A stretch of DNA of 64,000 bases from Alphaproteobacteria bacterium (GTDB lineage Bacteria; Pseudomonadota; Alphaproteobacteria; Ferrovibrionales; Ferrovibrionaceae): positions 1-64,000 of the forward strand of contig CANJGB010000020.1 in the NCBI GenBank assembly GCA_947473805.1, written 5' to 3'. Below are positions 1 to 64,000 of the stretch, piece after piece. How positions within the stretch are numbered: position 1 is the first letter of the stretch; each line of letters starts with the position of its first letter. Both the position numbers and the translations under genes were made by a program. Below the pieces are notes generated by a model. It saw nothing but the letters and a program-made list of their open reading frames with translations. It did not search any database and was not told the DNA's origin.

Positions 1-126
1 CGCAACCGCAGGCTTGCCCGCGACTTCGAACGCCATGCCCGCAAGGTGGCCGCCTTCGTCCGCCTCGCCATGATCCGCATCATGCTCAGGCGCCTCGCAA
101 AGCCAACTCACTCAACGGGAATCTAA
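1..126 (+). CDS. IS5-family transposase, C-terminal fragment
   Basis: This is the last 41 codons of an open frame that enters from the left edge and stops at TAA 124-126. The product, RNRRLARDFERHARKVAAF followed by a VRLAMIRIMLRRLA-like end, is the typical C-terminal tail of IS5-family (IS427-type) DDE transposases. That part follows the catalytic core, so no active-site residue is visible here. The stop is followed by a short terminal repeat. The remainder of the gene lies outside the window, so whether the element is intact cannot be judged. Confidence 0.8.
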   Translation, partial: RNRRLARDFERHARKVAAFVRLAMIRIMLRRLAKPTHSTGI

Positions 127-143
127 ACTTTCCGGAACGGCTC
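1..143 (+). mobile_element. Right end of an IS5/IS427-type insertion sequence
   Basis: After the transposase stop the sequence runs ACTTTCCGGAACGGCTC (127-143), which reads inward as GAGCCGTTCCGGAAAGT, a typical IS427-group terminal repeat. It is followed by TTA (144-146), matching the TNA target these elements duplicate. The hyuB stop codon begins at 152 on the minus strand, so the element landed a few bases behind hyuB without breaking it. The left end is outside the window, so the target duplication cannot be confirmed. Confidence 0.65.
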
Positions 144-149
144 TTAGAC

Positions 150-2345
150 CTACTCCGCGGCGGCGAGGTGCGTCGGCGGTGCGGTCTCCATCGCCGCCAG
201 CAGCGGGTCGTCGGTGCGCGCCACATGGACGTCCACCTGCGTGCCGCAGCCCGGGCAATAGAAGTGCCGGATGCAGAAGCGGTCGCTGCCGTCATAGTGC
301 TGGGTCAGCGGGAAGCGCTCGCCCGGTGGTGCCACGTGCAGGGTCAGGTGATCGTAGATCGCATCGCCCACCTTGCAGACATGATGGCCGCAATTGGCGC
401 AAGCCACAGCATTGCCGGCCACGGCCTCGAAATGCGAGGACAGGCGACGCCCGGTGCGCTGATAGGCCAACGGCTTTGGCTCGCGCCCCCCCAGACGTTC
501 GCGCCGCTTGCGCACGCGCAGCGCCGCAGTGGCGTTGTCGTCCAGCAGCCAGGCCTTCTTCGCGTCGGCCTGCAGCACCACGCCGTAGTCGCGCGCCGCG
601 CCGGCCACGCTGACCAGGCCCTCGATGGCATCTTCCAGCACCGCCTTGGGGTCACGCATCAGCGGGTCGCCCAGGCCGCCACCGCCCTGCGACGAGGTGA
701 TCAGGGTCTCGCCCAGGCCCACCTTAGTCTGCGGCGTCGGCGTCTTCACCGGCACCAGATTGGCCAGCTCCTCCCATTGCGGCGCGGGCCCGACCGGAAT
801 GTTCGAGCCCGCAACCGCGAAGCCGCTGGGCACGCCGGGGTCGCCGCCCAGTACGCCCAGCGTGCACGGGTGTTGCAGGCCCTGCGCCATCGACATCAGC
901 AAAATTGGCGCTTCAGTGCGGTGCGGACGATAGGCATGCATCGTGCCAACGCCGCCGCGGAAGCGGCCGGGACCGGCTGAATCCGGCAATTCGCGCCGCG
1001 AGACATAGAGCACCGGATAATATTGCTCGTTGGTCTCAAGGTTCGACGGTGTCGCGCCGGTCGAGGTCGAGGTGCCGGATACGTCGGCACCGTCGCGCGT
1101 CGGCGTGGCGCCGCCGCCGCCGGTCAGCGCGTCCAGGAACAGCGTGTTGAAGGGCCTGCCATCGGTATTGACGCCGGAAATTGACATGCCTTCCGCGCCG
1201 GTCGACTGCGATGAGGCCATGGCCTTGTCGTTGTACGTCTCCGACGCATCCAGCATGCGGGCGATGCAGGCGCTGACCACGTTGCGGATCGACTGCGACG
1301 AGGTGCCGGTGCTCATGGCAAGGCCCGCCGGCCATTTCGGCGACACGACCGAGCCCGGCCGCGTCTTGATCCTGATCGAGCGCCAAATCGCGCCCGGCAC
1401 CCAGGGCAGGCCCTGGCACAGGTGGATCAGGATGCCGCCCATCGCGAAGTTTACCAGCGACGGATAGCCGGCGTTGATCGCGCCCGGCGCCTCGTCGTCG
1501 CTGGCCGAGAAGTCGAGTTCCAGGCTTTCACCCTGCTTGGTCAGGGCCAGGCGCACGCCATAGGTCTGGTTCGGCACATAGGCGTCGCCAATGCGGCGCT
1601 CATGCTCCAGGTATGAGGTCTCGCGCCAGATGCCATCGGGCAGTTCACGCAGGCGGCGCTTGAACGCGGCCTCGGTGGAATCCAGCAGGTGGTTCATCGC
1701 CGCCACCAGCGTATCGGCACCGTAACGCGCGGCCAGTTCCAGAACGCGTTCGGTGCTGCCGCGATTGGCGGCGATCTGGCCCAGCAAATCGAGACCGTTC
1801 AGGTCTGGCGTGCGCGAGCGCAGCAGGTAATCGCGCTCGATATCGTTGCGGATGGTGCCACGCTCGACGATCTTCACCGGCGGGATCGGCGTCGGCTCTT
1901 CGAAGATCGAGCGCGCGCCGTAATTGATGCCGCCGCCGCCCGGGCCGCCCACATCGGCCTCGTGCACAGTGCAGCCCGACCAGGCGATCAGCCGGTCGCC
2001 GTGGAAGATCGGCGCCACGAGGCTGACATCAGGCTGGTGCAGCGAGCCCAGATAAGGGTCGTTGGTCATGAACTGGTCGCCCGGATGGATGCCGGGATTC
2101 TCGCCATACTTTTGCAGGATGTCGGCGACGATCAGGTTCAGCGACGTCGACTGGACGATGATGAACTTGCTGGTCGAGATGACGGTGCCCTGCGCGGTCA
2201 TCAGCGTTGTGTTGAGGTCGCTGGCTTCCGACGCGATGGCCGAGCCCGAAACGCGGGCGAGTGTTTCTGCGGCGTCGGCGTTGATCGCCTCCAGCCGGTG
2301 GCGGATGATCTCCAGGTCGATCGGATCGATGCGCTTGTCGCTCAT
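150..2345 (-). CDS. hyuB: Hydantoinase B/acetone carboxylase alpha-type subunit with C-terminal zinc-finger-like domain
   Basis: 731 aa. The body belongs to the HyuB/oxoprolinase B family (N-methylhydantoinase, 5-oxoprolinase, acetone/acetophenone carboxylase alpha). These enzymes work with an HyuA partner on cyclic amides or ketones at the expense of ATP. The N-terminus (DPIDLEIIRHRLEAINADAAETL) and the GGGGINYGAR and SQGGGGLGDPL segments are family hallmarks. Residues from about 649 add a domain with CANC (649-652), C657 and CPGC (697-700), resembling the small zinc-binding gamma subunit of acetone carboxylase, so a separate subunit appears fused here. The gene overlaps hyuA by 4 bp (ATGA) and is co-transcribed. 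The substrate is unknown; the fused domain favours a carboxylase-like reaction over hydantoin hydrolysis, by inference. Confidence 0.88.
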   Translation of the reverse strand: MSDKRIDPIDLEIIRHRLEAINADAAETLARVSGSAIASEASDLNTTLMTAQGTVISTSKFIIVQSTSLNLIVADILQKYGENPGIHPGDQFMTNDPYLGSLHQPDVSLVAPIFHGDRLIAWSGCTVHEADVGGPGGGGINYGARSIFEEPTPIPPVKIVERGTIRNDIERDYLLRSRTPDLNGLDLLGQIAANRGSTERVLELAARYGADTLVAAMNHLLDSTEAAFKRRLRELPDGIWRETSYLEHERRIGDAYVPNQTYGVRLALTKQGESLELDFSASDDEAPGAINAGYPSLVNFAMGGILIHLCQGLPWVPGAIWRSIRIKTRPGSVVSPKWPAGLAMSTGTSSQSIRNVVSACIARMLDASETYNDKAMASSQSTGAEGMSISGVNTDGRPFNTLFLDALTGGGGATPTRDGADVSGTSTSTGATPSNLETNEQYYPVLYVSRRELPDSAGPGRFRGGVGTMHAYRPHRTEAPILLMSMAQGLQHPCTLGVLGGDPGVPSGFAVAGSNIPVGPAPQWEELANLVPVKTPTPQTKVGLGETLITSSQGGGGLGDPLMRDPKAVLEDAIEGLVSVAGAARDYGVVLQADAKKAWLLDDNATAALRVRKRRERLGGREPKPLAYQRTGRRLSSHFEAVAGNAVACANCGHHVCKVGDAIYDHLTLHVAPPGERFPLTQHYDGSDRFCIRHFYCPGCGTQVDVHVARTDDPLLAAMETAPPTHLAAAE

Positions 2346-4417
2346 ATCACCGCCTCCAGGCTCACATTGCCATTGGCGTCACTTGTGGCCCGCTGGCCGG
2401 GGAAGACGACCGCCGTGGTCTGCTCGGACTCGATGAACGCGGGCCCGAGTACGGACGAGCCCTCGCCAAAATCATCCCAAAGATAGACCGGCACGTCCAC
2501 CGACTTGCCGCCGAACCACGCCTTGCGCTGGCGCGATATGGCCGGCTTGGTATTCGCCCGCTTGGTGAAGCTGCCCATGGGCGCCTGCGACTTGGCCTCG
2601 ACGGTCACGGCGCTGATTTCGATGACGCTGTCGCCATAGGCCGAGCCGCGGCCGACGATGCGCTCGTAGCGCTTGCGGAATTCCGCCTCGGCCTTGGCGA
2701 TGTTTTCCGGCGTCAGCTTGCCGTCGATGTCGATGTCGATGCGGTGCGTCTGCTTCGAGAAGCGCAGGCCGACGAGACGGCTGATCTCCAGCCCCTTGCC
2801 GGTCTTGCGTTCCAGTTCCTCGCCGACGCCGGCCAGTTCGTCCATGGCGCGCGCTTCCAGCCGGTCGAAAATCTCGCCGATGTCATCCAGATTGCCCTTG
2901 AACGGCCGGGTCGGGATTTCATGCTCGATCATCGAGCGCAGATCGCTGCACACCGCGCCCCAGGCCGAGAATTCCGGCGCGAGGCGGGGGATGATGATCG
3001 ACTTCACGCCGATCTCCGCGGCATACTGGCCCACATACTGGCCGGCCGCGCCGCCATAGGCGTACAGCACGAAATTGCGCGGGTCGTGGCCGCGCTGGAT
3101 GCTGGCTCGCCGCACCAGATCGGCCATCTGCGAATTGGCGACCCGCAATATGCCTTCCGCCGCCGCATGTACTTCCAGGCCCAACCGGTCGCCGACCGTT
3201 TTCACTGCCCCCAACGCCGCTTCCCGATCCAGCTTCAGCGTGCCGCCCAGGCGGTCGAGATAGCCCAGCACCGCCGCCGCGTCAGTCACGGTCGGCTTCA
3301 GGCCGCCACGGCCATAGCAGGCCGGGCCCGGCATCGAGCCGGCGCTTTGCGGGCCGACATGCATGACTCCCAGCGCCTCGTCGATCCAGGCGATGCTGCC
3401 GCCGCCGGTGCCGATGGAGGCGAGATCGACCACGGGCACGGCGACACTGTGGCGCTCGATGCGCGGCCGGTTGGCGCGCGGCAGCACGCCGTCGACCACC
3501 AGGCCGACGTCGAAGCTGGTGCCGCCGACGTCTGTGGCGATCACGTTGGGGTGGCCCAGCATGTCGCCCAGGCGCTTCGAAGCGGTGATGCCGCCGACCG
3601 GGCCGGACTGCAGCACGTGCACCGGCGCATCCAGCAGCGTCTTGGCCTGGCGGACGCCGCCGCCCATGGTCATGATCAGGAACAGGCCCTTGAAGCCACG
3701 CTCGCGCACCGCATTTTCCAGCGTGCGCAGATACTCGCTCACCATCGGGGCGATATAGGCATTCATCGCCACCGTCGCGGTACGCTCGTACTCGCCGATA
3801 CGCGGCGCCAATTCGCTGGACAGCGTGACGTGTACGCCGGGCGCTTCCTCGCGGATCAGTTCGCGCAGGCGGCGCTCATGGCTGCCGTTGACCGGCGACC
3901 ACATCAAGGCCACGCCGATGGCCTCGACGCCTTCGGCCACCAGCTTTTTGATCTGCTCGCGCGCCTGCGCCTCGTCCAGCGGGATCAAAGCGGTGCCGGC
4001 GACATCGACCCGCTCGCGCACGCCCAGGATGCGCCGGCGCGGCACCAGCAGCGGCGGCTTGCGCCATTTCAGCGCATCGATGAAATCGTCGTCCGAGAGG
4101 CCGTGCACCTTGTTCGAGCGCGCGATGGGCAGGGTGGACTCGAATCCTTCCGTTACCAGCAGGCCGACCCTGGCGCCGGTTCCTGTCAGCAGCGCGTTGA
4201 GACCGACCGTCGTGCCGTGTGACAGGATGTCGATCTGCGCCAGCATGTCGTTCAGCGACAGGCCCAGCGACTTGGCCGACACCTCCATCGAGGCCAGCAC
4301 GCCTTCCATCAGGCGGCCATGGGTGGTCAGCGCCTTGCCGACGCCCATGCGGCCGTCGCCGGCGATGATCACCGTGTCCGTGAACGTGCCGCCCGTGTCG
4401 ATGCCGATCAGCTGCAT
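2342..4417 (-). CDS. hyuA: Hydantoinase A/acetone carboxylase beta-type subunit
   Basis: 691 aa, normal for the HyuA family. The protein has the ASKHA-type ATP-binding start IDTGGTFTDTVI (residues about 5-16) and a second phosphate loop, ATDVGGTSFDVGLV (about residue 295). It should activate the substrate by phosphorylation for the HyuB partner encoded immediately downstream with a 4-bp overlap. The ATG at 4417 is preceded by a weak GGAAA ribosome-binding site. 137 bp separate it from the next minus-strand gene, so it probably heads its own transcript. The reaction (hydantoin, oxoproline or ketone) cannot be fixed from sequence. Confidence 0.9.
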   Translation of the reverse strand: MQLIGIDTGGTFTDTVIIAGDGRMGVGKALTTHGRLMEGVLASMEVSAKSLGLSLNDMLAQIDILSHGTTVGLNALLTGTGARVGLLVTEGFESTLPIARSNKVHGLSDDDFIDALKWRKPPLLVPRRRILGVRERVDVAGTALIPLDEAQAREQIKKLVAEGVEAIGVALMWSPVNGSHERRLRELIREEAPGVHVTLSSELAPRIGEYERTATVAMNAYIAPMVSEYLRTLENAVRERGFKGLFLIMTMGGGVRQAKTLLDAPVHVLQSGPVGGITASKRLGDMLGHPNVIATDVGGTSFDVGLVVDGVLPRANRPRIERHSVAVPVVDLASIGTGGGSIAWIDEALGVMHVGPQSAGSMPGPACYGRGGLKPTVTDAAAVLGYLDRLGGTLKLDREAALGAVKTVGDRLGLEVHAAAEGILRVANSQMADLVRRASIQRGHDPRNFVLYAYGGAAGQYVGQYAAEIGVKSIIIPRLAPEFSAWGAVCSDLRSMIEHEIPTRPFKGNLDDIGEIFDRLEARAMDELAGVGEELERKTGKGLEISRLVGLRFSKQTHRIDIDIDGKLTPENIAKAEAEFRKRYERIVGRGSAYGDSVIEISAVTVEAKSQAPMGSFTKRANTKPAISRQRKAWFGGKSVDVPVYLWDDFGEGSSVLGPAFIESEQTTAVVFPGQRATSDANGNVSLEAVI

Positions 4418-4554
4418 TTTCTGTTTCCGTCAGAAGCGCGGGGCTTTTTGCGCCCGCGCGGTTTCCGCCCTGAGCGCCTGTTGTCGCCGTACGGGCCCTG
4501 CCGGGCAAGGGAAAAACGGCGCCTTTCCCCTATCGGGAAATGCCCGAAATCCGC

Positions 4555-5307
4555 CTAGGGCTGGGCCAGCCAGCCCCCGCTCAGCACCATGGTTTCGCCG
4601 GTCATGAACCGGGACTCCGTCGAACAGAGGAACAGCAGGGCGCCGACCAGGTCTTCCGGCTCCGCCAGGATCGGCAGCAGCTGCTTCTTGTGCAGGATGT
4701 CGTTGAGCATGTCCTTGGGCAGGTCGGCCTTGAGCGAGGGGGAGCCAATCATGCCCGGGGCGATACAATTAACCCGCGTGCCATCGGGGGCGAACTCCTT
4801 CGCCAGCGCCACCGTCAGGCCGCGCACCGCCAGTTTGGAAATCGCGTAGGCCGTATCCAGCTGCTCGCTGGCGATGGACGACTGGTTGACGATGACGCCG
4901 CCACCGCGGCTTTTCATCGACGCCTGGCAGGCCTTCGAGCAGATCACGATACCGGTGACGTTGACATCGAGCATCAACCGCCACTTCTCGACCGGCAGTT
5001 TGGTGCAGGGCTGGTTGTATTCCATCAGGTGTTTGGCGGCGTTGTTCACCAGGATGTCCACGCCGCCATAGGCGTTAACCGCCTCGGCGACCATCGCATT
5101 GACCGACCCCTCGTTGGCCACATCGCACCGGGCGGCTATCGCCCGGCCGCCAGCCGCCTTGATGGTGGAGGCAACCTGCTCGGCCGCCGCCATGTCGACC
5201 TCGGCCACGACGATGGCGGCGCCTTCCTTGGCCAGCGCCCGGGCATAGACCTCGCCAATGCCGCGCCCGCCACCGGTAATGACCGCCACCTTGCCGCTAA
5301 ACCGCAT
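4555..5307 (-). CDS. SDR-family oxidoreductase (FabG-like)
   Basis: 250 aa, a classical short-chain dehydrogenase. The NAD(P) loop TGGGRGIG is near residue 12, the NNAAKH structural motif follows, and the catalytic pair is in YAISK with an upstream Ser (QSSIAS). The C-terminus SGGWLAQP is typical. The start at 5307 has a strong GGGAGGAAAG ribosome-binding site 4-5 bases upstream; a longer frame upstream of it is antisense to ku and was not used. It lies behind hyuAB on the same strand and divergent from ku. An acyl or hydroxy-acid dehydrogenase role is likely, but the substrate is unknown. Confidence 0.9.
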   Translation of the reverse strand: MRFSGKVAVITGGGRGIGEVYARALAKEGAAIVVAEVDMAAAEQVASTIKAAGGRAIAARCDVANEGSVNAMVAEAVNAYGGVDILVNNAAKHLMEYNQPCTKLPVEKWRLMLDVNVTGIVICSKACQASMKSRGGGVIVNQSSIASEQLDTAYAISKLAVRGLTVALAKEFAPDGTRVNCIAPGMIGSPSLKADLPKDMLNDILHKKQLLPILAEPEDLVGALLFLCSTESRFMTGETMVLSGGWLAQP

Positions 5308-5445
5308 TTTCTTTCCTCCCCTGACGGGCATCCTAGCGGAAATCCCCGTGCAGGAAAGCCGGGGGCCGATCCGTCCATGCTGTGGACAGGGGGAACCCCA
5401 CATGCGCCAAGTCGTTTGCCTCTGGTTCAGCCGGAGGAGTGTCGC

Positions 5446-6330
5446 ATGCGCCCGATCTGGGAAGGCCATTTGAAGCTTTCGCTCGTTTCCTGCCCGGTGG
5501 CGCTGTTCGGCGCCACGTCGCGGAGCGACGACATCCATTTTCACCTCATCCACAAGAAGACGAATCACCGCGTCCGCATGGTGCCGACCGATCCGGAACT
5601 GGGCCCGGTCGAGCGCAAGGACCTCGTCCGCGGTTTCGAGACCTCGAAGGATCACTATGTCGTTCTGACAGACGAGGAGATCGCCGCCGCGCGCATTCCC
5701 TCGACCAAGGCCATCGATATCGACCGTTTCGTCGGTGTCGAGGAAATCGACCGCATCTACTGGAACGATCCGTACTACCTGGTGCCGGACGGCAAGGTCG
5801 GCATGGAGGCCTATCTGGTGATCCGCGAGGCGATGAAGAGCGCCGGCAAGATCGCCCTCGGCCGCCTGGTGCTGCACACCCGCGAACGGGTCGTGGCCAT
5901 CGAACCGCGCGGCAAGGGCCTGTTGCTCTCGACCCTGCGGTCGGAGGACGAGGTGCGCGACGATTCAGAATTCTTCGACAGGATTCCCGCCGGCAAGGGC
6001 GACAAGAATATGGTCGATATCGCCACCAAGATCATCGAGCAGCAGGAGGCCGGCTTCGATCCATCAAAATTTGTAGACCGCTACGAGGAGGCGCTCCGCA
6101 AGGTCATTGCCCGCAAGGGCAAGGGAAAGAGCGTCGTCGCCCCGCCGCCCGAGGAAGAGGAGAGGGTGGTCGATCTCATGGAGGCGTTGAAGCGCAGCCT
6201 GGGGGGTGGTGGGGAGAAGAGCGCCCGCGCCGAGCGCTTTATCGCGGCGCAGAAGCTCCAACCGAAGTCAGGGGCAAAGCCGAAAGCCAAGGCCAAGGTC
6301 GCCGCGAAACGGAAGAAAAAGGCCGCCTAG
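5446..6330 (+). CDS. ku: Non-homologous end-joining protein Ku
   Basis: 294 aa, the usual length for bacterial Ku. The N-terminus MRPIWEGHLKLSLVSCPV and the following beta-barrel core (HFHLIHKK, LVRGFE, DIDRFV, YLVPDG) are diagnostic. Ku forms a homodimeric ring on DNA ends and recruits LigD. The last about 40 residues are rich in Lys and Ala, the basic tail known to bind DNA in bacterial Ku. The ATG at 5446 has GGAGGAG at 5433-5439. The gene is convergent with ligD, and the two stop codons share the palindrome CTAG (6327-6330). Confidence 0.97.
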   Translation: MRPIWEGHLKLSLVSCPVALFGATSRSDDIHFHLIHKKTNHRVRMVPTDPELGPVERKDLVRGFETSKDHYVVLTDEEIAAARIPSTKAIDIDRFVGVEEIDRIYWNDPYYLVPDGKVGMEAYLVIREAMKSAGKIALGRLVLHTRERVVAIEPRGKGLLLSTLRSEDEVRDDSEFFDRIPAGKGDKNMVDIATKIIEQQEAGFDPSKFVDRYEEALRKVIARKGKGKSVVAPPPEEEERVVDLMEALKRSLGGGGEKSARAERFIAAQKLQPKSGAKPKAKAKVAAKRKKKAA

Positions 6331-8759
6331 CGGCCCTTCGTCAGCTTGTTCTGGATTTTGGCGCTCAGCGCGACGCGCGCCTTGTCGAAATCCGCCCACG
6401 GGTCGCGCCGCTGCAGCAGGCGGGCCGCGTCGCGCAGCGTCCATTGGCCCGGGCGGAAATCATCGATTTCGTCCCACGACAGCGGTACGGCCACGGGCGC
6501 GCCGGGTCGCGCCCGCACCGAATAGGCGGCGATGGCGGTGGCCGAACGTTCGTTGCGCAGGTAGTCGATGAAGATCTTTCCCTGCCGCAGCTTCTTCGAC
6601 ATCGTCGCGGTGAAGGCCTCGGGCGCTTCCGCCGCCAGGCTTTCCGCGAAGGCGCGCGCGAATGTCTTCACCTCAGTCCAGTCAGCGCGTGGTTTCAGCG
6701 GCACAATGACGTGCAGCCCCTTGCCACCGGTCGACTTCAGGAAGGTGGGCAGGTCCAGCGCCGCCAGCCGCTGCCTCACCAGCTGCGCCGCCATGACCAC
6801 GGCCTCGAATTTCACCTTCTCGTCGGGGTCGAGGTCGATGGTGATCACATCCGGCTTCTCGATGTTGCGCATCGTTGCGCCCCAGGGGTGCAGTTCGATG
6901 GCGCCGAACTGCGCCAGCGCCACCAGGCCCGCGGCATCCTTGACCATCAGATAGGGCTTGTCGGTGCCCTCGATGTTTACCGGCTGCACCAGCGCCGACA
7001 TGCCGGGGCTGCGATGCCGCTGGAAGAAGGTCGGCTTGTCGATGCCGTCGGGCGCGCGCAGCAGCGACAGCGGGCGGTTTGCCACGAAGGGCAGCAACAG
7101 CGGCGCGATGCGGTCGATATAGGCGGCAAGGTCACCCTTGGTGATGCCCTCGGCCGGCCACAGCTTTCTCTCCGGGTGCGAAATGGCGATGCCGGAAAAG
7201 GTCGTCTGGGCCGTGGCCGCGGGTTCGCTCACGTCATCTGCCGCCTTGTCCTCGCGCAGCGCCTTGTATGAAGCCTGCCGCAACAGGCCGTCGCCCGTCC
7301 AGCCGGTATATTCCACCTCCGCCACCAGTTCAGGACTTACCCAGGTGACGTCGCTTGTGCGCTCTGCCTGGCGGCCATGGAACGGGGTCGACTTGCGCGC
7401 CAGCGGTCGCAGCAGCTTCAACAGCGCCATCGCCTTGCGCCCGTCGAATCCGGTGCCGACCCGGCCCAGATAGACCAGGTTGTTGCCGCGCCGCGCGCCG
7501 AGCAGCAGGGCGCCCAGGCCATGGTCCTTCTTGCCCGCCGTAAAGCCGCCGATGACAAACTCGTCGCGTCCCCGGCACTTGGTTTTCAGCCATGACGGGC
7601 TGCGACCCGAGCGATAGGGCGCATCGACCTGCTTCGAAACCACGCCTTCCAGCGACAGGCGGCAGGCGGATTTCAGGATGGCGTCCCCGCCGGTCGTGAA
7701 ATGCTCGACATAGCGCAACACCTTGTCGTTCTTCTTGATGCGCTTGAACAGCGCCGCCTTGCGTTCCTTCAGCGGCCGGTCGCGCAGGTCTTCGGTGCCG
7801 TCATGCAGCAGGTCGAACAGGTACAATTGCGGTGACTTGCCGCCTTCCTCCAGCGCCTGCTGCAGGGCGGCGAAGTCGGAGCGTCCCTCGCGGTCCAGTA
7901 CGACCGCTTCGCCGTCGTAGATGCCGTCGGGCAGGGCGGCGACCGCCTTCGCAATGGCGGGAAACTTCTGCGTCCAGTCCAGGCCGGAGCGCGTCAGCAC
8001 CTTCGCCTTGCCGTCCAGCACGCGGCATTGCAGGCGATAGCCGTCCAGCTTGATCTCGTGCACCCAGTTCGCGCCATCGGGCACGTCGGTTGCCAGTGTC
8101 GCCAGTTGCGGCGGCACGAAGCCGGGCAGGGTAGAGGCGCTCGGCTTTGCTTTCGCTGCCTTCGGCTTCGCCGCCTTGCGGGCCGCGATTTCCTTCAGCG
8201 TGCGTCCGGTCTTGGCCGATTCCGCATGCGCCTCGACCTTGAAACCAACTTCGGCTTCCGTATCGTTGCCCTTGATCAGCAACCAGTTGGTGCGCTTCTC
8301 GCGCCCGCGCGGCTTTAGCCGTACCAGCGAGAAGCCACCATGCAGGCGCTCGCCATCCAGCGAGAAGCGCAGGTGCCCCTTGGCGAACCCTTTGTCGACG
8401 GACTCATCCTCCGGCGTCCACGTACCGCGGTCCCATACCTGCACGGTGCCGCCGCCATACTCGCCTTCGGGAATCGTGCCTTCGAAACTGCCGTATTCGA
8501 CCGGATGATCCTCGACCTCGACCGCGAGGCGCTTGTCGGCGGGATCCATGCTCGGACCCTTCGGCACCGCCTATGACTTCAGCACGCCGTGCCACTCCAG
8601 GCGGAAGTCGTAATGCAGGTGACTGGCATCGTGCCGTTGCACCACGAATGACAGCGCGTTCGACTTACCTTTGGGCGGGGCGCCCGCCGGTTCCGGCGTG
8701 CGGCTGAAACGCCGCTTGCGGCGATAGGTGGTGAGTTCAGCCGCGGTCTTGCGCGCCAT
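6327..8759 (-). pseudogene. ligD: ATP-dependent DNA ligase LigD (PE-Lig-Pol), interrupted by in-frame TAG
   Basis: Read through, this is an 810-residue LigD with the domain order phosphoesterase, ligase, polymerase. Codon 63 is TAG (8571-8573), exactly where the conserved Trp of the VLKSWAVPKGPS motif belongs (TGG to TAG); the frame continues unchanged on both sides. The 62-residue N-terminal piece holds the [11 protein letters not shown] metal-binding motif of the phosphoesterase, and the rest of that domain (EDHPVEYG) lies beyond the stop. The ligase lysine is in EIKLDGYR (about residue 237), and the polymerase has IDLDPDE. A GTG two codons after the stop has no ribosome-binding site, so re-initiation is doubtful. 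The start at 8759 lies 3 bases after the topoisomerase stop, in one operon. It may be a true nonsense mutation or a base-call error. Confidence 0.9.
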
Positions 8760-8762
8760 GGT

Positions 8763-9779
8763 TCACGCCCGCTGCAAATAGCCGACGAGCTTTCGCTCCA
8801 GCGACGAAAGCGCAACAATATCGAGCTGCGCTTCGTCATCAGACGGAGCGGCGAAGTGCAAGTCCAGGCAGCCGTCGGAAAAATCCTCAATCAGGCGTGG
8901 ATGGATATAGCTCGAGCGGCACACGGCAGGCGTATTGCCCAATTGCCGCGCCACCTTCTTCACCGCGCCGGCGAGCGCGCGGTTGGTCGCGTGCTCCGTC
9001 TCGCCCTTTGCCGTGCCGCTCAGCACCGCGGCGGCCAGCAGGGTCGCGTGCCAGGTGCGGAAGTCCTTCGCCGAGAAATCCGGGCCGCAATACTTGCGGA
9101 TATAGTCGTTCACGTCGGTGGAGGACACCGCATGAACCTTGCCATCGCGTCCGCGGTAACGGAACAGACGCTGTCCCGGCAGTTCCTGGCAGCGCCGCAT
9201 AATGCGGGCCAGTCGCGCATCACGCACCTCGACCTGGTGCTCCTTGCCGCTCTTGCCGGTGAACTCGAACAGGATGCGTGTGGAGCCCACATCGACATGC
9301 TTGCCGGTCAGCGTCGTCAGGCCGAACGATCCGTTCTGGGTGGCATATTCCGGATTGCCAACGCGGATCAGGCTCCATTCCAGCAGACGTACGACGGTGG
9401 CGGTCACCTTGCGGCGGCCGAGGCGATGGCGGGCCAGATCGGTCTCCACCTGCCGGCGCAGGCGGGGCAGGGCCTGGGCGAAATCCAGCACCCGGTCGAA
9501 CTTCTGCTCATTGCGGAAGGCCTGCCAGTCGGCGTGATACAGGTATTGCTTGCGGCCCTTGGCGTCGCGCCCGGTCGCCTGGATGTGCCCATGAGGCAGG
9601 GGGCAGATCCACACCTCGGTCCAAGCCGGCGGAATCACTAAGGCGGCAATGCGCTTCAGCACATTCGGGGCGCGCACCGGCTTGCCGTCCGGGAAGGGAT
9701 AGATGAATCCCTTGCCGTGTCGGCGGCGGCCAAAGCCGTCCTGGCTGTCGTCGCTATAGGTCAGGCGCTGCTTGCGCAT
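8763..9779 (-). CDS. DNA topoisomerase IB
   Basis: 338 aa, a bacterial poxvirus-like type IB topoisomerase that relaxes supercoils through a 3'-phosphotyrosyl intermediate. The catalytic set is visible: Arg in LIRVGN, Lys in FTGKSGKEH, Arg in KDFRTWHAT, and the nucleophile Tyr in CRSSYIHP near residue 295. Its ATG overlaps the stop of a 59-codon gene upstream (TGATG), and ligD starts 3 bases downstream, so it should be translated together with the end-joining enzymes. Topoisomerase IB near ligD is seen in other alphaproteobacteria; a functional link is an inference. Confidence 0.95.
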   Translation of the reverse strand: MRKQRLTYSDDSQDGFGRRRHGKGFIYPFPDGKPVRAPNVLKRIAALVIPPAWTEVWICPLPHGHIQATGRDAKGRKQYLYHADWQAFRNEQKFDRVLDFAQALPRLRRQVETDLARHRLGRRKVTATVVRLLEWSLIRVGNPEYATQNGSFGLTTLTGKHVDVGSTRILFEFTGKSGKEHQVEVRDARLARIMRRCQELPGQRLFRYRGRDGKVHAVSSTDVNDYIRKYCGPDFSAKDFRTWHATLLAAAVLSGTAKGETEHATNRALAGAVKKVARQLGNTPAVCRSSYIHPRLIEDFSDGCLDLHFAAPSDDEAQLDIVALSSLERKLVGYLQRA

Positions 9780-9958
9780 CAGACGCGCGGATCGGGCTTG
9801 CGGTCCGGTTGTCGCACCTTCTCGCCGCTGTCGTCACGCGGTTCGACGGATTGGCGGTCACCGCGCAGTTTTTGCTCTTCCACGCTCTCCCTGCGGGGGC
9901 GCAGCGCGGCGTCGGCCTGATTCGTCTGGGTACTCGGCCGCTTGGGGTCCGGGCTCAT
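9779..9958 (-). CDS. Small hydrophilic protein, 59 aa, heading the topoisomerase IB-ligD operon
   Basis: This short frame has an AGGAG ribosome-binding site 5 bases before its ATG at 9958, and its TGA overlaps the ATG of the topoisomerase gene (TGATG). The product begins MSPDPKRPSTQTNQADAALR and ends in DRKPDPRV. It is very rich in charged residues and Pro, has no hydrophobic stretch, and is probably disordered. I do not recognise a family. The tight coupling argues that it is real, perhaps a DNA-binding accessory peptide or simply a translational leader for the topoisomerase. The ribosome-binding site lies within a perfect hairpin (separate entry). Confidence 0.6.
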   Translation of the reverse strand: MSPDPKRPSTQTNQADAALRPRRESVEEQKLRGDRQSVEPRDDSGEKVRQPDRKPDPRV

Positions 9959-9960
9959 GC

Positions 9961-9982
9961 CTGCTCCTTTAAACAGGAGCAG
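9961..9982 (-). promoter_or_regulatory. Hairpin occluding the ribosome-binding site of the 59-aa gene
   Basis: On the minus-strand RNA an 8-bp perfect stem, CTGCTCCT / AGGAGCAG, with loop GTTTAA, places the whole AGGAG ribosome-binding site in its 3' arm, two bases before ATG 9958. There is no U tract, so it is not a classic terminator for the CoA-transferase gene that ends 28 bases upstream. It could regulate translation of the topoisomerase-ligD operon, or limit read-through translation from the upstream gene. Confidence 0.5.
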
Positions 9983-10009
9983 AACGGGCTGCCCGGCCGG
10001 CAGGTTCCG

Positions 10010-11209
10010 TCAGCCGATGGCGCCGGCCTGCCGCAGGGCGGCAATCTGGCCCTGGTCGTAGCCCAGGACCGCCTTCAGGACGTCGTCTGTGTGCTGGCCC
10101 AGCACGGGAGGGGCGCCGGGCTCGCGCACCGGGGTATCGCTCAGTTTCAGCGGTGAACCGGTGACCCGGAGCGTACCCTCGACCGCATGGGGCACGGTCT
10201 TGACCATGTCACGCGCCGCAGCATCGGGCGTGGCCAGGGCTTCGGCCATGCTGCACACCACGCCACCGGGGATCTGCCGTTTGGCCATGGCGTCCAGCCA
10301 GTATTCGCGGTCGCGGGTACGCAGGGTCTTGGTGATCTCGGGGATCAGTTCGGCGCGGTGTTCCAAGCGTGACGGATTGGTGATGAAGCGCGGGTCCTTG
10401 GCCAGTTCGGGCCGTTCCAGCACCTCGGTCGCGAAGCGGCGAAACTGGCTGTCATTGCCGACCGCCACGACCATGTCGCCATTCTTCGCCGGCAGCAACT
10501 GGTAGGGGACAATGTCCGGGTGCGCGTTGCCGAGGCGCGGGTGTTTTGTGCCAGCGTTCAGTGCGGACGAAGCCACGTTCGCCATGTTGGCCAAGGTGCA
10601 ATCAAACAGCGAGATGTCGATGTGCTGGCCGCGCCCGGTTTTCCCGCGCGCGATCACCGCGGCGAGAATCCCCTGCACCGCGTACATGCCGGCCATGATG
10701 TCCGACACCGCCACGCCGACCTTTTGCGGTTCGCCATCCGGCGCGCCGGTGATCGACATCAGGCCAGCCTCGGCCTGGATGATGAAATCGTAACCGGCGC
10801 GGGCCGCGCTGGGCCCCTTGCGGCCGTAGCCCGAGATCGAACAATAGATCAGCTTCGGGCAGCTTTCGGCGAGTTGATCGTAGTCAAGGCCGTACTTGGC
10901 CAGCCCGCCATACTTGAAATTCTCGACGAGGATGTCGGATTGCGCCGCCAGTTCGCGGATCACCTTCTGGCCCTCGGGACTGGCGAGGTCGATGGCAATG
11001 CTCTGCTTGCTGCGATTGGCGGACATGAAATAGCTGCGCGACCCGTTCGGCAGGCGCGAGCCCCAGGACCGTGTGTCGTCGCCGGCGCCGGGGCTTTCGA
11101 CCTTGATCACCTCGGCCCCCAGATCGGCCAGGGTCTGGGTGCACCAGGGCCCGGCCAGGATGCGGCTGAGGTCGAGGACGCGGATTCCATCAAGCGGCGG
11201 GGCGTTCAT
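10010..11209 (-). CDS. CoA-transferase family III (CaiB/BaiF/Frc)
   Basis: 399 aa, the standard size for family III CoA-transferases, which move CoA between carboxylic acids through an aspartyl-CoA thioester. The N-terminus reads LDGIRVLDLSRILAGPWCTQ, followed by ADLGAEVIKVESPG. The nucleophilic Asp is expected in the NFKYGGLAKYGLDYDQL region. The gene is divergent from a propionyl-CoA synthetase, suggesting linked acyl-CoA activation. The ATG at 11209 has no clear ribosome-binding site and lies 2-3 bases from a palindrome that could be an operator. Its donor and acceptor acids are unknown. Confidence 0.9.
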   Translation of the reverse strand: MNAPPLDGIRVLDLSRILAGPWCTQTLADLGAEVIKVESPGAGDDTRSWGSRLPNGSRSYFMSANRSKQSIAIDLASPEGQKVIRELAAQSDILVENFKYGGLAKYGLDYDQLAESCPKLIYCSISGYGRKGPSAARAGYDFIIQAEAGLMSITGAPDGEPQKVGVAVSDIMAGMYAVQGILAAVIARGKTGRGQHIDISLFDCTLANMANVASSALNAGTKHPRLGNAHPDIVPYQLLPAKNGDMVVAVGNDSQFRRFATEVLERPELAKDPRFITNPSRLEHRAELIPEITKTLRTRDREYWLDAMAKRQIPGGVVCSMAEALATPDAAARDMVKTVPHAVEGTLRVTGSPLKLSDTPVREPGAPPVLGQHTDDVLKAVLGYDQGQIAALRQAGAIG

Positions 11210-11211
11210 GC

Positions 11212-11231
11212 TTTTTTGTCCGGACAGAAAA
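11212..11231. promoter_or_regulatory. Possible operator palindrome before the CoA-transferase gene
   Basis: TTTTTTGTCCGGACAGAAAA is a palindrome with one mismatched pair, centred on TGTCCGGACA. It lies directly in front of the CoA-transferase start codon. A perfect 10-bp core with symmetric flanks looks like a repressor site, though no regulator gene is nearby. Confidence 0.35.
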
Positions 11232-11245
11232 AGTTGCGCGAAATT

Positions 11246-11515
11246 AGAGCCTGATATCCCCAAATGGAAGCGGTTCTGCCGGAGCGATTTTTCGCCGAGG
11301 CAAGGTAAGTGGCCGCCGGCGGTAGTGGGGCTACCGCCAAGGCCACTGACGCGGCCTCGGCGAAAAAGCGCCCGGCCCTGCGGGTTTGCCGGCGGCGGCC
11401 GCCGGACGTCGTCGGCGCGCTTGCGCGTAGCCCCGCTACGCGCTGCGCGCCCCTCCTCGCCGCTCGCCGCGCCGCCGGCAAACAGAACCGCTTCCATTTG
11501 GGGATATCAGGCTCT
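11246..11515. repeat. 270-bp highly palindromic element (MITE-like)
   Basis: The ends are perfect 33-bp inverted repeats, 11246-11278 and 11483-11515, starting AGAGCCTGATATCCCC. Inside lie two further nested palindromes. One has 14-bp arms 11288-11301 / 11354-11367 enclosing AGTGGCC/GGCCACT and GGCGGTAG/CTACCGCC. The other has 12-bp arms 11385-11396 / 11471-11482 enclosing a hairpin at 11415-11450 (CGCGTAG/CTACGCG). Nearly every base can pair, forming a three-way junction. No coding frame or transposase is present. It fills the divergent promoter region between the CoA-transferase and prpE genes. The terminal TNA-GAGCC matches the end of the IS5-type element at the left edge, so mobilisation in trans by such a transposase is possible. 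No clear target duplication was found. Confidence 0.85.
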
Positions 11516-11581
11516 GACAGCAACCGCCGTGGCGGCAAAGCGGCGTGGCGGCTATGATCCGGCCGCTTTCGGGAGGACTAA

Positions 11582-13477
11582 ATGACCAGCCGCTACCAGG
11601 AAACCTATGACCATTCGCTGCGCGACCCGGAGGGCTTTTGGGCCGAGGCCGCGCGTGACCTGCACTGGTACAAGACCTGGGACAAGGTCCTCGACCGCTC
11701 CAACCCGCCGTTCTACCGCTGGTTTGCCGGCGCCGAGACCAACACCTGTTACAACATGCTCGACCGGCACGTGGAGGCGGGACGGGGCGCGCAGACCGCG
11801 GTCATCTACGATTCCCCCGTTACCAATACCGTACGGGCCATTACCTATGCCGAGTTGCGCGACCAGACTGCGCGCTTTGCCGGCGCGTTAAGGGCGCTGG
11901 GCGTCGGCAAGGGCGACCGGGTCCTGCTCTACATGCCGATGATCCCCGAAACCGTGACGGCGATGCTGGCCTGCGCGCGGTTGGGCGCGGTCCATTCGGT
12001 GGTGTTCGGCGGTTTCGCGCCGACGGAGCTGAAAACCCGTATCGACGACTGCAAGCCGAAGGTCATCGTGTCGGCCTCGTGCGGCATCGAGCCGGGCCGT
12101 ATCGTCGACTACAAGCCGTTGCTCGATGCCGCCATCGACCTCTCGACCCACAAGCCCGGCGCGTGCGTCATCGTGCAGCGGCCACAGATTGCCGCGGCGA
12201 TGACACCGGGGCGCGATGTCGACTGGGCCGACGCCATGCGTGACGCGAAGCCGGCGGACTGCGTGCCGGTCAAGGCGACTGACCCGCTGTACATTCTCTA
12301 CACGTCGGGCACGACCGGTATCCCCAAAGGCGTGGTGCGCGACAATGGCGGCCACATGGTCGCCCTCAAATGGTCGATGCAATATGTTTACGGCGTGAAC
12401 CCGGGCGAGGTTTACTGGGCAGCGAGCGATGTGGGCTGGGTGGTTGGCCATTCCTACATCGTCTATGCGCCGCTGCTGCACGGGTGCACGACGGTCCTGT
12501 ACGAGGGCAAGCCGGTCGGCACGCCGGACGCCGGCGCCTATTGGCGGCTGATCAGCCAGCATGGCGTTGCGGCCCTGTTCACGGCGCCCACCGCCTTCCG
12601 GGCGATCAAGAAGGAAGACCCGGACGGCGCGCTGATCAGCAAATACGACCTGTCGAAGTTCCGCACCCTGTTCCTGGCCGGCGAGCGCGCCGATCCGCCC
12701 ACGGTGCAGTGGGCCGAGGAGAAGCTGCAACGTCCCGTGGTCGACCACTGGTGGCAGACCGAAACCGCCTGGGCCATTGCCGCCAATTGCGTCGGCCTTG
12801 GCATGTTGCCGGTGAAGCACGGCTCGCCGACCAAGCCGGCGCCCGGGTATGACGTGCATATCGTCGATGACGAGAACAACGAGGTGCCGCCGGGCAAGAC
12901 CGGCAACATCGTCATCAAGCTGCCGCTGCCGCCCGCCTGCCTGCCGACCCTGTGGCAGAACGACCAGGGCTTCATCAACTCGTACATGGCCGAGTTTCCC
13001 GGCTACTACAAAACCGGCGATGCGGGCCTGATTGATGACGACGGCTATGTCTTCGTCATGGGACGTACCGACGACATCATCAACGTCGCTGGCCACAGGC
13101 TGTCGACCGGCGGCATGGAGGAGGTGCTCGCCGCCCACCCTGACGTTGCCGAATGTGCCGTCATCGGCGTGGCCGACGAACTGAAGGGCGAGGTGCCGCT
13201 CGGCTTCCTCGTGCTCAGGACCGGCGCGAAAGCCAGCGAGGCGCAGATAGTGATCGATGTCGTCCGGATGGTGCGCGAACGCATCGGTCCGGTGGCGGCG
13301 TTCCGCAGCGCGACGGTCATCAAGCGCCTGCCGAAGACGCGCTCGGGCAAGGTGCTGCGCGGCACGATGAAGAAGATCGCCGACAGCCAGCCCTTCCGCG
13401 CGCCCGCGACGATCGAGGATCCAGCCGTGCTGGATGAAATCGCCGCGGCGCTGAAGCCGTTGGGTTACGCGAAGTAG
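11582..13477 (+). CDS. prpE: Propionyl-CoA synthetase (AMP-forming)
   Basis: 631 aa, an acetyl/propionyl-CoA synthetase of the ANL superfamily. The P-loop-like motif is YTSGTTGIPKGVVRDNGGH (about residues 239-257), the adenylation motif is WWQTET, the hinge is YKTGDAG, and the C-terminal catalytic Lys is in KTRSGKVLRGT. The DNGGH extension and the start YQETYDHSLRDPEGFW favour PrpE over Acs. It makes propionyl-CoA from propionate, ATP and CoA. The ATG at 11582 has GGGAGGA 5 bases upstream. A TATGAT at 11553-11558 could be a -10 box; no good -35 was seen. Confidence 0.88.
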   Translation: MTSRYQETYDHSLRDPEGFWAEAARDLHWYKTWDKVLDRSNPPFYRWFAGAETNTCYNMLDRHVEAGRGAQTAVIYDSPVTNTVRAITYAELRDQTARFAGALRALGVGKGDRVLLYMPMIPETVTAMLACARLGAVHSVVFGGFAPTELKTRIDDCKPKVIVSASCGIEPGRIVDYKPLLDAAIDLSTHKPGACVIVQRPQIAAAMTPGRDVDWADAMRDAKPADCVPVKATDPLYILYTSGTTGIPKGVVRDNGGHMVALKWSMQYVYGVNPGEVYWAASDVGWVVGHSYIVYAPLLHGCTTVLYEGKPVGTPDAGAYWRLISQHGVAALFTAPTAFRAIKKEDPDGALISKYDLSKFRTLFLAGERADPPTVQWAEEKLQRPVVDHWWQTETAWAIAANCVGLGMLPVKHGSPTKPAPGYDVHIVDDENNEVPPGKTGNIVIKLPLPPACLPTLWQNDQGFINSYMAEFPGYYKTGDAGLIDDDGYVFVMGRTDDIINVAGHRLSTGGMEEVLAAHPDVAECAVIGVADELKGEVPLGFLVLRTGAKASEAQIVIDVVRMVRERIGPVAAFRSATVIKRLPKTRSGKVLRGTMKKIADSQPFRAPATIEDPAVLDEIAAALKPLGYAK

Positions 13478-13483
13478 GTGCGC

Positions 13484-14359
13484 CTACTTCGCCAGCTTCG
13501 CGTCCATCGTCACTACGCCGAGCGGTTGCTGGCGTTTTGACAGGTCCGTTGCAAATGCCTCCGCGACCGCTTCGAACGTCCATTCGTCGCGGGTCAGCGA
13601 GGGGTTGAGCAGGGCGGGATGTGTCATCATCGACAGCAACCTGCCGTCGATGCGGAACACCTGGCCGCGAATGTCGCGCCCCTGGTCGGACAGCAGGTAG
13701 TCGATGATGCCCGTATTGCTCTCCGCCGTCGGCGTCGGCGCCAGCTGGGTCATGCCTTTGCGCGTGCGGTAGCGGATCGTTTCCGCCGACATGCCAGTCT
13801 GCGCCCGTGGCGCCACCGCGTTGATCCGTACGCCTGTTTCGGCGCATTCCATCGCCCAGCTATAGGTCATGGAGGCAATGGCGCCCTTGGTGCCGGTATA
13901 GGCGCTCATCGCCTGCACGCCGGCCTGCGAGCCCGAAGTGATGTTCACCACCGAGCCGCTGTTCTGCCGCTTCATCGCCTTGATCGCATGGCTGGCGCAA
14001 TAGGCGGTCCCGAGGATGTTGATCTCGACCACCTTGCGGAACTCGTCCGGGTCGATCTCGTCGATCAGGTCGAGGCGGCTTAAGCCCGCATTGTTCACCA
14101 AACCGTCGATCTTGCCGAACTCGGCAATGCACCGCCTGATCAGACGCCCGGCGAACGACCAGTCCGCCACATCGCCGATCTCCGCGACGGCCTGCCCGCC
14201 GGCAGCCTTGATCGCCTGAACCACCTCGTCGCATTTAGCTGCGTCAGTGCCATTCACCACAATGGCGGCGCCCCGTGATGCGGCGCTCCGGGCGCAGGCC
14301 GCGCCGATGCCGCGGCTGGACCCGGTAATGACAACGGCCTTGCCGTCCAGTTCTTTCAT
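13484..14359 (-). CDS. SDR-family oxidoreductase
   Basis: 291 aa. The cofactor loop TGSSRGIG (residues about 12-19), NNAGLSR and the catalytic YTGTK motif with ITSGSQ upstream define a classical SDR. The C-terminal part (SLTRDEWTFEAVAEAFATDLSKRQQPLGVVTMDAKLAK) extends about 40 residues past the usual SDR end, as seen in acyl-CoA-associated SDRs. It is convergent with prpE (6 bp gap) and divergent from another SDR. The substrate is unknown. Confidence 0.88.
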   Translation of the reverse strand: MKELDGKAVVITGSSRGIGAACARSAASRGAAIVVNGTDAAKCDEVVQAIKAAGGQAVAEIGDVADWSFAGRLIRRCIAEFGKIDGLVNNAGLSRLDLIDEIDPDEFRKVVEINILGTAYCASHAIKAMKRQNSGSVVNITSGSQAGVQAMSAYTGTKGAIASMTYSWAMECAETGVRINAVAPRAQTGMSAETIRYRTRKGMTQLAPTPTAESNTGIIDYLLSDQGRDIRGQVFRIDGRLLSMMTHPALLNPSLTRDEWTFEAVAEAFATDLSKRQQPLGVVTMDAKLAK

Positions 14360-14446
14360 TGTCGATACGCTGTTGAAGCGTCCCCGCCTGAGGTTCTACT
14401 GTTGAGGCGCAACCATAGAATGATCGTCCGGGAGGAAACAAAGAAA

Positions 14447-15319
14447 ATGGCTGAGACCCTACCGCTCAAGGGCAAGACGGCGGTTGTCACCGGCGGTGGC
14501 GGCGCCATCGGCGGCGCCGCGGCCATCAATCTGGCGCGCGACGGCGCGGCGATCATGCTGATCGGGCGGACTCAGGCGACGCTGGAAAAGGGCCGCGAAA
14601 AGCTGGTCCAGGCGGTGCCCGAGGCGCGGGTCGAGGTCTTTGCCGCCGATGCCACCAAGCCCGAGGACATGCAGGCCGCCCTGCAGGCGGCCCATGACAT
14701 GCAGGGTTTCATCGACATCATTATTTCCGTGGTCGGGCGCGGCGGCGGCTTCGTACCGATCCTGATGCACGACATCGAGTCGTTTCGCTGGGTGCTGGAG
14801 GTCAACGTCCTCAGTGCCTTCCTGGCGGTGCGCTATGGCGCGCCGCTGATGAAGCGGGGCGGGGCCATTGTCTGCACCTCTTCCACGGTTGCGAAAATCC
14901 CGTTCCCGACGATGTCGGCCTATACGGCCGCGAAATGCGCGGTCGAGGGTTTCGTGAAGGTCGCGGCCGATGAACTGTCCGGCGCCGGCATCCGGGTCAA
15001 TGCGGTGCGCCCCGGCCTGACGCCATCGGGCGGCACCGGCGGAATGTTCGCCGACCAGGAGACCATGGATCTGTTCGCCGCCGAAACGCCTTTGGTGCCG
15101 TGGCGTGGCGGCTTCGGCAAGGCCGACGATATCGGCCGCGCCATCCGCTGGCTGGCCGGGCCGGAATCCGGCTGGGTGACGGGGCAGAGCATCGCGGTCG
15201 ATGGCGGCCACGAACTGCGCCGCTATCCCGAGATGAGCTACATGATCGCGCGTCTGCACGGCAAGGAAGCAGCTGCAGCCTTGAGGCGCGCCGAGCCGCC
15301 GCCGCCGCGCAAGCCCTGA
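14447..15319 (+). CDS. SDR-family oxidoreductase, paralogue of the gene at 20683
   Basis: 290 aa. It begins MAETLPLKGKTAVVTGGGG, with cofactor loop TGGGGAIG and active site YTAAK. After the usual SDR end (SIAVDGGHELRR) it continues with a charged tail of about 25 residues. The gene at 20683-21543 shares this start, the GHELRR block and the tail, so the two are paralogues. The ATG at 14447 has GGAGGAA at 14431-14437 and is preferred over an upstream TTG. It heads a plus-strand run with a Bug protein and two CMD proteins. Confidence 0.88.
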   Translation: MAETLPLKGKTAVVTGGGGAIGGAAAINLARDGAAIMLIGRTQATLEKGREKLVQAVPEARVEVFAADATKPEDMQAALQAAHDMQGFIDIIISVVGRGGGFVPILMHDIESFRWVLEVNVLSAFLAVRYGAPLMKRGGAIVCTSSTVAKIPFPTMSAYTAAKCAVEGFVKVAADELSGAGIRVNAVRPGLTPSGGTGGMFADQETMDLFAAETPLVPWRGGFGKADDIGRAIRWLAGPESGWVTGQSIAVDGGHELRRYPEMSYMIARLHGKEAAAALRRAEPPPPRKP

Positions 15320-15401
15320 GCGGAGGTTTTGGCGGCGGCTGAACTTTCAGCCTAGGATCATAGAAATGCGCCCAGAACGGCGGTGGCAGGAGGAAACAAA
15401 A

Positions 15402-16388
15402 ATGAAAATAGGCAACCTGCTCAAGCTTGCAGCTTCCACCTTTGTGGTTGTCGCTCTCGGTATCTCTGGCGCACATGCCCAAGCCTATCCGACCAAGCCC
15501 GTGAAATTTGTCATTCCCTTCGCGCCGGGTGGCGGCGCCGACCGGGTGATCCGCCTGATCGGTGCGGAAATGGAAAAGACGCTGGGCCAGTCCATGATCC
15601 CGGAATACAAGCCCGGCGCGGTTGGCCTGGTGGGCACCGCCTACGCCGCCAAGGAACCCGCCGACGGTTACACGCTGGTCTTCACCCCGGCCGGAGTCAT
15701 GACGGTTCTGCCGTACATCGAGAAGGACATGCAGCTCGATCCGCTCAAGGATCTGGCACCAATCACGCTGGTCTATTCGTCCGAGATACCGATCAGCGCC
15801 AAGGCCGACGCCCCATTCAGCAATCTGCGTGGGATGGTCGCCTACGCCAAGGCCAATCCCGGCAAGCTGACCTACGGCCACAGCGGCAATTTCGGCCTGC
15901 CGCATATCGCCATGGAACTGCTGAAGCAGTCTACCGGCACGGACATCCTGGCCGTTCCCTTCCGCAGCGAGGCGCCCGCGACAATGGGCCTGATCGGCGG
16001 CGAGACCGACCTGTCTACCGTGACCTTCGCGTCGGTTGGTCCGCATGTGAAGGAGGGTAAGGCGAAAATCCTCGCCCAGCTCGGCCCCACCCGTGCGCCG
16101 CAGATGCCCGACGTGCCGACGGCCGTGGAATCCGGCTTCCCAGGTGTCGTGGTGTCGTCGTGGATCGGCGCGTTCGTACCTGCGGCCACGCCCAAGCCCA
16201 TTGTGGAAAAGCTGCATACCGCCATGGTTGCGGCGATGAACGTGCCAGCCGTGAAGGAGGGCATTATCGGCCTCAGTTTCACGCCGGTGGGCAATACGCC
16301 CGAGGCCTTCGCCGCCCAGATACGCACGGAATCGGCGACCCTGAAAAAGGTCATCGACGAGCAGAAGCTCCGCGACCTGCCGCGCTGA
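15402..16388 (+). CDS. Tripartite tricarboxylate transporter substrate-binding protein (Bug/TctC family)
   Basis: 328 aa. A Sec signal peptide (MKIGNLLKLAASTFVVVALG, cleavage after AHA near residue 25) is followed by AYPTKPVKFVIPFAPGGGADRV, the hallmark of Bug periplasmic binding proteins. The GGGAD loop contacts the carboxylate of the ligand. The ATG at 15402 has AGGAGGAAA upstream. It lies one base before a CMD-family gene, so ligand capture and catabolism are probably one operon. No membrane TctA/TctB is adjacent, so it may be an orphan using the system at 34.9-37.8 kb. Confidence 0.92.
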   Translation: MKIGNLLKLAASTFVVVALGISGAHAQAYPTKPVKFVIPFAPGGGADRVIRLIGAEMEKTLGQSMIPEYKPGAVGLVGTAYAAKEPADGYTLVFTPAGVMTVLPYIEKDMQLDPLKDLAPITLVYSSEIPISAKADAPFSNLRGMVAYAKANPGKLTYGHSGNFGLPHIAMELLKQSTGTDILAVPFRSEAPATMGLIGGETDLSTVTFASVGPHVKEGKAKILAQLGPTRAPQMPDVPTAVESGFPGVVVSSWIGAFVPAATPKPIVEKLHTAMVAAMNVPAVKEGIIGLSFTPVGNTPEAFAAQIRTESATLKKVIDEQKLRDLPR

Positions 16389-16389
16389 C

Positions 16390-17064
16390 ATGGACACCCC
16401 AGCCATAAAGCCGGAGCCGAAGTTCGCGGCGGAGTGGGCGCCGTTCATCCCATATGCCGATGAATCAGCCTGCCCCGAACATCTGCGCGCGCCGCTGGCT
16501 GTGCTGAAGCAGCGCTTCGGCTTCCTGCCGAACTCCATGCGTCTGTACATGCACAATCCCGGTGTTCTGGCGGCGGTGTTGGCCATGGGCCGCAACATCG
16601 TCGCCAACCCGGAAGGCACGCTGGATCGGGTGCTGAAGAACAAGATCGGCGTGATCTGCAGCGCAACCAATGGCTGCGTCTATTGCACGACGCACCAGTG
16701 CGACATGCTCAGCCGCAACGGTGGATCGCACGAGGGCTGGGGCGTGCCGCTCGATGAGGTGCGCGCCCAGATTTCAGGGAGTGAAAAGGCGGCGAGCGAC
16801 CTCGAGCGGGTCTGTTTCGACTATGCCCGCGCAGCGTCGTTCGATGCCGCCGGCGTGACGGACGAGATGCGCACCCGGATGAAGCTGCACCTGACCCCGG
16901 CGCAGATCATGGAACTGGCTGCTGTGGTCGGGTTTTGGAAGTTCCTGAACACGGTGCACGACAGCCTCAACCTGCCGGTGGAAAGCTCGAACCTGCACCA
17001 TACCGGCTATCTCGACGCCTGGGCCGGCAAGGGGCAGGGCGGCGCCCGAGGAGAGGGTCCGTGA
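16390..17064 (+). CDS. CMD/AhpD-like protein, copy 1
   Basis: 224 aa. The all-helical carboxymuconolactone decarboxylase/AhpD fold is indicated by FLPNSMRLYMHNPGVL and the redox or catalytic motif ATNGCVYCTTHQ (CxxC then His). AhpD-type members reduce peroxides through the Cys pair, and CMD-type members use neighbouring residues on lactones; this subgroup is uncharacterised to my knowledge. It starts one base after the Bug gene and overlaps the next copy by GTGA. Three copies occur within 7 kb. Confidence 0.8.
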   Translation: MDTPAIKPEPKFAAEWAPFIPYADESACPEHLRAPLAVLKQRFGFLPNSMRLYMHNPGVLAAVLAMGRNIVANPEGTLDRVLKNKIGVICSATNGCVYCTTHQCDMLSRNGGSHEGWGVPLDEVRAQISGSEKAASDLERVCFDYARAASFDAAGVTDEMRTRMKLHLTPAQIMELAAVVGFWKFLNTVHDSLNLPVESSNLHHTGYLDAWAGKGQGGARGEGP

Positions 17065-17711
17065 CCGAGCCGATTGCCGAGCCGCTGCCGAAATGGTCTG
17101 CCGAGGCCGCGCCTTTCATACCCTATGCGGATATCGGGACCTGTCCGCCGCATCTGCGGCCGGCGCTCGACGCCATGGCCCAACGCATGGGCTTTCTCGC
17201 CAACTCGATGAAGCTGTATATGCACAGCCCCTATGTGCTGGAGGCGGTGCTTAACATCGGCAAGAACATTGCCGCCAATCCCAAGGGTGCCCTGCCGCAG
17301 GAGCTGAAGCGCAAGCTGGGCGTCATCTGCAGCGCGGCAAGTGGCTGCGTCTATTCCGCGACGCACCAGGTGAACTACCTGCTGAAGCCGCCTGCCGGCG
17401 CGGAGGAGGGGTTCGGCCTCGGCCTTGAGGACATCAAGAACCTGATCGACGAAACCGGGAGAGGTGCCGATGAGTTCGAGCAGGTGTGCTTCGATTTCGC
17501 TCGCGCCGCGTCCTGCGACGCCAACAACGTGTCCGATGAAATCCGCGCGCGTCTGAAGCGCCTGCTGACGCCGGAGCAGATCATGGAACTGGCGGGTTTT
17601 GTGGGGTACCGGAAATTCGTCGACACGGTCCACGCCGCCATCGACCTGCCGCTCGAGCAGTCGCTGCTCGTCCATTCCGGTTATATCGACGCCTGGAAGC
17701 CGACGTCGTAG
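17061..17711 (+). CDS. CMD/AhpD-like protein, copy 2, second Cys replaced by Ser
   Basis: 216 aa, starting at GTG 17061 inside the stop of copy 1. It aligns along its length with copies 1 and 3 (FIPYADIGTCPPHLRP, NSMKLYMHSPYVLEA, VICSAASGCVY). The active motif reads GCVYSATHQ, so the CxxC pair has become CxxS while the His is kept. A disulfide redox cycle would then be impossible in one chain. It may be a partner subunit of copy 1 or a diverged enzyme. A terminator-like hairpin follows. Confidence 0.78.
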   Translation: MTEPIAEPLPKWSAEAAPFIPYADIGTCPPHLRPALDAMAQRMGFLANSMKLYMHSPYVLEAVLNIGKNIAANPKGALPQELKRKLGVICSAASGCVYSATHQVNYLLKPPAGAEEGFGLGLEDIKNLIDETGRGADEFEQVCFDFARAASCDANNVSDEIRARLKRLLTPEQIMELAGFVGYRKFVDTVHAAIDLPLEQSLLVHSGYIDAWKPTS

Positions 17712-17745
17712 AAAAACTTCGGGGGCCGCGCCAGGCGCGGCCCCC
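17711..17745 (-). terminator. Rho-independent terminator of the minus-strand Bug gene
   Basis: An 11-bp perfect stem (17721-17731 / 17735-17745, loop CAG), followed on the minus strand by GAAGTTTTTC. It lies between two convergent genes and serves the minus-strand gene ending at 17765. It may also stop plus-strand transcription. Confidence 0.75.
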
Positions 17746-17764
17746 GGTTCAGTTCCAGTCCGAT

Positions 17765-18799
17765 TCAGCGTGGCAGGTTGTTCAGGCCGGCGCCGAGGAT
17801 CAGATCCTTCCACTTGATGGTTTCCGCGGCGACGAACTTGGAGAATTCCTCCGGACCGTCGCCATTCGGCAGGTAGTCGATCATCTTGAGGCGCTCCAGC
17901 ACTTCCGGCTGGTTCAGGCCGTCGCGGAACAACTGCGCCCAGCGGTCGACAATCGGCTTCGGCGTGCCGGTGGGGGCAAAGGCGCCGACCCACGAATAGG
18001 CGACGACCGACGGATAGCCCAGCTCGGTCGCCGTGGGTACGTCCGGCAGCAACGGCGAACGCTTGGTGCCCAGCTGGCCGATGACCTTGACGGTGCCTTC
18101 CTTCAGGTGGCTGGCAAGACCTGCCATTGTCACCATCGCAATATCGGTTTCCTTGCCCAGCAGCGCGGTCATTGCCGGCGGCTCGCCGCGATAGGGCACC
18201 GACAGCATATCGACGCCAGCAGCTTTCTTGAACAGCTCCATGCCGATATGCGGTGCGCCGAAATTGCCACTATGACCAAAGCTGATCTTGCCGGGGCTCT
18301 TCTTGGCCAGTTCGGCCAGTTCCTTCAGGTTGTTGGCCGGGAAATCCTTGCGTGCATCGACAATCAGGTTGACGTCGAACAGGTGCGAGATCGCGACGAA
18401 ATCCTTTTCCGCGTTGTAGGGCAGCTCCTTCTCGATGACCGGCGAGATGGTCATGGTCGAGATGTAGCCGATCATCAGCGTGTGGCCGTCCGCCGGCTGG
18501 CCGGCGACCGAGCCTGCGGCCAGCATGCCGCCGCCGCCGGCGCGGTTGTCGAGCAGGATGGGCTGACCCAGCGCCTTTTCCATGCTGGGGATCATCAGGC
18601 GAAGGATGGTGTCGGCGCCCGAACCCGGAGCGCCCGGCAGGGCGATACGAATCGGCTTGCTGGGGAACGGAGCCTGGGCCTGTGCCAGGGCTGAACCTGG
18701 CGCCGCGAGGCCGAGTGCGACCGAAGCTGCAATTGCCAAGGTTCGATAAGTATGGCGAGCAGACTTCGCGGTCCATTCGCCCAACCATTTATTGGACAT
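17765..18799 (-). CDS. Bug/TctC-family periplasmic binding protein
   Basis: 344 aa with a signal sequence (RTLAIAASVALGLAAPGSALAQA) and the mature start APFPSKPIRIALPGAPGSGAD. The GSGAD loop replaces the usual GGGAD. HSGNFGAPHIGMELFKKAAG resembles the same stretch in the Bug protein at 15402, so the two are recent relatives and may bind similar ligands. The start at 18799 has GGGAGGGAAG upstream. It is transcribed against the neighbouring CMD genes and divergent from the glutaredoxin-DinB gene. Confidence 0.92.
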   Translation of the reverse strand: MSNKWLGEWTAKSARHTYRTLAIAASVALGLAAPGSALAQAQAPFPSKPIRIALPGAPGSGADTILRLMIPSMEKALGQPILLDNRAGGGGMLAAGSVAGQPADGHTLMIGYISTMTISPVIEKELPYNAEKDFVAISHLFDVNLIVDARKDFPANNLKELAELAKKSPGKISFGHSGNFGAPHIGMELFKKAAGVDMLSVPYRGEPPAMTALLGKETDIAMVTMAGLASHLKEGTVKVIGQLGTKRSPLLPDVPTATELGYPSVVAYSWVGAFAPTGTPKPIVDRWAQLFRDGLNQPEVLERLKMIDYLPNGDGPEEFSKFVAAETIKWKDLILGAGLNNLPR

Positions 18800-18970
18800 A
18801 GCTTCCCTCCCGTATTGTTGCCTTACTGAACCATAGCGCTCCGCGCCGGGCAATGCGCAAACGCGGCGTACGGTCTTTTGACGCGGGAAAGAGGGGGGGC
18901 TAGGCTTCATCGAATAAATGGCATGGCTCGAATTCACGAGTCTGAAAAGCCCTGCACGGGAGAACGTCCG

Positions 18971-19867
18971 ATGAGCGAACCGCAATTGGTGGAAAGCTGG
19001 CGCGCCTTTGGCGACGTCGATATCGGCGGTGCGATGGCGAAACCCGCGCTGGGCAGCCCCGACGACCCCATCGACATGAGCCAGCCGCTGAAGCTCTTTT
19101 GGGGGCCGGGTTGTTCGTCCTGCCTGCGCATGAAGGAGTTCTTCACCAAGCGGGACGTGCCGTTCATCTCGGTGAACATCCTCGAGAACCAGGCTGAGTT
19201 CGACGAGTTGCGCAAGCTGGGCATGAAGCGCATCCCCTTGGCCGTGCGCGGCAAGCACTGGGCCGATGGTCAGGTCCTGGCCGACCTCGCGATAATCGGC
19301 GGCCTCGCGTTCGACAAGCCGCGCATGCTGTCACCTGGCGTGATGGCCCAGCGCAGCGATCGCGTCATGGCCAGCGCGGCGGCTTTGTCCGGCCGCTTCC
19401 CCGATGCCGATCTCGACCTGCAGCTGCCCAGCCGGCCGCGCTCGTACAAGCAACTGGCCGGGCACATCTTCCAGATCTTCGAAATGTTTCTGGAGACCGT
19501 CGAGGACAAGAAGCATTTCGAATACGCCGCCTATTTCCGCGACGTGCCAGCCGAGGTGGTGACGACCGCCGATCTCGTACGGTTCGGTAACGCGATCCGC
19601 GCGCGCTTCGATGCCTGGTGGCAGCGTGCGGGGCGCGAAATGGATTTCGACGCCAAGGCCGATGTCTACTACGGCGACGTCAACCTGCATGAGTTCTTTG
19701 AGCGCACATTGTGGCACGCCGCCCATCACACGCGGCAGCTGGCCGAGGTGATCGAGAACCTGGGCTTCTCGACCGAAGGCCGCCTGGCCGAGGCCGATCT
19801 CGCCGGCCTGCCGCTGCCCGACCACGTGTACGACGACAAGATCAAGCTCTCCGTGCCGGCGCGGTAA
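18971..19867 (+). CDS. Glutaredoxin-DinB fusion protein
   Basis: 298 aa with two domains. Residues about 35-110 form a glutaredoxin-like thioredoxin fold with active site CSSC in FWGPGCSSCLRMKEFF and a cis-Pro in MKRIPLAV. Residues about 145-285 look like a DinB/YfiT four-helix domain, with likely metal ligands in AGHIFQIF and in TLWHAAHHTRQL. DinB-fold enzymes include thiol S-transferases, so a glutathione-dependent transfer or dehalogenation chemistry is an attractive inference. The ATG at 18971 has GGGAG 8 bases upstream. An SDR follows after 2 bases. Confidence 0.75.
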   Translation: MSEPQLVESWRAFGDVDIGGAMAKPALGSPDDPIDMSQPLKLFWGPGCSSCLRMKEFFTKRDVPFISVNILENQAEFDELRKLGMKRIPLAVRGKHWADGQVLADLAIIGGLAFDKPRMLSPGVMAQRSDRVMASAAALSGRFPDADLDLQLPSRPRSYKQLAGHIFQIFEMFLETVEDKKHFEYAAYFRDVPAEVVTTADLVRFGNAIRARFDAWWQRAGREMDFDAKADVYYGDVNLHEFFERTLWHAAHHTRQLAEVIENLGFSTEGRLAEADLAGLPLPDHVYDDKIKLSVPAR

Positions 19868-19869
19868 GC

Positions 19870-20622
19870 GTGGCGAACGAGCGTTTTTACGGGCAGGTCG
19901 CGCTGGTCACCGGCGCTGCGGGCGGCATCGGCAAGAGTGCGGCTTTGGCCCTCGGCACCGCCGGGGCAAAGCTGTCACTGATCGACCGCGACGCTGAAAA
20001 CCTTCGCCGCACCGCAACAGAGCTGGAGGGGCAGGGCGTCGCGGTGATCGCCACTGAAGTGGACATCGGTCGCGCCGCGCCTGTGGATGCCGCGGTCGCG
20101 GCGACAGTTGCACGGTTCGGCCAGATCGACCTCTTGGCCCATTGCGCCGGCGTCGCGCCAAAGGGACCGATTCTCGAGGTCGATGACCACGCCTGGCTCG
20201 ATGTGATCGACACCAATCTCAACGGCACGTTCTATCTGGTGCGGGCGGTGGGCCGGGTGATGAAGGCGCGCGGGCAGGGCGGCGCCATGGTGCTGATCGC
20301 GTCCGACCGTGGCTTGCTCGGTGCGCGCTACAACCCCGCCTATGCTTCGTCCAAAGGCGGCGTTATCGCCTTCATGCGCTCGGCTGCGCAGGAATTCGGG
20401 CCGCTGGGCATTACCGTCAATGCGATCAATCCGGGACTGACTAACACGCAGATGACGCAGAAGACCCATACACCGGAAATGTGGGAAAAGAAGAAGGCCG
20501 ACGATCCGCTGGGTCAGTTGAGCGAGCCGGAGGATATCGCCGAGATCATCCTGTTCCTCGCCGGCCCCGGCCGGAAGTTCATGACCGGCCAGCTCGTCAC
20601 CACGCGGATGCGCCTGGGTTGA
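19870..20622 (+). CDS. SDR-family oxidoreductase
   Basis: 250 aa, starting at GTG 19870 two bases after the glutaredoxin-DinB stop. The cofactor loop is TGAAGGIG, the catalytic motif YASSK has a Ser upstream (LIASDRG), and NPGLTNTQMT is typical of the substrate lid. FabG-like; the substrate is unknown. Co-translation with the fusion protein suggests consecutive steps. A strong terminator follows. Confidence 0.88.
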   Translation: MANERFYGQVALVTGAAGGIGKSAALALGTAGAKLSLIDRDAENLRRTATELEGQGVAVIATEVDIGRAAPVDAAVAATVARFGQIDLLAHCAGVAPKGPILEVDDHAWLDVIDTNLNGTFYLVRAVGRVMKARGQGGAMVLIASDRGLLGARYNPAYASSKGGVIAFMRSAAQEFGPLGITVNAINPGLTNTQMTQKTHTPEMWEKKKADDPLGQLSEPEDIAEIILFLAGPGRKFMTGQLVTTRMRLG

Positions 20623-20625
20623 GCG

Positions 20626-20669
20626 CAAAAAATATGGCCCCTGTCCACTGTGTGGGCAGGGGCCATTTT
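20626..20669. terminator. Bidirectional rho-independent terminator
   Basis: Stem ATGGCCCCTG / CAGGGGCCAT (20634-20643 / 20657-20666), flanked by AAAAAAT on the left and TTTT on the right, between convergent SDR genes. It can end transcription from both sides. Confidence 0.85.
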
Positions 20670-20682
20670 CTGCAGCGGCTGA

Positions 20683-21543
20683 TCAGCCCTTCGCGGCCCT
20701 GATCTGCTTCAGACCTTTCTTGCCGAACTTCGCTACCACCAGCTCGGTCAGGTCAGGATTGCGGCGCAGCTCATGGCCGCCGTCGATGGCGAAGCTCTGC
20801 CCCGTCACCCATTCGGCGTCCGGCCCGGCGAGATAGCGTACCGCGCCGGCAATGTCTTCCGGCGTTCCCAGCCGGCCCTTGCTGGCGCCGCGGTCCAGCG
20901 GCGTCTGCTCGACAAACTTGTCGAAGACGGGCTTGTTCGAGAACAAGGCCTCGTTGCGGGCGACGTGGGTCAGGCCGGGGCGCACCGCGTTGACGCGGAT
21001 ATTGGCACTGCCCAGTTCCTCGGCGGCCGACTTGATGAATGCCTCCAGCGCCGCCTTGGCGGTGCAATAGTCGCCGAGATAGGCGAAGTTCATCTTCGCT
21101 GCGGTCGATGACACGCAGATGATCGAACCGCCATGGTCCATCAGTGGCGCGGCATAGCGCACCGCCATGAAGGCCGACATGAAATTGCTCTCGATGCAGG
21201 CGCGAAAGCTGTCCGGCGTGTGCTTGACGATCGGCAGGAACGAGCCGCCGCCGCCGACCGTGGTCAGCATGATGTCGAGCCGGCCCTGCATGTCATAGGC
21301 GGCCTTCAGCGCGGCCTGCACGTCCGCTTCCTTGCAGCCGTCGCCGGCGAATACACCGACCTTGGCGCCTTTCACATCCTTGGAAAGCTTCGCCTTGAAT
21401 TCCTTCAGCTTGTCCAGCGTGCGGCCCATCAGCATGACCGCCGCGCCGTCCTGCACCAGGCGCAACGCGCTGGCGCCGCCAATGCCGCCCGCGCCGCCGG
21501 TGATGATCGCCGTCTTGCCCGCAAGCGGCAGATTCTTCGCCAT
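20683..21543 (-). CDS. SDR-family oxidoreductase, paralogue of the gene at 14447
   Basis: 286 aa, starting MAKNLPLAGKTAIITGG, with cofactor loop TGGAGGIG and catalytic YCTAK. As in its paralogue, the core ends SFAIDGGHELRR and is followed by a basic tail (KFGKKGLKQIRAAKG). The start at 21543 has GGGGAGGAT upstream; longer frames upstream run antisense to the LLM gene. Two copies of the same SDR type in one cluster suggest related steps or substrates. Confidence 0.88.
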   Translation of the reverse strand: MAKNLPLAGKTAIITGGAGGIGGASALRLVQDGAAVMLMGRTLDKLKEFKAKLSKDVKGAKVGVFAGDGCKEADVQAALKAAYDMQGRLDIMLTTVGGGGSFLPIVKHTPDSFRACIESNFMSAFMAVRYAAPLMDHGGSIICVSSTAAKMNFAYLGDYCTAKAALEAFIKSAAEELGSANIRVNAVRPGLTHVARNEALFSNKPVFDKFVEQTPLDRGASKGRLGTPEDIAGAVRYLAGPDAEWVTGQSFAIDGGHELRRNPDLTELVVAKFGKKGLKQIRAAKG

Positions 21544-21693
21544 GTAATCCTCCCCGATAATTCCTTGAGTGGTGCTTCTTCCTAAAGCGGCAAGGGGGCG
21601 CAGTGCAAGCGACGCTGTTCTGTCCGCGTCTATTTGACCTCGCCGTGGCCATGCGCCATCATTCCGCCGCAAAATCAATCCCAAGGGGGAAAC

Positions 21694-22581
21694 GTGGTCA
21701 AGGTCGGTATCAGTCTCATGCGTGCCCAGGAACTTACGGGCGGCGATTTTTCCGGTGTGCTCGAACTGGCGCAGCTCTGTGACAGCATGGGCGTCGATGA
21801 GGTTCTGATGTCGGACCACGTCGCGATCAGCAAGACCGGCTATATCAGCAAGGGTCATTTCCCCTACGCCATCGATTTCCCCGGCTGGTACGAGCCGATG
21901 TCGGTGCTCAGTGCGGTCGCCGCCGTCACCAAAAAGGTGAAGCTCTCGACCAACGTCATGGTCGCGACGTTGCGCCCGTCCATCCTGCTGGCCAAGCAGA
22001 TCGCCACGCTCGACGTCATCTCCAACGGCCGCGTCGATATCTCGTTCGGCGTGGGCTGGCAGAAGGAAGAATTCGACGCCGCGAACATTCCGTTCGAGGG
22101 CCGCTACCGCCATGTCGAGGAGCAGATCAAGGTCTGCCGCACGCTGTGGGGCGGCGCGCCGGCCAGCTTCGAAGGCGAGCGCGTCAAGTTCAAGGACTTC
22201 TACTCGCTGCCGCTGCCGGTGCAGGGCGCCAATATTCCGATCTCGCTCGGCGTGCTCGGCACCCCGCACAACATCGCGCGCATGGGCCGCGTCGCTGACG
22301 GCTGGTTCCCGTCGCCGCTGAACGGAACGGAAATCGCCGCTGGCGTGCAGGCGCTGAAAAAGGCGTTCGTCGAGAACGGTCGCGATCCGGAAAAGGCGAT
22401 CATCCGCACCGCCGTCAAGATGGGCACGCCGGGCAGCATGACCATCGACCAGCAGTTCGAGGGCGTCGACACGTTGATAAACGCCGGCGCCACGACCGTC
22501 GTCGGCCTGCCGCTGGTCACCTGCAAGACCAAGGCGGACTGGAAGCCGTACATCGAGCGCGTGCTGCGCCTGAAGAAATGA
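21694..22581 (+). CDS. LLM-class flavin-dependent oxidoreductase (TIGR03619-like), copy 1
   Basis: 295 aa, a luciferase-like TIM barrel of the LLM class that uses F420 or FMN. VVKVGISLMRAQELTGGDF, TNVMVATLRPSILLAKQIATL and the GVGWQKEEFDA motif match the TIGR03619 group. Start GTG 21694 with AAGGGGGAA upstream. A second copy with the same start pattern lies at 33965-34867. No F420 biosynthesis gene is in the window, so the cofactor is open. It overlaps the CMD gene downstream by ATGA. Confidence 0.87.
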   Translation: MVKVGISLMRAQELTGGDFSGVLELAQLCDSMGVDEVLMSDHVAISKTGYISKGHFPYAIDFPGWYEPMSVLSAVAAVTKKVKLSTNVMVATLRPSILLAKQIATLDVISNGRVDISFGVGWQKEEFDAANIPFEGRYRHVEEQIKVCRTLWGGAPASFEGERVKFKDFYSLPLPVQGANIPISLGVLGTPHNIARMGRVADGWFPSPLNGTEIAAGVQALKKAFVENGRDPEKAIIRTAVKMGTPGSMTIDQQFEGVDTLINAGATTVVGLPLVTCKTKADWKPYIERVLRLKK

Positions 22582-23234
22582 GCATCACTCCCACGCCGGA
22601 GCCGAAATACGCGGCGGCGTGGGAGCCGTTTATCCCCTATGGCGATCCCGCATCGTGCCCGCCGGACCTGAAGCCCGGGCTCGACGCGCTGGTCGCCAAG
22701 GTCGGCTTCATGTCCAACAGCATGAAGCTGTATTTGCACAACCCGGGTGTGTTGCGCGCCATCACCGCGATGGGCGCCGGCATTACCTCGAACGATGACG
22801 GGGCGCTGGACCGCACGCTGAAGCGCAAGCTGGCCGTCATCTGCAGCGCCACCAATGGCTGCGTCTACTGCACCGCGCACCAGTGCGATTTTCTGACCCG
22901 GCCGCCGGCCGGTGGGGGCGAGGGCTGGGGCATCGACGCCGACGAGGTCTATGCCATGATCGCCGGCACCGAGGTGCCGGCCAACGAGATGGAGCGCCTG
23001 TGCTTTGAATTCGCCCGTGCGGCGTCCTCCGATGCCGCCGGGGTGACCGACGAGTTGCGTAGCAGGCTCGCCCGCGGCCTGACCCCGGCCCAGGTGGTGG
23101 AACTCGCAGCCGTTGTCGGCTACTGGAAATTTCTCAATACCCTGCACGACAGCCTGAACATCCCGCCCGAGCCGCAGAACATCCGCTTCACCGGCGTGCT
23201 CGACGCGTACGGCAAAAAGGAGAGCGTTACGTGA
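22578..23234 (+). CDS. CMD/AhpD-like protein, copy 3
   Basis: 218 aa, with the complete motif ATNGCVYCTAHQ and the NSMKLYLHNPGVL block shared with copies 1 and 2. Its start overlaps the LLM stop (ATGA) and its stop overlaps the Dabb start (GTGA), so the three are translationally coupled. A role alongside the LLM oxidoreductase, such as removing peroxide or opening a lactone product, is an inference. Confidence 0.82.
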   Translation: MSITPTPEPKYAAAWEPFIPYGDPASCPPDLKPGLDALVAKVGFMSNSMKLYLHNPGVLRAITAMGAGITSNDDGALDRTLKRKLAVICSATNGCVYCTAHQCDFLTRPPAGGGEGWGIDADEVYAMIAGTEVPANEMERLCFEFARAASSDAAGVTDELRSRLARGLTPAQVVELAAVVGYWKFLNTLHDSLNIPPEPQNIRFTGVLDAYGKKESVT

Positions 23235-23521
23235 TCCAGCATATCGTGTTCTACAAATGGAAGGCCGACGCGCCGGCGGCCAACATCGAAGCCGCCAAGG
23301 CCGCCTGCCGCAAGCTGCGCGAGATTCCCGGCGTTACCGACTTTGCCGAGGGCAAGAACGTCTCGCCCATCCTGCACCACGACTTCACCTACGGCTTCAG
23401 CCTGAAGGTGAAGGATGCCGAGGGCCTCAAGGCCTACCAGGCGCATCCGAACCACGTCGCCGTCGCCGCCGTCTGCCGCCCGAACTCGGCCGAGATTTTC
23501 GTCGCCGACCTCGACTGCTGA
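23231..23521 (+). CDS. Dabb (stress-responsive A/B barrel) domain protein
   Basis: 96 aa ferredoxin-like dimeric barrel. IQHIVFYKWKADAPAANI at the start, FTYGFSLKVKD in the middle and YQAHPNHVAVAAVC near the end are typical Dabb signatures. Some members are cyclases or small monooxygenases. It starts at GTG overlapping the CMD copy 3 stop, the third gene of an LLM-CMD-Dabb operon. Confidence 0.85.
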   Translation: MIQHIVFYKWKADAPAANIEAAKAACRKLREIPGVTDFAEGKNVSPILHHDFTYGFSLKVKDAEGLKAYQAHPNHVAVAAVCRPNSAEIFVADLDC

Positions 23522-23543
23522 TCGGCGACTGTTGACCGGCGCG

Positions 23544-23571
23544 CTTATCCGGGGCTTGTTCCCCGGATAAG
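23544..23571 (+). promoter_or_regulatory. Hairpin overlapping the lysE ribosome-binding site
   Basis: An 11-bp perfect stem, CTTATCCGGGG / CCCCGGATAAG, with loop CTTGTT, ends in the first bases of the AAGGAGAG ribosome-binding site before ATG 23581. It could weaken initiation, or act as terminator of the Dabb operon; there is no U tract. Confidence 0.4.
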
Positions 23572-23580
23572 GAGAGCGCC

Positions 23581-24206
23581 ATGCCAGTCGCACCGGAAAT
23601 CTGGGCCGCCTATGCGGTGGCCGCGTAACCCTGATCCTCATCCCGGGGCCGACGTCGCTCTTCGTCCTGTCACAGGCGGTTGGGCAGGGCACGCGCGCGG
23701 CCTTGCTGTGCCTGCTCGGGGTCGCCGCGGGTGATGGCCTGGCCATGACCATCTCGTTCATCGACCTTGGCGCACTCCTCGCGGCCTCGGCGGAGCTGTT
23801 CACCGCGATGAAGCTGGCGGGCGCGCTCTACCTGTTCTGGCTGGCGTGGCGCATGTGGCGCGCGCCGGTCGTTCTTCCGGGTACCGAGGCCGCCTTGCCC
23901 GGCTCCACGCCGCGCGCGGTGCTGCGTGCGTTCTCGGTGACGGTGCTGAATCCCAAGGGGATCGCTTTCTTCACCGCGTTCGTGCCGCAGTTCGTCGATC
24001 CGGCACGGCCTCTCGTGCCGCAGCTGGTCGTCTTCGGGCTGACATTCGTGGCATTCGCGGTCGCCATTCCGGCGACCTGGGTCACGGTGGTCGGGCGGGC
24101 CCGCAAAATGCTGGCCCGCCCGCGCCTGTTGCAGGCGATGAACCGTGCCGGCGCCGTCGTACTGGCGGGCGCCGGGTTGCTGACGGCGACGCTAAAGCGC
24201 GCCTGA
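23581..24206 (+). pseudogene. LysE/RhtB-family exporter, frameshifted
   Basis: The frame begins MPVAPEIWAAYAVAA and stops at TAA 23626. The next frame (-1) continues VTLILIPGPTSLFVLSQAVGQG, the conserved LysE/RhtB block, then about 160 more residues with five further hydrophobic segments to 24206. One missing base near 23624 (GCCGCGTAACC where GCCGCGGTAACC is expected) explains it; restored, the protein is about 209 aa, normal for this amino-acid exporter family. No slippery sequence is present. It follows the LLM-CMD-Dabb operon. Real decay and sequencing error cannot be told apart here. Confidence 0.82.
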
Positions 24207-24210
24207 CCGG

Positions 24211-24861
24211 CTAGTCGTTGTCGTCGTCGTTGGCGGGGGGCTCGACCTCAAGCTGCTGCGGCGCAACCGGCGGCGGCGGCGCGCCCACGGCGGCGGCGGC
24301 GGCGCGGGCGGCCTTCTGCTCGCGCTTCTCGCGGGCGGCCTTCTTGGCCTGACCGGTCCGCACCACGTCGTCCAACTGCATCTGGGTGCAGATGCCCAGG
24401 CTCACCGGGTCGTGCGGCTTGATGTTCTGGATGTTCCAGTGGCTCCGGTTACGGATGTCGTTGATCGTCTTCTTGGTGGTGCCGAGCAGTTTTTGTATTT
24501 GTGCGTCAGTTACTTCCGGGTGGAACTTCAGAATCCACATGATGGCGTCCGGACGGTCCTGGCGCTTTGACACGGGGGTGTAGCGCGCGCCGCCGGTCTT
24601 CTGGCGCGGCAGCTCCACCGTCGGCTCCAGCAGCTTCAGGCGGTTGCTGGAATTGCTCACCGCACGCTCGATCTCGTCACGGGTCAGCTGGCCATGGGCC
24701 ACCGGGTCGGCGCCGACAATGCCAACCGCGACTTCACCATCGGCAATGCCCTTCACCTCGAGCGGATGCATGCCGCAGAAATCGGCGATCTGGTCGAAGG
24801 TGAGGGTGGTGTTGTCGACCAGCCAGACGGCGGTGGCTTTGGGCATCAGCGGCAGGCGCAT
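24211..24861 (-). CDS. trcR: TrcR-type cell-cycle regulator (DUF1013)
   Basis: 216 aa. MPKATAVWLVDNTTLTFDQIADFCGMHPLEVKGIADGEV and MWILKFHPEVTDAQIQKLLGTTKKTINDIRNRSHWN are the conserved blocks of DUF1013, a helix-turn-helix protein nearly restricted to alphaproteobacteria. The C-terminus is an Ala/Pro-rich basic tail ending in acidic NDDDND. It probably binds DNA. GGAGA lies 7 bases before ATG 24861; a start five codons later (MPKATA) is possible. Confidence 0.9.
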   Translation of the reverse strand: MRLPLMPKATAVWLVDNTTLTFDQIADFCGMHPLEVKGIADGEVAVGIVGADPVAHGQLTRDEIERAVSNSSNRLKLLEPTVELPRQKTGGARYTPVSKRQDRPDAIMWILKFHPEVTDAQIQKLLGTTKKTINDIRNRSHWNIQNIKPHDPVSLGICTQMQLDDVVRTGQAKKAAREKREQKAARAAAAAVGAPPPPVAPQQLEVEPPANDDDND

Positions 24862-24941
24862 GGCAAATTCTCCTCGGGGCCTGCTTCGGCCCGGCAGGGT
24901 CGAAGCATGCCAACAGACAAACCGAATGTTGGGCTTGGCTT

Positions 24942-24969
24942 TATATAACCCTGATCGTCACGGAAACAA
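24942..24969 (-). promoter_or_regulatory. Candidate trcR promoter
   Basis: On the minus strand, TTGTTT (24964-24969) and TATATA (24942-24947) are separated by 16 bases, 80 bp before the trcR start. The -10 match is good, the -35 weak. Confidence 0.4.
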
Positions 24970-24982
24970 ACCGGGGAATCGC

Positions 24983-25984
24983 TCAGATCTTGAGCATTAC
25001 CTTGCCGATATGACCATTTTCCTCAAGGTGCCGGTGGGCGTCGGCGGCCTTGGCCAGCGGGAAAACGGCGTCGATAACCGGCGCCACTGTGCCGTCTTCG
25101 AAGCGCGGCCAGACGTAGTGGCGCAGCGCCGAGGCGATCCTTGCCTTGTACTCCACCGGCCGGCGCCGCAGCGTCGTGCCGGTCAGGGTCAGGCGCTTCA
25201 TCATGATCTGCTGGATTGGCACGCCGTCCGACTTGCCGCCGCCCAAAGCCGCCACGAACGACATCCGGCCGTCCATCGCCAGCAGGTCGATGTTCTTGGG
25301 CACATAGGCGCCGGCGACCATATCGAGGATAACGTCGATGCCCTTGCCCCCGGTGGCTTCCTTCAGCACCTTCGCGAAGTCGCCGGTGCGATAGTTGATC
25401 GCCTGTTCGCAGCCCAGCTTGATGCAGGCCGCAACCTTCTTGTCGGTACCCGCCGTCGCAAACGCGCGGCCGCCCAGCACCTTGGCCAGCTGGATCGCGG
25501 CGGTGCCAATGCCGCTGGCGCCGCCGTGCACCAGGAAGGTCTCGCCCGGCTTCAGGTTGCAGCGGTCGACCACATGGTCCCAGACGGTGAACCAGGTCTC
25601 CGGAATGGCCGCTGCCTGCACGGCATCGAAGCCGCGCGGAATCGGAAGGCACTGCACCGCCGGTGCGACGCAATACTCGGCATAGCCGCCACCGGCGACC
25701 AGCGCGGTGACACGGTCGCCGACCTTGCGGTCGGTAACGCCCGGGCCGATGGCCGCGATCTCGCCAGCGATCTCCAGGCCTGGCAGGTCCGACACGCCCG
25801 GCGGCGGGGGATAATTGCCGATGCGCTGGGCGATGTCCGGCCGGTTCACGCCGGCAGCCTCGACCTTCACCAGCACCTCGCCCACGCCGGCCACCGGGAC
25901 AGGGCGGGTTGCGGGCTTCAGCACCTCGGGCGCGCCGAAGCTGGAGATTTCAATTCCGGTCATGGTGGCGGGCAGGGCGGACAT
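24983..25984 (-). CDS. NAD(P)H quinone oxidoreductase (zinc-free MDR family)
   Basis: 333 aa, an MDR-superfamily enzyme of the QOR/PIG3 group (TIGR02824-like). It reduces quinones with NADPH and lacks the zinc ligands of alcohol dehydrogenases. VNRPDIAQRIGNYPPPPGVSDLPGLEIAG is the N-terminal signature; the nucleotide loop is in HGGASGIGTAAIQLA. It stands alone between trcR and a REP-like repeat pair. The last bases of the gene run into the trcR promoter region. Confidence 0.9.
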   Translation of the reverse strand: MSALPATMTGIEISSFGAPEVLKPATRPVPVAGVGEVLVKVEAAGVNRPDIAQRIGNYPPPPGVSDLPGLEIAGEIAAIGPGVTDRKVGDRVTALVAGGGYAEYCVAPAVQCLPIPRGFDAVQAAAIPETWFTVWDHVVDRCNLKPGETFLVHGGASGIGTAAIQLAKVLGGRAFATAGTDKKVAACIKLGCEQAINYRTGDFAKVLKEATGGKGIDVILDMVAGAYVPKNIDLLAMDGRMSFVAALGGGKSDGVPIQQIMMKRLTLTGTTLRRRPVEYKARIASALRHYVWPRFEDGTVAPVIDAVFPLAKAADAHRHLEENGHIGKVMLKI

Positions 25985-26007
25985 GGCAAAACTCCTGACG
26001 GCGGGGC

Positions 26008-26088
26008 CGCCTCACGCTTCGACTGGCTCAGCATGAGGCTATCGAGAAATTTTCAGTCGCCCTCATCCTGAGCTAGTCGAAGGGTGGG
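26008..26088. repeat. Inverted pair of REP-like CTTCGAC repeats
   Basis: CCTCACGCTTCGACTGGCTC (from 26010) and its inverted relative ending GAGCTAGTCGAAGGGTGGGG (to 26089) resemble the short palindromic intergenic repeats common in alphaproteobacteria (core CTTCGACNNGCTCAG-ATGAGG). They face each other with about 22 bases between. In RNA they could form a long hairpin ending the DUF1192 or quinone oxidoreductase flank. Confidence 0.7.
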
Positions 26089-26153
26089 GGCGTCCCCGGA
26101 CGGGGCACCTGCTCTATAGTCTCCCTCGCCGAACGGCAAGCCGGGGAGGAAGC

Positions 26154-26336
26154 ATGGATACCGACGATATCGCGCCGCCGCCCAAGACCGTGGTCACGGT
26201 CAACCTGGAAACCATGTCGATTGCCGAGCTTGAGGCGCGCATCGTGGCGCTGACCCAGGACATCGCGGCAGCCAAGCAGATGATCGCGAAAAAGCAGGCG
26301 GTACGGGGCTCCGCCGACGCCCTGTTCCGCCGTTAA
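26154..26336 (+). CDS. DUF1192 family protein
   Basis: 60 aa. The MSIAELEARIVALTQDIAAAKQMIAKKQAVRGSADALF block, a short coiled coil, is the DUF1192 signature found across alphaproteobacteria. The start at 26154 has GGGGAGGAAG 6 bases upstream. Function is unknown; its amphipathic helix suggests a protein partner. A rho-independent terminator lies 80 bases downstream. Confidence 0.88.
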   Translation: MDTDDIAPPPKTVVTVNLETMSIAELEARIVALTQDIAAAKQMIAKKQAVRGSADALFRR

Positions 26337-26343
26337 CCGTCTT

Positions 26344-26452
26344 TTGACGTTTCAAAACGAGACTGGAAATTCGCGAGCCTCGACTGGTTCGCGTTTCCTC
26401 CCTGTCAAAACTTCAGGGCGTCCGTCCTTCGGGTCGGACGCCCTTTTTCTTC
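26344..26452 (+). ncRNA. Possible small RNA or 3' UTR ending in terminator
   Basis: TTGACG (26344-26349) is followed by a poor -10 (AAATTC after 17 bases). Then comes a short hairpin (CGCGA...TCGCG, about 26371-26392) and a strong terminator, GGGCGTCCG / CGGACGCCC with TTTTT (26416-26448). It may simply be the terminator of the DUF1192 gene. A separate short RNA is less likely because the -10 is weak. Confidence 0.35.
26415..26452 (+). terminator. Rho-independent terminator after DUF1192
   Basis: 9-bp stem 26416-26424 / 26435-26443 followed by TTTTTCTT. No open frame lies between it and the DUF1192 stop at 26336. Confidence 0.85.
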
Positions 26453-26465
26453 ATTTCTCGTTCGC

Positions 26466-26494
26466 TTGACTCACTCTGGCCGCTGTGGATTAAT
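26466..26494 (+). promoter_or_regulatory. Promoter of candidate small RNA
   Basis: TTGACT (26466-26471) and ATTAAT (26489-26494) with the ideal 17-base spacer. No gene start follows before the terminator at 26536, so it would drive only a short transcript. Confidence 0.5.
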
Positions 26495-26500
26495 TCGCGC

Positions 26501-26563
26501 CGTTCTAGAGTCTGACAGGTTGAGGAAAACAATTCGGGCCGCCGCAAAGGCGGCCCTTTTTTT
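26501..26563 (+). ncRNA. Candidate small RNA of about 63 nt
   Basis: It begins about 7 bases after a TTGACT-17-ATTAAT promoter and ends in a strong terminator, GGGCCGCC-GCAAA-GGCGGCCC with seven T (26536-26563). The body (TTCTAGAGTCTGACAGGTTGAGG region) has no open frame. Self-contained promoter and terminator units of this size are typical of trans-acting small RNAs. Conservation is not testable here. Confidence 0.45.
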
Positions 26564-26613
26564 GTCGATTAGGATTGAGCGTGAGCAGATGAACGGGGCG
26601 GCAGCGCCCGACT

Positions 26614-26645
26614 GAAAAAGGCCCGCTCTTGCGAGCGAGCCTTCA
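26614..26645 (-). terminator. Terminator of hsp20
   Basis: On the minus strand AAGGCTCGCTC GCAA GAGCGGGCCTT forms a stem with one mismatch and runs into TTTTT, 22 bases after the hsp20 stop. Confidence 0.75.
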
Positions 26646-26667
26646 TCGTCTCTTGCGTCAGCGGCCC

Positions 26668-27102
26668 TTAGGCGGCCTTCGCAATCTTGATTGTGCGCGG
26701 CTTGCGCTCTTCGGGCACTTCATGCACGAGGTCGATGTGCAGCAGGCCGTTCTCCAGCTTGGCCTCGGTCACCTTGACGGTGTCGGCCAGGGCGAAGCGG
26801 CGCTCGAAGGCGCGCGCAGCGATGCCGCGGTGCAGGTAGGTGACGTTCGTGTCGGTCTCCGCCTGCTCCTTGCCCTTGCCGGTCACCACGAGGGTGCCGT
26901 CCTGGCTGACGATTTCGATGTCTTCATCCTTGAAGCCCGCGACCGCCATGGTGATGCGGTATTTGTCTTCGCCCTGCTTCTCGATGTTGTAGGGCGGATA
27001 CCCGGTCGGCGCTTCAATGCGCGAGGCCTGGTCAAACAACCGGTCGAAGCGGTCAAAACCGACGGTCGAGCGGAACAGCGGGGAAAGATCGAGTGCACGC
27101 AT
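26668..27102 (-). CDS. Small heat-shock protein Hsp20 (IbpA-like)
   Basis: 144 aa. A short N-terminal arm (MRALDLSPLFRSTVGFDRFDRLFD) precedes the alpha-crystallin domain (about residues 32-125: YPPYNIEKQGEDKYRITMAVAGF, GIAARAFERRFALADTVKV, ENGLLHIDL). The conserved Ile-x-Ile tail appears as RTIKIAKAA. It is a holdase chaperone that keeps unfolding proteins soluble. The ATG at 27102 has AAGGAGG 6 bases upstream; that site is folded into a ROSE-like hairpin. A frame reaching to 27147 lacks a ribosome-binding site. Confidence 0.95.
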   Translation of the reverse strand: MRALDLSPLFRSTVGFDRFDRLFDQASRIEAPTGYPPYNIEKQGEDKYRITMAVAGFKDEDIEIVSQDGTLVVTGKGKEQAETDTNVTYLHRGIAARAFERRFALADTVKVTEAKLENGLLHIDLVHEVPEERKPRTIKIAKAA

Positions 27103-27108
27103 GGTTAC

Positions 27109-27124
27109 ATCCTCCTTGAGCGAT
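27109..27124 (-). promoter_or_regulatory. ROSE-like RNA thermometer hairpin of hsp20
   Basis: The minus-strand RNA reads AUCGCUCAAGGAGGAU just before the start codon. AUC-CUC pairs with GAG-GAU while the G of UCGCU bulges opposite the Shine-Dalgarno. This is the ROSE signature, U(U/C)GCU pairing imperfectly to AGGAGG with one unpaired G. Heat would melt it and open the ribosome-binding site. The leader upstream is long enough (about 100 nt or more) for the additional ROSE stems. Confidence 0.65.
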
Positions 27125-27224
27125 GAAATCCAATCACTGCCGTCCATAAGGCCCGGCGGGTGCTGGTTCGAGGCCCCGGAATGGGCGCCCCGACAATGCT
27201 GCAGGTAGTGATGCCGGAAGGCGG

Positions 27225-27230
27225 TTCAAG
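27225..27230 (-). promoter_or_regulatory. Possible RpoH -35 box of hsp20
   Basis: CTTGAA on the minus strand, 123 bp before the hsp20 start, matches the RpoH -35 core. The -10 region 14-16 bases further is a poor match, so this is weak. Confidence 0.3.
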
Positions 27231-27253
27231 GGACTTTTTTTGTCGTTTCAGGT

Positions 27254-27281
27254 CTTGAAAACCTCGCTGGAATTGCCATTT
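27254..27281 (+). promoter_or_regulatory. Possible RpoH-type promoter of the CHAT gene
   Basis: CTTGAAA (27254-27260), 15 bases, CCATTT (27276-27281) matches the heat-shock sigma consensus (CTTGAA-N13-17-CCCATNT) and points at the lipoprotein CHAT gene starting 75 bp downstream. Confidence 0.45.
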
Positions 27282-27355
27282 CGCTTCGCCCCTCCCGCTG
27301 ACTTTTGTACGGGTCCGTGCTAGGGTTTGCTGGCTGTCATAACCGGGGGATTGTG

Positions 27356-30300
27356 ATGCGTGCTCTGCTTTTCGCGGCGGTTTCGGTAGTCGCCTTGCTC
27401 GGCTGCAACGAGGGCGGCCAGCAGCGTCCCGTGGTGTCGGTTGACCAGGCGCGACAGGTGGCGGCCAGTTTCCAGGGCCAGGCGTCCTTCACCCCGCCGC
27501 CGCGCAGCATCGCCGATATCGCGGCGGTGCTCGATCAGTACAAGCCCGACCAGGCGAAGATCGAGGCTTCGCGCAAGCGCGCCGACGCGGAGCCGCCTGG
27601 CGGCGTGAGCCCCGCGCAACTCGCCGATTTCTACTACGGGCGCGCCCAGGCCGCCGCCGACGTGGGCAGGCGTGGCCAGCAACTGAGCGACGCGCGACAA
27701 GCTGTCAAACTGGGCGAGGAATCAGGCCACAATACCTCAACCGCATGCAGGGCTTCCTGCAAAACACCGAGGGTGACGTTGGCAATTATCGCGCCGCCGC
27801 GGTGATGGCGCGCGCTCGGCTGGATAGCGTTCGCACGCCCGGCCAGCGCGTCTCCGCGCCGATCGCCTATGCGGCGACGCTGGTGCGCCTTGGCGATTTG
27901 GAGCGAGCGCGCACCTTCGCCGAGGCGGGCCGCCGCGCGATCGCGACCGAGATGGCGAACACGCGTGGCGGGCTTGAGGTCAACCGCCTCGGATTTGAAG
28001 CGGGCGCGGCAAATTCTGAGGCGCTGGTCAGCATGTTTAACGGGCGCTATGACGATGCCGAGCGGTCGGCGCGCGATGCGCTCGCGAAAGCCATCGCGGA
28101 CCGCGCCTCGCCAGCCTCGCGCGCCGCCTCCGCCAACGCGCAGGTCCAGGCGGACTTTTCCGACCGTGGCGTGATCAATTCCAACCAGTTGCTGGCCCGC
28201 ATCCTGATTCAGCAGGGACGACTCGTCGAAGCGGAGGTGGAAGCGCGGCGCACGTTGATCGAGGCGCTGCGCGTCTTCGGACGGTATTCGGGCATGGGCA
28301 TCGGCGGAACGATGCTCCTCGCCGAGGTGCTGTACGAGCAAGGCAGGTCTGCTGAAGTGGCGGTGCTAGCCGACGTCGCCATCGAAGCCCTGGGCCAGCT
28401 TGGTGCCGACAAGGGATCGGTCAGTCTTGCCCAGGCGCTGGCGCTGCGCGCCCGCACCAAAAACAGTGTTGGCGATTCCGCCGGCGCTCTTGCCAGTTTC
28501 CGCGAGGCGCTGGCGGTCGTTGCCGACGACGAGGCCCTCAGGACTCGTTACGTGGAAGGCGACGTGGCCTATCCTGCCACCTTGCTTGCGGCGGGCGATG
28601 TCGCCGCCGCGCGCGCCATTTTCGACCGCCTCGTGGCGGACTTCCGTGAGCGGTTTGGCGAGCGTCACTACCTCACGGCCGAAGCGCGTGGCTATCTCGC
28701 CGCGGCGCTGGTTCGCGCGGGCGACCAGGCAAGGGCGCTTGCCGAGTTCCAGACGGCATTACCGATCCTGCTCGCCAACTCGCGGCAGGCTACTGACGAT
28801 TCAAGCGCGGGCGACCGTGATCGTCGTTTGCAGCAGATTCTCGAAGCCTATGTCGACCTGCTTAGCCGGATGCCGCCAAGCGCCGCTACCGGCGTCGATC
28901 CGGCATCGGAGGCGTTCCGGGTGGCTGACGCGGCGCGGGCGCGCGGCGTGCAGCGGGCGCTGGCGGCCAGCGCGGCGCGCGCCAACATCCGTGACGCCGA
29001 CCTCGCCAACCTGGTGCGCCAGGAGCAGGACGCGCAGAAGCAGATCGCGGCGCAGTTCGGCCTGCTGTCGAACATCCTGTCCAGCCCGCCTGACCAGCAG
29101 GATGCGCAGGCGACGACGACGCTGCGTACCAACATCGACAAGCTGCGCGACGCGCGGGGCGCGCTGCGCGGCGAGATCGAGCGGCGCTTTCCGGACTACG
29201 CGAAGCTGATCGATCCCCGGCCGTCGACCGTGGCCGAGGTTCAGGCGCAGCTGAGGCCGGGCGAGGCGCTGCTGTCGGTGTACGTGGGCGCGGAAAGGAG
29301 CTTCGTCTGGGCGGTGCCGAAGAGCGGCGCGGTGGCGTTCGCGTCGGTGCCGCTGGGCGAAAAGCAGATCGCGGCCGCCGTGGCCGACCTGCGTAAGGCG
29401 CTGGACCCGCAGGCGGCGACGCTGGGCGACATCCCGGCCTTCGACGTGGCGGGGTCGCACCGGCTTATACGCAGCTTGTCCAGCCGGTGGCAGCGGGCCT
29501 GCAGGGCGCGGAGAGTCTTCTGGTGGTGCCGGACAAGGCGCTGGGCCAGTTGCCGTTCGGCCTGCTGGTGACGCAGGCGCCGCAGGCGGTGGCTGATGGC
29601 AATGGTGCGCTGTTCTCGGGCTACAAGCGGGTGCCCTTCCTGGTGCGCCAGGCGGCGGTGACCCAGTTGCCGAGCGTGGCGTCGCTGGCGACGTTGCGCC
29701 GGGTGCCGCCGGGCGATGCCGCGCGCAAGGCGTTCGCGGGCTTCGGCGATCCGCTGTTCAGCACCCAGCAGGCGCAGGAGGCGGCCGGCACCCAGGTGGC
29801 GTCGCTGACCACGCGGGGCCTGCAGACGCGTTCGCGCCCGCTGGTGCGGCGCAGCGCGCCGGTGGTTCAGGGCGTCGACAGCGCCGAACTGGCGCAGCTG
29901 CCGCGCCTGCCCGACACGGCGGAGGAGGTGCGCTCCATCGCGGCGGCGCTCAGGGCCAGTGACGCGGACATGTTCCTCGGCCGCGCGGCCAACGAGCGGC
30001 AGGTGAAGACGATGACCCTGTCGGACCGCAAGGTGGTGATGTTCGCTACCCACGGCCTGGTGCCGGGCGACCTGAATGGGCTGACCCAGCCGGCGCTGGC
30101 TCTCAGCGCGCCGGAAGTCGCCAATGCCGAAGGCGACGGCCTGCTGACCATGGACGAGATTCTGGGGCTCAGGCTCGACGCGGACTGGGTGGTGCTGAGC
30201 GCGTGCAACACGGCCGCCGGCGACGGCGCCGGGGCGGAGGCGGCATCGGGCCTGGGTCGGGCGTTCTTCTATGCCGGGACCCGCGCCGTGCTGCTGACCA

Positions 30301-30533
30301 ACTGGCCGGTGGAGACGACCTCGGCCTGGGTGCTGACCACCGACCTGTTCGGCCGCCAAGCGGCGAACGCGGCGCTGCCGCGCACCCAGGCGATGCGGCA
30401 GGCCATGCTGGCCCTGATCGATGGCGACGGCATGGTGGAGGACGGCAAGACCGTCTTCTCCTATGCTCACCCCATCTTCTGGGCCCCCTTCACCGTCGTC
30501 GGAGATGGCGGTGGCAACGGCCCAAATAGCTAA
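27356..30533 (+). pseudogene. TPR-CHAT peptidase lipoprotein, two frameshifts
   Basis: With two single bases restored (near 27730, before TAC CTC AAC, and near 29465, before TAT ACG CAG) the gene encodes about 1059 aa. A lipoprotein signal (MRALLFAAVSVVALLGC, lipobox LLGC) is followed by TPR-like helical repeats (about residues 80-560) and a C-terminal CHAT peptidase domain of the caspase clan. Its catalytic His is in MFATHGLVPGD and Cys in LSACNTAAGDG. CHAT-TPR proteins act as proteases in bacterial defence, death or envelope processes. Start 27356 has GGGGGA upstream. Neither shift sits at a slippery motif. It is intact in all three pieces otherwise, so error or recent decay are both possible. 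Confidence 0.85.
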
Positions 30534-30549
30534 GTCTAGGGAGAGCAGA

Positions 30550-30831
30550 ATGGCGGTACGGCTGGTGGTGACGATGAAGGCCCTGCCTGGCAAGGGCGAC
30601 GAGTTTGAAAAAGCTTTCCAAACGAATGTGCCCGCCATCAGGAAAGAGCCGGGCTGCGAGCAGTATCACCTGTTCCGCAGCGTCGATGACCCCGACAATT
30701 TCGTCCTGCTGGAACGGTGGACCGATAGCGCGACGTTCGACGAGCATGTGAAGCTGGTCCGCGCCCGGCCCGCGCCTCATGCCGCATTGCGTGACGGTCT
30801 GCCCACGCTGGAGCGGTTTGACGTCGCCTGA
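30550..30831 (+). CDS. Antibiotic biosynthesis monooxygenase (ABM) domain protein
   Basis: 93 aa single ABM domain (ferredoxin-like dimer). VRLVVTMKALPGKGDEFEKAF, EPGCEQYHLFRSVDDPDNFVLLERW and the His in TFDEHVKL are the family features. Members include cofactor-free monooxygenases such as YgiN, which acts on quinols. The start at 30550 has GGGAGA upstream. It follows the CHAT gene by 16 bp and could be co-transcribed. Confidence 0.88.
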   Translation: MAVRLVVTMKALPGKGDEFEKAFQTNVPAIRKEPGCEQYHLFRSVDDPDNFVLLERWTDSATFDEHVKLVRARPAPHAALRDGLPTLERFDVA

Positions 30832-30850
30832 AAGGCGCGCCCACAAACGA

Positions 30851-30874
30851 CTGGGGCGCCCGAAGGCGCCCCAG
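30851..30874. terminator. Hairpin between ABM gene and rpmE
   Basis: 10-bp perfect stem CTGGGGCGCC / GGCGCCCCAG with CGAA tetraloop, placed between the convergent ABM and rpmE genes. On the minus strand it is followed by TCGTTTGTG, a weak U tract. Confidence 0.65.
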
Positions 30875-30894
30875 CGTAACCATTTATTGGCGGT

Positions 30895-31125
30895 TCAGGA
30901 CTTGCGGACGCCGATGCCGGCGAAGCGCTTGTTGAACTTGGCAACCTGGCCGGCCTGCTCCGAAATCTTCGCCGGGCCGCCGGTCCACGCCGGATGCGAC
31001 TTCGGATCGATGTCGAGCATCAGCACGTCGCCCGCTTTGCCGTAGGTCGAGCGGGTGGTGTACTTGGTGCCGTCGGTCATCTGGACGGTGATCTCGTGAT
31101 AGTCCGGGTGGATTTCGGGCTTCAT
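30895..31125 (-). CDS. rpmE: 50S ribosomal protein L31, zinc-free type
   Basis: 76 aa. [20 protein letters not shown] and [13 protein letters not shown] are L31 signatures. The Cys residues that bind zinc in C+ L31 proteins are absent, so this is the C- form typical of alphaproteobacteria. GGCCGCC precedes the start with little Shine-Dalgarno. It is divergent from an ABC exporter, an arrangement common in the class. Confidence 0.97.
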
Positions 31126-31151
31126 GGCGGCCTCATAAATTCAAGGCGCGG

Positions 31152-31181
31152 GTTATAGCGGAGCGGGGAGGGTTGGTGCAA
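31152..31181 (-). promoter_or_regulatory. rpmE promoter
   Basis: Minus strand TTGCAC (31176-31181), 18 bases, TATAAC (31152-31157), about 27 bp before the rpmE start codon. Good -10, partial -35. Confidence 0.55.
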
Positions 31182-31463
31182 GGGGACATGGCGGGGAGAT
31201 GAAGTTAGGAAAAAATACTTTATTCTCCTTTCTGCCTTCCCATATCCCCTAGGTCCTAGAGAGCGGGACGAATTCCGAGGCCAATAGGGTGCGCAAGGGG
31301 GCGCGAGAGTGTGGAAATAAGCTCTAATAAGCACTGCTAAGGAGCAATAAGGCCCGCCTCCGATCAGCAGCACCAATGAAATTAGGGGATTAGCCAGGAT
31401 GGCCGGGGATTCTGAATTTTTTTTGCGCGGCATCGCCACGGGTGGCCGCGCCCGGTTTGATGC

Positions 31464-31469
31464 TATATA
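31464..31469 (+). promoter_or_regulatory. Extended -10 box giving a near-leaderless exporter mRNA
   Basis: TGCTATATA is an extended -10 (TGN before TATATA). The expected start of transcription falls 2-5 bases before ATG 31480, and no ribosome-binding site is visible, so translation may be leaderless. Confidence 0.4.
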
Positions 31470-31479
31470 GCGCCCCTTC

Positions 31480-33282
31480 ATGGCCCGAGACCTCCTCCCT
31501 GACCGCGAAAAAAGCCGCGACCTGCGCCAGCTCGGCCGGTTGCTGGGTTTCGTACGTCCCTACCGTCTGGTCGCGCTGGGCGCCCTCGTGGCCTTGGTGG
31601 TGGCAGCCGGTTCTGTCCTCGCCATCGGCCAGGCGATCCGCCGCGTCATCGATCACGGATTCGCGGGCAACGAGCCGGCCTTTCTGGATCTCTATTTCGG
31701 CGCGCTCTTTGGCATCGTTGTCATACTGGCTGTCGCGACCTTTGCGCGGTTCTACCTTGTCTCCTGGCTGGGCGAGCGTGTCGTTGCCGATATCCGCCGC
31801 GCGGTTTTCGATCATCTGCTGTCGCTGAGCCCCGGCTGGTACGAGACGACCAAGACCGGTGAGGTGCTGTCGCGCCTGACCGCCGATGCGGAGATCGTGC
31901 AGACCGTGATCGGCTCGTCGGCTTCTGTCGCCTTGCGCAATGTCCTGCTGTTCATCGGTGGCACCGTGCTGCTGCTGGTCACCAGCGTGAAGCTGAGCCT
32001 GATGATCGCCATCGTGGTCCCCGCAGTGGTGCTGCCGCTGATCATCTTTGGCCGCAAGGTGCGCCGGCTGAGCCGCGCCAGCCTCGACCGCGTCGCTGAC
32101 GTCAGTGCCTTCGCGGGCGAGGTGCTGAACGCGGTGCAGACCAGCCAGGCCTATACGCACGAGCCGCATGACCGCGCGCGCTTTGCGGTGAACACGGAAA
32201 ACGCTTTCAAGGCCTCGGTCGAGCGCATCCGCGCGCGCGCCTGGCTGACCGCGCTGGTCATGCTGCTGGTGTTCGGCGCCGTCGATGCGGTGATGTGGTA
32301 CGGCGGCAAGTCGGTGTTTGCCGGCACACTTACCGCGGGCACGCTCACCGCCTTCATCTTCTACGCCATTGTCGTGGCCTCGGCGCTGGGCGCCCTTTCC
32401 GAAGCCTGGGGCGATGTGCAGCGCGCCGCCGGTGCGGCCGAACGTCTGATGGAATTGCTGTCGGCGAAACCTGACGTGGTGGTGCCGGTCGCGCCCGTGC
32501 GCATGCCCGAACCGGCCGCAGGCGCGGTGTCGTTCCGTAACGTGACCTTCCACTATCCGGCCCGGCCTGAAACGCCGGCGCTCGACGATTTTACGCTCGA
32601 CGTGCGGCCGGGCGAGACCGTCGCCCTGGTCGGTCCCAGCGGGGCCGGCAAGACCACCGTGTTTCAGCTGCTGCTGCGCTTCTACGATCCGCAGTCCGGT
32701 GCCGTCACCGTCGATGGTGTCGATGTGCGCGAGGTTGATCCGAACCTGTTGCGCCGCCGCCTCGGCGTCGTCGCGCAGGAGCCCGTACTGTTCGGCGCCA
32801 CGGTGCGCGAGAACATCCTCTACGGACGGCCCGATGCCAGCGATGCCGACGTGCGTGCGGCGGCCGAGACGGCTGCGGCGCTTGGCTTTATCGAGGCGTT
32901 GCCCCAGGGGTTCGACACGTTCATCGGCGAGAAGGGCATCCGCCTTTCCGGCGGCCAGCGCCAGCGCCTTGCCATCGCGCGTGCCATCCTGCGCAATCCG
33001 CCGGTCCTGCTGCTCGACGAGGCGACCTCGGCCCTCGATGCCGAGAGCGAGCGCAAGGTGCAGCAGGCGCTCGACAAGCTGATGCGCAACCGCACCACGC
33101 TGGTCATCGCCCACCGCCTGGCCACGGTCCTCAAGGCCGACCGCATCGTGGTGCTGGACCAGGGCCGCATCGTGGCCTCGGGCACCCATGCCCAGCTGAT
33201 GGAAGGCGACGGCCTCTACGCCCGCCTGGCCCGCCTGCAATTCGGCTCCAATGCCGCCGCCATGGACATGGCGGGCGAATAG
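31480..33282 (+). CDS. ABC exporter, MsbA/lipid A type
   Basis: 600 aa half-transporter with transmembrane and ATPase domains in one chain. Six membrane segments span about residues 30-310. The nucleotide-binding domain has Walker A GPSGAGKTT (about 386-394), signature LSGGQRQR, Walker B VLLLDEATS and the switch His in IAHRLAT. MsbA-type members flip lipids or export drugs as dimers. The position next to rpmE is conserved in alphaproteobacteria. The substrate is not determined by sequence. Confidence 0.93.
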   Translation: MARDLLPDREKSRDLRQLGRLLGFVRPYRLVALGALVALVVAAGSVLAIGQAIRRVIDHGFAGNEPAFLDLYFGALFGIVVILAVATFARFYLVSWLGERVVADIRRAVFDHLLSLSPGWYETTKTGEVLSRLTADAEIVQTVIGSSASVALRNVLLFIGGTVLLLVTSVKLSLMIAIVVPAVVLPLIIFGRKVRRLSRASLDRVADVSAFAGEVLNAVQTSQAYTHEPHDRARFAVNTENAFKASVERIRARAWLTALVMLLVFGAVDAVMWYGGKSVFAGTLTAGTLTAFIFYAIVVASALGALSEAWGDVQRAAGAAERLMELLSAKPDVVVPVAPVRMPEPAAGAVSFRNVTFHYPARPETPALDDFTLDVRPGETVALVGPSGAGKTTVFQLLLRFYDPQSGAVTVDGVDVREVDPNLLRRRLGVVAQEPVLFGATVRENILYGRPDASDADVRAAAETAAALGFIEALPQGFDTFIGEKGIRLSGGQRQRLAIARAILRNPPVLLLDEATSALDAESERKVQQALDKLMRNRTTLVIAHRLATVLKADRIVVLDQGRIVASGTHAQLMEGDGLYARLARLQFGSNAAAMDMAGE

Positions 33283-33285
33283 GCG

Positions 33286-33870
33286 CTACGGCTGCCGCTG
33301 CTTGATCCTGATTCCGTCGAAGAACGCTGCAGTAAGCTGTTCGTTCATCTGGTCAATCGTTCGGCAGTAGATACCGCCCAGACGCTTGGTGGACGTGCTC
33401 CGCCCCGGCTGCGGGTCAAAGGCCCGGAAGTACACGATGCAATTGCCGCCGCCGCCGGGCCAGGTCAGGCGAACATGCTGATATGGAAGCGTGGTGATCT
33501 GGTTGCGGTGCTCGCCGGTCGCGCCCAGTGCAAAGCGATAGTCTTTTGGCAGGAACCAGTTCAGCACGCGCAGCGTATCTTCGGTGGATTCGCCCTTCAT
33601 CATCGAGCCCACGATGTCTGGGTCCAGCGTGTCGTACATGATGGTCGATATCTCGCCCAAGGCACGGTAGATGGCGAGATCTCGAAGGCCCCGGTCTTTA
33701 TGAATACGCTGTCGATGAAACGTGGCCTTTGCGATGAGGAATTGCGGCGCTTCGAGGTAAACATCGCTCTGTTCCGCTGTGATCGTCATCATCGGGCCGT
33801 CTTCGGAATCATCGCCGAGGGCGGGAAAGGCAATCGACAGTCCTAGGGCTACAAATAAAATACGGAGCAT
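33286..33870 (-). CDS. Secreted hypothetical protein, 194 aa
   Basis: A Sec signal peptide (MLRILFVALGLSIAFPALG) precedes a soluble domain of about 175 residues with no family I recognise. Two Cys (GGNCIVYF and GGIYCRTID) could form a disulfide in the periplasm. Start 33870 has GGAGA upstream. It is convergent with the ABC exporter (3 bp gap). Base composition looks slightly less GC-rich than its neighbours. Function unknown. Confidence 0.75.
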   Translation of the reverse strand: MLRILFVALGLSIAFPALGDDSEDGPMMTITAEQSDVYLEAPQFLIAKATFHRQRIHKDRGLRDLAIYRALGEISTIMYDTLDPDIVGSMMKGESTEDTLRVLNWFLPKDYRFALGATGEHRNQITTLPYQHVRLTWPGGGGNCIVYFRAFDPQPGRSTSTKRLGGIYCRTIDQMNEQLTAAFFDGIRIKQRQP

Positions 33871-33964
33871 TACGGGGTCTCCGAATTAATAAATCTATCT
33901 TTACATGTACTCCCGCCTGGAACGTGGTGCACCCAAACTTCGTTCTGGTTACGCCTTTCTCGGA

Positions 33965-34867
33965 TCAGCCCTTTCTGAAGGCGAGGACGCGGTCCACGAA
34001 GGGTTCGATGTCGGCCTGGGTGCGGCAGTGCGGCACGATATGGGTGATCAGGACGTCGATGTCGGCGGCGATCAGCTTCGGCGCCTCGGCCAGCGCCTTG
34101 TCCCAGTTCACCGTACCGTCCGTCTCGCGCTCCGGGTTCATGGTCAGTTCGCCGGTGACCTTCAGCGAGCGCGGATCGCGGCCAGCGGCGGCATAGGCGG
34201 CGCGCGCCGCCCACACGTTTTCCGCCAGGTCGCCCGGCGAATGAAACGACGGGCAATAACCGACGCCGAGGCGCGCGATGCGCTCGAAGTTGCGCGGCGT
34301 GCCCGGAACGCCGAACGAGATGCGCATCTTGTCGCGCTGCGGCGGCAGGGGCAGGGAGTAGAAGTCCTTGAACTCGACCGTCTTGCCCTTGTAGCTGGCC
34401 GGCGACTTGCTCCACAATTCGCGGCAGGCCTCGACCTGTTCGCACATGGCGCCGAAGCGGCCCTCGAACGGGATGCTCTCGGCGTCGAATTCCTGCTTCT
34501 GCCACCCGGCGCCAAAGCCGATATCCACACGGCCGTTCGACAGCACATCAAGCGTCGCAATCTGCTTGGCCAGCAGGATGGCCGGGCGCATCGGCGCGAC
34601 CAGGATGTGGCTGGACAGCGTGATCCGCTCGGTCACCGCCGCGACAGCATGCAGCAGGCCCATCGGTTCGTACCAGCCGTCATAGTCGGCGGGGTAGGGG
34701 AAGCCTGGCCGGCTGGCATGGCCCTCGGCGCTCATGGCGACATGGTCGCAGACGTGGATTTCGTCGACGCCCTTCCGGTCGCACAGCTTGGCGACTTCCA
34801 GCACACCGCGGATGTCGCCGCCAAACAGTTCCTGCGTCTTCATCAGCTTGATGCCGACCTTAACCAT
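33965..34867 (-). CDS. LLM-class flavin-dependent oxidoreductase, copy 2
   Basis: 300 aa, paralogue of the enzyme at 21694: MVKVGIKLMKTQELFGGDIRG, SSHILVAPMRPAILLAKQIATL and GFGAGWQKQEFDAE. Both belong to the F420/FMN luciferase-like class. The start at 34867 has ACGGGGAAAC upstream, nearly the same leader as copy 1. It lies 22 bp after tctA on the same strand, so it may be the last gene of the tctCBA operon and act on the imported compound. Confidence 0.87.
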   Translation of the reverse strand: MVKVGIKLMKTQELFGGDIRGVLEVAKLCDRKGVDEIHVCDHVAMSAEGHASRPGFPYPADYDGWYEPMGLLHAVAAVTERITLSSHILVAPMRPAILLAKQIATLDVLSNGRVDIGFGAGWQKQEFDAESIPFEGRFGAMCEQVEACRELWSKSPASYKGKTVEFKDFYSLPLPPQRDKMRISFGVPGTPRNFERIARLGVGYCPSFHSPGDLAENVWAARAAYAAAGRDPRSLKVTGELTMNPERETDGTVNWDKALAEAPKLIAADIDVLITHIVPHCRTQADIEPFVDRVLAFRKG

Positions 34868-34889
34868 GTGTTTCCCCGTTTGACTGAAA

Positions 34890-36371
34890 CTAGCGCCGCA
34901 CCAGCCGCATAATGGCTGGTGCAAGCAATGTGATAATCGCCACGGCCAGCAGCGTGGCCGAGATCGGACGTTCGATGAACACCATCAAATCGCCCTGGCT
35001 GATCTGCACCGCGCGGCGGAACTGGATCTCGGCCATCGGGCCCAGGATCAGGCCCACCACCACAGGCGCTACAGGGTAGTCGTAAACACGCAGCACAAAG
35101 CCGCCGAGGCCGATGATCCACAGGATGATGACGTCGGCGACCGAGCCGTTGACGCCGTAGACGCCCAGCGTCGCGAACAGCAGGATGCCGCCGTATAGCC
35201 ACGGCGTGGGTATGGCCAGCAACCGAACCCAGACACCGACCAGCGGCAGGTTCAGCACCAGCAGCATCACGTTGCCGATGTACAGGCTGGCGATCAGGCC
35301 CCAGACCAATGCCGAGTTGGACTCGAACAGCAGAGGCCCGGGTTGCAGGCCGTATTGCTGGAATGCCGCCAGCATGATTGCGGCAGTGGACGAGGTCGGC
35401 AGGCCGAAGGTCAGCAGCGGCACCAGAACGCCGGCGACCGCCGAGTTGTTGGCGGCCTCGGGCCCCGCGACGCCCTCGATGGCGCCGTGGCCGAACTCCT
35501 CCGGCTTCTTCGAGAGGCGCTTTTCGACCAGGTAAGACAGGAAGGTGGGAATCTCGGTGCCGCCCGCCGGCAGGGCGCCGAAGGGAAAGCCGATCGCGGT
35601 GCCCCGCAGCCACGGCTTCCATGAACGGCGCCACTCTTCGCGCGTCATCATCAGCGAGCCCTTGATCGGCGCGATCTCCTCCTCGCGCAGGTCGCGCCGA
35701 TAGGCCAGGTACAAAGCCTCGCCGACCGCAAACAGGCCCACCGCCACGACCACGATGCCGACGCCATCGAACAATTCACGTATGCCGAACACATAGCGCG
35801 CCTGGCCGGTCTGCACGTCGATCCCGATCAGTCCGATAACGAGGCCAATGAAGAGAGCAGTAATGCCCTTCAGCACCGATGAGCCCAGCAGTGACGACAC
35901 GGTGACGAAGGCGACGCACATCAGCGCGAAATAGTCGGCCGGGCCGAATACCAGCGCCAGCTTCACCACCGAGGGCGCGACCGCCGACAGTAACAATGTT
36001 CCGATGGTGCCGGCGACGAACGAGCCAATGGCTGCCGTGGCCAAAGCAGCCGCGCCGCGGCCCTGGCGCGCCATCTTGTTGCCGTCGATGGCGGTGATGA
36101 TCGAGCCGGTTTCGCCCGGGGTGTTGATCAGGATTGACGTCGTGGAAGAGCCATACATGGCCCCGTAATAGATGCCGCCGAAGATGATGAAGGCCGAGGT
36201 CGGGTCCAGCTTGAACGTCACCGGCAGCAGCAGCGCGATGGTCAGTGCCGGGCCTATACCGGGCAGGATGCCTATGACAGTTCCCAGCGTTACGCCCAGC
36301 AGCGACCACAGCAGGTTGGCCGGCGTCAGCGCCACCGCAAAGCCGTGGCCGAGATTGGCGAGCAGGTCCAT
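34890..36371 (-). CDS. tctA: Tripartite tricarboxylate transporter, large membrane subunit
   Basis: 493 aa with about 11-12 hydrophobic segments. The TctA signature [24 protein letters not shown] (around residue 30-55) and [13 protein letters not shown] are present. It forms the proton- or sodium-driven channel with TctB. The gene is part of a tctC-tctB-tctA operon read leftwards, 6 bp after tctB. Tct systems carry citrate, tartrate and many carboxylates; the specificity here is open. Confidence 0.95.
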
Positions 36372-36377
36372 GACTGC

Positions 36378-36875
36378 CTAGTCCTCGGGGAACATGTAGT
36401 CGTGCCAATCGCCGAGCGGCAGCTGCAGGCCAAGGCCGTAGACAAACCCGACATAGACCAGAGCAGCCAGCAGAAAACCCAGGCCCAGGTCGCGCACCGG
36501 GCGCCGGCTGCCAAAGCCCCTGGCGGTGAGGGCGAACAGCGCAGCCTCCGCGGGGACGAAGCCGCCTGGGCCGATCATGACCATCAGGGCAGGCAGGGCT
36601 GCCGCAACCCACAGGAGGCCGCGCCAGTGATGAATGGCGGCGGCGTCGGCCACCCGTGCCGCGGTGCGCAAACCGTGCGCGATGGTCGTCAGGCCCAGCA
36701 CAACCAGACCGCCGCCGATCACGACCGGGAACAGCCGCGGCCCCATGACCTGGTCGCTCGGCAGTAGGGAAATCGCGAAGGCCTGCCAGACCAGCACCGC
36801 GCCGGTCAGCGCCAGGACGCCGCCGATTACGACGGCCGCCTTATCGCGGTCCGCCCGTGCGGTGACGGGGTTCAC
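36378..36875 (-). CDS. tctB: Tripartite tricarboxylate transporter, small membrane subunit
   Basis: 165 aa with four or five hydrophobic segments (AAVVIGGVLALTGAVLVWQAF, LFPVVIGGGLVVLGLTTIA, AALPALMVMIGPGGFVPAEAALFAL, LGFLLAALVYVGFVYGLG). Length, topology and position between tctC and tctA identify it as TctB, although sequence conservation in this family is low. It is required with TctA for transport. Confidence 0.9.
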   Translation of the reverse strand: MNPVTARADRDKAAVVIGGVLALTGAVLVWQAFAISLLPSDQVMGPRLFPVVIGGGLVVLGLTTIAHGLRTAARVADAAAIHHWRGLLWVAAALPALMVMIGPGGFVPAEAALFALTARGFGSRRPVRDLGLGFLLAALVYVGFVYGLGLQLPLGDWHDYMFPED

Positions 36876-36888
36876 GATGGTGGCGGGT

Positions 36889-37845
36889 TCAGCGCAGCAG
36901 GCCGATAGACTGCAGGACTCCGGAAACCTGTGTATTTTCGTTCTTCAGGAATGCTTGGAACTGGTCGCCAGCAAGGTAGTATTCCGACCAGCCCTTGTCC
37001 TTCAGCTGCTTCTTCCAGGCGTCAGACTTGACCATCTTGTCGACCATTTCCAGCATCGCGGTCTGGTCCTTGTTCGACAGTTTCGGCGCGCCGAACACCG
37101 CGCGCCAATTGCCGAGTGATACGTTGATGCCGGAATCGACCAGCGTCGGCGCGTTGATTTCGGGAATGCGGCGTGGCGACGAGATCGCGATCATGCGCAA
37201 CTGCCCGGCCTTGACCTGCGCTTCGAACTCGCTGACGCCGGACACACCGACGGTAACGTGTCCGCCCAGGATAGCGGCAAGGGCCTGGCCGCCGCCGGAA
37301 TGGGCAATGTAGTTGATCTGTGTCGGGTCACCGCCGACCGCCTTGGCGAACAGGCCGACGAGGATGTGGTCGGTACCGCCGGCCGAGCCCCCGCCCCAGC
37401 TCACGCTCTTGGGGTTGGCCTTGAACTTGGCGGCGAGGTCGGCAACCGTGCGGATATCCGACGAACTGGGCACCACCAACGCCTCCCATTCCGAGGTCAG
37501 CCGGGCGATCGGGGTGGCATCTTCCAGCGTGACGGGTGACTTGTTCGACAGGATCGCGCCGACCATGACCAGGCCGCTGACGATCATTGCCTTGCCGTCG
37601 CCGCGTTTTTTGGTGAACTGGGCCAGGCCGATCGTGCCGCCTGCGCCAGGGACGTTCTCGACCTGGACGCCTTTGGCCAGGCCGGTTGCCTGCAGCACTT
37701 CCTGCATGGTGCGCGCCGTGCTGTCGTAGCCGCCGCCGGGTGCCGCCGGGGCCATGATCGTCAGGTTGTCGATGGCGAAGGCCGGCGTCGCGCCTGCCAG
37801 GGCGGCGGCGAGCAGGACGGCATGGCTCAGGCGGGCATTGAACAT
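36889..37845 (-). CDS. tctC: Tripartite tricarboxylate transporter substrate-binding protein
   Basis: 318 aa with signal peptide (LSHAVLLAAALAGATPAFA) and mature start IDNLTIMAPAAPGGGYDSTART. APGGGYD is the TctC ligand loop; Bug orphans in this window have APGGGAD or APGSGAD. First gene of the operon; GGAGGAAAAC lies directly upstream of the start 37845. The 94-bp gap to the divergent lipocalin-like gene should hold the promoter. Confidence 0.93.
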   Translation of the reverse strand: MFNARLSHAVLLAAALAGATPAFAIDNLTIMAPAAPGGGYDSTARTMQEVLQATGLAKGVQVENVPGAGGTIGLAQFTKKRGDGKAMIVSGLVMVGAILSNKSPVTLEDATPIARLTSEWEALVVPSSSDIRTVADLAAKFKANPKSVSWGGGSAGGTDHILVGLFAKAVGGDPTQINYIAHSGGGQALAAILGGHVTVGVSGVSEFEAQVKAGQLRMIAISSPRRIPEINAPTLVDSGINVSLGNWRAVFGAPKLSNKDQTAMLEMVDKMVKSDAWKKQLKDKGWSEYYLAGDQFQAFLKNENTQVSGVLQSIGLLR

Positions 37846-37939
37846 GTTTTCCTCCCGGACGGACGCGCTTCGGCGCGCCTTATGGAGCGAGACTAGGTCC
37901 GGGATGGCCGGTTTTCAATTGCGCTCCTATGATCCGCCC

Positions 37940-38368
37940 ATGACAACTTCGCTCCTCGGCGCCTGGCGCCTCGTCCGCTGGCAGATCGATTATGACGATG
38001 GCCGGCCGCCGACCTTTCCGTACGGCGATGCCGAGGGCCTGCTGTCCTATACGGCCGACGGCTGGATGAGTGCGCTGATCAGCCAGCCGAACCGGGCCAG
38101 ACTCTCGACCGGCAATGTTCGCGCCGCGCCCGAGGCCGAAAGGCTCGCCGCTTTCGACAGTTTCTTCAGCTATGCCGGGCGATACGAGGTGCGCGGGACG
38201 CAGGTCGTCCACACGGTGGCCCACGCCCTGAATCCGAACTTTCCAGGCACCGAGCAGGTACGCGACATGACCTTCGGCGCCGACGGCACTCTAACCCTGT
38301 CGGCTGAGGATACCTTGCCGGGAACGGCCGTGCGGCGCACCCATCGCCTCGTGTGGCGGCGCCCGTAA
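37940..38368 (+). CDS. Lipocalin-like domain protein
   Basis: 142 aa. LLGAWRLVRWQIDYDDGRPPTFPYGDAEGLLSYTADGWMSALI is the start of the lipocalin-like family PF13924, small beta-barrels found next to catabolic genes. RYEVRGTQVVHTV follows. It has no signal peptide, so it should be cytoplasmic. The ATG at 37940 lacks a strong ribosome-binding site; a longer frame upstream overlaps the tctC leader and was not used. Confidence 0.8.
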   Translation: MTTSLLGAWRLVRWQIDYDDGRPPTFPYGDAEGLLSYTADGWMSALISQPNRARLSTGNVRAAPEAERLAAFDSFFSYAGRYEVRGTQVVHTVAHALNPNFPGTEQVRDMTFGADGTLTLSAEDTLPGTAVRRTHRLVWRRP

Positions 38369-38374
38369 CGCGGT

Positions 38375-39786
38375 CTATTTCTTGGCCCATATGACGGTTT
38401 GGCTTGTGGCGTCGCCAGCGCGGCTTAGTTCCGTCTCAGCGCGTACCTGACCCGTCGCGGCGTCGACTAGGAACCGTCCGGTAAAATTTGCAGGCGTCTC
38501 GCAACGGACTGCCATGGTTCGGATTGTACCCGCTGCATCTATGGCGCCGCCGATCCTGCATACATCGCGGCCGACCGGGACGAAGCCGGAAATCACGCTG
38601 CCTTCAATGTCGATCGTTGCCCCTGCACGGTCGCCCCGTAGGGTGGACCAAGTCGCGGTGTAGCGCCCATCGAAAGTCCCCGGAGGCAGGGCGGTTGGCG
38701 GGGGACTAGGCAGCGCAGCTAACTGTTTGGGCGCGACAGAAGGAACGGTGGCAGGGGCAGTAATTGCCATGGCAGGTGGCGTTTCGGCGGGTGGCGCCGA
38801 CTTCGGCGTGGAGAGCGTCGCTATACGCGTCCGTGCCAGAGGTGCGAACGTGCCGGCTGGAAACTGGTCGAGATAGGCCTTGAGTTCTGCCGGATCGCTA
38901 CTGCCCTTCACTGCATCCCAGAAAGCGAGATCGAGCGACTGCATCGAGGGTCCGACTGGCGTGGGGGGGGCGTCGCCGGAATTGGGGCTGGCGGCGGCGG
39001 CGCGGCAACGGCCACCTCGACCGGCTTGTCCTTGAAGTAGAAGTCCCCAACGAGCGACGACGCTTCCCACGGAGTCTGCGCACCGTTCGACCGGCGGCTT
39101 ACACCGACTCTGACGGTCTTGAATACATCCTCAACCTTGAGGCCGGGCTGGCGCACAGCCTTGAGCAGTTCTTCGGTATAAAGGCCGTTGTCGCCATCGC
39201 CATCGGCGGCAACTTTGCCGGGCGAGGTGGCGTAAGCGATCAGCGTGCCTTCCGGCGCATTGATCTGGGCCAATCCGCCCCCCGCGGTGCGAAAGCGGCG
39301 CTCGAATGGATTATTGCGACACGCATCAAGGATCACCACGTTAACGCGGCTCTTCGCCAGGGTCATCTGGTCCAGAACGACATCGACATCGAGTGTCTCA
39401 AGCTTCACGCGCTGCTCGGAACTGATCTGCGCATCGACCGGGATTAGATAGTTGTGGCCATTTACCTGCATCCCGTGACCGGCGTAATAGAACAGTCCGG
39501 TCGCGCCCTCGCTCAGCTTGTCGCCGAAATCGGCGATGGCGCGCTCCATGTCCGTCTTGTTGGCGTTCTGCCGCAGGATCACGTCGAAGCCCTGGTCGCG
39601 GAGCGCCGCCGCCATCGATTTGGCGTCGTTCTGGGGGTTTTTAAGAGGGGCTTCGCGGTAGGTGGAGTTGCCGATGACCAAGGCCACGCGCGCCGGCTGC
39701 GCGGCCGAGGCCTGCACAATCAGCACCGTAAACGCACACACCACACCCATCGCTAGGCGGGCACGCAGGCGCATGTACATCTGCAC
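38375..39786 (-). pseudogene. Caspase-like (C14) peptidase with C-terminal extension, frameshift at C8 tract
   Basis: A signal peptide (GVVCAFTVLIVQASAAQ) precedes a caspase p20-type domain with ALVIGNSTYREAPLKNPQNDA, catalytic His in YYAGHGMQVNGHNYL and Cys in VILDACRNNPF. A Pro-rich linker reaches a run of eight C on the coding strand (38963-38970), after which the frame ends. In the next frame the protein continues TPVGPSMQSLDLAFWDAVKGS, then a second domain with FDGRYTATWSTLRGDRAGA to 38375. Nine C would restore 470 aa. The tract may vary, be misread, or mark real decay. Start is GTG 39786 or ATG 39780. Confidence 0.85.
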
Positions 39787-39824
39787 TGATCCCCTTATCC
39801 GGATATGGATATTAACACAAATGG

Positions 39825-41858
39825 TTAGAGCATCCAGCCGGCGCGCTCACCGTCCAGGATCGCTTCCTCGATCTTGCGTGGCGCCAGGCAGTCGCCCACG
39901 ATGTGCAGTTCACCGACTTTTCCTTTCAGGGCGTGGGCGAGGCCGTCGTTCACCTCGTTGCCCATGGCCAGCACGATGGTATCGATGCCGGTTATGAGGC
40001 GCGCCGCATTGGTGTAGCGGTCGGTGCCATGCACAGTGCTGCCGTCTATGCCGGTGACAAGGGTGTCGGTGCGGATGGTCACGCCCTTGGGCCGCACGCG
40101 GCGATAGATTTCCGGCATGTAGTTGATGTGCATCTCGCGCAGCGGCAGCAGGTCGGCGGTGACGATCTCCACCTGCCGGCCAAGGTCGGCCAGGTGTTCC
40201 GCGGTGTAGAGGCCGGCGAGGTGCGGATCTTCGTCGATCAGCAGCACGCGGGCGCCGACGCGGTCAGGGTTTTGGAAGACGTCCCACACCGTCAGCACGT
40301 TGGCCTGCTCCACACCGGGCAGGCGCGGCACGTCGGGGCGCAAGGCGGAATGCCCGCTGCGCCTTGGCGTCGAACCTGTCGCGACGATCACCGCATCGGG
40401 GGTGGCTGTGAGAATTGCCTCAATCGTTGCCGCTGAACCGAGCCGGATTTCGACGCCCAGCTTGCGCAGGCGATGTTCCTGCCACCGCGTGACTTCCGCA
40501 AAGCCACGCCTCGACGCAATCTGCTGCGTCATCAGGTTCTGGCCGCCGAGGCGCTCGTCCTTTTCGAAGAGAACAACCTCGTGGCCACGTTCCGTGGCGA
40601 CGCGTGCCGCCGCCATGCCGGCCGGGCCGCCACCAACCACGACGACGCGCTTGCGGCGCGCCGCCGGCTTCATCTTGCCGATGCCGAGCTGCGCTTCCTT
40701 GCCGACCGCCGTGTTGTGCAGGCAGCCGACACCGCGGCCCAGCGTCTGCCCCATGCTGCACGACTGGTTGGAATAGGTGCAGCGGCGGATGTCGTCACTG
40801 TCGCCGCGCCGCGCCTTGTTCGGCAGTTCGGGATCGGAGATCAACGCCCGGGCCATGCCCACCATGTCGGTCTGGCCCGACGCAACTAGCCGCTCGCCCA
40901 GTTCTGGCGAGCCAATGCGCGTGACAACGCAGATCGGCAGGCCCGGCACCGTGCGGCGGATCGCGGCGGCCTGGTCGGCAAAGGTCGCCTCCGGCGCCGC
41001 CATATCGGCGATCCATGCCGGATACTGGTGATAGGTCATGCCGCTGATGTTCAGATAGTCGACCAGGCCGGTGGCGCGCAGACGGGCCGCGATCTCCTGC
41101 GTGTCGGCCAGTGTCAGGCCGCCGGGCGCGAAGTCGTCGCCGTTCATACGCACGCCCAGCGCGAAGGCGGCGCCGGTGCGCTTGCGGATCGCGGCGAGCG
41201 CCTCGACGAGGAAGCGCATGCGGTTCTCAAGAGTGCCGCCATAGCGATCGGTGCGTTGGTTGGTGTGCGGCGACAGGAATTCGCTCAGCAGGTAGCCCTG
41301 TGCCGCGAGGATTTCGACGCCATCGGTGCCGGCCTCCTGCATGTTCGCGGCTGCGACCGCGAAGGTCTCGATGAATTCCTCGATGTCGCCAATGGTCATC
41401 TCGCGCGGGATCTGGCGCATGCGCGGACAGGGCAGGGGCGAAGGCGCCACCAGTGGCAGGCCATAGGCCACCATGCCGGTTGCCCAGTATTGCCGGCCCG
41501 TGGTGTTTAGTTGCACGACGAAGGTCGCGCCTTGTTCGTGAATCGCCGTGGCCAGGCGGCGATAGGCGGGCAGCAGGGCAGGGTCGCTGGCCATGTCCAG
41601 CGTACCGAACGGCGTCGTGGCCAGGTTGTCGCCCCAGGTGCCGAGCTGCTGCCACGAGGGTGGCATGACGAAGTTCGACATCGTGATCATCGCCGCGCCA
41701 CCGCGCGCGCGTTCGACGTGATAGTCGATCACCCGCTCGATGGTATTGCCGAAGCCGGAGGTAAATGAAACGCCGTGGGGCGGGACGACGATGCGGTTGC
41801 GCAGCGTCATCGGGCCGACCTTCAGCGGCGCGAACAGGTGCTCGAATGGCCCCGTCAT
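39825..41858 (-). CDS. FadH-like NADH:flavin oxidoreductase / 2,4-dienoyl-CoA reductase, atypical Fe-S motif
   Basis: 677 aa with an N-terminal old-yellow-enzyme barrel (FAPLKVGPMTLRNRIVVPPHG, GTDGVEILAAQGYLLSEFLSP) and a C-terminal FAD/NAD(P) module (VVVVGGGPAGMAAARVATERGHEVVLFEK). This is the layout of FadH, trimethylamine dehydrogenase and relatives. The 4Fe-4S motif normally CxxCxxxC-x11-C reads CTYSNQSC...C (residues about 360, 363, 367, 379), so the second Cys is Ser. The cluster may be altered or lost. It could reduce enoyl-CoA or oxidise an amine; no neighbour decides. Confidence 0.88.
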   Translation of the reverse strand: MTGPFEHLFAPLKVGPMTLRNRIVVPPHGVSFTSGFGNTIERVIDYHVERARGGAAMITMSNFVMPPSWQQLGTWGDNLATTPFGTLDMASDPALLPAYRRLATAIHEQGATFVVQLNTTGRQYWATGMVAYGLPLVAPSPLPCPRMRQIPREMTIGDIEEFIETFAVAAANMQEAGTDGVEILAAQGYLLSEFLSPHTNQRTDRYGGTLENRMRFLVEALAAIRKRTGAAFALGVRMNGDDFAPGGLTLADTQEIAARLRATGLVDYLNISGMTYHQYPAWIADMAAPEATFADQAAAIRRTVPGLPICVVTRIGSPELGERLVASGQTDMVGMARALISDPELPNKARRGDSDDIRRCTYSNQSCSMGQTLGRGVGCLHNTAVGKEAQLGIGKMKPAARRKRVVVVGGGPAGMAAARVATERGHEVVLFEKDERLGGQNLMTQQIASRRGFAEVTRWQEHRLRKLGVEIRLGSAATIEAILTATPDAVIVATGSTPRRSGHSALRPDVPRLPGVEQANVLTVWDVFQNPDRVGARVLLIDEDPHLAGLYTAEHLADLGRQVEIVTADLLPLREMHINYMPEIYRRVRPKGVTIRTDTLVTGIDGSTVHGTDRYTNAARLITGIDTIVLAMGNEVNDGLAHALKGKVGELHIVGDCLAPRKIEEAILDGERAGWML

Positions 41859-41887
41859 GACTTCCTCCCCGAAGAATTATTCTTAGT

Positions 41888-44182
41888 TCACGCCTTCTCC
41901 ACGAAAGCGTCGATCACTTTCTTGGTGCCGGCCTTGTCGAACGTGATAGTCAGCTTGTTGTCATCCACGGCCTGTACGCGGCCATAGCCGAACTTCTGGT
42001 GGAACACGCGCGATCCAACTGCAAAGGCCGCGCTGCTGTCGTTCGCAACCGGATGGGCGGAGCCTTCAATAGTGCGGCCCTGCGAATCCCTGGTACGGCC
42101 CACGGACTGCAGGTTGCGCTCGGCGGTCAGCCACGGCGCATCGTAGGCGAAGGTGCCGAAGCGGCCGCCACCGGCTGGCGCGGAACTGCCATAGACGCCC
42201 TGGGTCGACTGCGCCTCGACATGGTCGCCGGGCAGTTCGTCGATGAAGCGCGAGGGCAGGGCCGCCTGCCACTGGCCGTACACCCGCCGGTTGGCCGCGA
42301 AATAGACATAGGCCCGCTGCCGCGCGCGGGTCAGGCCGACATAGGCAAGGCGGCGCTCCTCCTCCAGGCCCTCGGTGCCCTTTTCCTCCATCGAGCGCTG
42401 GCTGGGGAACAGGCCTTCCTCCCAACCCGGCAGGAACACGGCGTTGAACTCAAGGCCCTTGGCGGCGTGCATTGTCATCAGGCTGATCATGTCGCCATCG
42501 CCGCCGGCGTCGTTCTCCATGACCAGGCTGACATGCTCCAGGAAGCCGCCGAGATTTTCGAACTGCTCCAGCGCCTGAACGAGTTCCTTCAGATTCTCCA
42601 GCCGGCCCGGCGCCTCGACCGAGCGGTCGGCCTGCCACATGGCGGTATAGCCGGATTCATCGAGGATGGTTTCCACGAGCTCCGTGTGCGGCAGCTGGTC
42701 CAGCAACACGCGCCAGCGGTCGAAACTTTCAACCAGCATGCGCAGGGTGCTGCGCGCCTTCGGCTTCAGCTCGTCGGTCTCGGCCAGTATGCGCGCGGCC
42801 GCCAGCATGGGGATTGATTGCGCGCGCGCGGTACGGTTGATCAACTGCAGCGTTGCGTCGCCGAGGCCGCGCTTCGGCACGTTGAAGATGCGCTCGAACG
42901 CCAGGTCGTCGGCCGGCTGCGCTACCACGCGCATATAGGCGATGGCGTCGCGGATTTCCTGTCGCTCGTAGAACCGCAAGCCGCCGATGACCTTGTACTT
43001 CAGGCCCAGCTGGATGAAACGTTCCTCGAACGACCGGGTCTGGAAGCCGGCGCGCACCAGGATGGCCATGTCCGACAGGCGGCTGCCTGCGCGCTGCAAA
43101 GATTCCACTTCGTCGCCGATGCTGCGCGCCTCTTCCTCGCCATCCCAGACGCCGCGCACCAGAACCTTCTCGCCCTCGTTCAGCGCAGTCCACAAAGTCT
43201 TGCCCAGGCGTCCCTCGTTGTGGGCGATCAGGCCCGAGGCGGCGGCGAGAATGTGCGGCGTGGAGCGGTAGTTCTGCTCCAGCCGCACGATGCGCGCGCC
43301 GGGGAAATCCTTCTCGAAGCGCAGGATGTTGCCAACTTCGGCACCGCGCCAGCCGTAGATCGACTGGTCGTCATCGCCGACGCAGCAGATGTTCTTGTAC
43401 TTCTGCGCCAGCAGGCGCAGCCACAGGTACTGCGACACGTTGCTGTCCTGGTACTCGTCGACCAGCACGTAGCGGAACTTCTCCTGCCACTCCGCCAGCA
43501 CCTCGGGATGTGTCAGGAAGATGGTCAGGTTGTGCAGCAGCAGGTCGCCGAAATCGCAGGCGTTCAGTACCTTCAGGCGTTCCTGGTACTGGCGGTAGAG
43601 GTCGGGGGCGCGACCGTCGGCGAAGCCACTGTCGCCGACCCCCGCCTTGTCAGGCGTAATGCCCTTGTCTTTCCAGCGGTCGATGGCAGCGGCCAGCATA
43701 CGCGGCGGCCATTTCTTTTCGTCGATGCCCTCGACGGCGAGCAATTGCTTCAGCAGGCGCAACTGATCGTCGGTGTCGATGATGCTGAAACTGGGGTTCA
43801 GCCCCACCAGCTCCGCATGCCGGCGCAGGATGCGCGCCGCGATGGAGTGGAAGGTGCCCAGCCACAGGTCCTGCGCCATTGGGCCGACCAGGGCGGCGAT
43901 ACGTTCGCGCATTTCGCGCGCCGCCTTGTTGGTGAAGGTGACCGCCAGAATGCGGCTGGGCCAGGCCTTGCGCTGGCCCAGGATGTTGGCGATGCGGCTG
44001 GTCAGCACGCGGGTCTTGCCCGTGCCGGCGCCGGCCAGGACCAGGACCGGGCCATCCAGCGCCTCGACCGCCGCGCGCTGCGGCTCGTTCAGCGCGTCCA
44101 GCCAGTCGGGCGCGAGTGGCGACGGCGATGGGGCCGCCGCCTGCGGTTCCTCGTAGGCGCCAAGATCGAAGGGATCGGACAT
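41888..44182 (-). CDS. uvrD: UvrD/PcrA-type DNA helicase
   Basis: 764 aa superfamily 1A 3'-5' helicase. Motifs in order: Q motif LNEPQRAAV, Walker A AGAGTGKTRVLTSRIA (about residue 52), Walker B VDEYQDSN, GDDDQSIYGWRGAE, LEQNYRS, VSLMTMHAAKGLEF-like (LMTMHAAKGLEFNAVF) and VGLTRARQRAYV. The C-terminus VFHQKFGYGRVQAVDDNKLTITFD is the RNA-polymerase-binding Tudor-like domain of PcrA/UvrD. It works in nucleotide excision and mismatch repair. A ClC gene ends 5 bp upstream... it starts after that gene's stop on the opposite side of a 5-bp gap at 44183-44187. Confidence 0.96.
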   Translation of the reverse strand: MSDPFDLGAYEEPQAAAPSPSPLAPDWLDALNEPQRAAVEALDGPVLVLAGAGTGKTRVLTSRIANILGQRKAWPSRILAVTFTNKAAREMRERIAALVGPMAQDLWLGTFHSIAARILRRHAELVGLNPSFSIIDTDDQLRLLKQLLAVEGIDEKKWPPRMLAAAIDRWKDKGITPDKAGVGDSGFADGRAPDLYRQYQERLKVLNACDFGDLLLHNLTIFLTHPEVLAEWQEKFRYVLVDEYQDSNVSQYLWLRLLAQKYKNICCVGDDDQSIYGWRGAEVGNILRFEKDFPGARIVRLEQNYRSTPHILAAASGLIAHNEGRLGKTLWTALNEGEKVLVRGVWDGEEEARSIGDEVESLQRAGSRLSDMAILVRAGFQTRSFEERFIQLGLKYKVIGGLRFYERQEIRDAIAYMRVVAQPADDLAFERIFNVPKRGLGDATLQLINRTARAQSIPMLAAARILAETDELKPKARSTLRMLVESFDRWRVLLDQLPHTELVETILDESGYTAMWQADRSVEAPGRLENLKELVQALEQFENLGGFLEHVSLVMENDAGGDGDMISLMTMHAAKGLEFNAVFLPGWEEGLFPSQRSMEEKGTEGLEEERRLAYVGLTRARQRAYVYFAANRRVYGQWQAALPSRFIDELPGDHVEAQSTQGVYGSSAPAGGGRFGTFAYDAPWLTAERNLQSVGRTRDSQGRTIEGSAHPVANDSSAAFAVGSRVFHQKFGYGRVQAVDDNKLTITFDKAGTKKVIDAFVEKA

Positions 44183-44187
44183 GGGAC

Positions 44188-45435
44188 TTATCTAGTGCCT
44201 GCCCGCCGCTGTTGCATGGTGAAAATGGACCCGCCGGTAATCCGCCGGCCCAGCCGCCAGGCAATACCCGCTGCCACCGCGGCATAGGCCATGGCCCAGG
44301 GCTGTCCGGTCAGCTCCCAGGTCATCAGGATCCCGGTGACAGGGCCGCCCAGGACGGCGGTCACGACCGCCGCGAGGCCCGCCAGAGAGCCGCCCGAGTC
44401 GGCGCTGACCATCGCGCCGGCAGCAACGCCGATCAGCAGGCAGGGCGAGAATATGCCGCCGCCGAAACGACCCCCGAGCGTGACCGCCGTGGCGGCGATC
44501 TTGGCCGCGATGATCGCCACCAGCAGCGTCGGCGCCATGCCCTGCATCAGGATGGCCTCGGTCGTTCCGTAGCCAATGCCGATCACCTCGGGCCGAACGG
44601 CGGCGATAGCGCCGACGGCCAGTCCCGCCGGCACGGGCGTCAGCCAGCCGGGCCAGCCGCGCCGTTCCGCCGCCCCGACGATGTCCTCGACGCCCAGCAG
44701 GACATGCATGAAGGCCAGGCCCGCTAGCGCCGCGGCGAGACCGGCCGGGATGACCTTGAACAGCGGCTCCGGGTCGGGCAGGCCGATGGGGGCGATCTGG
44801 AACATAGGTACATCGCCGAACCACAGCAGATACATGCCATCGCCGATCACGGCTGCCAGGATGGCGGGGCCAAGGGCGGGCCAACGATCGCGGCGCAACA
44901 CAATCTCCAGCGCGAAGGCGAGGCCGGCCAGGGGGGCATGAAAAGACGCGGCAGTGACCGCAGCGATGGCCGCGGCCAGGATCACCCGCCACCCCGTGCC
45001 ATCGATGATGAACTTCCGCGAGACGGCCGAGGCAATCCACGCCGCCAGGTGCACCACAGGCCCTTCGCGGCCGGCCGAGCCGCCGGCACCAAGGGTCAGA
45101 ACGCTGATGGCGGCGGCGCCGATGCCCTCGCGTGCGTGGATCGGCGGCACGTCACTCTCGCCAGCCGTAATCGCCGCAGCGATGGAGCGGGGGCGGGCTC
45201 CGGGTACGACGAAGCGCAGCAACAGGGCGACGATGACGCCGCCGGCCACCGGCGCCAGCAGCCGGTGCCACCACGGCAGGGCAGCCGCCAGTTCGGTGAT
45301 GCGCTCGTCGCTGAAACCGTAGAAGAGGTACTGCACCGCGCCGAAGCCGAGGCGGAAGCCAATCGCCGCGGCGCCGGCCAGTACGGCGACGACGGCTGCG
45401 ATCAGCCAGATGCGCAGCGGGGGCAAATGTTTCAC
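44188..45435 (-). CDS. ClC-family chloride channel/transporter
   Basis: 415 aa with about ten hydrophobic helices. The ClC selectivity motifs are GAGGSAGREGPVVHLAA (the Glu of REGP is the gating glutamate) and GGRFGGGIFSP. The family includes Cl-/H+ antiporters and fluoride exporters; the GREGP motif favours the chloride type. It starts at GTG 45435 overlapping the upstream thioesterase stop (GTGA) and is followed by uvrD after 5 bp on the same strand. Confidence 0.92.
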   Translation of the reverse strand: MKHLPPLRIWLIAAVVAVLAGAAAIGFRLGFGAVQYLFYGFSDERITELAAALPWWHRLLAPVAGGVIVALLLRFVVPGARPRSIAAAITAGESDVPPIHAREGIGAAAISVLTLGAGGSAGREGPVVHLAAWIASAVSRKFIIDGTGWRVILAAAIAAVTAASFHAPLAGLAFALEIVLRRDRWPALGPAILAAVIGDGMYLLWFGDVPMFQIAPIGLPDPEPLFKVIPAGLAAALAGLAFMHVLLGVEDIVGAAERRGWPGWLTPVPAGLAVGAIAAVRPEVIGIGYGTTEAILMQGMAPTLLVAIIAAKIAATAVTLGGRFGGGIFSPCLLIGVAAGAMVSADSGGSLAGLAAVVTAVLGGPVTGILMTWELTGQPWAMAYAAVAAGIAWRLGRRITGGSIFTMQQRRAGTR

Positions 45436-45941
45436 GCAACCTCCAGTGCCGCGAGCGACAGCGCGCGGTCGAATCCCATGGGCCAGGGCCTGTGCGCATC
45501 GAGTGCGCGCAACGCCTCCAGATGGTCGCGGGACTCCGCGATCCAAGGCGCGACCCGGCGGGTGGCGAAATCGATGCAGATATTGATCTGTTCCTGCATT
45601 CCCGCCGTCCAGCCTTCGATCCGGTGCCGCATGACAGTCAGCGCATGCCAGCGTTTGTCGTCGACGTCGAGGACGCGGAACTCGAACCCGACCGGATCGC
45701 CGAGCTTCAGCGCACGGATGTGCTGCACACGCATATCCACGACGAAGCCGGTCTGTCCCAGCCGGTCGATATGGTGCCAGCCGGTGCGCACCACGGTGTT
45801 GCTGTAGTCCGACATGACCTCGTCGACCAGCATGGGAAAGGCGGCGATGGTCGTGTAGCCGTCTCGGCCCACATGCTGCGGCCTGATGCGGACATCGCCG
45901 GTTTCGAACGCGGCGTGCCGGGCCAGGACGTCACCGGACAT
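45432..45941 (-). CDS. Thioesterase-like hotdog protein with degenerate active site
   Basis: 169 aa, same length and order of motifs as its neighbour at 45941. Its MRHRIEGWTAGMQEQINICIDFATRRVAPW matches the neighbour's MRHGSEGWVAATAELIVMCIDMATRR. The active-site segment reads HVGRDGYTTIAAF instead of YIDANGHMNVGYY, so the conserved Asp-x-x-Gly-His-x-Asn motif is lost. It may be a non-catalytic partner or use different residues. It overlaps its paralogue by TGATG and the ClC gene by GTGA. Confidence 0.75.
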   Translation of the reverse strand: MSGDVLARHAAFETGDVRIRPQHVGRDGYTTIAAFPMLVDEVMSDYSNTVVRTGWHHIDRLGQTGFVVDMRVQHIRALKLGDPVGFEFRVLDVDDKRWHALTVMRHRIEGWTAGMQEQINICIDFATRRVAPWIAESRDHLEALRALDAHRPWPMGFDRALSLAALEVA

Positions 45942-46450
45942 CAGCCGGCCTTACGGCGAATGCCGATGATGCGGCCAAGTTCCGCCGGCATTGGCCGCTC
46001 ACGGTGAACCTGGTGCAGGGCAGCGAGCTTTTCCTGCACGTCGTCTGGCCAGGTCGTCGGCCGGCGGGTCGCCATGTCGATGCACATGACGATCAGCTCG
46101 GCGGTGGCGGCGACCCAGCCTTCACTGCCATGCCGCATGGTCAGGAAGACGTGGTAGCGTTTCGCGTCCCAGTCGATCAGCTGCAGGGTGAAGGTTAGCG
46201 GCTGACCCTCCATGATTTCGCGCTGGAAGGTCAGGTGTGACTCAAGGGTGAACGAGCTCTTGTTGGTGCGCCGCATCATGTCCCAGCCGGCGCCGAGCCG
46301 GGCGACCGGCAGGTCCAGCGAGCGGTCGAAAATGACGCCGTAATAGCCGACGTTCATGTGGCCATTGGCGTCGATATATTCCGGCAGGACGCGGAATTCG
46401 GAATAGTCGATGGCATCGATGGCGGCCGCGAAGGCGACGGGGTCGGTCAT
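45941..46450 (-). CDS. Acyl-CoA thioesterase (4HBT hotdog family)
   Basis: 169 aa single hotdog fold. FRVLPEYIDANGHMNVGYYGVIFD carries the DANGHMN active-site motif of 4-hydroxybenzoyl-CoA/carnitine-betaine-type thioesterases, which hydrolyse acyl-CoA to acid and CoA. The start at 46450 was chosen because the family begins close to it; an upstream start adds 27 residues that fit less well. It is the first gene of a three-gene run with a diverged copy and a ClC channel, and divergent from a GlcD-like dehydrogenase. Confidence 0.85.
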   Translation of the reverse strand: MTDPVAFAAAIDAIDYSEFRVLPEYIDANGHMNVGYYGVIFDRSLDLPVARLGAGWDMMRRTNKSSFTLESHLTFQREIMEGQPLTFTLQLIDWDAKRYHVFLTMRHGSEGWVAATAELIVMCIDMATRRPTTWPDDVQEKLAALHQVHRERPMPAELGRIIGIRRKAG

Positions 46451-46542
46451 GGGGCGGGGAAGGTCTCGCTGGAACGGGCCGGCATCATACAGCCGAAGGC
46501 CCCGCTGTTGAGCGGCAAACGCACCCGGCATAGGATGGCGCC

Positions 46543-47931
46543 ATGACCGCAGCCAAGGCCCACAATATCCAGCCGGTTTTGGCTGAACTTGCCGCCCTGC
46601 TGGGCGCGCGCTTCAGTACGGCCCAGGCCGTGCGCGATCACCATGGCAAGGATGAGAGCTGGGCGGTGCCCGCGCCGCCAGACGCGGTTGCCTTTCCGCA
46701 CTCGACCGAGGAAGTGGCCGAGATCGTCAAGATCTGCGCCGCCCACGAATTTCCCGTCATCGCCTTTGGCGCCGGCACGTCGCTTGAGGGGCATGTCATT
46801 CCCAGCCGCGGTGGCCTGTGCGTGGACCTCACGCAGATGGACAAGGTGCTGCGGCTCAGCACTGCCGATCTGGACTGCACGGTCCAGCCCGGGATCACCC
46901 GTAAGGCACTGAATGAATACCTGCGCGACACCGGCCTATTCTTTCCCATAGATCCGGGGGCAAACGCGACCATCGGCGGCATGGCGGCGACCCGTGCATC
47001 GGGCACCAACGCGGTGCGCTACGGCACCATGCGCGACTGCGTACTGTCGCTGACCGTGGTGCTGGCCGATGGCCGCATCATCCGCACCGCCCGCCGGGCG
47101 CGGAAGTCGGCGGCAGGTTACGACCTCACGCGGTTGTTCGTGGGGTCCGAGGGCACGCTGGGCATCATCACCGAAATTGCGCTGCGCCTGTGGGGCATCC
47201 CCGAGGCAATCAGCGCCGCAACGTGCACCTTTGAAACGCTGGAGGGCGCGGTAGATTGCGTGATCCAGACGATCCAGAGCGGCGTGCCCGTCGCGCGCAT
47301 CGAACTGGCGGACGACAAGCAAATCGATGCGATCAACCGCTATTCGAAACTCGATCTGCCCGTGCAGACGATGTTGTTCCTGGAATTCCACGGCACGGCA
47401 GCTTCGGTCAAGGAACAGGCCGAAGCTGTGCAGGCGCTGGCGGCCGAGCATGGCGGCGGCCGTTTCGAATGGACGACGAAGCCCGAGGAGCGCACCCGCC
47501 TGTGGCAGGCGCGGCACGACGCTGCCTATGCTGCCTATGCCATGCGGCCGGGCTGCAAGGGTCTGGCCACCGATGTCTGCGTGCCGATCTCGAACCTGGC
47601 GGCGTGCATTGCCGAAACCAAGCGCGACATCGACGAACATGGCCTGTATGCGCCCATCGTTGGCCATGTGGGCGATGGCAATTTCCACACTGTGCTCGTG
47701 ATCGACCGCAACAACCCTGAGGAGGTCGAGGCCGGCGACGCCTTTTCCGAGCGCATGGCACTACGTGCGCTGCGTTACGACGGCACCTGCACCGGCGAGC
47801 ACGGCATCGGCAGCGGCAAGATGAAGTATCTGCTCGCCGAGCATGGCGAAGCGGTGGCAGTGATGCGCCAGATCAAGAACGCGCTCGACCCGCTGAACAT
47901 CATGAACCCGGGCAAGATCCTCATGCCCTGA
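46543..47931 (+). CDS. FAD-linked D-lactate/glycolate-type dehydrogenase (GlcD family)
   Basis: 462 aa. The PCMH-type FAD-binding domain (VAFPHSTEEVAEIVKICAAH, IAFGAGTSLEGHVIPSRGG, GTNAVRYGTMRD) is followed by the FAD-oxidase C-terminal domain with the metal-binding VGHVGDGNFH and closing GEHGIGSGKM. It oxidises a 2-hydroxy acid and passes electrons to the respiratory chain; D-lactate dehydrogenase (cytochrome) is the closest description. It stands alone, divergent from the thioesterases and convergent with the BrkB gene. Confidence 0.92.
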   Translation: MTAAKAHNIQPVLAELAALLGARFSTAQAVRDHHGKDESWAVPAPPDAVAFPHSTEEVAEIVKICAAHEFPVIAFGAGTSLEGHVIPSRGGLCVDLTQMDKVLRLSTADLDCTVQPGITRKALNEYLRDTGLFFPIDPGANATIGGMAATRASGTNAVRYGTMRDCVLSLTVVLADGRIIRTARRARKSAAGYDLTRLFVGSEGTLGIITEIALRLWGIPEAISAATCTFETLEGAVDCVIQTIQSGVPVARIELADDKQIDAINRYSKLDLPVQTMLFLEFHGTAASVKEQAEAVQALAAEHGGGRFEWTTKPEERTRLWQARHDAAYAAYAMRPGCKGLATDVCVPISNLAACIAETKRDIDEHGLYAPIVGHVGDGNFHTVLVIDRNNPEEVEAGDAFSERMALRALRYDGTCTGEHGIGSGKMKYLLAEHGEAVAVMRQIKNALDPLNIMNPGKILMP

Positions 47932-47937
47932 GGGCGC

Positions 47938-48831
47938 CTAGGACGCCGGCTCGAAACGCCTTTCGCGTTCCACCCACGGCTCATCCGCCCAGGAACGCGC
48001 CAGTTCAGCGCCGAACAGGAATATCAGCACCGACGACCATACCCAGAACAGCAGGGCGACAATGGCCGCGGCCGCGCCCCAGGCTGAGCCGTAATTGGTC
48101 ACGCCGAGATAGAAGCCGATAACGAACCGCCCGGTGGTGAACAGCACGCTGGAGGCGACCGAACCAATCAGCAGCGGCAGCCACGACAACTGCCGGTCCG
48201 GCAGGATGGCGAAGGCCAGGGCGAAGAAGATCGTTGTAAAGAAGAACGAGATTGCCGCGTTCACCCACTGCATCAGGCTTTCGGCGCCCGCGAGATAGGG
48301 CACCACCAACTGCCCCACCGCGACGATCACGGCGCTGGCGGTCAGCGACACCAGCAGGACGACACCGAACGCCAGGATCAGCGCCACGCCCAACAGCCGC
48401 CCCAGCAGGAAGCTCCACCAGCCCGGCCGCTGGCGCAGCTTGCAGCGGAAGATCAGGTTCAGGGAGTCGCGGAGTTCCGACAGCATGCCGGTCGCGGAAA
48501 AGAGAAGCGTCGCCAGCGCGATGGCGATGGCGAATGTCCCGTCATAGGCATTGCTTACCGCCCGGATTGCCTCCTGAATCTGCCGCGCGCCGTTGGTGCC
48601 GATATAGCCAGCCAGACCCTCGATCACCGCACCTTCCGCAGCGGCACCGCCGAACAGCAGGCCCGCGACCGCCGTGGTGAGGATCAGGATCGGAATGAGC
48701 GACGTCAGGGCATAGAATGCGATGGCGGCGCCCAGCGTCGTGGCGCGGTCGCTGGCCCAGCCCTCGACAGCCCAACGCAGCCAGCGCAAGATTATCCACA
48801 GCCAGCGTACAGGCCCTTCAGGAAGGGTCAT
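47938..48831 (-). CDS. YihY/BrkB (RbnA-like) inner membrane protein
   Basis: 297 aa with six or seven hydrophobic segments. ASDRATTLGAAIAFYALTSLIPILIL is the YihY start signature; FYLGVTNYGSAWGAAAAIVALLFWVWSSVLIFLFGAELA is the family's closing block. Once thought to be ribonuclease BN, the family is now regarded as membrane transporters of unclear role. The ATG at 48831 overlaps the DUF4169 gene by 14 bases; a start at 48987 is possible but lies inside that gene. Confidence 0.9.
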   Translation of the reverse strand: MTLPEGPVRWLWIILRWLRWAVEGWASDRATTLGAAIAFYALTSLIPILILTTAVAGLLFGGAAAEGAVIEGLAGYIGTNGARQIQEAIRAVSNAYDGTFAIAIALATLLFSATGMLSELRDSLNLIFRCKLRQRPGWWSFLLGRLLGVALILAFGVVLLVSLTASAVIVAVGQLVVPYLAGAESLMQWVNAAISFFFTTIFFALAFAILPDRQLSWLPLLIGSVASSVLFTTGRFVIGFYLGVTNYGSAWGAAAAIVALLFWVWSSVLIFLFGAELARSWADEPWVERERRFEPAS

Positions 48832-49012
48832 CGTCGCGGCCGGCCAGTTTCGCGCCATCCAGCTGCCGGCGGGCAGTTTCAGTTGCCCGGGTCTCGTTTT
48901 CCCGCTCAGTCCGGGTGCGTCCATGAACCGCCCGGTTCTCGGCCGCCTGCTGTGCAGCGGCGGCGCGGTTCCGCGCCTTGCGCGCACGTCTTAGGTTGAG
49001 AATTTCGGCCAT
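48818..49012 (-). CDS. DUF4169 family protein
   Basis: 64 aa. MAEILNLRRARKARNRAAAAQQAAENRAVHGRTRTERENE is the DUF4169 signature, a strongly basic helix found in alphaproteobacteria, often beside fumC and an RHH gene. Here that pair lies 6 kb away (55.0-56.7 kb). Its stop lies inside the BrkB gene. Function unknown; the charge suggests nucleic-acid contact. Confidence 0.88.
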   Translation of the reverse strand: MAEILNLRRARKARNRAAAAQQAAENRAVHGRTRTERENETRATETARRQLDGAKLAGRDDDPS

Positions 49013-49102
49013 GACCTACGCCATTTGATCGTCGTTCGATTTCGGTTAGCTTGCGTCGCGCTGGCGCCACTGGCAAGGGCGTCGCGCATTGGGCGAGGTT
49101 GA

Positions 49103-51142
49103 ATGATACGCATTGCCGCCCTGATCGGCCTGGTTCTGCTGGCACTGTTTGCCGCGGCAATCGGTGCTCTCGGCGCGCTGGATGGTGAGCGGTACGCCGG
49201 GATCGCGGCCGCCCGTTTGGCGGCAGCCACCAACCTTTCCGTCAATGTCGAGGGTCCGGTCGAGCTCCGGCTGCTGCCCCGACCGCATCTGGAGATTGGC
49301 CAGATTCGGTTCGCATCTGTCGCAACGGCCACCGGGACGACCGTCGAACTTGCGCTGGGCTCCCTTTTGCGCGGGCATGTCGATTTCGCCAATGTGCGAA
49401 TCGAACAGCTGGACCTTGATATGGGCCCCGCTCTCCGCGATTTGCCGGCGCCCGCGTTCGACAACGTGCCTAACGTCTCGATCGGGCATGCGCGGCTTCG
49501 CTGGAGCGATGGGCAAGGAATTGTCCATGAACTGGAACTCGCCACCTTTGCCCTTACCCACGATCTCCGCGCTCGGCGGGTGGACATCGAGGGCGTGGCC
49601 ATGGTGGCCGGAGCAGGCATCGAGACGAAGGGCAGTATCAGTGCGGCAGACGAAGGTCGTTTCGCCGTGCAAATCAGCGGCAACTGGACCGGTGGTGCCC
49701 AGATGACCCTGAGCGGCAGCGTGCTGCGCGACAGTGAATCGACTCGTCTGGTCGGCCGGTTCGAGGCACAAGGGGCCAATGGCTCCGCCCTGACCCCGGC
49801 CTTGCCCCCCGGGCCGTTTCGCGTCGACGGTCAACTGGAAATGGGCGGCGATCGCGCAATCCTGAACGATGTGCATTTCGGCTTTGGCGATCTGGGCGGC
49901 ACCGGCGCGGCGTCCTACGTTGATGGCGCCACACCGCGTCTTGATCTCGCCCTGCAATTCAACCGGCTCGACCTCGAGGCGCTTGTGGCGCGCGCACCAA
50001 CCCTGCCGCCGCTCTCGGTGCCTGAGAACCTGAATGCGGACATCGATGTCGGCGTCGCTGCGGCGGCCTGGCGCGGCGGTGTCGTGCAGCAGATCAGGCT
50101 GGAACTGGATGTCGCGCCGGAGGTGCTGACGATCCAGCGGGCGTCTGGTCTGCTCCCCGGCGGTTCCGACGTCAGTGTTGCAGGCCGAGTCACGGCGGAA
50201 GACGGCCAGCCGCGCTTCGTCGGACATGTGGACGCTGGCGCCGACAATCTTCGCGGCCTGCTGGAGTGGTTGGGCGTCGATGTCGCGGAGGTGCCCGGTG
50301 ATCGCTTGCGGCGGTCCGAAATATCCGCTGTCCTGACGGTTGCCAACAGCATCGCTGAACTAACGGAGATGGAATTGCGGCTTGACGCAACGCGCGCGTC
50401 CGGTATCGCTGCAGTGGCCTTTCGAACGCGGCCAAGTTTCAGCCTGGATCTCGCGGTCGATCACCTGAACCTGGATGGATACCGACTGCCAGACACTGGT
50501 TCGTGGACGCTTGCCTGGCTGACCACGTTCGACACCAGGGCAAAGCTCGCCATCGACACCATGACCATTGGCGGTTTCGTTGCCCGCGATGTTGCGCTCG
50601 ACCTCGACCTACTCGGTGGCAAATTCGATTTGCGCCGGCTGCATGTCGGCGACCTTGGCGCGTTGCAGCTGGATGCTGGCGGCAGTGCCCAGATCGCGCC
50701 CAGCGGCGCGGCGATTTACGAAGGCGAGTTGCATTTCGGCGGCTCCAGCCTGGCGCGTACGGCGTCCGCCCTTGGGATAGACTTGCCGGTAAATGCGCCC
50801 GCAGGTGATTTCGATTTCAGGGGAAAGGTGATCGGTGACCCGCGCCGCATCGATCTGCCGTCGCTCCGGGCTCAGATTGGCGACGGTACGTTGACCGGAA
50901 ACGTCAGCTATCGGTTCGAAAGTACGTCCGTTTCAGCAACGCCGGTCCGGCGCGAAGTGGAGGGGCAGTTGAAAGCCGAGGGCAATGCCTTGTCGTGGTT
51001 CGAGCGCGCGATTGAGACGTGGCGTGCCCTGTCCACCGAACTGGATGGCGTCAAGGTCGACATCGATGTCACCGATGCTGAAGGCAATGCGGCGGCGGCG
51101 ATCCAGTCGAACGACGGCGGATTGGTCGTCAAGCGGCCTTAG
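49103..51142 (+). CDS. AsmA-family protein
   Basis: 679 aa. An N-terminal membrane anchor (IRIAALIGLVLLALFAAAIGAL) precedes YAGIAAARLAAATNLSVNVEGPVELRLLPRPHLEIGQIRFAS, the AsmA start, and a long beta-rich periplasmic region with the C-terminal AsmA block (DLRRLHVGDLGALQLDAGGSAQI). AsmA-like proteins bridge inner and outer membrane and move phospholipid. Its 3' end overlaps the convergent GMC gene by 14 bp. It is divergent from DUF4169. Confidence 0.88.
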   Translation: MIRIAALIGLVLLALFAAAIGALGALDGERYAGIAAARLAAATNLSVNVEGPVELRLLPRPHLEIGQIRFASVATATGTTVELALGSLLRGHVDFANVRIEQLDLDMGPALRDLPAPAFDNVPNVSIGHARLRWSDGQGIVHELELATFALTHDLRARRVDIEGVAMVAGAGIETKGSISAADEGRFAVQISGNWTGGAQMTLSGSVLRDSESTRLVGRFEAQGANGSALTPALPPGPFRVDGQLEMGGDRAILNDVHFGFGDLGGTGAASYVDGATPRLDLALQFNRLDLEALVARAPTLPPLSVPENLNADIDVGVAAAAWRGGVVQQIRLELDVAPEVLTIQRASGLLPGGSDVSVAGRVTAEDGQPRFVGHVDAGADNLRGLLEWLGVDVAEVPGDRLRRSEISAVLTVANSIAELTEMELRLDATRASGIAAVAFRTRPSFSLDLAVDHLNLDGYRLPDTGSWTLAWLTTFDTRAKLAIDTMTIGGFVARDVALDLDLLGGKFDLRRLHVGDLGALQLDAGGSAQIAPSGAAIYEGELHFGGSSLARTASALGIDLPVNAPAGDFDFRGKVIGDPRRIDLPSLRAQIGDGTLTGNVSYRFESTSVSATPVRREVEGQLKAEGNALSWFERAIETWRALSTELDGVKVDIDVTDAEGNAAAAIQSNDGGLVVKRP

Positions 51143-52757
51143 CCACGTCGCCGCGTCGTTCTTCCAAGATAAGGTCCGCGGCGCGCCAGCCCACCGCCAT
51201 GGCGGGCCCGTTCGTATTGCCCGAAATCGGTGAGGGCATGATCGAACAGTCTGCGACCCGCAGTCCCGTGACGCCGCGCACCCGCAGCCGTTCGTCCACC
51301 ACATCCTTCTTGTCGGTACCCATGCTGCAAGTGCCAGTCGCGTGCATGGAGCACGAGCCGAGCCGGCGATAGGCATCGAGCAGGTCGTCATCGCTCTGCA
51401 GTTCGGCCCCTGGCACGCTTTCCTCGCCGACATAGCCCTTTAGCGCAGGCTGCGCCATGTAGCGGCGCATGTAGCGGATCATGTCGATAGCAGTCCGGCG
51501 GTCGGATTCCGCTGTCAGCCAATTTGGCTTGATGTAGGGCGGGGCCATGGGGTCGGCGGAGTGCAGTGAGATGACGCCCCGACTGTCTGGCCGCAGTTTG
51601 TAGCCGAAGATGGAAACACCAGGAATGCGGTCGACCGCGACCTTGGCCATGTGCTGGGTCGTGTCGTCGCGCGTAAAGGTAAGCGGCCCCATGTACAGCT
51701 GGATGTCCGGCCTGTCGAGTTCCGGCCGCGTGCGGGCAAAGCCACCAGCCTCGTAGATGCCATAGCTCAGCACGCCGGTGTGGGTCAGGTAGTAGCGCGC
51801 CACGTTCTTGATCAGGCGCAGGCCGCGCAGTTCCTGGTTATGACCCGCCGCGTTGTTCAGTCGATAGCAGAGCGTGAAGCCCATCTGTTCGCGCATGTTG
51901 GCGCCGACGCCGGGGCTGTCGTGGATGACTGGCACGCCGACCTCGCGCAGGCGCGTGGCGGGGCCGACGCCCGACAGCAGCAAAATGTGCGGCGACTTGA
52001 TCGCGCCGGACGACAGGATGACCTCGCGACCGCGAAACTGCTGTATCGAGCCGTGACGCCGTGCCTCGACGCCGATGGCGCGGCGTCCCTCGAACAGCAC
52101 GCGGTTCACTTCCGCGTCGGTCACTACAGTCAGGTTCCGCCGCCGGCGCGCCGGGCGGATGAACGCCGCCGCCGAACTCCAGCGCCGGCCATTCTTCGTG
52201 GTGCGCGGGTAATAGCCGACGCCTTCCTGGTCCTCGCGGTTCAGGTCGGCCTTGCGTTTTAGCCCCATCTGCTCGCCGGCGTTGAACAGCGCATCGGCGA
52301 CCGGATCGGGCGCATAGCCGATGCTGACCCGCAACGGGCCGCCGGTGCCGCGCAACTCATCGGCGCCCAGTTCGTGGTCTTCCATTTTCTTGAACACGGC
52401 GGCCATGTCGCGCCAGCCCCAACCGGGATTGCCGCGCGACTCCCATTCCTCGTAGTCCTGTTTCTGGCCGCGGATGTAGATCATGCCATTGATTGAACTC
52501 GATCCGCCCAGCACCTTGCCGCGCGCCCATTCTTCGCCCTGGTTGCGGCCCAGTTCGGGCTCGACCGGAAACTGCCAGGAATAGAGCGGGTGCAGCCGCA
52601 GCTTGGCGATGCCCTTCGGCATGTGGATATAGGGGCTGTCGTCCTTCGGCCCGGCTTCGAGCAGCAGGACGTTGATGCCGGCGTCTTCCGACAAGCGATT
52701 GGCCAGGACACACCCGGCCGAGCCGGCGCCGACGACGATATAGTCGTACTCGGTCAT
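51129..52757 (-). CDS. GMC oxidoreductase (choline dehydrogenase-like), copy 2
   Basis: 542 aa. FAD-binding start YDYIVVGAGSAGCVLANRLSED, GMC signature GKVLGGSSSINGMIYIRGQKQDYEEW, and the active-site His in SMHATGTCSMG with the second catalytic position Asn in SGNTNGPAMAVGW. Such enzymes oxidise alcohols with FAD and pass electrons to quinone. It overlaps copy 1 upstream by 4 bp and has exactly the same length, so it is a tandem duplication. The substrate is open; choline is unlikely to be used by both. Confidence 0.92.
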   Translation of the reverse strand: MTEYDYIVVGAGSAGCVLANRLSEDAGINVLLLEAGPKDDSPYIHMPKGIAKLRLHPLYSWQFPVEPELGRNQGEEWARGKVLGGSSSINGMIYIRGQKQDYEEWESRGNPGWGWRDMAAVFKKMEDHELGADELRGTGGPLRVSIGYAPDPVADALFNAGEQMGLKRKADLNREDQEGVGYYPRTTKNGRRWSSAAAFIRPARRRRNLTVVTDAEVNRVLFEGRRAIGVEARRHGSIQQFRGREVILSSGAIKSPHILLLSGVGPATRLREVGVPVIHDSPGVGANMREQMGFTLCYRLNNAAGHNQELRGLRLIKNVARYYLTHTGVLSYGIYEAGGFARTRPELDRPDIQLYMGPLTFTRDDTTQHMAKVAVDRIPGVSIFGYKLRPDSRGVISLHSADPMAPPYIKPNWLTAESDRRTAIDMIRYMRRYMAQPALKGYVGEESVPGAELQSDDDLLDAYRRLGSCSMHATGTCSMGTDKKDVVDERLRVRGVTGLRVADCSIMPSPISGNTNGPAMAVGWRAADLILEERRGDVAKAA

Positions 52758-54382
52758 GCTGCTTGCTGCCGGGTGGCCCGGCGCTCCTCGATGATCAGGT
52801 CCGCCGCGCGCCAGCCCAGCGCCATGGCAGGTGCATTGGTGTTGCCCGACATCGGCACAGGAATGGCCGACAGGTCGATCACGCGCAGGCCCTCGATACC
52901 ACGGACGCGCAGGCGCTCGTCCAGCGCGCCGTTCGGCCCCATGGCGCAGGTGCCGGTCGCATGCAGGCCTGACGTGCCGTAGCGCCCGAACGCGGCCAGA
53001 ATGTCGTCGTCGCTCTGGATCGCGACGCCGGGGGCGGTTTCCTCGCCGATATAGGGCTTGATTGCCGGTTGCTGCATGATGCGCCGCATGTAGCGCACCA
53101 TGGCCACCGCCGTCTCGCGATCGCCCGGTGTGCCGAGCCAGTTGGGGCGGATGACCGGCGGATCGTCGGGGTTTGCCGTGCGCGCCATGACCGAGCCGCG
53201 GCTCTCCGGCCGGACAAAATACGAAAACACGGTGACGCCCGGATTCCGGTCGGTTTCGGTCTTCGCCAGGTGGGACTTCAGGTTGTTGTCGTTGCCGAAG
53301 CTGAGCGGGCCCAGATAGATCTGGATATCAGGGCGGTCGAGATGCGGCCGGCTTTTGGCGAAGCCGCCGATCTCGAAAATGCCGTAGGTCATGATGCCGC
53401 TGTGCAGCAGGTAGTAGCGCGCCACGTTGCGCACCAGGCGCCAGCCGCGCAGTTCGCGGTTATGCCCCGGCGTGTGGAGCAGGCGATAGGCGATCATGAT
53501 GCCCAGATGCTCGCGCATGTTTCCGCCGACCTGCGGGCTGTCGTGCAGCACCTCGATGCCGGCGCGGCGCAAAGCGTCTGCCGGGCCGATGCCGGAGAGG
53601 TGCAGGATGTGCGGTGACTTGATCGCGCCGGCCGACAGGATGACCTCGCCGCGGGTGCGGAAAATGTGTTCCTTGCCGTCGCGGCGGCACGACACGCCGA
53701 TCGCGCGCTTGCCCTCAAAAAGGACACGGTCCACCTGCACGTTGGTCAGGACGGTCAAATTCTTGCGGTGCCAGACCGGATGCAGGAACGCGCGCGCGGA
53801 ACTCCACCGGCGGCCCTTGTTCGTTGTGCGCGAGTAGAAGCCGACGCCCTCCTGGTCCTCGCGGTTGAGGTCATCCTTGCGCTTCAGGCCCATCTGCACC
53901 GCTGCCTCGATCAGCTTTTCGCGGATCGGCTCGGACGCGTAGCGAGCGGTTACGCGCAACGGACCGCCGGCGCCGCGCAGCTCGTCGGCGCCCAGCTCAT
54001 GGTCCTCCATCGTCTTGAAGACCGGGGCCATGTCGCGCCAGCCCCAGCCGGGATTGCCGAGCGATTCCCACTCGTCATAATCCTGCACCTGGCCGCGCAC
54101 GTAGATCATGCCGTTGATCGAACTCGAGCCGCCCAGCGTGCGGCCGCGTGCCCAGACCTCTGGCTGGTTGCGGCCCAGTTCCGGCTCGACCGGAAACTGC
54201 CAGGACAGATCGGGATGGAAGCGCAGCTTCGCGATGCCCTTGGGCATATGGATCATTGGATGCAGGTCACGCGGGCCCGCTTCGAGCACCAGCACGCGCA
54301 CGGAAGGATCCGCCGACAGTCGGTTGGCCAGGACACAGCCGGCTGAGCCGGCGCCGACGATGATGTAGTCGTACGCTTCCAT
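52754..54382 (-). CDS. GMC oxidoreductase (choline dehydrogenase-like), copy 1
   Basis: 542 aa, first of a tandem pair: YDYIIVGAGSAGCVLANRLSADPS, GRTLGGSSSINGMIYVRGQVQ, HATGTCAMG and SGNTNAPAMALGW. The pair shares most of its sequence, but the substrate-loop region (residues about 340-400) differs, so specificities may have split. The VOC gene lies 23 bp upstream on the same strand, so the three may be one transcript. Confidence 0.92.
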   Translation of the reverse strand: MEAYDYIIVGAGSAGCVLANRLSADPSVRVLVLEAGPRDLHPMIHMPKGIAKLRFHPDLSWQFPVEPELGRNQPEVWARGRTLGGSSSINGMIYVRGQVQDYDEWESLGNPGWGWRDMAPVFKTMEDHELGADELRGAGGPLRVTARYASEPIREKLIEAAVQMGLKRKDDLNREDQEGVGFYSRTTNKGRRWSSARAFLHPVWHRKNLTVLTNVQVDRVLFEGKRAIGVSCRRDGKEHIFRTRGEVILSAGAIKSPHILHLSGIGPADALRRAGIEVLHDSPQVGGNMREHLGIMIAYRLLHTPGHNRELRGWRLVRNVARYYLLHSGIMTYGIFEIGGFAKSRPHLDRPDIQIYLGPLSFGNDNNLKSHLAKTETDRNPGVTVFSYFVRPESRGSVMARTANPDDPPVIRPNWLGTPGDRETAVAMVRYMRRIMQQPAIKPYIGEETAPGVAIQSDDDILAAFGRYGTSGLHATGTCAMGPNGALDERLRVRGIEGLRVIDLSAIPVPMSGNTNAPAMALGWRAADLIIEERRATRQQAA

Positions 54383-54405
54383 GATCGGGTTCCCCGCCGC
54401 GCGGC

Positions 54406-54978
54406 CTAGATCAGGCCGGAGACTTCCGCAAAGTGGGGGATCGACTTGAAGCGGCGGATCGGGTTCTTGCCTTCCCAGCCCTTGGTGGCGGCGAGGATGG
54501 CGCCGTGGATGCGACGGCGCGCGGGGTGGATCGGCACGATTTCGGTCATGGTGCCGACCTGTTTCGGGTCTTCGTAGTAACGCACCTGTTCGGTGCCGCC
54601 GACCGGTTCGATCGTATAGGCCAGTTTCAGGCCGTTCGCTTCCATCTGGCGATAGGCGGCTTCGGGATCGTTCGCATAGAACGCCAGGTGCTGCAGCCCC
54701 TCGCGGCCCGACGCCAGGAAATCCATGTAAGGCGAGGGTGCGGTGTTGCGCTGCTGGATCAGTTCGATCTGCATGTTGTCAGTATATGTGAAGGCGACGC
54801 TGATCTTCGCGTCGGTCGGCTTGCCACGATAGGTGCACTTAATCGGGCCGGGCTCTTCCATATAGATGAAGGGGCCGACGCCCATGGCCTTGATCCAGTG
54901 CTGCATCGCCGCCTCGATGTCGCGGACGACCATGCCAAGCTGAAAGGCAGTGCCAAGGGCGGGAATTGTGGTGGTCAT
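54406..54978 (-). CDS. VOC/glyoxalase-superfamily protein
   Basis: 190 aa with one clear VOC module: AFQLGMVVRDIEAAMQHWIKAMGVGPFIYME and DFLASGREGLQHLAFYANDPEAAYRQMEANG. The His in QHLAFY and Glu residues may bind a metal, as in glyoxalase I and epimerases. Upstream of the tandem GMC genes it might isomerise or cleave their product. Start 54978 follows a weak AGGAAAC. Exact reaction unknown. Confidence 0.85.
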   Translation of the reverse strand: MTTTIPALGTAFQLGMVVRDIEAAMQHWIKAMGVGPFIYMEEPGPIKCTYRGKPTDAKISVAFTYTDNMQIELIQQRNTAPSPYMDFLASGREGLQHLAFYANDPEAAYRQMEANGLKLAYTIEPVGGTEQVRYYEDPKQVGTMTEIVPIHPARRRIHGAILAATKGWEGKNPIRRFKSIPHFAEVSGLI

Positions 54979-55052
54979 GTCGGGCGTTTCCTGGTGATTT
55001 TGTTGTTGTCTGCAAACATGTCGAAAATCCCGCCTGAACGCCAGCCGTTTTG

Positions 55053-55289
55053 CTATGTCGTTTGTGTGGCGGACAGGCGGCCATGGCGTGCGGCCTGCAG
55101 CACATAGACGCGGATTGCGCTGGACAGATTGCCCGTCCTGCCCTGGTCAATTTCGCTCACCAACTGGTTGATTGTCTTGCTCTCGGCTTGCGCCAATTCC
55201 CGCAGCGCGTCCCAGAAGCCGCGTTCAAGCGAAATGGAGGTCCGGTGTCCCGCGACCACGACCGAACGCTTGGCGACCTGCGTTGCCAT
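55053..55289 (-). CDS. Ribbon-helix-helix domain protein
   Basis: 78 aa. KRSVVVAGHRTSISLERGFWDALRELAQAESKTINQLVSEID is the RHH_4 family (PF13467): a beta strand (RTSISL) and two helices that dimerise to bind DNA. It lies 3 bp after fumC on the same strand, the arrangement seen in other alphaproteobacteria, and may regulate that operon. DUF4169, its common neighbour, is displaced to 48.8 kb. Confidence 0.88.
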   Translation of the reverse strand: MATQVAKRSVVVAGHRTSISLERGFWDALRELAQAESKTINQLVSEIDQGRTGNLSSAIRVYVLQAARHGRLSATQTT

Positions 55290-55292
55290 CGG

Positions 55293-56717
55293 TCAGCGGC
55301 GTCGGCGCGGTGCACGCGCCGGGCCCAGCATCTTGCGCGGATCGACCAGTCGGTCGAACGTCTTTGCGTCGGTCAGCTTGAGCTCCAGCACCGCCTGTTT
55401 CAGCGTGATGTTCTCGTGGTGTGCCTTCTTGGCCGCTCGCGCCGCGGCGTCGTAGCCGATCTCGGGCGCCAGCGCCGTCACCAGCATCAGCGACCGGTTC
55501 AGCAGGCTATCGATATTGCCGCGGTTCGCCTCGATGCCGATGACGCAGTGGTCGGTGAAGCTGACCATCGCGTCGCCCAGCAGCCGGATCGATTGCAGCA
55601 GCGCGTGGATCAATACCGGTTTGAATACGTTGAGTTCCAGGTGTCCCTGCATGCCGGCTACGGTGATGGTGGTGTGGTTGCCGATCACGCGCGCACAGAC
55701 CATGGTCAGCGCCTCAGCCTGGGTCGGGTTGACCTTGCCCGGCATGATCGACGAGCCGGGTTCGTTCTCCGGCAGCGACAGTTCGCCAAGACCCGCGCGC
55801 GGCCCGCTGGCCAGCAGGCGAATGTCGTTCCCGATCTTGGTCAGGCTGACGGCCAGTACGTTCAGCGCACCCGACATCTCGACAACGGCGTCATGCGCAG
55901 CCATCGCCTCGAACTTGTTCGCCGCGGGAAAGAACGGCAGGTCGGTCAGCCTGGAGATTTCCTTCGCGATCAGCACGTCGAACTTCGGCGGTGCGTTCAA
56001 ACCGGTACCGACGGCGGTGCCGCCCTGTGCCAGGTGCAGCAGGCGGGGCAGGGCGGCCCAGACGCGGTCAATGCCATTGGCAACCTGCTGCGCATAGCCC
56101 GAAAATTCCTGGCCCAGGGTTACCGGCGTCGCATCCTGCAGGTGGGTGCGACCGATCTTCACCACGTCCGCGAACTCGTCGCTCTTCGCCAGAAGCGCAT
56201 CGCGCAGATGCGCCATGGCCGGCAACAGGTGGTTGGTAATCTCGATTGCCGCCGCCACGTGCATCGCGGTCGGGAACGTATCGTTGGATGACTGGCTGCA
56301 ATTTACGTGGTCGTTCGGATGCACCGGCGTCTTGCCGCCGCGCTTCTCGGTGAGGATCTCGTTGGCGCGCCCGGCCAGCACTTCGTTGACGTTCATATTG
56401 GTCTGGGTGCCAGAGCCTGTTTGCCAGACCGACAGTGGAAAATTGCCGTTCAGCTTGCCGGTGAGCGCATCCTTGGCCGCGCGCTCGATGGCGGTCGCGA
56501 CCTTCGCCGGCAGCAGGCCCAGCTTGCGGTTCACCTTCGCCGCGGCGAGCTTGATCAGCACCATGGCGCGGATAAGCGCCATCGGCATCGTTTCGTCGCC
56601 GATGGCGAAATGGTGCAGGCTGCGCTGGGTTTGCGCGCCCCAATAGCGCGACGCCGGCACGTCGATGGGCCCGAAACTGTCGGTCTCGACGCGCGTGCCG
56701 GTGGGGCGCTTTGCCAT
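55293..56717 (-). CDS. fumC: Fumarate hydratase class II
   Basis: 474 aa. [24 protein letters not shown], the [14 protein letters not shown] and [11 protein letters not shown] substrate blocks, and the catalytic-loop signature [11 protein letters not shown] are those of FumC. This oxygen-stable homotetramer converts fumarate to malate in the TCA cycle. The first base of its start codon is shared with the last base region of the class I fumarase gene (1-bp overlap at 56717), so both fumarases are in one operon. Confidence 0.96.
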
Positions 56718-58333
56718 CAGTGGCTCAGGTTCGCGAAGAAGTCGTTGCCCTTGTCATCGACCACGATGAAGGCGGGGAAGTTCTCCACTTCGATCCGCCA
56801 CACCGCTTCCATGCCGAGTTCGGGGTACTCCAGCTGCTCGACCTTCTTGATGCAGTTCTTGGCCAGGATCGCGGCCGGACCGCCGATCGAGCCGAGATAG
56901 AAGCCACCGTACTTCTTGCAAGCCTCGGTCACGGCCTTCGAGCGGTTGCCCTTGGCCAGCGAGATGAAGCCACCACCGTTCTTCATCAGCAGCTCGACAT
57001 AAGAGTCCATGCGTCCAGCTGTTGTGGGACCGAACGAGCCGGAAGCATAGCCGTCCGGCGTCTTGGCTGGGCCGGCGTAATAGATGGCGTGGTCCTTGGT
57101 GTATTGCGGCAGGCCTTCGCCCTTTTCCAGGCGCTCGGCAAACTTGCCGTGCGCGATGTCGCGCGCGACGATCAGCGTGCCCGTCAGGCTCAGCCGCGTC
57201 TTGATCGGATACTTGGTCAGCAGAGCGCGGATTTCGCTCATCGGCTTGTTGAGATCGACCTGCACCGTCTCGCTGGACAGCCCTTTCTCGATCTCTTCGG
57301 GAAGGTACTTGGCCGGATCGGTTTCCAGTTGCTCGATGAACACGCCGTCCTTGGTGATCTTGGCCTTCACCTGGCGGTCGGCCGAACAAGAAACGCCGAT
57401 GCCGATGGGCACGCTGGCGCCGTGGCGCGGCAGCCGGATGACCCGCACGTCGTGGCAGAAATACTTGCCGCCGAACTGCGCGCCGATCCCGTTGGCCTGG
57501 GTCAGCTTCAGAATTTCGGCCTCGAAGGTGCGGTCGCGGAACGCATGGCCGCTGGCGCTGCCCTGTTCCGGCAGGTCGTCGAGATAGCGGCACGAAGCCA
57601 GCTTTACCGTCTTCAGGTTAAGTTCCGCCGACAGGCCGCCGATCACGATGGAAAGGTGGTACGGCGGGCAGGCCGCGGTGCCCAGCGTCTTGATCTGCGC
57701 ATCGAGGAACTTCAACAGCGCATCGCCACGCAACACCGCCGGGGTCTGCTGGAACAGGAAGGTCTTGTTGGCCGAACCGCCCCCCTTGGCGATGAACAGG
57801 AACTTGTAGGTATCGCCATCGACGGCATGAAGGTCGATCTGCGCCGGCAGGTTGGTGCCGGTGTTCTTCTCCTCGAACATCGTCAGCGGCGCCATCTGCG
57901 AGTAGCGCAGGTTGGTCTCGGTGTAGGTGCGGTAGATGCCGTGGCTCAATGCCGCCTCGTCAGGTCCGTCGGTCCAGACGTACTGGCCCTTCTTGCCCAT
58001 GACGATGGCGGTGCCGGTGTCCTGGCACGATGGCAGCACGAAGCCGGACGAGATGTTGGCGTTCTTCAGCATCTCCAGCGCCACGAAGCGGTCGTTATCG
58101 CTGGCCTCAGGGTCTTTCAGGATGTTCGCCAGCTGGCCCAGATGGCCGGGGCGGAACAGGTGTGCAATATCGCGCATCGCAGTGAACGCCAATCCCGACA
58201 GGGAATCCGTCGGCACGCGCAGCACAGTCTTGCCGCCGACGTCGATGGTTTCGACCTTCAGGTCATCGAGGCGGCGATAGGGAGTTGTATCAGGACCGGT
58301 GGGGAACAGGTCCTGGTACTGGAATTCGGGCAT
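56717..58333 (-). CDS. Fumarate hydratase class I
   Basis: 538 aa, single-chain (FumA/FumB-type) class I fumarase using an oxygen-sensitive 4Fe-4S cluster. [26 protein letters not shown] and the cluster Cys in [10 protein letters not shown] and PSCQDTGT are visible. [35 protein letters not shown] is the beta-domain. Finding it directly upstream of fumC means iron-dependent and iron-free isoenzymes share a transcript here, unlike in E. coli where they are differently regulated. Confidence 0.95.
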
Positions 58334-58381
58334 GACGATCCTGTCTGTCTAACGGTCGGCCGGGCGGAATATCGGCCGCAG

Positions 58382-58891
58382 CTAATGCTTTTTGCGGAAG
58401 GCGTCCAGCGCGACCACCTGGCCGCCAGCGGCGGGCTTTGGGGCCTCGATCGGCGCAGGCTCGGTCTCGACCGCCACATTGTCTTCTTCCAGCGCGGGCG
58501 CGGCCGGCACGGTGGCGCGCACGGTCTCGTCCGGCTTGACGCGGAACTGCAGCCCGAACTGTACGCTGGGGTCGGCAAAGGCGGTGACCGCGGCATAGGG
58601 CACGATCAGCTGTTCGGGGATGCGGTTGAAATTGAGGGTGACCGCGAACTGGTCAGGACCGGCGTCCAGGCCCCAGTACTGATGCTGCAGGACGATGGTC
58701 ATTTCCTGAGGATAGGACTGCTTCAGGTAACCCGGCATGACGACGCCTGGCTGGTCGGTGCGAAAGCCGATCAGCATGTGATGGTTGCCGGGCATGCCGC
58801 CCAGTTCCGAGGCGCGCGACAGCGCCTGGCGCACCACGTCACGCATGGCGAGTTCCACCATCGCGTTGTAATCAAATCCGCTATTGCTCAT
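58382..58891 (-). CDS. sspB: SspB-like ClpXP adaptor (alphaproteobacterial type)
   Basis: 169 aa. GFDYNAMVELAMRDVVRQALSRASELG, HHMLIGFRTDQPGVVMP, MTIVLQHQYWGL and FAVTLNFN are the tag-binding core. An acidic Pro-rich linker leads to the C-terminal ClpX-docking motif VVALDAFRKKH. SspB tethers tmRNA-tagged proteins to ClpXP. It lies just downstream of ssrA on the same strand. The start at 58891 (MSNSGFDYN) fits the family; an upstream start would add 15 residues. Confidence 0.93.
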   Translation of the reverse strand: MSNSGFDYNAMVELAMRDVVRQALSRASELGGMPGNHHMLIGFRTDQPGVVMPGYLKQSYPQEMTIVLQHQYWGLDAGPDQFAVTLNFNRIPEQLIVPYAAVTAFADPSVQFGLQFRVKPDETVRATVPAAPALEEDNVAVETEPAPIEAPKPAAGGQVVALDAFRKKH

Positions 58892-58964
58892 GTCCACTGG
58901 GTCCGGGGCATTTTCGCCGGCAGAGTAGCGCCGCATGCCGATTTGCGCAGCAAATTTAACGGGA

Positions 58965-59262
58965 GCGGAGGCGAGTGGTGGGCTTCTGTTGCCAGGTGCC
59001 CACCGAACCCCGTAGGTATCCGCTGTTTAGGCGGCGACCTTCATGTCAACGAAGTTGTCGTTGGCATTTGATGTTTGACCCGATAACGGCGGTATCATGC
59101 CGGGCAAAAGTCGCACTTTTACTGCGCACGTCGAGCCTGAGTCGCCCCCAACAAAAACGCGCCTCGAACGTGCGGTGCGCTTGTGGTGGAGGCGCCGGGT
59201 ACTGCCCCCGGGTCCGTATCGCCTATTCCGAGCGGTGTTTATCGCCATAGTCGGTTACCCGA
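58965..59262 (-). ncRNA. ssrA: Two-piece (circularly permuted) tmRNA
   Basis: The acceptor piece ends CGCCTCC-A-CCA (59194-59184) with a 5-bp T-stem CCGGG/CCCGG next to it. The coding piece starts GGGGGCGACTCAGGCTCGACG at 59149; GGGGGCG and CGCCTCC form a perfect 7-bp acceptor stem with a G-U at the third pair, the alanine identity element. The tag frame 59065-59030 encodes ANDNFVDMKVAA, then TAA. Behind it GGTGGGC/GCCCACC (about 58977-59003) forms a terminal stem. The tag end VAA suits ClpXP. The acceptor half lies before the coding half, the permuted order of alphaproteobacteria. Outer ends are approximate. Confidence 0.93.
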
Positions 59263-59269
59263 CAGGATC

Positions 59270-59298
59270 AATATAGGGCGGACCGCGGGGTTTTTGAA
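59270..59298 (-). promoter_or_regulatory. ssrA promoter
   Basis: Minus strand TTCAAA (59293-59298), 17-base spacer, TATATT (59270-59275). Transcription would start near 59262, in front of the tmRNA acceptor piece. Confidence 0.65.
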
Positions 59299-59428
59299 GG
59301 GCGAATGGGATACGGCTCGACCCGGGGCCGGAAGCTGATAAACTTTGCCTACGAACCATCATTTCCGCGGCGTCCTGTGGGCAGGGACGGGGGTCCTGAT
59401 CCCGGCGGCGCGGACGAGGAGTTGAAAA

Positions 59429-60478
59429 GTGGAGCTGCATCCGTCGGGGGACGCCCGCGGGCGGACGCGCAACCGGCTGTATGGCCGGGGGCGCTATCAG
59501 CACGTCTACGCCGCGCTCGATCTCGGCACCAATAATTGCCGCCTGCTGGTCGTGCGACCGGCGGGGCAGGGGTTCCGTGTCATCGACGCCTTCTCGCGCA
59601 TCATCCGCCTGGGCGAGGGGCTGGCTGCCACAGGCCGGCTGTCGACCGCCGCCATGGACCGGGCCATTGAGGCGCTGAAGGTGTGCGCCGCGAAAATGCG
59701 CCGCCGCAATGTCACCCGCGCCCGCTGCGTCGCGACCGAGGCTTGCCGCAAGGCTTCGAACTGTGCCGAGTTTCTCGACCGCGTCCGCGACGAGACCGGC
59801 ATCGAGCTCGACATCATTACCAGCGCGGAGGAGGCCCGCATGGCGGTCAGCGGCTGCGCGCCGCTGCTGGACTACGGCCATAGCCATGCTGTCGTGTTCG
59901 ACATCGGCGGCGGCTCGACCGAGCTCATGTGGCTGAAACTGCAGCCGCGCCGCGATCCCGAACTGCTGGGGTGGATTTCCATTCCGTGCGGCGTCGTCAC
60001 CATGTCCGAGCGCTGGGCCAGGGAGACCGATGCCGAAACAGCCTGGCGCGGCATGGTGGCCGAGGTCGCGGCCTATATCGCGCCGTTCGAACAGACCTGG
60101 CGCATCGGCGAGCAGGTTGCGCGCGGCGGCGTGCAAATGCTGGGCACCTCTGGCACCGTCACCACCGTGGCCGGCGTCCTGCTCGACCTCGACCGTTACG
60201 ACCGTGAGCAGGTCGATGGCCGCTGGCTCGATTTCGAGGACATCGCCTATGTTTCGCATGAGCTGATGCTGGCGCCGCTGGCTGACCGTGCGGGCCATCC
60301 GTGCATCGGCGCCAACCGCGCGGATCTCGTCGTGCCAGGCTGCGCGATCCTCGAGGCCATCCGCGATACCTGGCCGGTCGGGCGCCTGCGCGTTGCCGAC
60401 CGCGGCGTGCGCGAAGGACTGCTGCTGGGCCTGATGCAGGCGGCCGATCGCGAAGGCGTGGCCGGGGCTGGAGGCTGA
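59429..60478 (+). CDS. Ppx/GppA-family phosphatase
   Basis: 349 aa, ASKHA-fold exopolyphosphatase/pppGpp phosphatase family. [18 protein letters not shown] is the first phosphate loop and [15 protein letters not shown] the second; [15 protein letters not shown] follows. It is the short single-domain form common in alphaproteobacteria. Start is GTG 59429 with GAGGAG upstream. It precedes rlmE by 2 bp, a conserved pair. Whether it prefers polyphosphate or pppGpp cannot be told. Confidence 0.9.
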
Positions 60479-60480
60479 CC

Positions 60481-61170
60481 ATGTCCAAGACCCCGTCTAC
60501 CGCGCGCGGCCTGCATACCCGCGTGAAAACCGCCAAGGGGCGGAAAATTTCCTCCACCCGCTGGCTCGAGCGGCAGTTGAACGATCCCTATGTGGCGGCG
60601 GCGCAGCGCGATGGTTATCGCAGCCGGGCCGCCTACAAGCTGGTTGAACTCGACGACCGCTATCGCATCCTGCGCCGCGGCCTGCGTGTGCTTGACCTTG
60701 GTGCGACGCCCGGCGGCTGGACCCAGGTGGCGGTCGCGCGTGCCGGCGCCGACAAGGTGCTGGCGGTCGATATCAATCCCATGGAACATGTGCCCGGCGC
60801 CGTGTTTATGCAGCTTGATTTCCTCGCCGAAGATGCCGAAGCAAAGGTCAAGGCGGCGCTGGGCGGCCCGGTCGATGTCGTGCTGTCTGATATGCACGCG
60901 CCCGGCACCGGCCACCGCCAGACCGACCATATCCGCATCATGATGCTGTGCGAGGCGGCCGCCCATTTCGCGTCGCAGGTCCTGAATCCCGGTGGCGCGT
61001 TCCTGGCCAAGGTCTTGCGCGGCGGGACCGAAAACGAGTTGCTGACTCGCCTGAAGCACGATTTCGCCGTCGTCCGGCATGCCAAGCCGGATGCCAGCCG
61101 CAAGGACAGTGCGGAAAGCTACGTTATTGCAACCGGCTTCCGCGGTGGCACACCACCGGTGTCGGGCTAG
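60481..61170 (+). CDS. rlmE: 23S rRNA 2'-O-methyltransferase (RlmE/FtsJ)
   Basis: 229 aa. [15 protein letters not shown] contains the first catalytic Lys, [14 protein letters not shown] the AdoMet loop, [18 protein letters not shown] the Asp motif, FLAKVLRGG the second Lys and [11 protein letters not shown] the Glu, so the K-D-K-E tetrad is complete. SDMHAP carries an extra His compared with the usual SDMAP. It methylates U2552 of 23S rRNA late in 50S assembly. Its TAG shares CTAG with the stop of the opposite gene at 61167. Confidence 0.95.
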
Positions 61171-61487
61171 CTGCTTTTGAGTTCGCAGCGGCGCCAGGTT
61201 TCTGACTTGCCGCTCGCTGCGACCACCTGTACCGCGAACTCTCCCATCAGCATCATGCGCACTTTGGTGCCTGCGTCCGGCTCGGGGGTCGGCACCACGT
61301 AGTCGAATGAATGGCGGCTATAGTCGCCCTTCACATGCTTGCCGGTCGGCGTAACAATTTCCGATCCCTTGATCGTGAAATTGCGCCCGTCATTAAAGCA
61401 CCAGTCGCCGTCAATGCTGTCGGCCAGCGCAGGCGCCGCGATAAGTGTCAAAGTCGCGATACCAAGATGCTTAAGATACCGTTTCAT
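61167..61487 (-). CDS. Small secreted hypothetical protein, 106 aa
   Basis: A signal peptide ([18 protein letters not shown]) is followed by an about 83-residue domain with two Cys (DGDWCFND and WRRCELKSS) likely disulfide-bonded. No family recognised; [18 protein letters not shown] resembles small periplasmic beta-barrel proteins. The gene is convergent with rlmE and divergent from the secreted protein at 61597. Confidence 0.75.
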
Positions 61488-61596
61488 CTTGCGCCTCCTG
61501 TGGCAGCGAGAAGGGACGACTGGTTACCGTGCGTCGAATGTACTACCTTCCCAAATGCCGTCCAGCCGGAATGGCACCGACAAATTGGAGGCTCGC

Positions 61597-62442
61597 ATGA
61601 TCGGAATTACGGTCCGCCGCCTTTCTCATGTGATCATGGCGAGCGCACTTTTTGCCCTTGCCGCTTCAATGCCGGCATCAGCCCAGTTCGGCAATTTCCT
61701 CCAGCAGCTCGTGCCCAACTTGCCCGGGCAACAGCAGCAGCAAGAACAGGCGCCGCCCGCCGGCCAGCCGCCGGTGAACCAGATGCAGGGCAATGCCGGC
61801 GCCGCCGGATCGCTCGGCACCGATGCCGTGGCCCTGGTCGATGACGTCGCCAATGCGCCGAATGCCGGCGTGCAGTTCATGGACTATGTCTTCGCCGGCC
61901 AGACGGTAACGCTGGGGCCGAAGGGCGTGCTGAAGCTGTCGTATCTTTCCGGCTGCCGCGAGGAGCAGGTTGCCGGCGGCACGGTGACCATCGATCCGGC
62001 CGGCAGCAACGTCAACGGTGGCAAGTTGACCGCTAGCCAGCCGCAGGGCTGCAATCCGCCGAAGCCTGTCGTCGCCGCCTCGGCGACCGAGGCCGGAGCG
62101 ACCGTCAACCGCGTCACGCCCTTTTCGGGCCAGAACTGGTACGAGCGCGCGATCAAGTCGCCGCTGCCGGCCTTCCGCTGGAACTATGCCGGCCCGGTGA
62201 CAATACAGGTCGTGTTCGTCGACAAGAACCCGGCCGAGATTGTGTGGCAGAGCCCGACGGACGGCGAGCATCTTGACTATCCAGCCTCGGCGCCGGCGCT
62301 GGTTCCGGGCAAGCCGTACCGCGTTGATATCGTCGGCAATGGCGCGGTGCTGCACACCGTCACTTTCTCCATCGATCCGGGCCTCGACGTGCCCGACACG
62401 CGGGCCAACAGGCTGGTCGATGTCTCTGTCCCGCGCGGCTGA
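61597..62442 (+). CDS. Secreted hypothetical protein preceding a CHASE2 cyclase
   Basis: 281 aa with signal peptide (HVIMASALFALAASMPASAQ), a Gln/Pro-rich linker, and a beta-rich domain with two Cys (SGCREEQV, QGCNPP). Residues 60-130 (FMDYVFAGQTVTLGPKGVLKLSYLSGCREEQV) are reminiscent of domains found beside CHASE2 sensor genes. The ATG at 61597 has TTGGAG upstream. Its last 23 bases overlap the cyclase start, so they are translationally linked. It may deliver a periplasmic signal to the CHASE2 sensor, which is an inference. Confidence 0.75.
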   Translation: MIGITVRRLSHVIMASALFALAASMPASAQFGNFLQQLVPNLPGQQQQQEQAPPAGQPPVNQMQGNAGAAGSLGTDAVALVDDVANAPNAGVQFMDYVFAGQTVTLGPKGVLKLSYLSGCREEQVAGGTVTIDPAGSNVNGGKLTASQPQGCNPPKPVVAASATEAGATVNRVTPFSGQNWYERAIKSPLPAFRWNYAGPVTIQVVFVDKNPAEIVWQSPTDGEHLDYPASAPALVPGKPYRVDIVGNGAVLHTVTFSIDPGLDVPDTRANRLVDVSVPRG

Positions 62443-64000
62443 GGGCGCGCCCCGCCGCCTGCTGGCGCTTGGCCGCCAGTGGCGGCGTCGTCTCGGCGTT
62501 GCCGCGCTGCTCGGCGTACTGGCCGCCGGGTTGAGCTATGCGCCCGGCGCCGATTTCCTGACCCGGCTGGGCACGGACTTCCTTTTTCCGCTCCGCCACT
62601 GGGTCTATGGGCCGCTGTTCGCCCCGGCTGAATCCGATGTCGTCGTTGTCGCGGTGGATGAGCAGAGCTACCGCACGCCGCCGCTGCTCAACACGCCCAA
62701 GGTTGCCTGGACCCCGGTTTTGGCGGTGATCCTGAACGCAGTGAATGCCGCCGATCCGAAGGTTGTCGGCGTGGATACCATTTATCCAACCACCCTGGAT
62801 CGCGAAGGGCTGGTGCTGCGATACGACCTGCCGATGAAGCAGGCCCTGCGGCGCGCGGCCGACAAGGGCAAGATCGTTCTGGGCAAAGCTATTTTCGGCG
62901 GCGAAGAGCTGAAGCCGTACGACGGTCTTGTTACTGCGGCGAGAGGCGATGCCAATCTCAGGCTGCTGAACCTTGACCTTGATCAGGACGACGTGGTGCG
63001 CGGCTACTTTTTGAAGCACGCAGACGAAGCCCAAGGAGCCACGACATCGTTCGGTGCGGAACTCGCGCTCAGGGCAGGGGCAGTGCTTCCGGACAAGAAC
63101 TTCCTGATCAACTTCAACACAGCACCGGGTGACATCCCCGTCTATTCGATGGTTGATCTGCTGCAATGCGCGGAAGTCGCCAAGGACGAGGCCTATTTCC
63201 GTCGTCACTTCGCGGGCAAGATTGTACTGTTCGGCGAGGCGCTGGACCTTGAAGACCGCTTTATCAGTTCGCGCCGCCTGGTCATGAACGCCCGCGAGGA
63301 TCAGCGGGCCGCGCCCGAGCGGTGCGTCGTGCCGAAGGGGCCGGAACGGGCCAGCGCAAACCTTGACCGTCGCTCGATGCCTGGCGTGCTGATCCACGCC
63401 GCGGCGATCAACACCATCACCAAGGGGCTGTATCTCACTCCGTTATCGCCGCAAGCCGCGACCTTTGCGATCTTCGGCTCGGTATTCCTGCTGTCGCTGA
63501 TGTTCTTTCTGGTCAGCCCCGTGCAGGGCCTGTTGCTGGGCGGCGTTGCGCTGCTCGGCGAACTGGCCCTGTCGGTGCACGCCTTCGCCGCGGGTGCGGT
63601 TGCGCCCGTCGTGCTGCTGGCCGGTACAGCGCTGCTGACCTATACGCTGATCTACGCCTATCGCTTCGTGGTCGAGGACAAGGAGCGGCGCTGGATTCAG
63701 CACGCCTTCCGGCACTATCTGGCGCCGGTCCTGGTCGAACGCCTGGCGGCCGATCCCAAGGCGCTGCGTCTCGGCGGCGAGAAGAAGCGCGTGACGCTGT
63801 TTTTCTCCGATATCGCCGGGTTCACCACGATCAGCGAGAACCTCAAGGATCGCCCCGAACTGCTGGTCGAAATCCTCAACCGATACCTGACGGTGATGAC
63901 CGCGGCCGTCGAGGCGCGCGGCGGCTATGTGGACAAATTCATCGGTGACGCCGTCATGGCCGTGTGGGGCGCGCCGCTGCCGGACGACCAGGCCGAGCGT
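62420..64000 (+). CDS. CHASE2-domain adenylate/guanylate cyclase (partial)
   Basis: The first 527 codons are present and the frame runs off the right edge. After an N-terminal membrane segment (LGVAALLGVLAAGLSY) comes a periplasmic CHASE2 domain (DVVVVAVDEQSYRTPP to about residue 345). Three membrane helices follow (TFAIFGSVFLLSLMFFLV, LLLGGVALLGELALSV, PVVLLAGTALLTYTLIY), then a class III cyclase domain from about residue 458 (VTLFFSDIAGFTTISE, with the two metal Asp in FSDI and GDAVMAVWGAP). It would make cAMP or cGMP in response to a periplasmic cue. Start ATG 62420 lies within the upstream gene. Confidence 0.9.
   Translation, partial: MSLSRAAEGAPRRLLALGRQWRRRLGVAALLGVLAAGLSYAPGADFLTRLGTDFLFPLRHWVYGPLFAPAESDVVVVAVDEQSYRTPPLLNTPKVAWTPVLAVILNAVNAADPKVVGVDTIYPTTLDREGLVLRYDLPMKQALRRAADKGKIVLGKAIFGGEELKPYDGLVTAARGDANLRLLNLDLDQDDVVRGYFLKHADEAQGATTSFGAELALRAGAVLPDKNFLINFNTAPGDIPVYSMVDLLQCAEVAKDEAYFRRHFAGKIVLFGEALDLEDRFISSRRLVMNAREDQRAAPERCVVPKGPERASANLDRRSMPGVLIHAAAINTITKGLYLTPLSPQAATFAIFGSVFLLSLMFFLVSPVQGLLLGGVALLGELALSVHAFAAGAVAPVVLLAGTALLTYTLIYAYRFVVEDKERRWIQHAFRHYLAPVLVERLAADPKALRLGGEKKRVTLFFSDIAGFTTISENLKDRPELLVEILNRYLTVMTAAVEARGGYVDKFIGDAVMAVWGAPLPDDQAER

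Follow-up and report, generated by a model that had tools for sequence, protein, structure and literature searches.

In bacteria, MITEs are commonly regarded as derived from a single insertion sequence (IS) by deletion. RIME, ERIC and REP/BIME are other dispersed intergenic palindromes. The CIR elements, presented by Chen and Shapiro in 2003, are reportedly organised as inverted repeats, one of which contains a GANTC site. A review describes the CIR elements of Caulobacter as long intergenic repeats of alphaproteobacteria (PMC10969869). MITEPsy1 of Pseudomonas syringae is a 100 nt element related to IS5/ISPsy2 and inserted at CTAG or YTAA; its transposition has been observed, and a 4-nt duplication and one IS partner have been reported (PMC3189936).

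We analysed a palindrome of 270 bases at positions 11246-11515 of the window, a 64,000 nt stretch of an alphaproteobacterial genome of the family Ferrovibrionaceae. It is, with high probability, a MITE-like non-autonomous transposon with mobility borrowed from IS and a structured core of two modules. Like MITEPsy1, the window family consists of short non-coding elements, often inserted at CTAG, with terminal inverted repeats (TIRs) that in one subfamily are common to an IS5-family IS. Unlike the window family, MITEPsy1 is 100 nt long, has a 4-nt duplication and one IS partner, and no conserved double-hairpin core has been described for it. Subfamilies A and B resemble CIR in having GANTC at position 23 of one arm, whereas a sequence scan found no GANTC (CcrM) site in the window copy; several of its relatives have one. 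Elements of the IS630, IS5 and IS1380 families share the terminal 16-29 nt and the CTAG/TA target with the matching subfamilies. However, they have full transposase genes, and the module is absent from those examined. RIME, ERIC and REP/BIME are set apart by description, in both length and architecture. Neither the motif letters nor an element of this kind turned up in literature searches.

The window copy and its surroundings

The nested palindrome is present as described in the initial annotation (Table 1), with ends perfect over 33 nt. The two inner hairpins had both been called perfect. This holds for the 14-nt outer arms of hairpin H2; the other was given as a perfect 12-bp hairpin and is instead hairpin H1, with main arms of 31 nt at 84% complementarity. 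The RNA fold of the palindrome is -212 kcal/mol versus -129.6 +/- 5.7 kcal/mol in dinucleotide shuffles (z = -14.5), and with DNA parameters z is -15.1. Mechanical ORFs traverse the palindrome and none is supported as a gene, in agreement with the claim that it encodes nothing. The TG at the right flank is presumably one point change from TA.

Table 1. Features of the window copy and its flanking genes, in window coordinates
Feature	Position	Strand	Length, basis or remark
Flanking gene, CoA-transferase family III	10010..11209	-	PF02515, E 1.4e-130; start 36 bp from element
Left target TA (T-TA)	11245..11246		Sequence; Y-TA-R consensus of 57 insertions
Left TIR, TAGAGCCTGATATCCCC... type	11246..11278	+	
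Predicted mobile element proper	11247..11514		268 bp; 33-nt TIR and TA...TA boundaries of homologous copies
Hairpin H1, structured module, sense on +	11278..11376	+	CM match 11289-11365, E 3.1e-15
Main arms of H1	11284..11314 / 11341..11371		
Mini hairpin CC-TGC-GG between modules	11377..11383	+	7 nt; position kept in other copies
Hairpin H2, same module as H1, sense on -	11384..11483	-	CM match 11405-11461, E 6.0e-12
Right TIR	11483..11515	-	Perfect complement of left TIR
Right target remnant, TG	11515..11516		Sequence; consensus of 57 insertions; mostly TA in other copies
Flanking gene, acetyl-CoA-synthetase-type AMP-binding enzyme	11582..13477	+	PF00501/PF16177/PF13193; start 66 bp from element

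The neighbours are divergent acyl-CoA genes, as first annotated. A flank search found no syntenic relative of the window locus, and the two flanking genes are not adjacent in relatives. No terminator-like or promoter-like sites were observed by consensus scan, and the Rfam search gave chance matches only, with nothing at gathering score. Elsewhere in the window, positions 6327-9779 of the minus strand contain putative ORFs, named by eye, resembling a LigD-type DNA ligase and a type IB topoisomerase.

The structured module

The same module occurs twice, as H1 and, in inverse orientation, as H2. It consists of a lower stem, (T)AGGAG, a 7-bp stem, GCN, an apex hairpin usually around NGGGG, CAA, the other half of the stem, and GACG. 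A covariance model (CM) was built from 38 modules; a trimmed alignment was used, as whole-module MAFFT misaligned the lower stems. In the alignment not fitted to the CM, the middle helix is 96% paired and the apex 90%, against 34-40% in slid controls, with two-sided changes in 25 of 28 pairs. Among 141 distinct CM-fitted modules, 88.5% of cells pair and 27 of 28 pairs have two-sided changes; the middle stem is 94% paired versus 33-42% in slid controls. Compensatory change, proposed at the outset as a check of the fold, is strong in both alignments.

In the orientation of the module, G-U pairs exceed A-C mismatches in the middle and apex helices by 48 to 12 at the 80%-cluster level, an excess that may be inflated since the sequences of this larger set were selected by the CM, and by 9 to 1 in the unfitted set. 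Were double-stranded DNA alone, or both strands, to matter, the two counts should be equal. One strand, as RNA or as single-stranded DNA (ssDNA), seems to be what folds. With H1 and H2 in opposite orientation, whichever strand is read inward meets the sense module as its first hairpin. This layout is compatible with RNA read in from either neighbour and also with ssDNA. The initial suggestion of a structured RNA gains partial support from the strong covariation and the G-U excess, with ssDNA also possible, and we infer a role of the module in transcripts or in ssDNA.

Copies and insertion sites

The initial annotation had pointed to possible copies in the same and in related genomes. The source genome (3.31 Mb, 58 contigs, 95% complete) contains this copy only, and relatives, most of them draft genomes, contain more. 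Dispersed copies with roughly 65-80% identity over matched parts were found in several genomes of the same family, and copies of the same architecture are dispersed in other Ferrovibrionaceae, in Thalassospira and in many other alphaproteobacteria. Single occurrence in the source genome would suit a palindrome arisen by chance or by local inverted duplication. However, the architecture and conserved motifs recur in dozens of genomes, and together with the fold z-score of -14.5 this leaves such an origin a negligible probability; the related copies refute it. Of the refuting condition set initially, a single occurrence without copies or covariation in relatives, only the part on copy number applies to the source genome; related genomes and covariation contradict it.

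Intact copies have the order TA, TIR arm, H1, mini hairpin, H2, TIR arm, TA, and are mostly 265-280 bp long. The 16 CM matches in the Ferrovibrio genome G007 (99% complete) all fall into 8 inward-facing pairs about 107 nt apart; 6 inward-facing module pairs were found in the second Ferrovibrio genome, G016, and about 20 or more copies in Thalassospira mesophila. A class-wide CM search found matches at E<=1e-4 in 49 of 385 alphaproteobacterial genomes, about 35 of which reach E<=2e-11 by hand count. The exact module pattern was found in 45 stretches across 85,000 species, most of them in T. mesophila; all are titled Alphaproteobacteria bar one MAG named only Pseudomonadota. Matches outside the class in a phylum-wide search are mostly weaker and, as the CM is stem-rich, weak single matches there cannot be counted as members unless read. 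Those read have either one module, at about 160-180 bp, or two, at about 260-280 bp, and share the unpaired motif; we take them as relatives. Four whole elements had no BLAST match in plasmids, and viral contigs gave none in pattern scans.

Several variants were observed. One-module relatives of about 160-180 bp outside the class (L231-L242, genomes G545 and G718) have CTAG-flanked TIRs (CTAGTGTGGTGTTTC...). A replicon of Burkholderia stagnalis contains an unannotated two-hairpin element with CTAGGGCCTGTTCACGCT ends, found through its TIR (L292:2001-2330). Some copies are longer, at 313-326 bp (L075:433-745, L052:1280-1605, L113, L181); the extra length of L075 is an additional hairpin within one module. 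At L213:1156-1681 two module pairs fall within about 530 bp, apparently as elements that are adjacent or nested. In genomes G139 and G373 several modules lie at extreme contig ends (e.g. L100:8-188, L097:44-222), which suggests near-identical copies breaking the assembly, and recent activity.

The 57 distinct insertions tabulated have TA at both sides, with a pyrimidine before the left TA in 54 and a purine after the right TA in 50; rows L072, L082, L159 and L187 of this table are misregistered, which leaves the picture unchanged. No single context is more frequent than CTAG (19 of 57). Mixed contexts, e.g. T-TA...TA-G, are incompatible with a 4-bp duplication as the general rule and point to duplication of TA. 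One site is occupied in G007 and G016 and uninterrupted at the same gene junction in G015, G017 and G010, a comparison made at 69-75% identity, at which the exact junction is not readable. Empty sites in relatives, one of the checks proposed initially, are thus seen at this insertion; the window locus has no relative to compare. At L117:841-1007 the end of an IS5-family element coincides exactly with the CTAG in the AGGAG loop of a module. The IS appears to have inserted into a MITE copy; MITE copies can also serve as CTAG targets.

Rough ORF calls place 44 of 46 copies between genes, many of them next to stop codons, and 19 of the 44 between convergent genes, compared with 49 of 235 background neighbouring gene pairs. 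Target choice may explain this placement, as TAG and TAA stops supply the target. One could instead see here a cis-acting structured RNA, or a bidirectional control of transcription (terminator, insulator, attenuator) of both neighbours, conserved in place: the fold is very stable and covarying, the window copy lies between divergent genes, and copies are frequent at gene ends. However, copies adjoin unrelated genes in unrelated genomes, the genes flanking the window copy are not neighbours in relatives, and both the TA boundaries and the empty site show insertion. The consensus scan and the Rfam search also speak against this reading, and we regard it as very improbable. The initial guess of a boundary element is not supported as such.

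The guess of a MITE, on the other hand, finds good support in the dispersed copies, in TA within Y-TA-R, in the occupied and empty pair and in ends in common with IS. The family shows the usual marks of MITEs: it is short and non-coding with TIRs, duplicates TA (imperfectly in the window copy, TA/TG), and occurs as dispersed copies at occupied sites with an empty counterpart. TIRs common to autonomous IS were found for three subfamilies.

Candidate mobilisers

The TIR sequences differ among subfamilies, and the core module is common to them. The TIR of subfamily H equals 17 of the first 18 nt of an IS5-type IS of the same genus, found in the Ferrovibrionaceae genome G017; the two ORFs of this IS are DUF4096 and DDE_Tnp_1. 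For subfamily B, about 25-27 of the first 29 nt are common to 1.05 kb IS630-family elements with DDE_3 from Agrobacterium and Rhizobium plasmids of the Rhizobiaceae. The GCCCGCATTTCTCACC subfamily matches both ends of 1.66 kb IS1380 elements from Pseudomonas and Stutzerimonas over 18 of 18 nt, including CTAG. The BLAST E-values of these short matches (0.07-4) are weak alone; the matches begin exactly at the IS boundary. Unrelated subfamilies compared with the same IS ends as a control mostly match at 5-13 of 18 nt, and the related subfamily E matches the IS630 ends at 15 of 18. The IS630, IS5 and IS1380 families are mutually unrelated and all sit in CTAG/TA. These shared ends suggest that IS transposases mobilise the elements in trans.

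The CM search found no module in the IS examined, and thus the core is not an IS remnant. Origin by internal deletion of a parent IS, considered as a source of the element, was set aside for the same reason.

TIR queries found no IS with ends matching the TIR of the window copy, which resembles only the TAGAGC group. Its TAGAGC start and its inner part ATGGAAGCGG point to the IS630-like group. The source genome has an IS5 element beginning with AGAGCC, which is a second candidate mobiliser. TIR queries for subfamily A, Thalassospira and a non-alphaproteobacterial type yielded no clear IS; one Microvirga match looks like coding sequence and was rejected. A search of seven copy-bearing genomes for the IS630 domain PF13358 found nothing. 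IS630 was at first disfavoured by this result and was restored for the TAGAGC subfamilies by the end match to the rhizobial elements. Copy-rich genomes such as G007 and G139 lack PF13340 and PF01609, and G007 also lacks PF13358, so the mobiliser there was lost or is of another kind. In T. mesophila, a TIR search for longer elements sharing these ends gave only spacings of MITE size and a few orphan ends.

The copy-rich genomes without the searched DDE families would suit a hairpin element moved on ssDNA by an HUH/Y1 enzyme (RAYT or IS200/IS605-like), with a coincidental likeness to the ends of DDE-type IS. The conserved unpaired bases beside the hairpins and the asymmetry of the sense strand also resemble hairpins recognised as ssDNA. 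However, long TIRs flanked by TA are a usual mark of DDE transposition, and three IS families share their ends with the elements in exact register, at both IS ends. This makes movement by an HUH/Y1 enzyme very improbable.

Under the preferred reading as a MITE-like transposon, a DDE transposase supplied by an IS would recognise the terminal repeats and insert the element at TA within Y-TA-R, often CTAG, with duplication of TA. For the TAGAGC-ended copies, probably including the window copy, this would most likely be an IS630-family transposase. The interior consists of a conserved structured module present twice in inverted orientation, rather than of a degenerate transposase gene, an arrangement that places the sense module as the 5'-proximal hairpin on either strand. 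The probable working form of the module is folded RNA, in transcripts entering from a neighbouring gene, or folded ssDNA, and in this form it may make insertions tolerable or efficient. The occurrence of the core with IS630-, IS5- and IS1380-type ends suggests that mobilisers have changed during evolution. Tentatively, one may go further and consider the module itself as the parasite: widespread in proteobacteria, it would adopt the TIRs of whichever CTAG/TA-targeting IS (IS630, IS5, IS1380) is available, its interior having an RNA or ssDNA role of its own. We hold this to be possible but somewhat doubtful.

The family accounts for otherwise unannotated repeats at gene ends in many genomes. 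A single folded core, conserved through compensatory change in different alphaproteobacterial families, occurs between ends that belong to three transposase families not related to each other. How non-autonomous elements change their mobiliser, and whether the interiors of MITEs are under selection as RNA or ssDNA, can now be tested.
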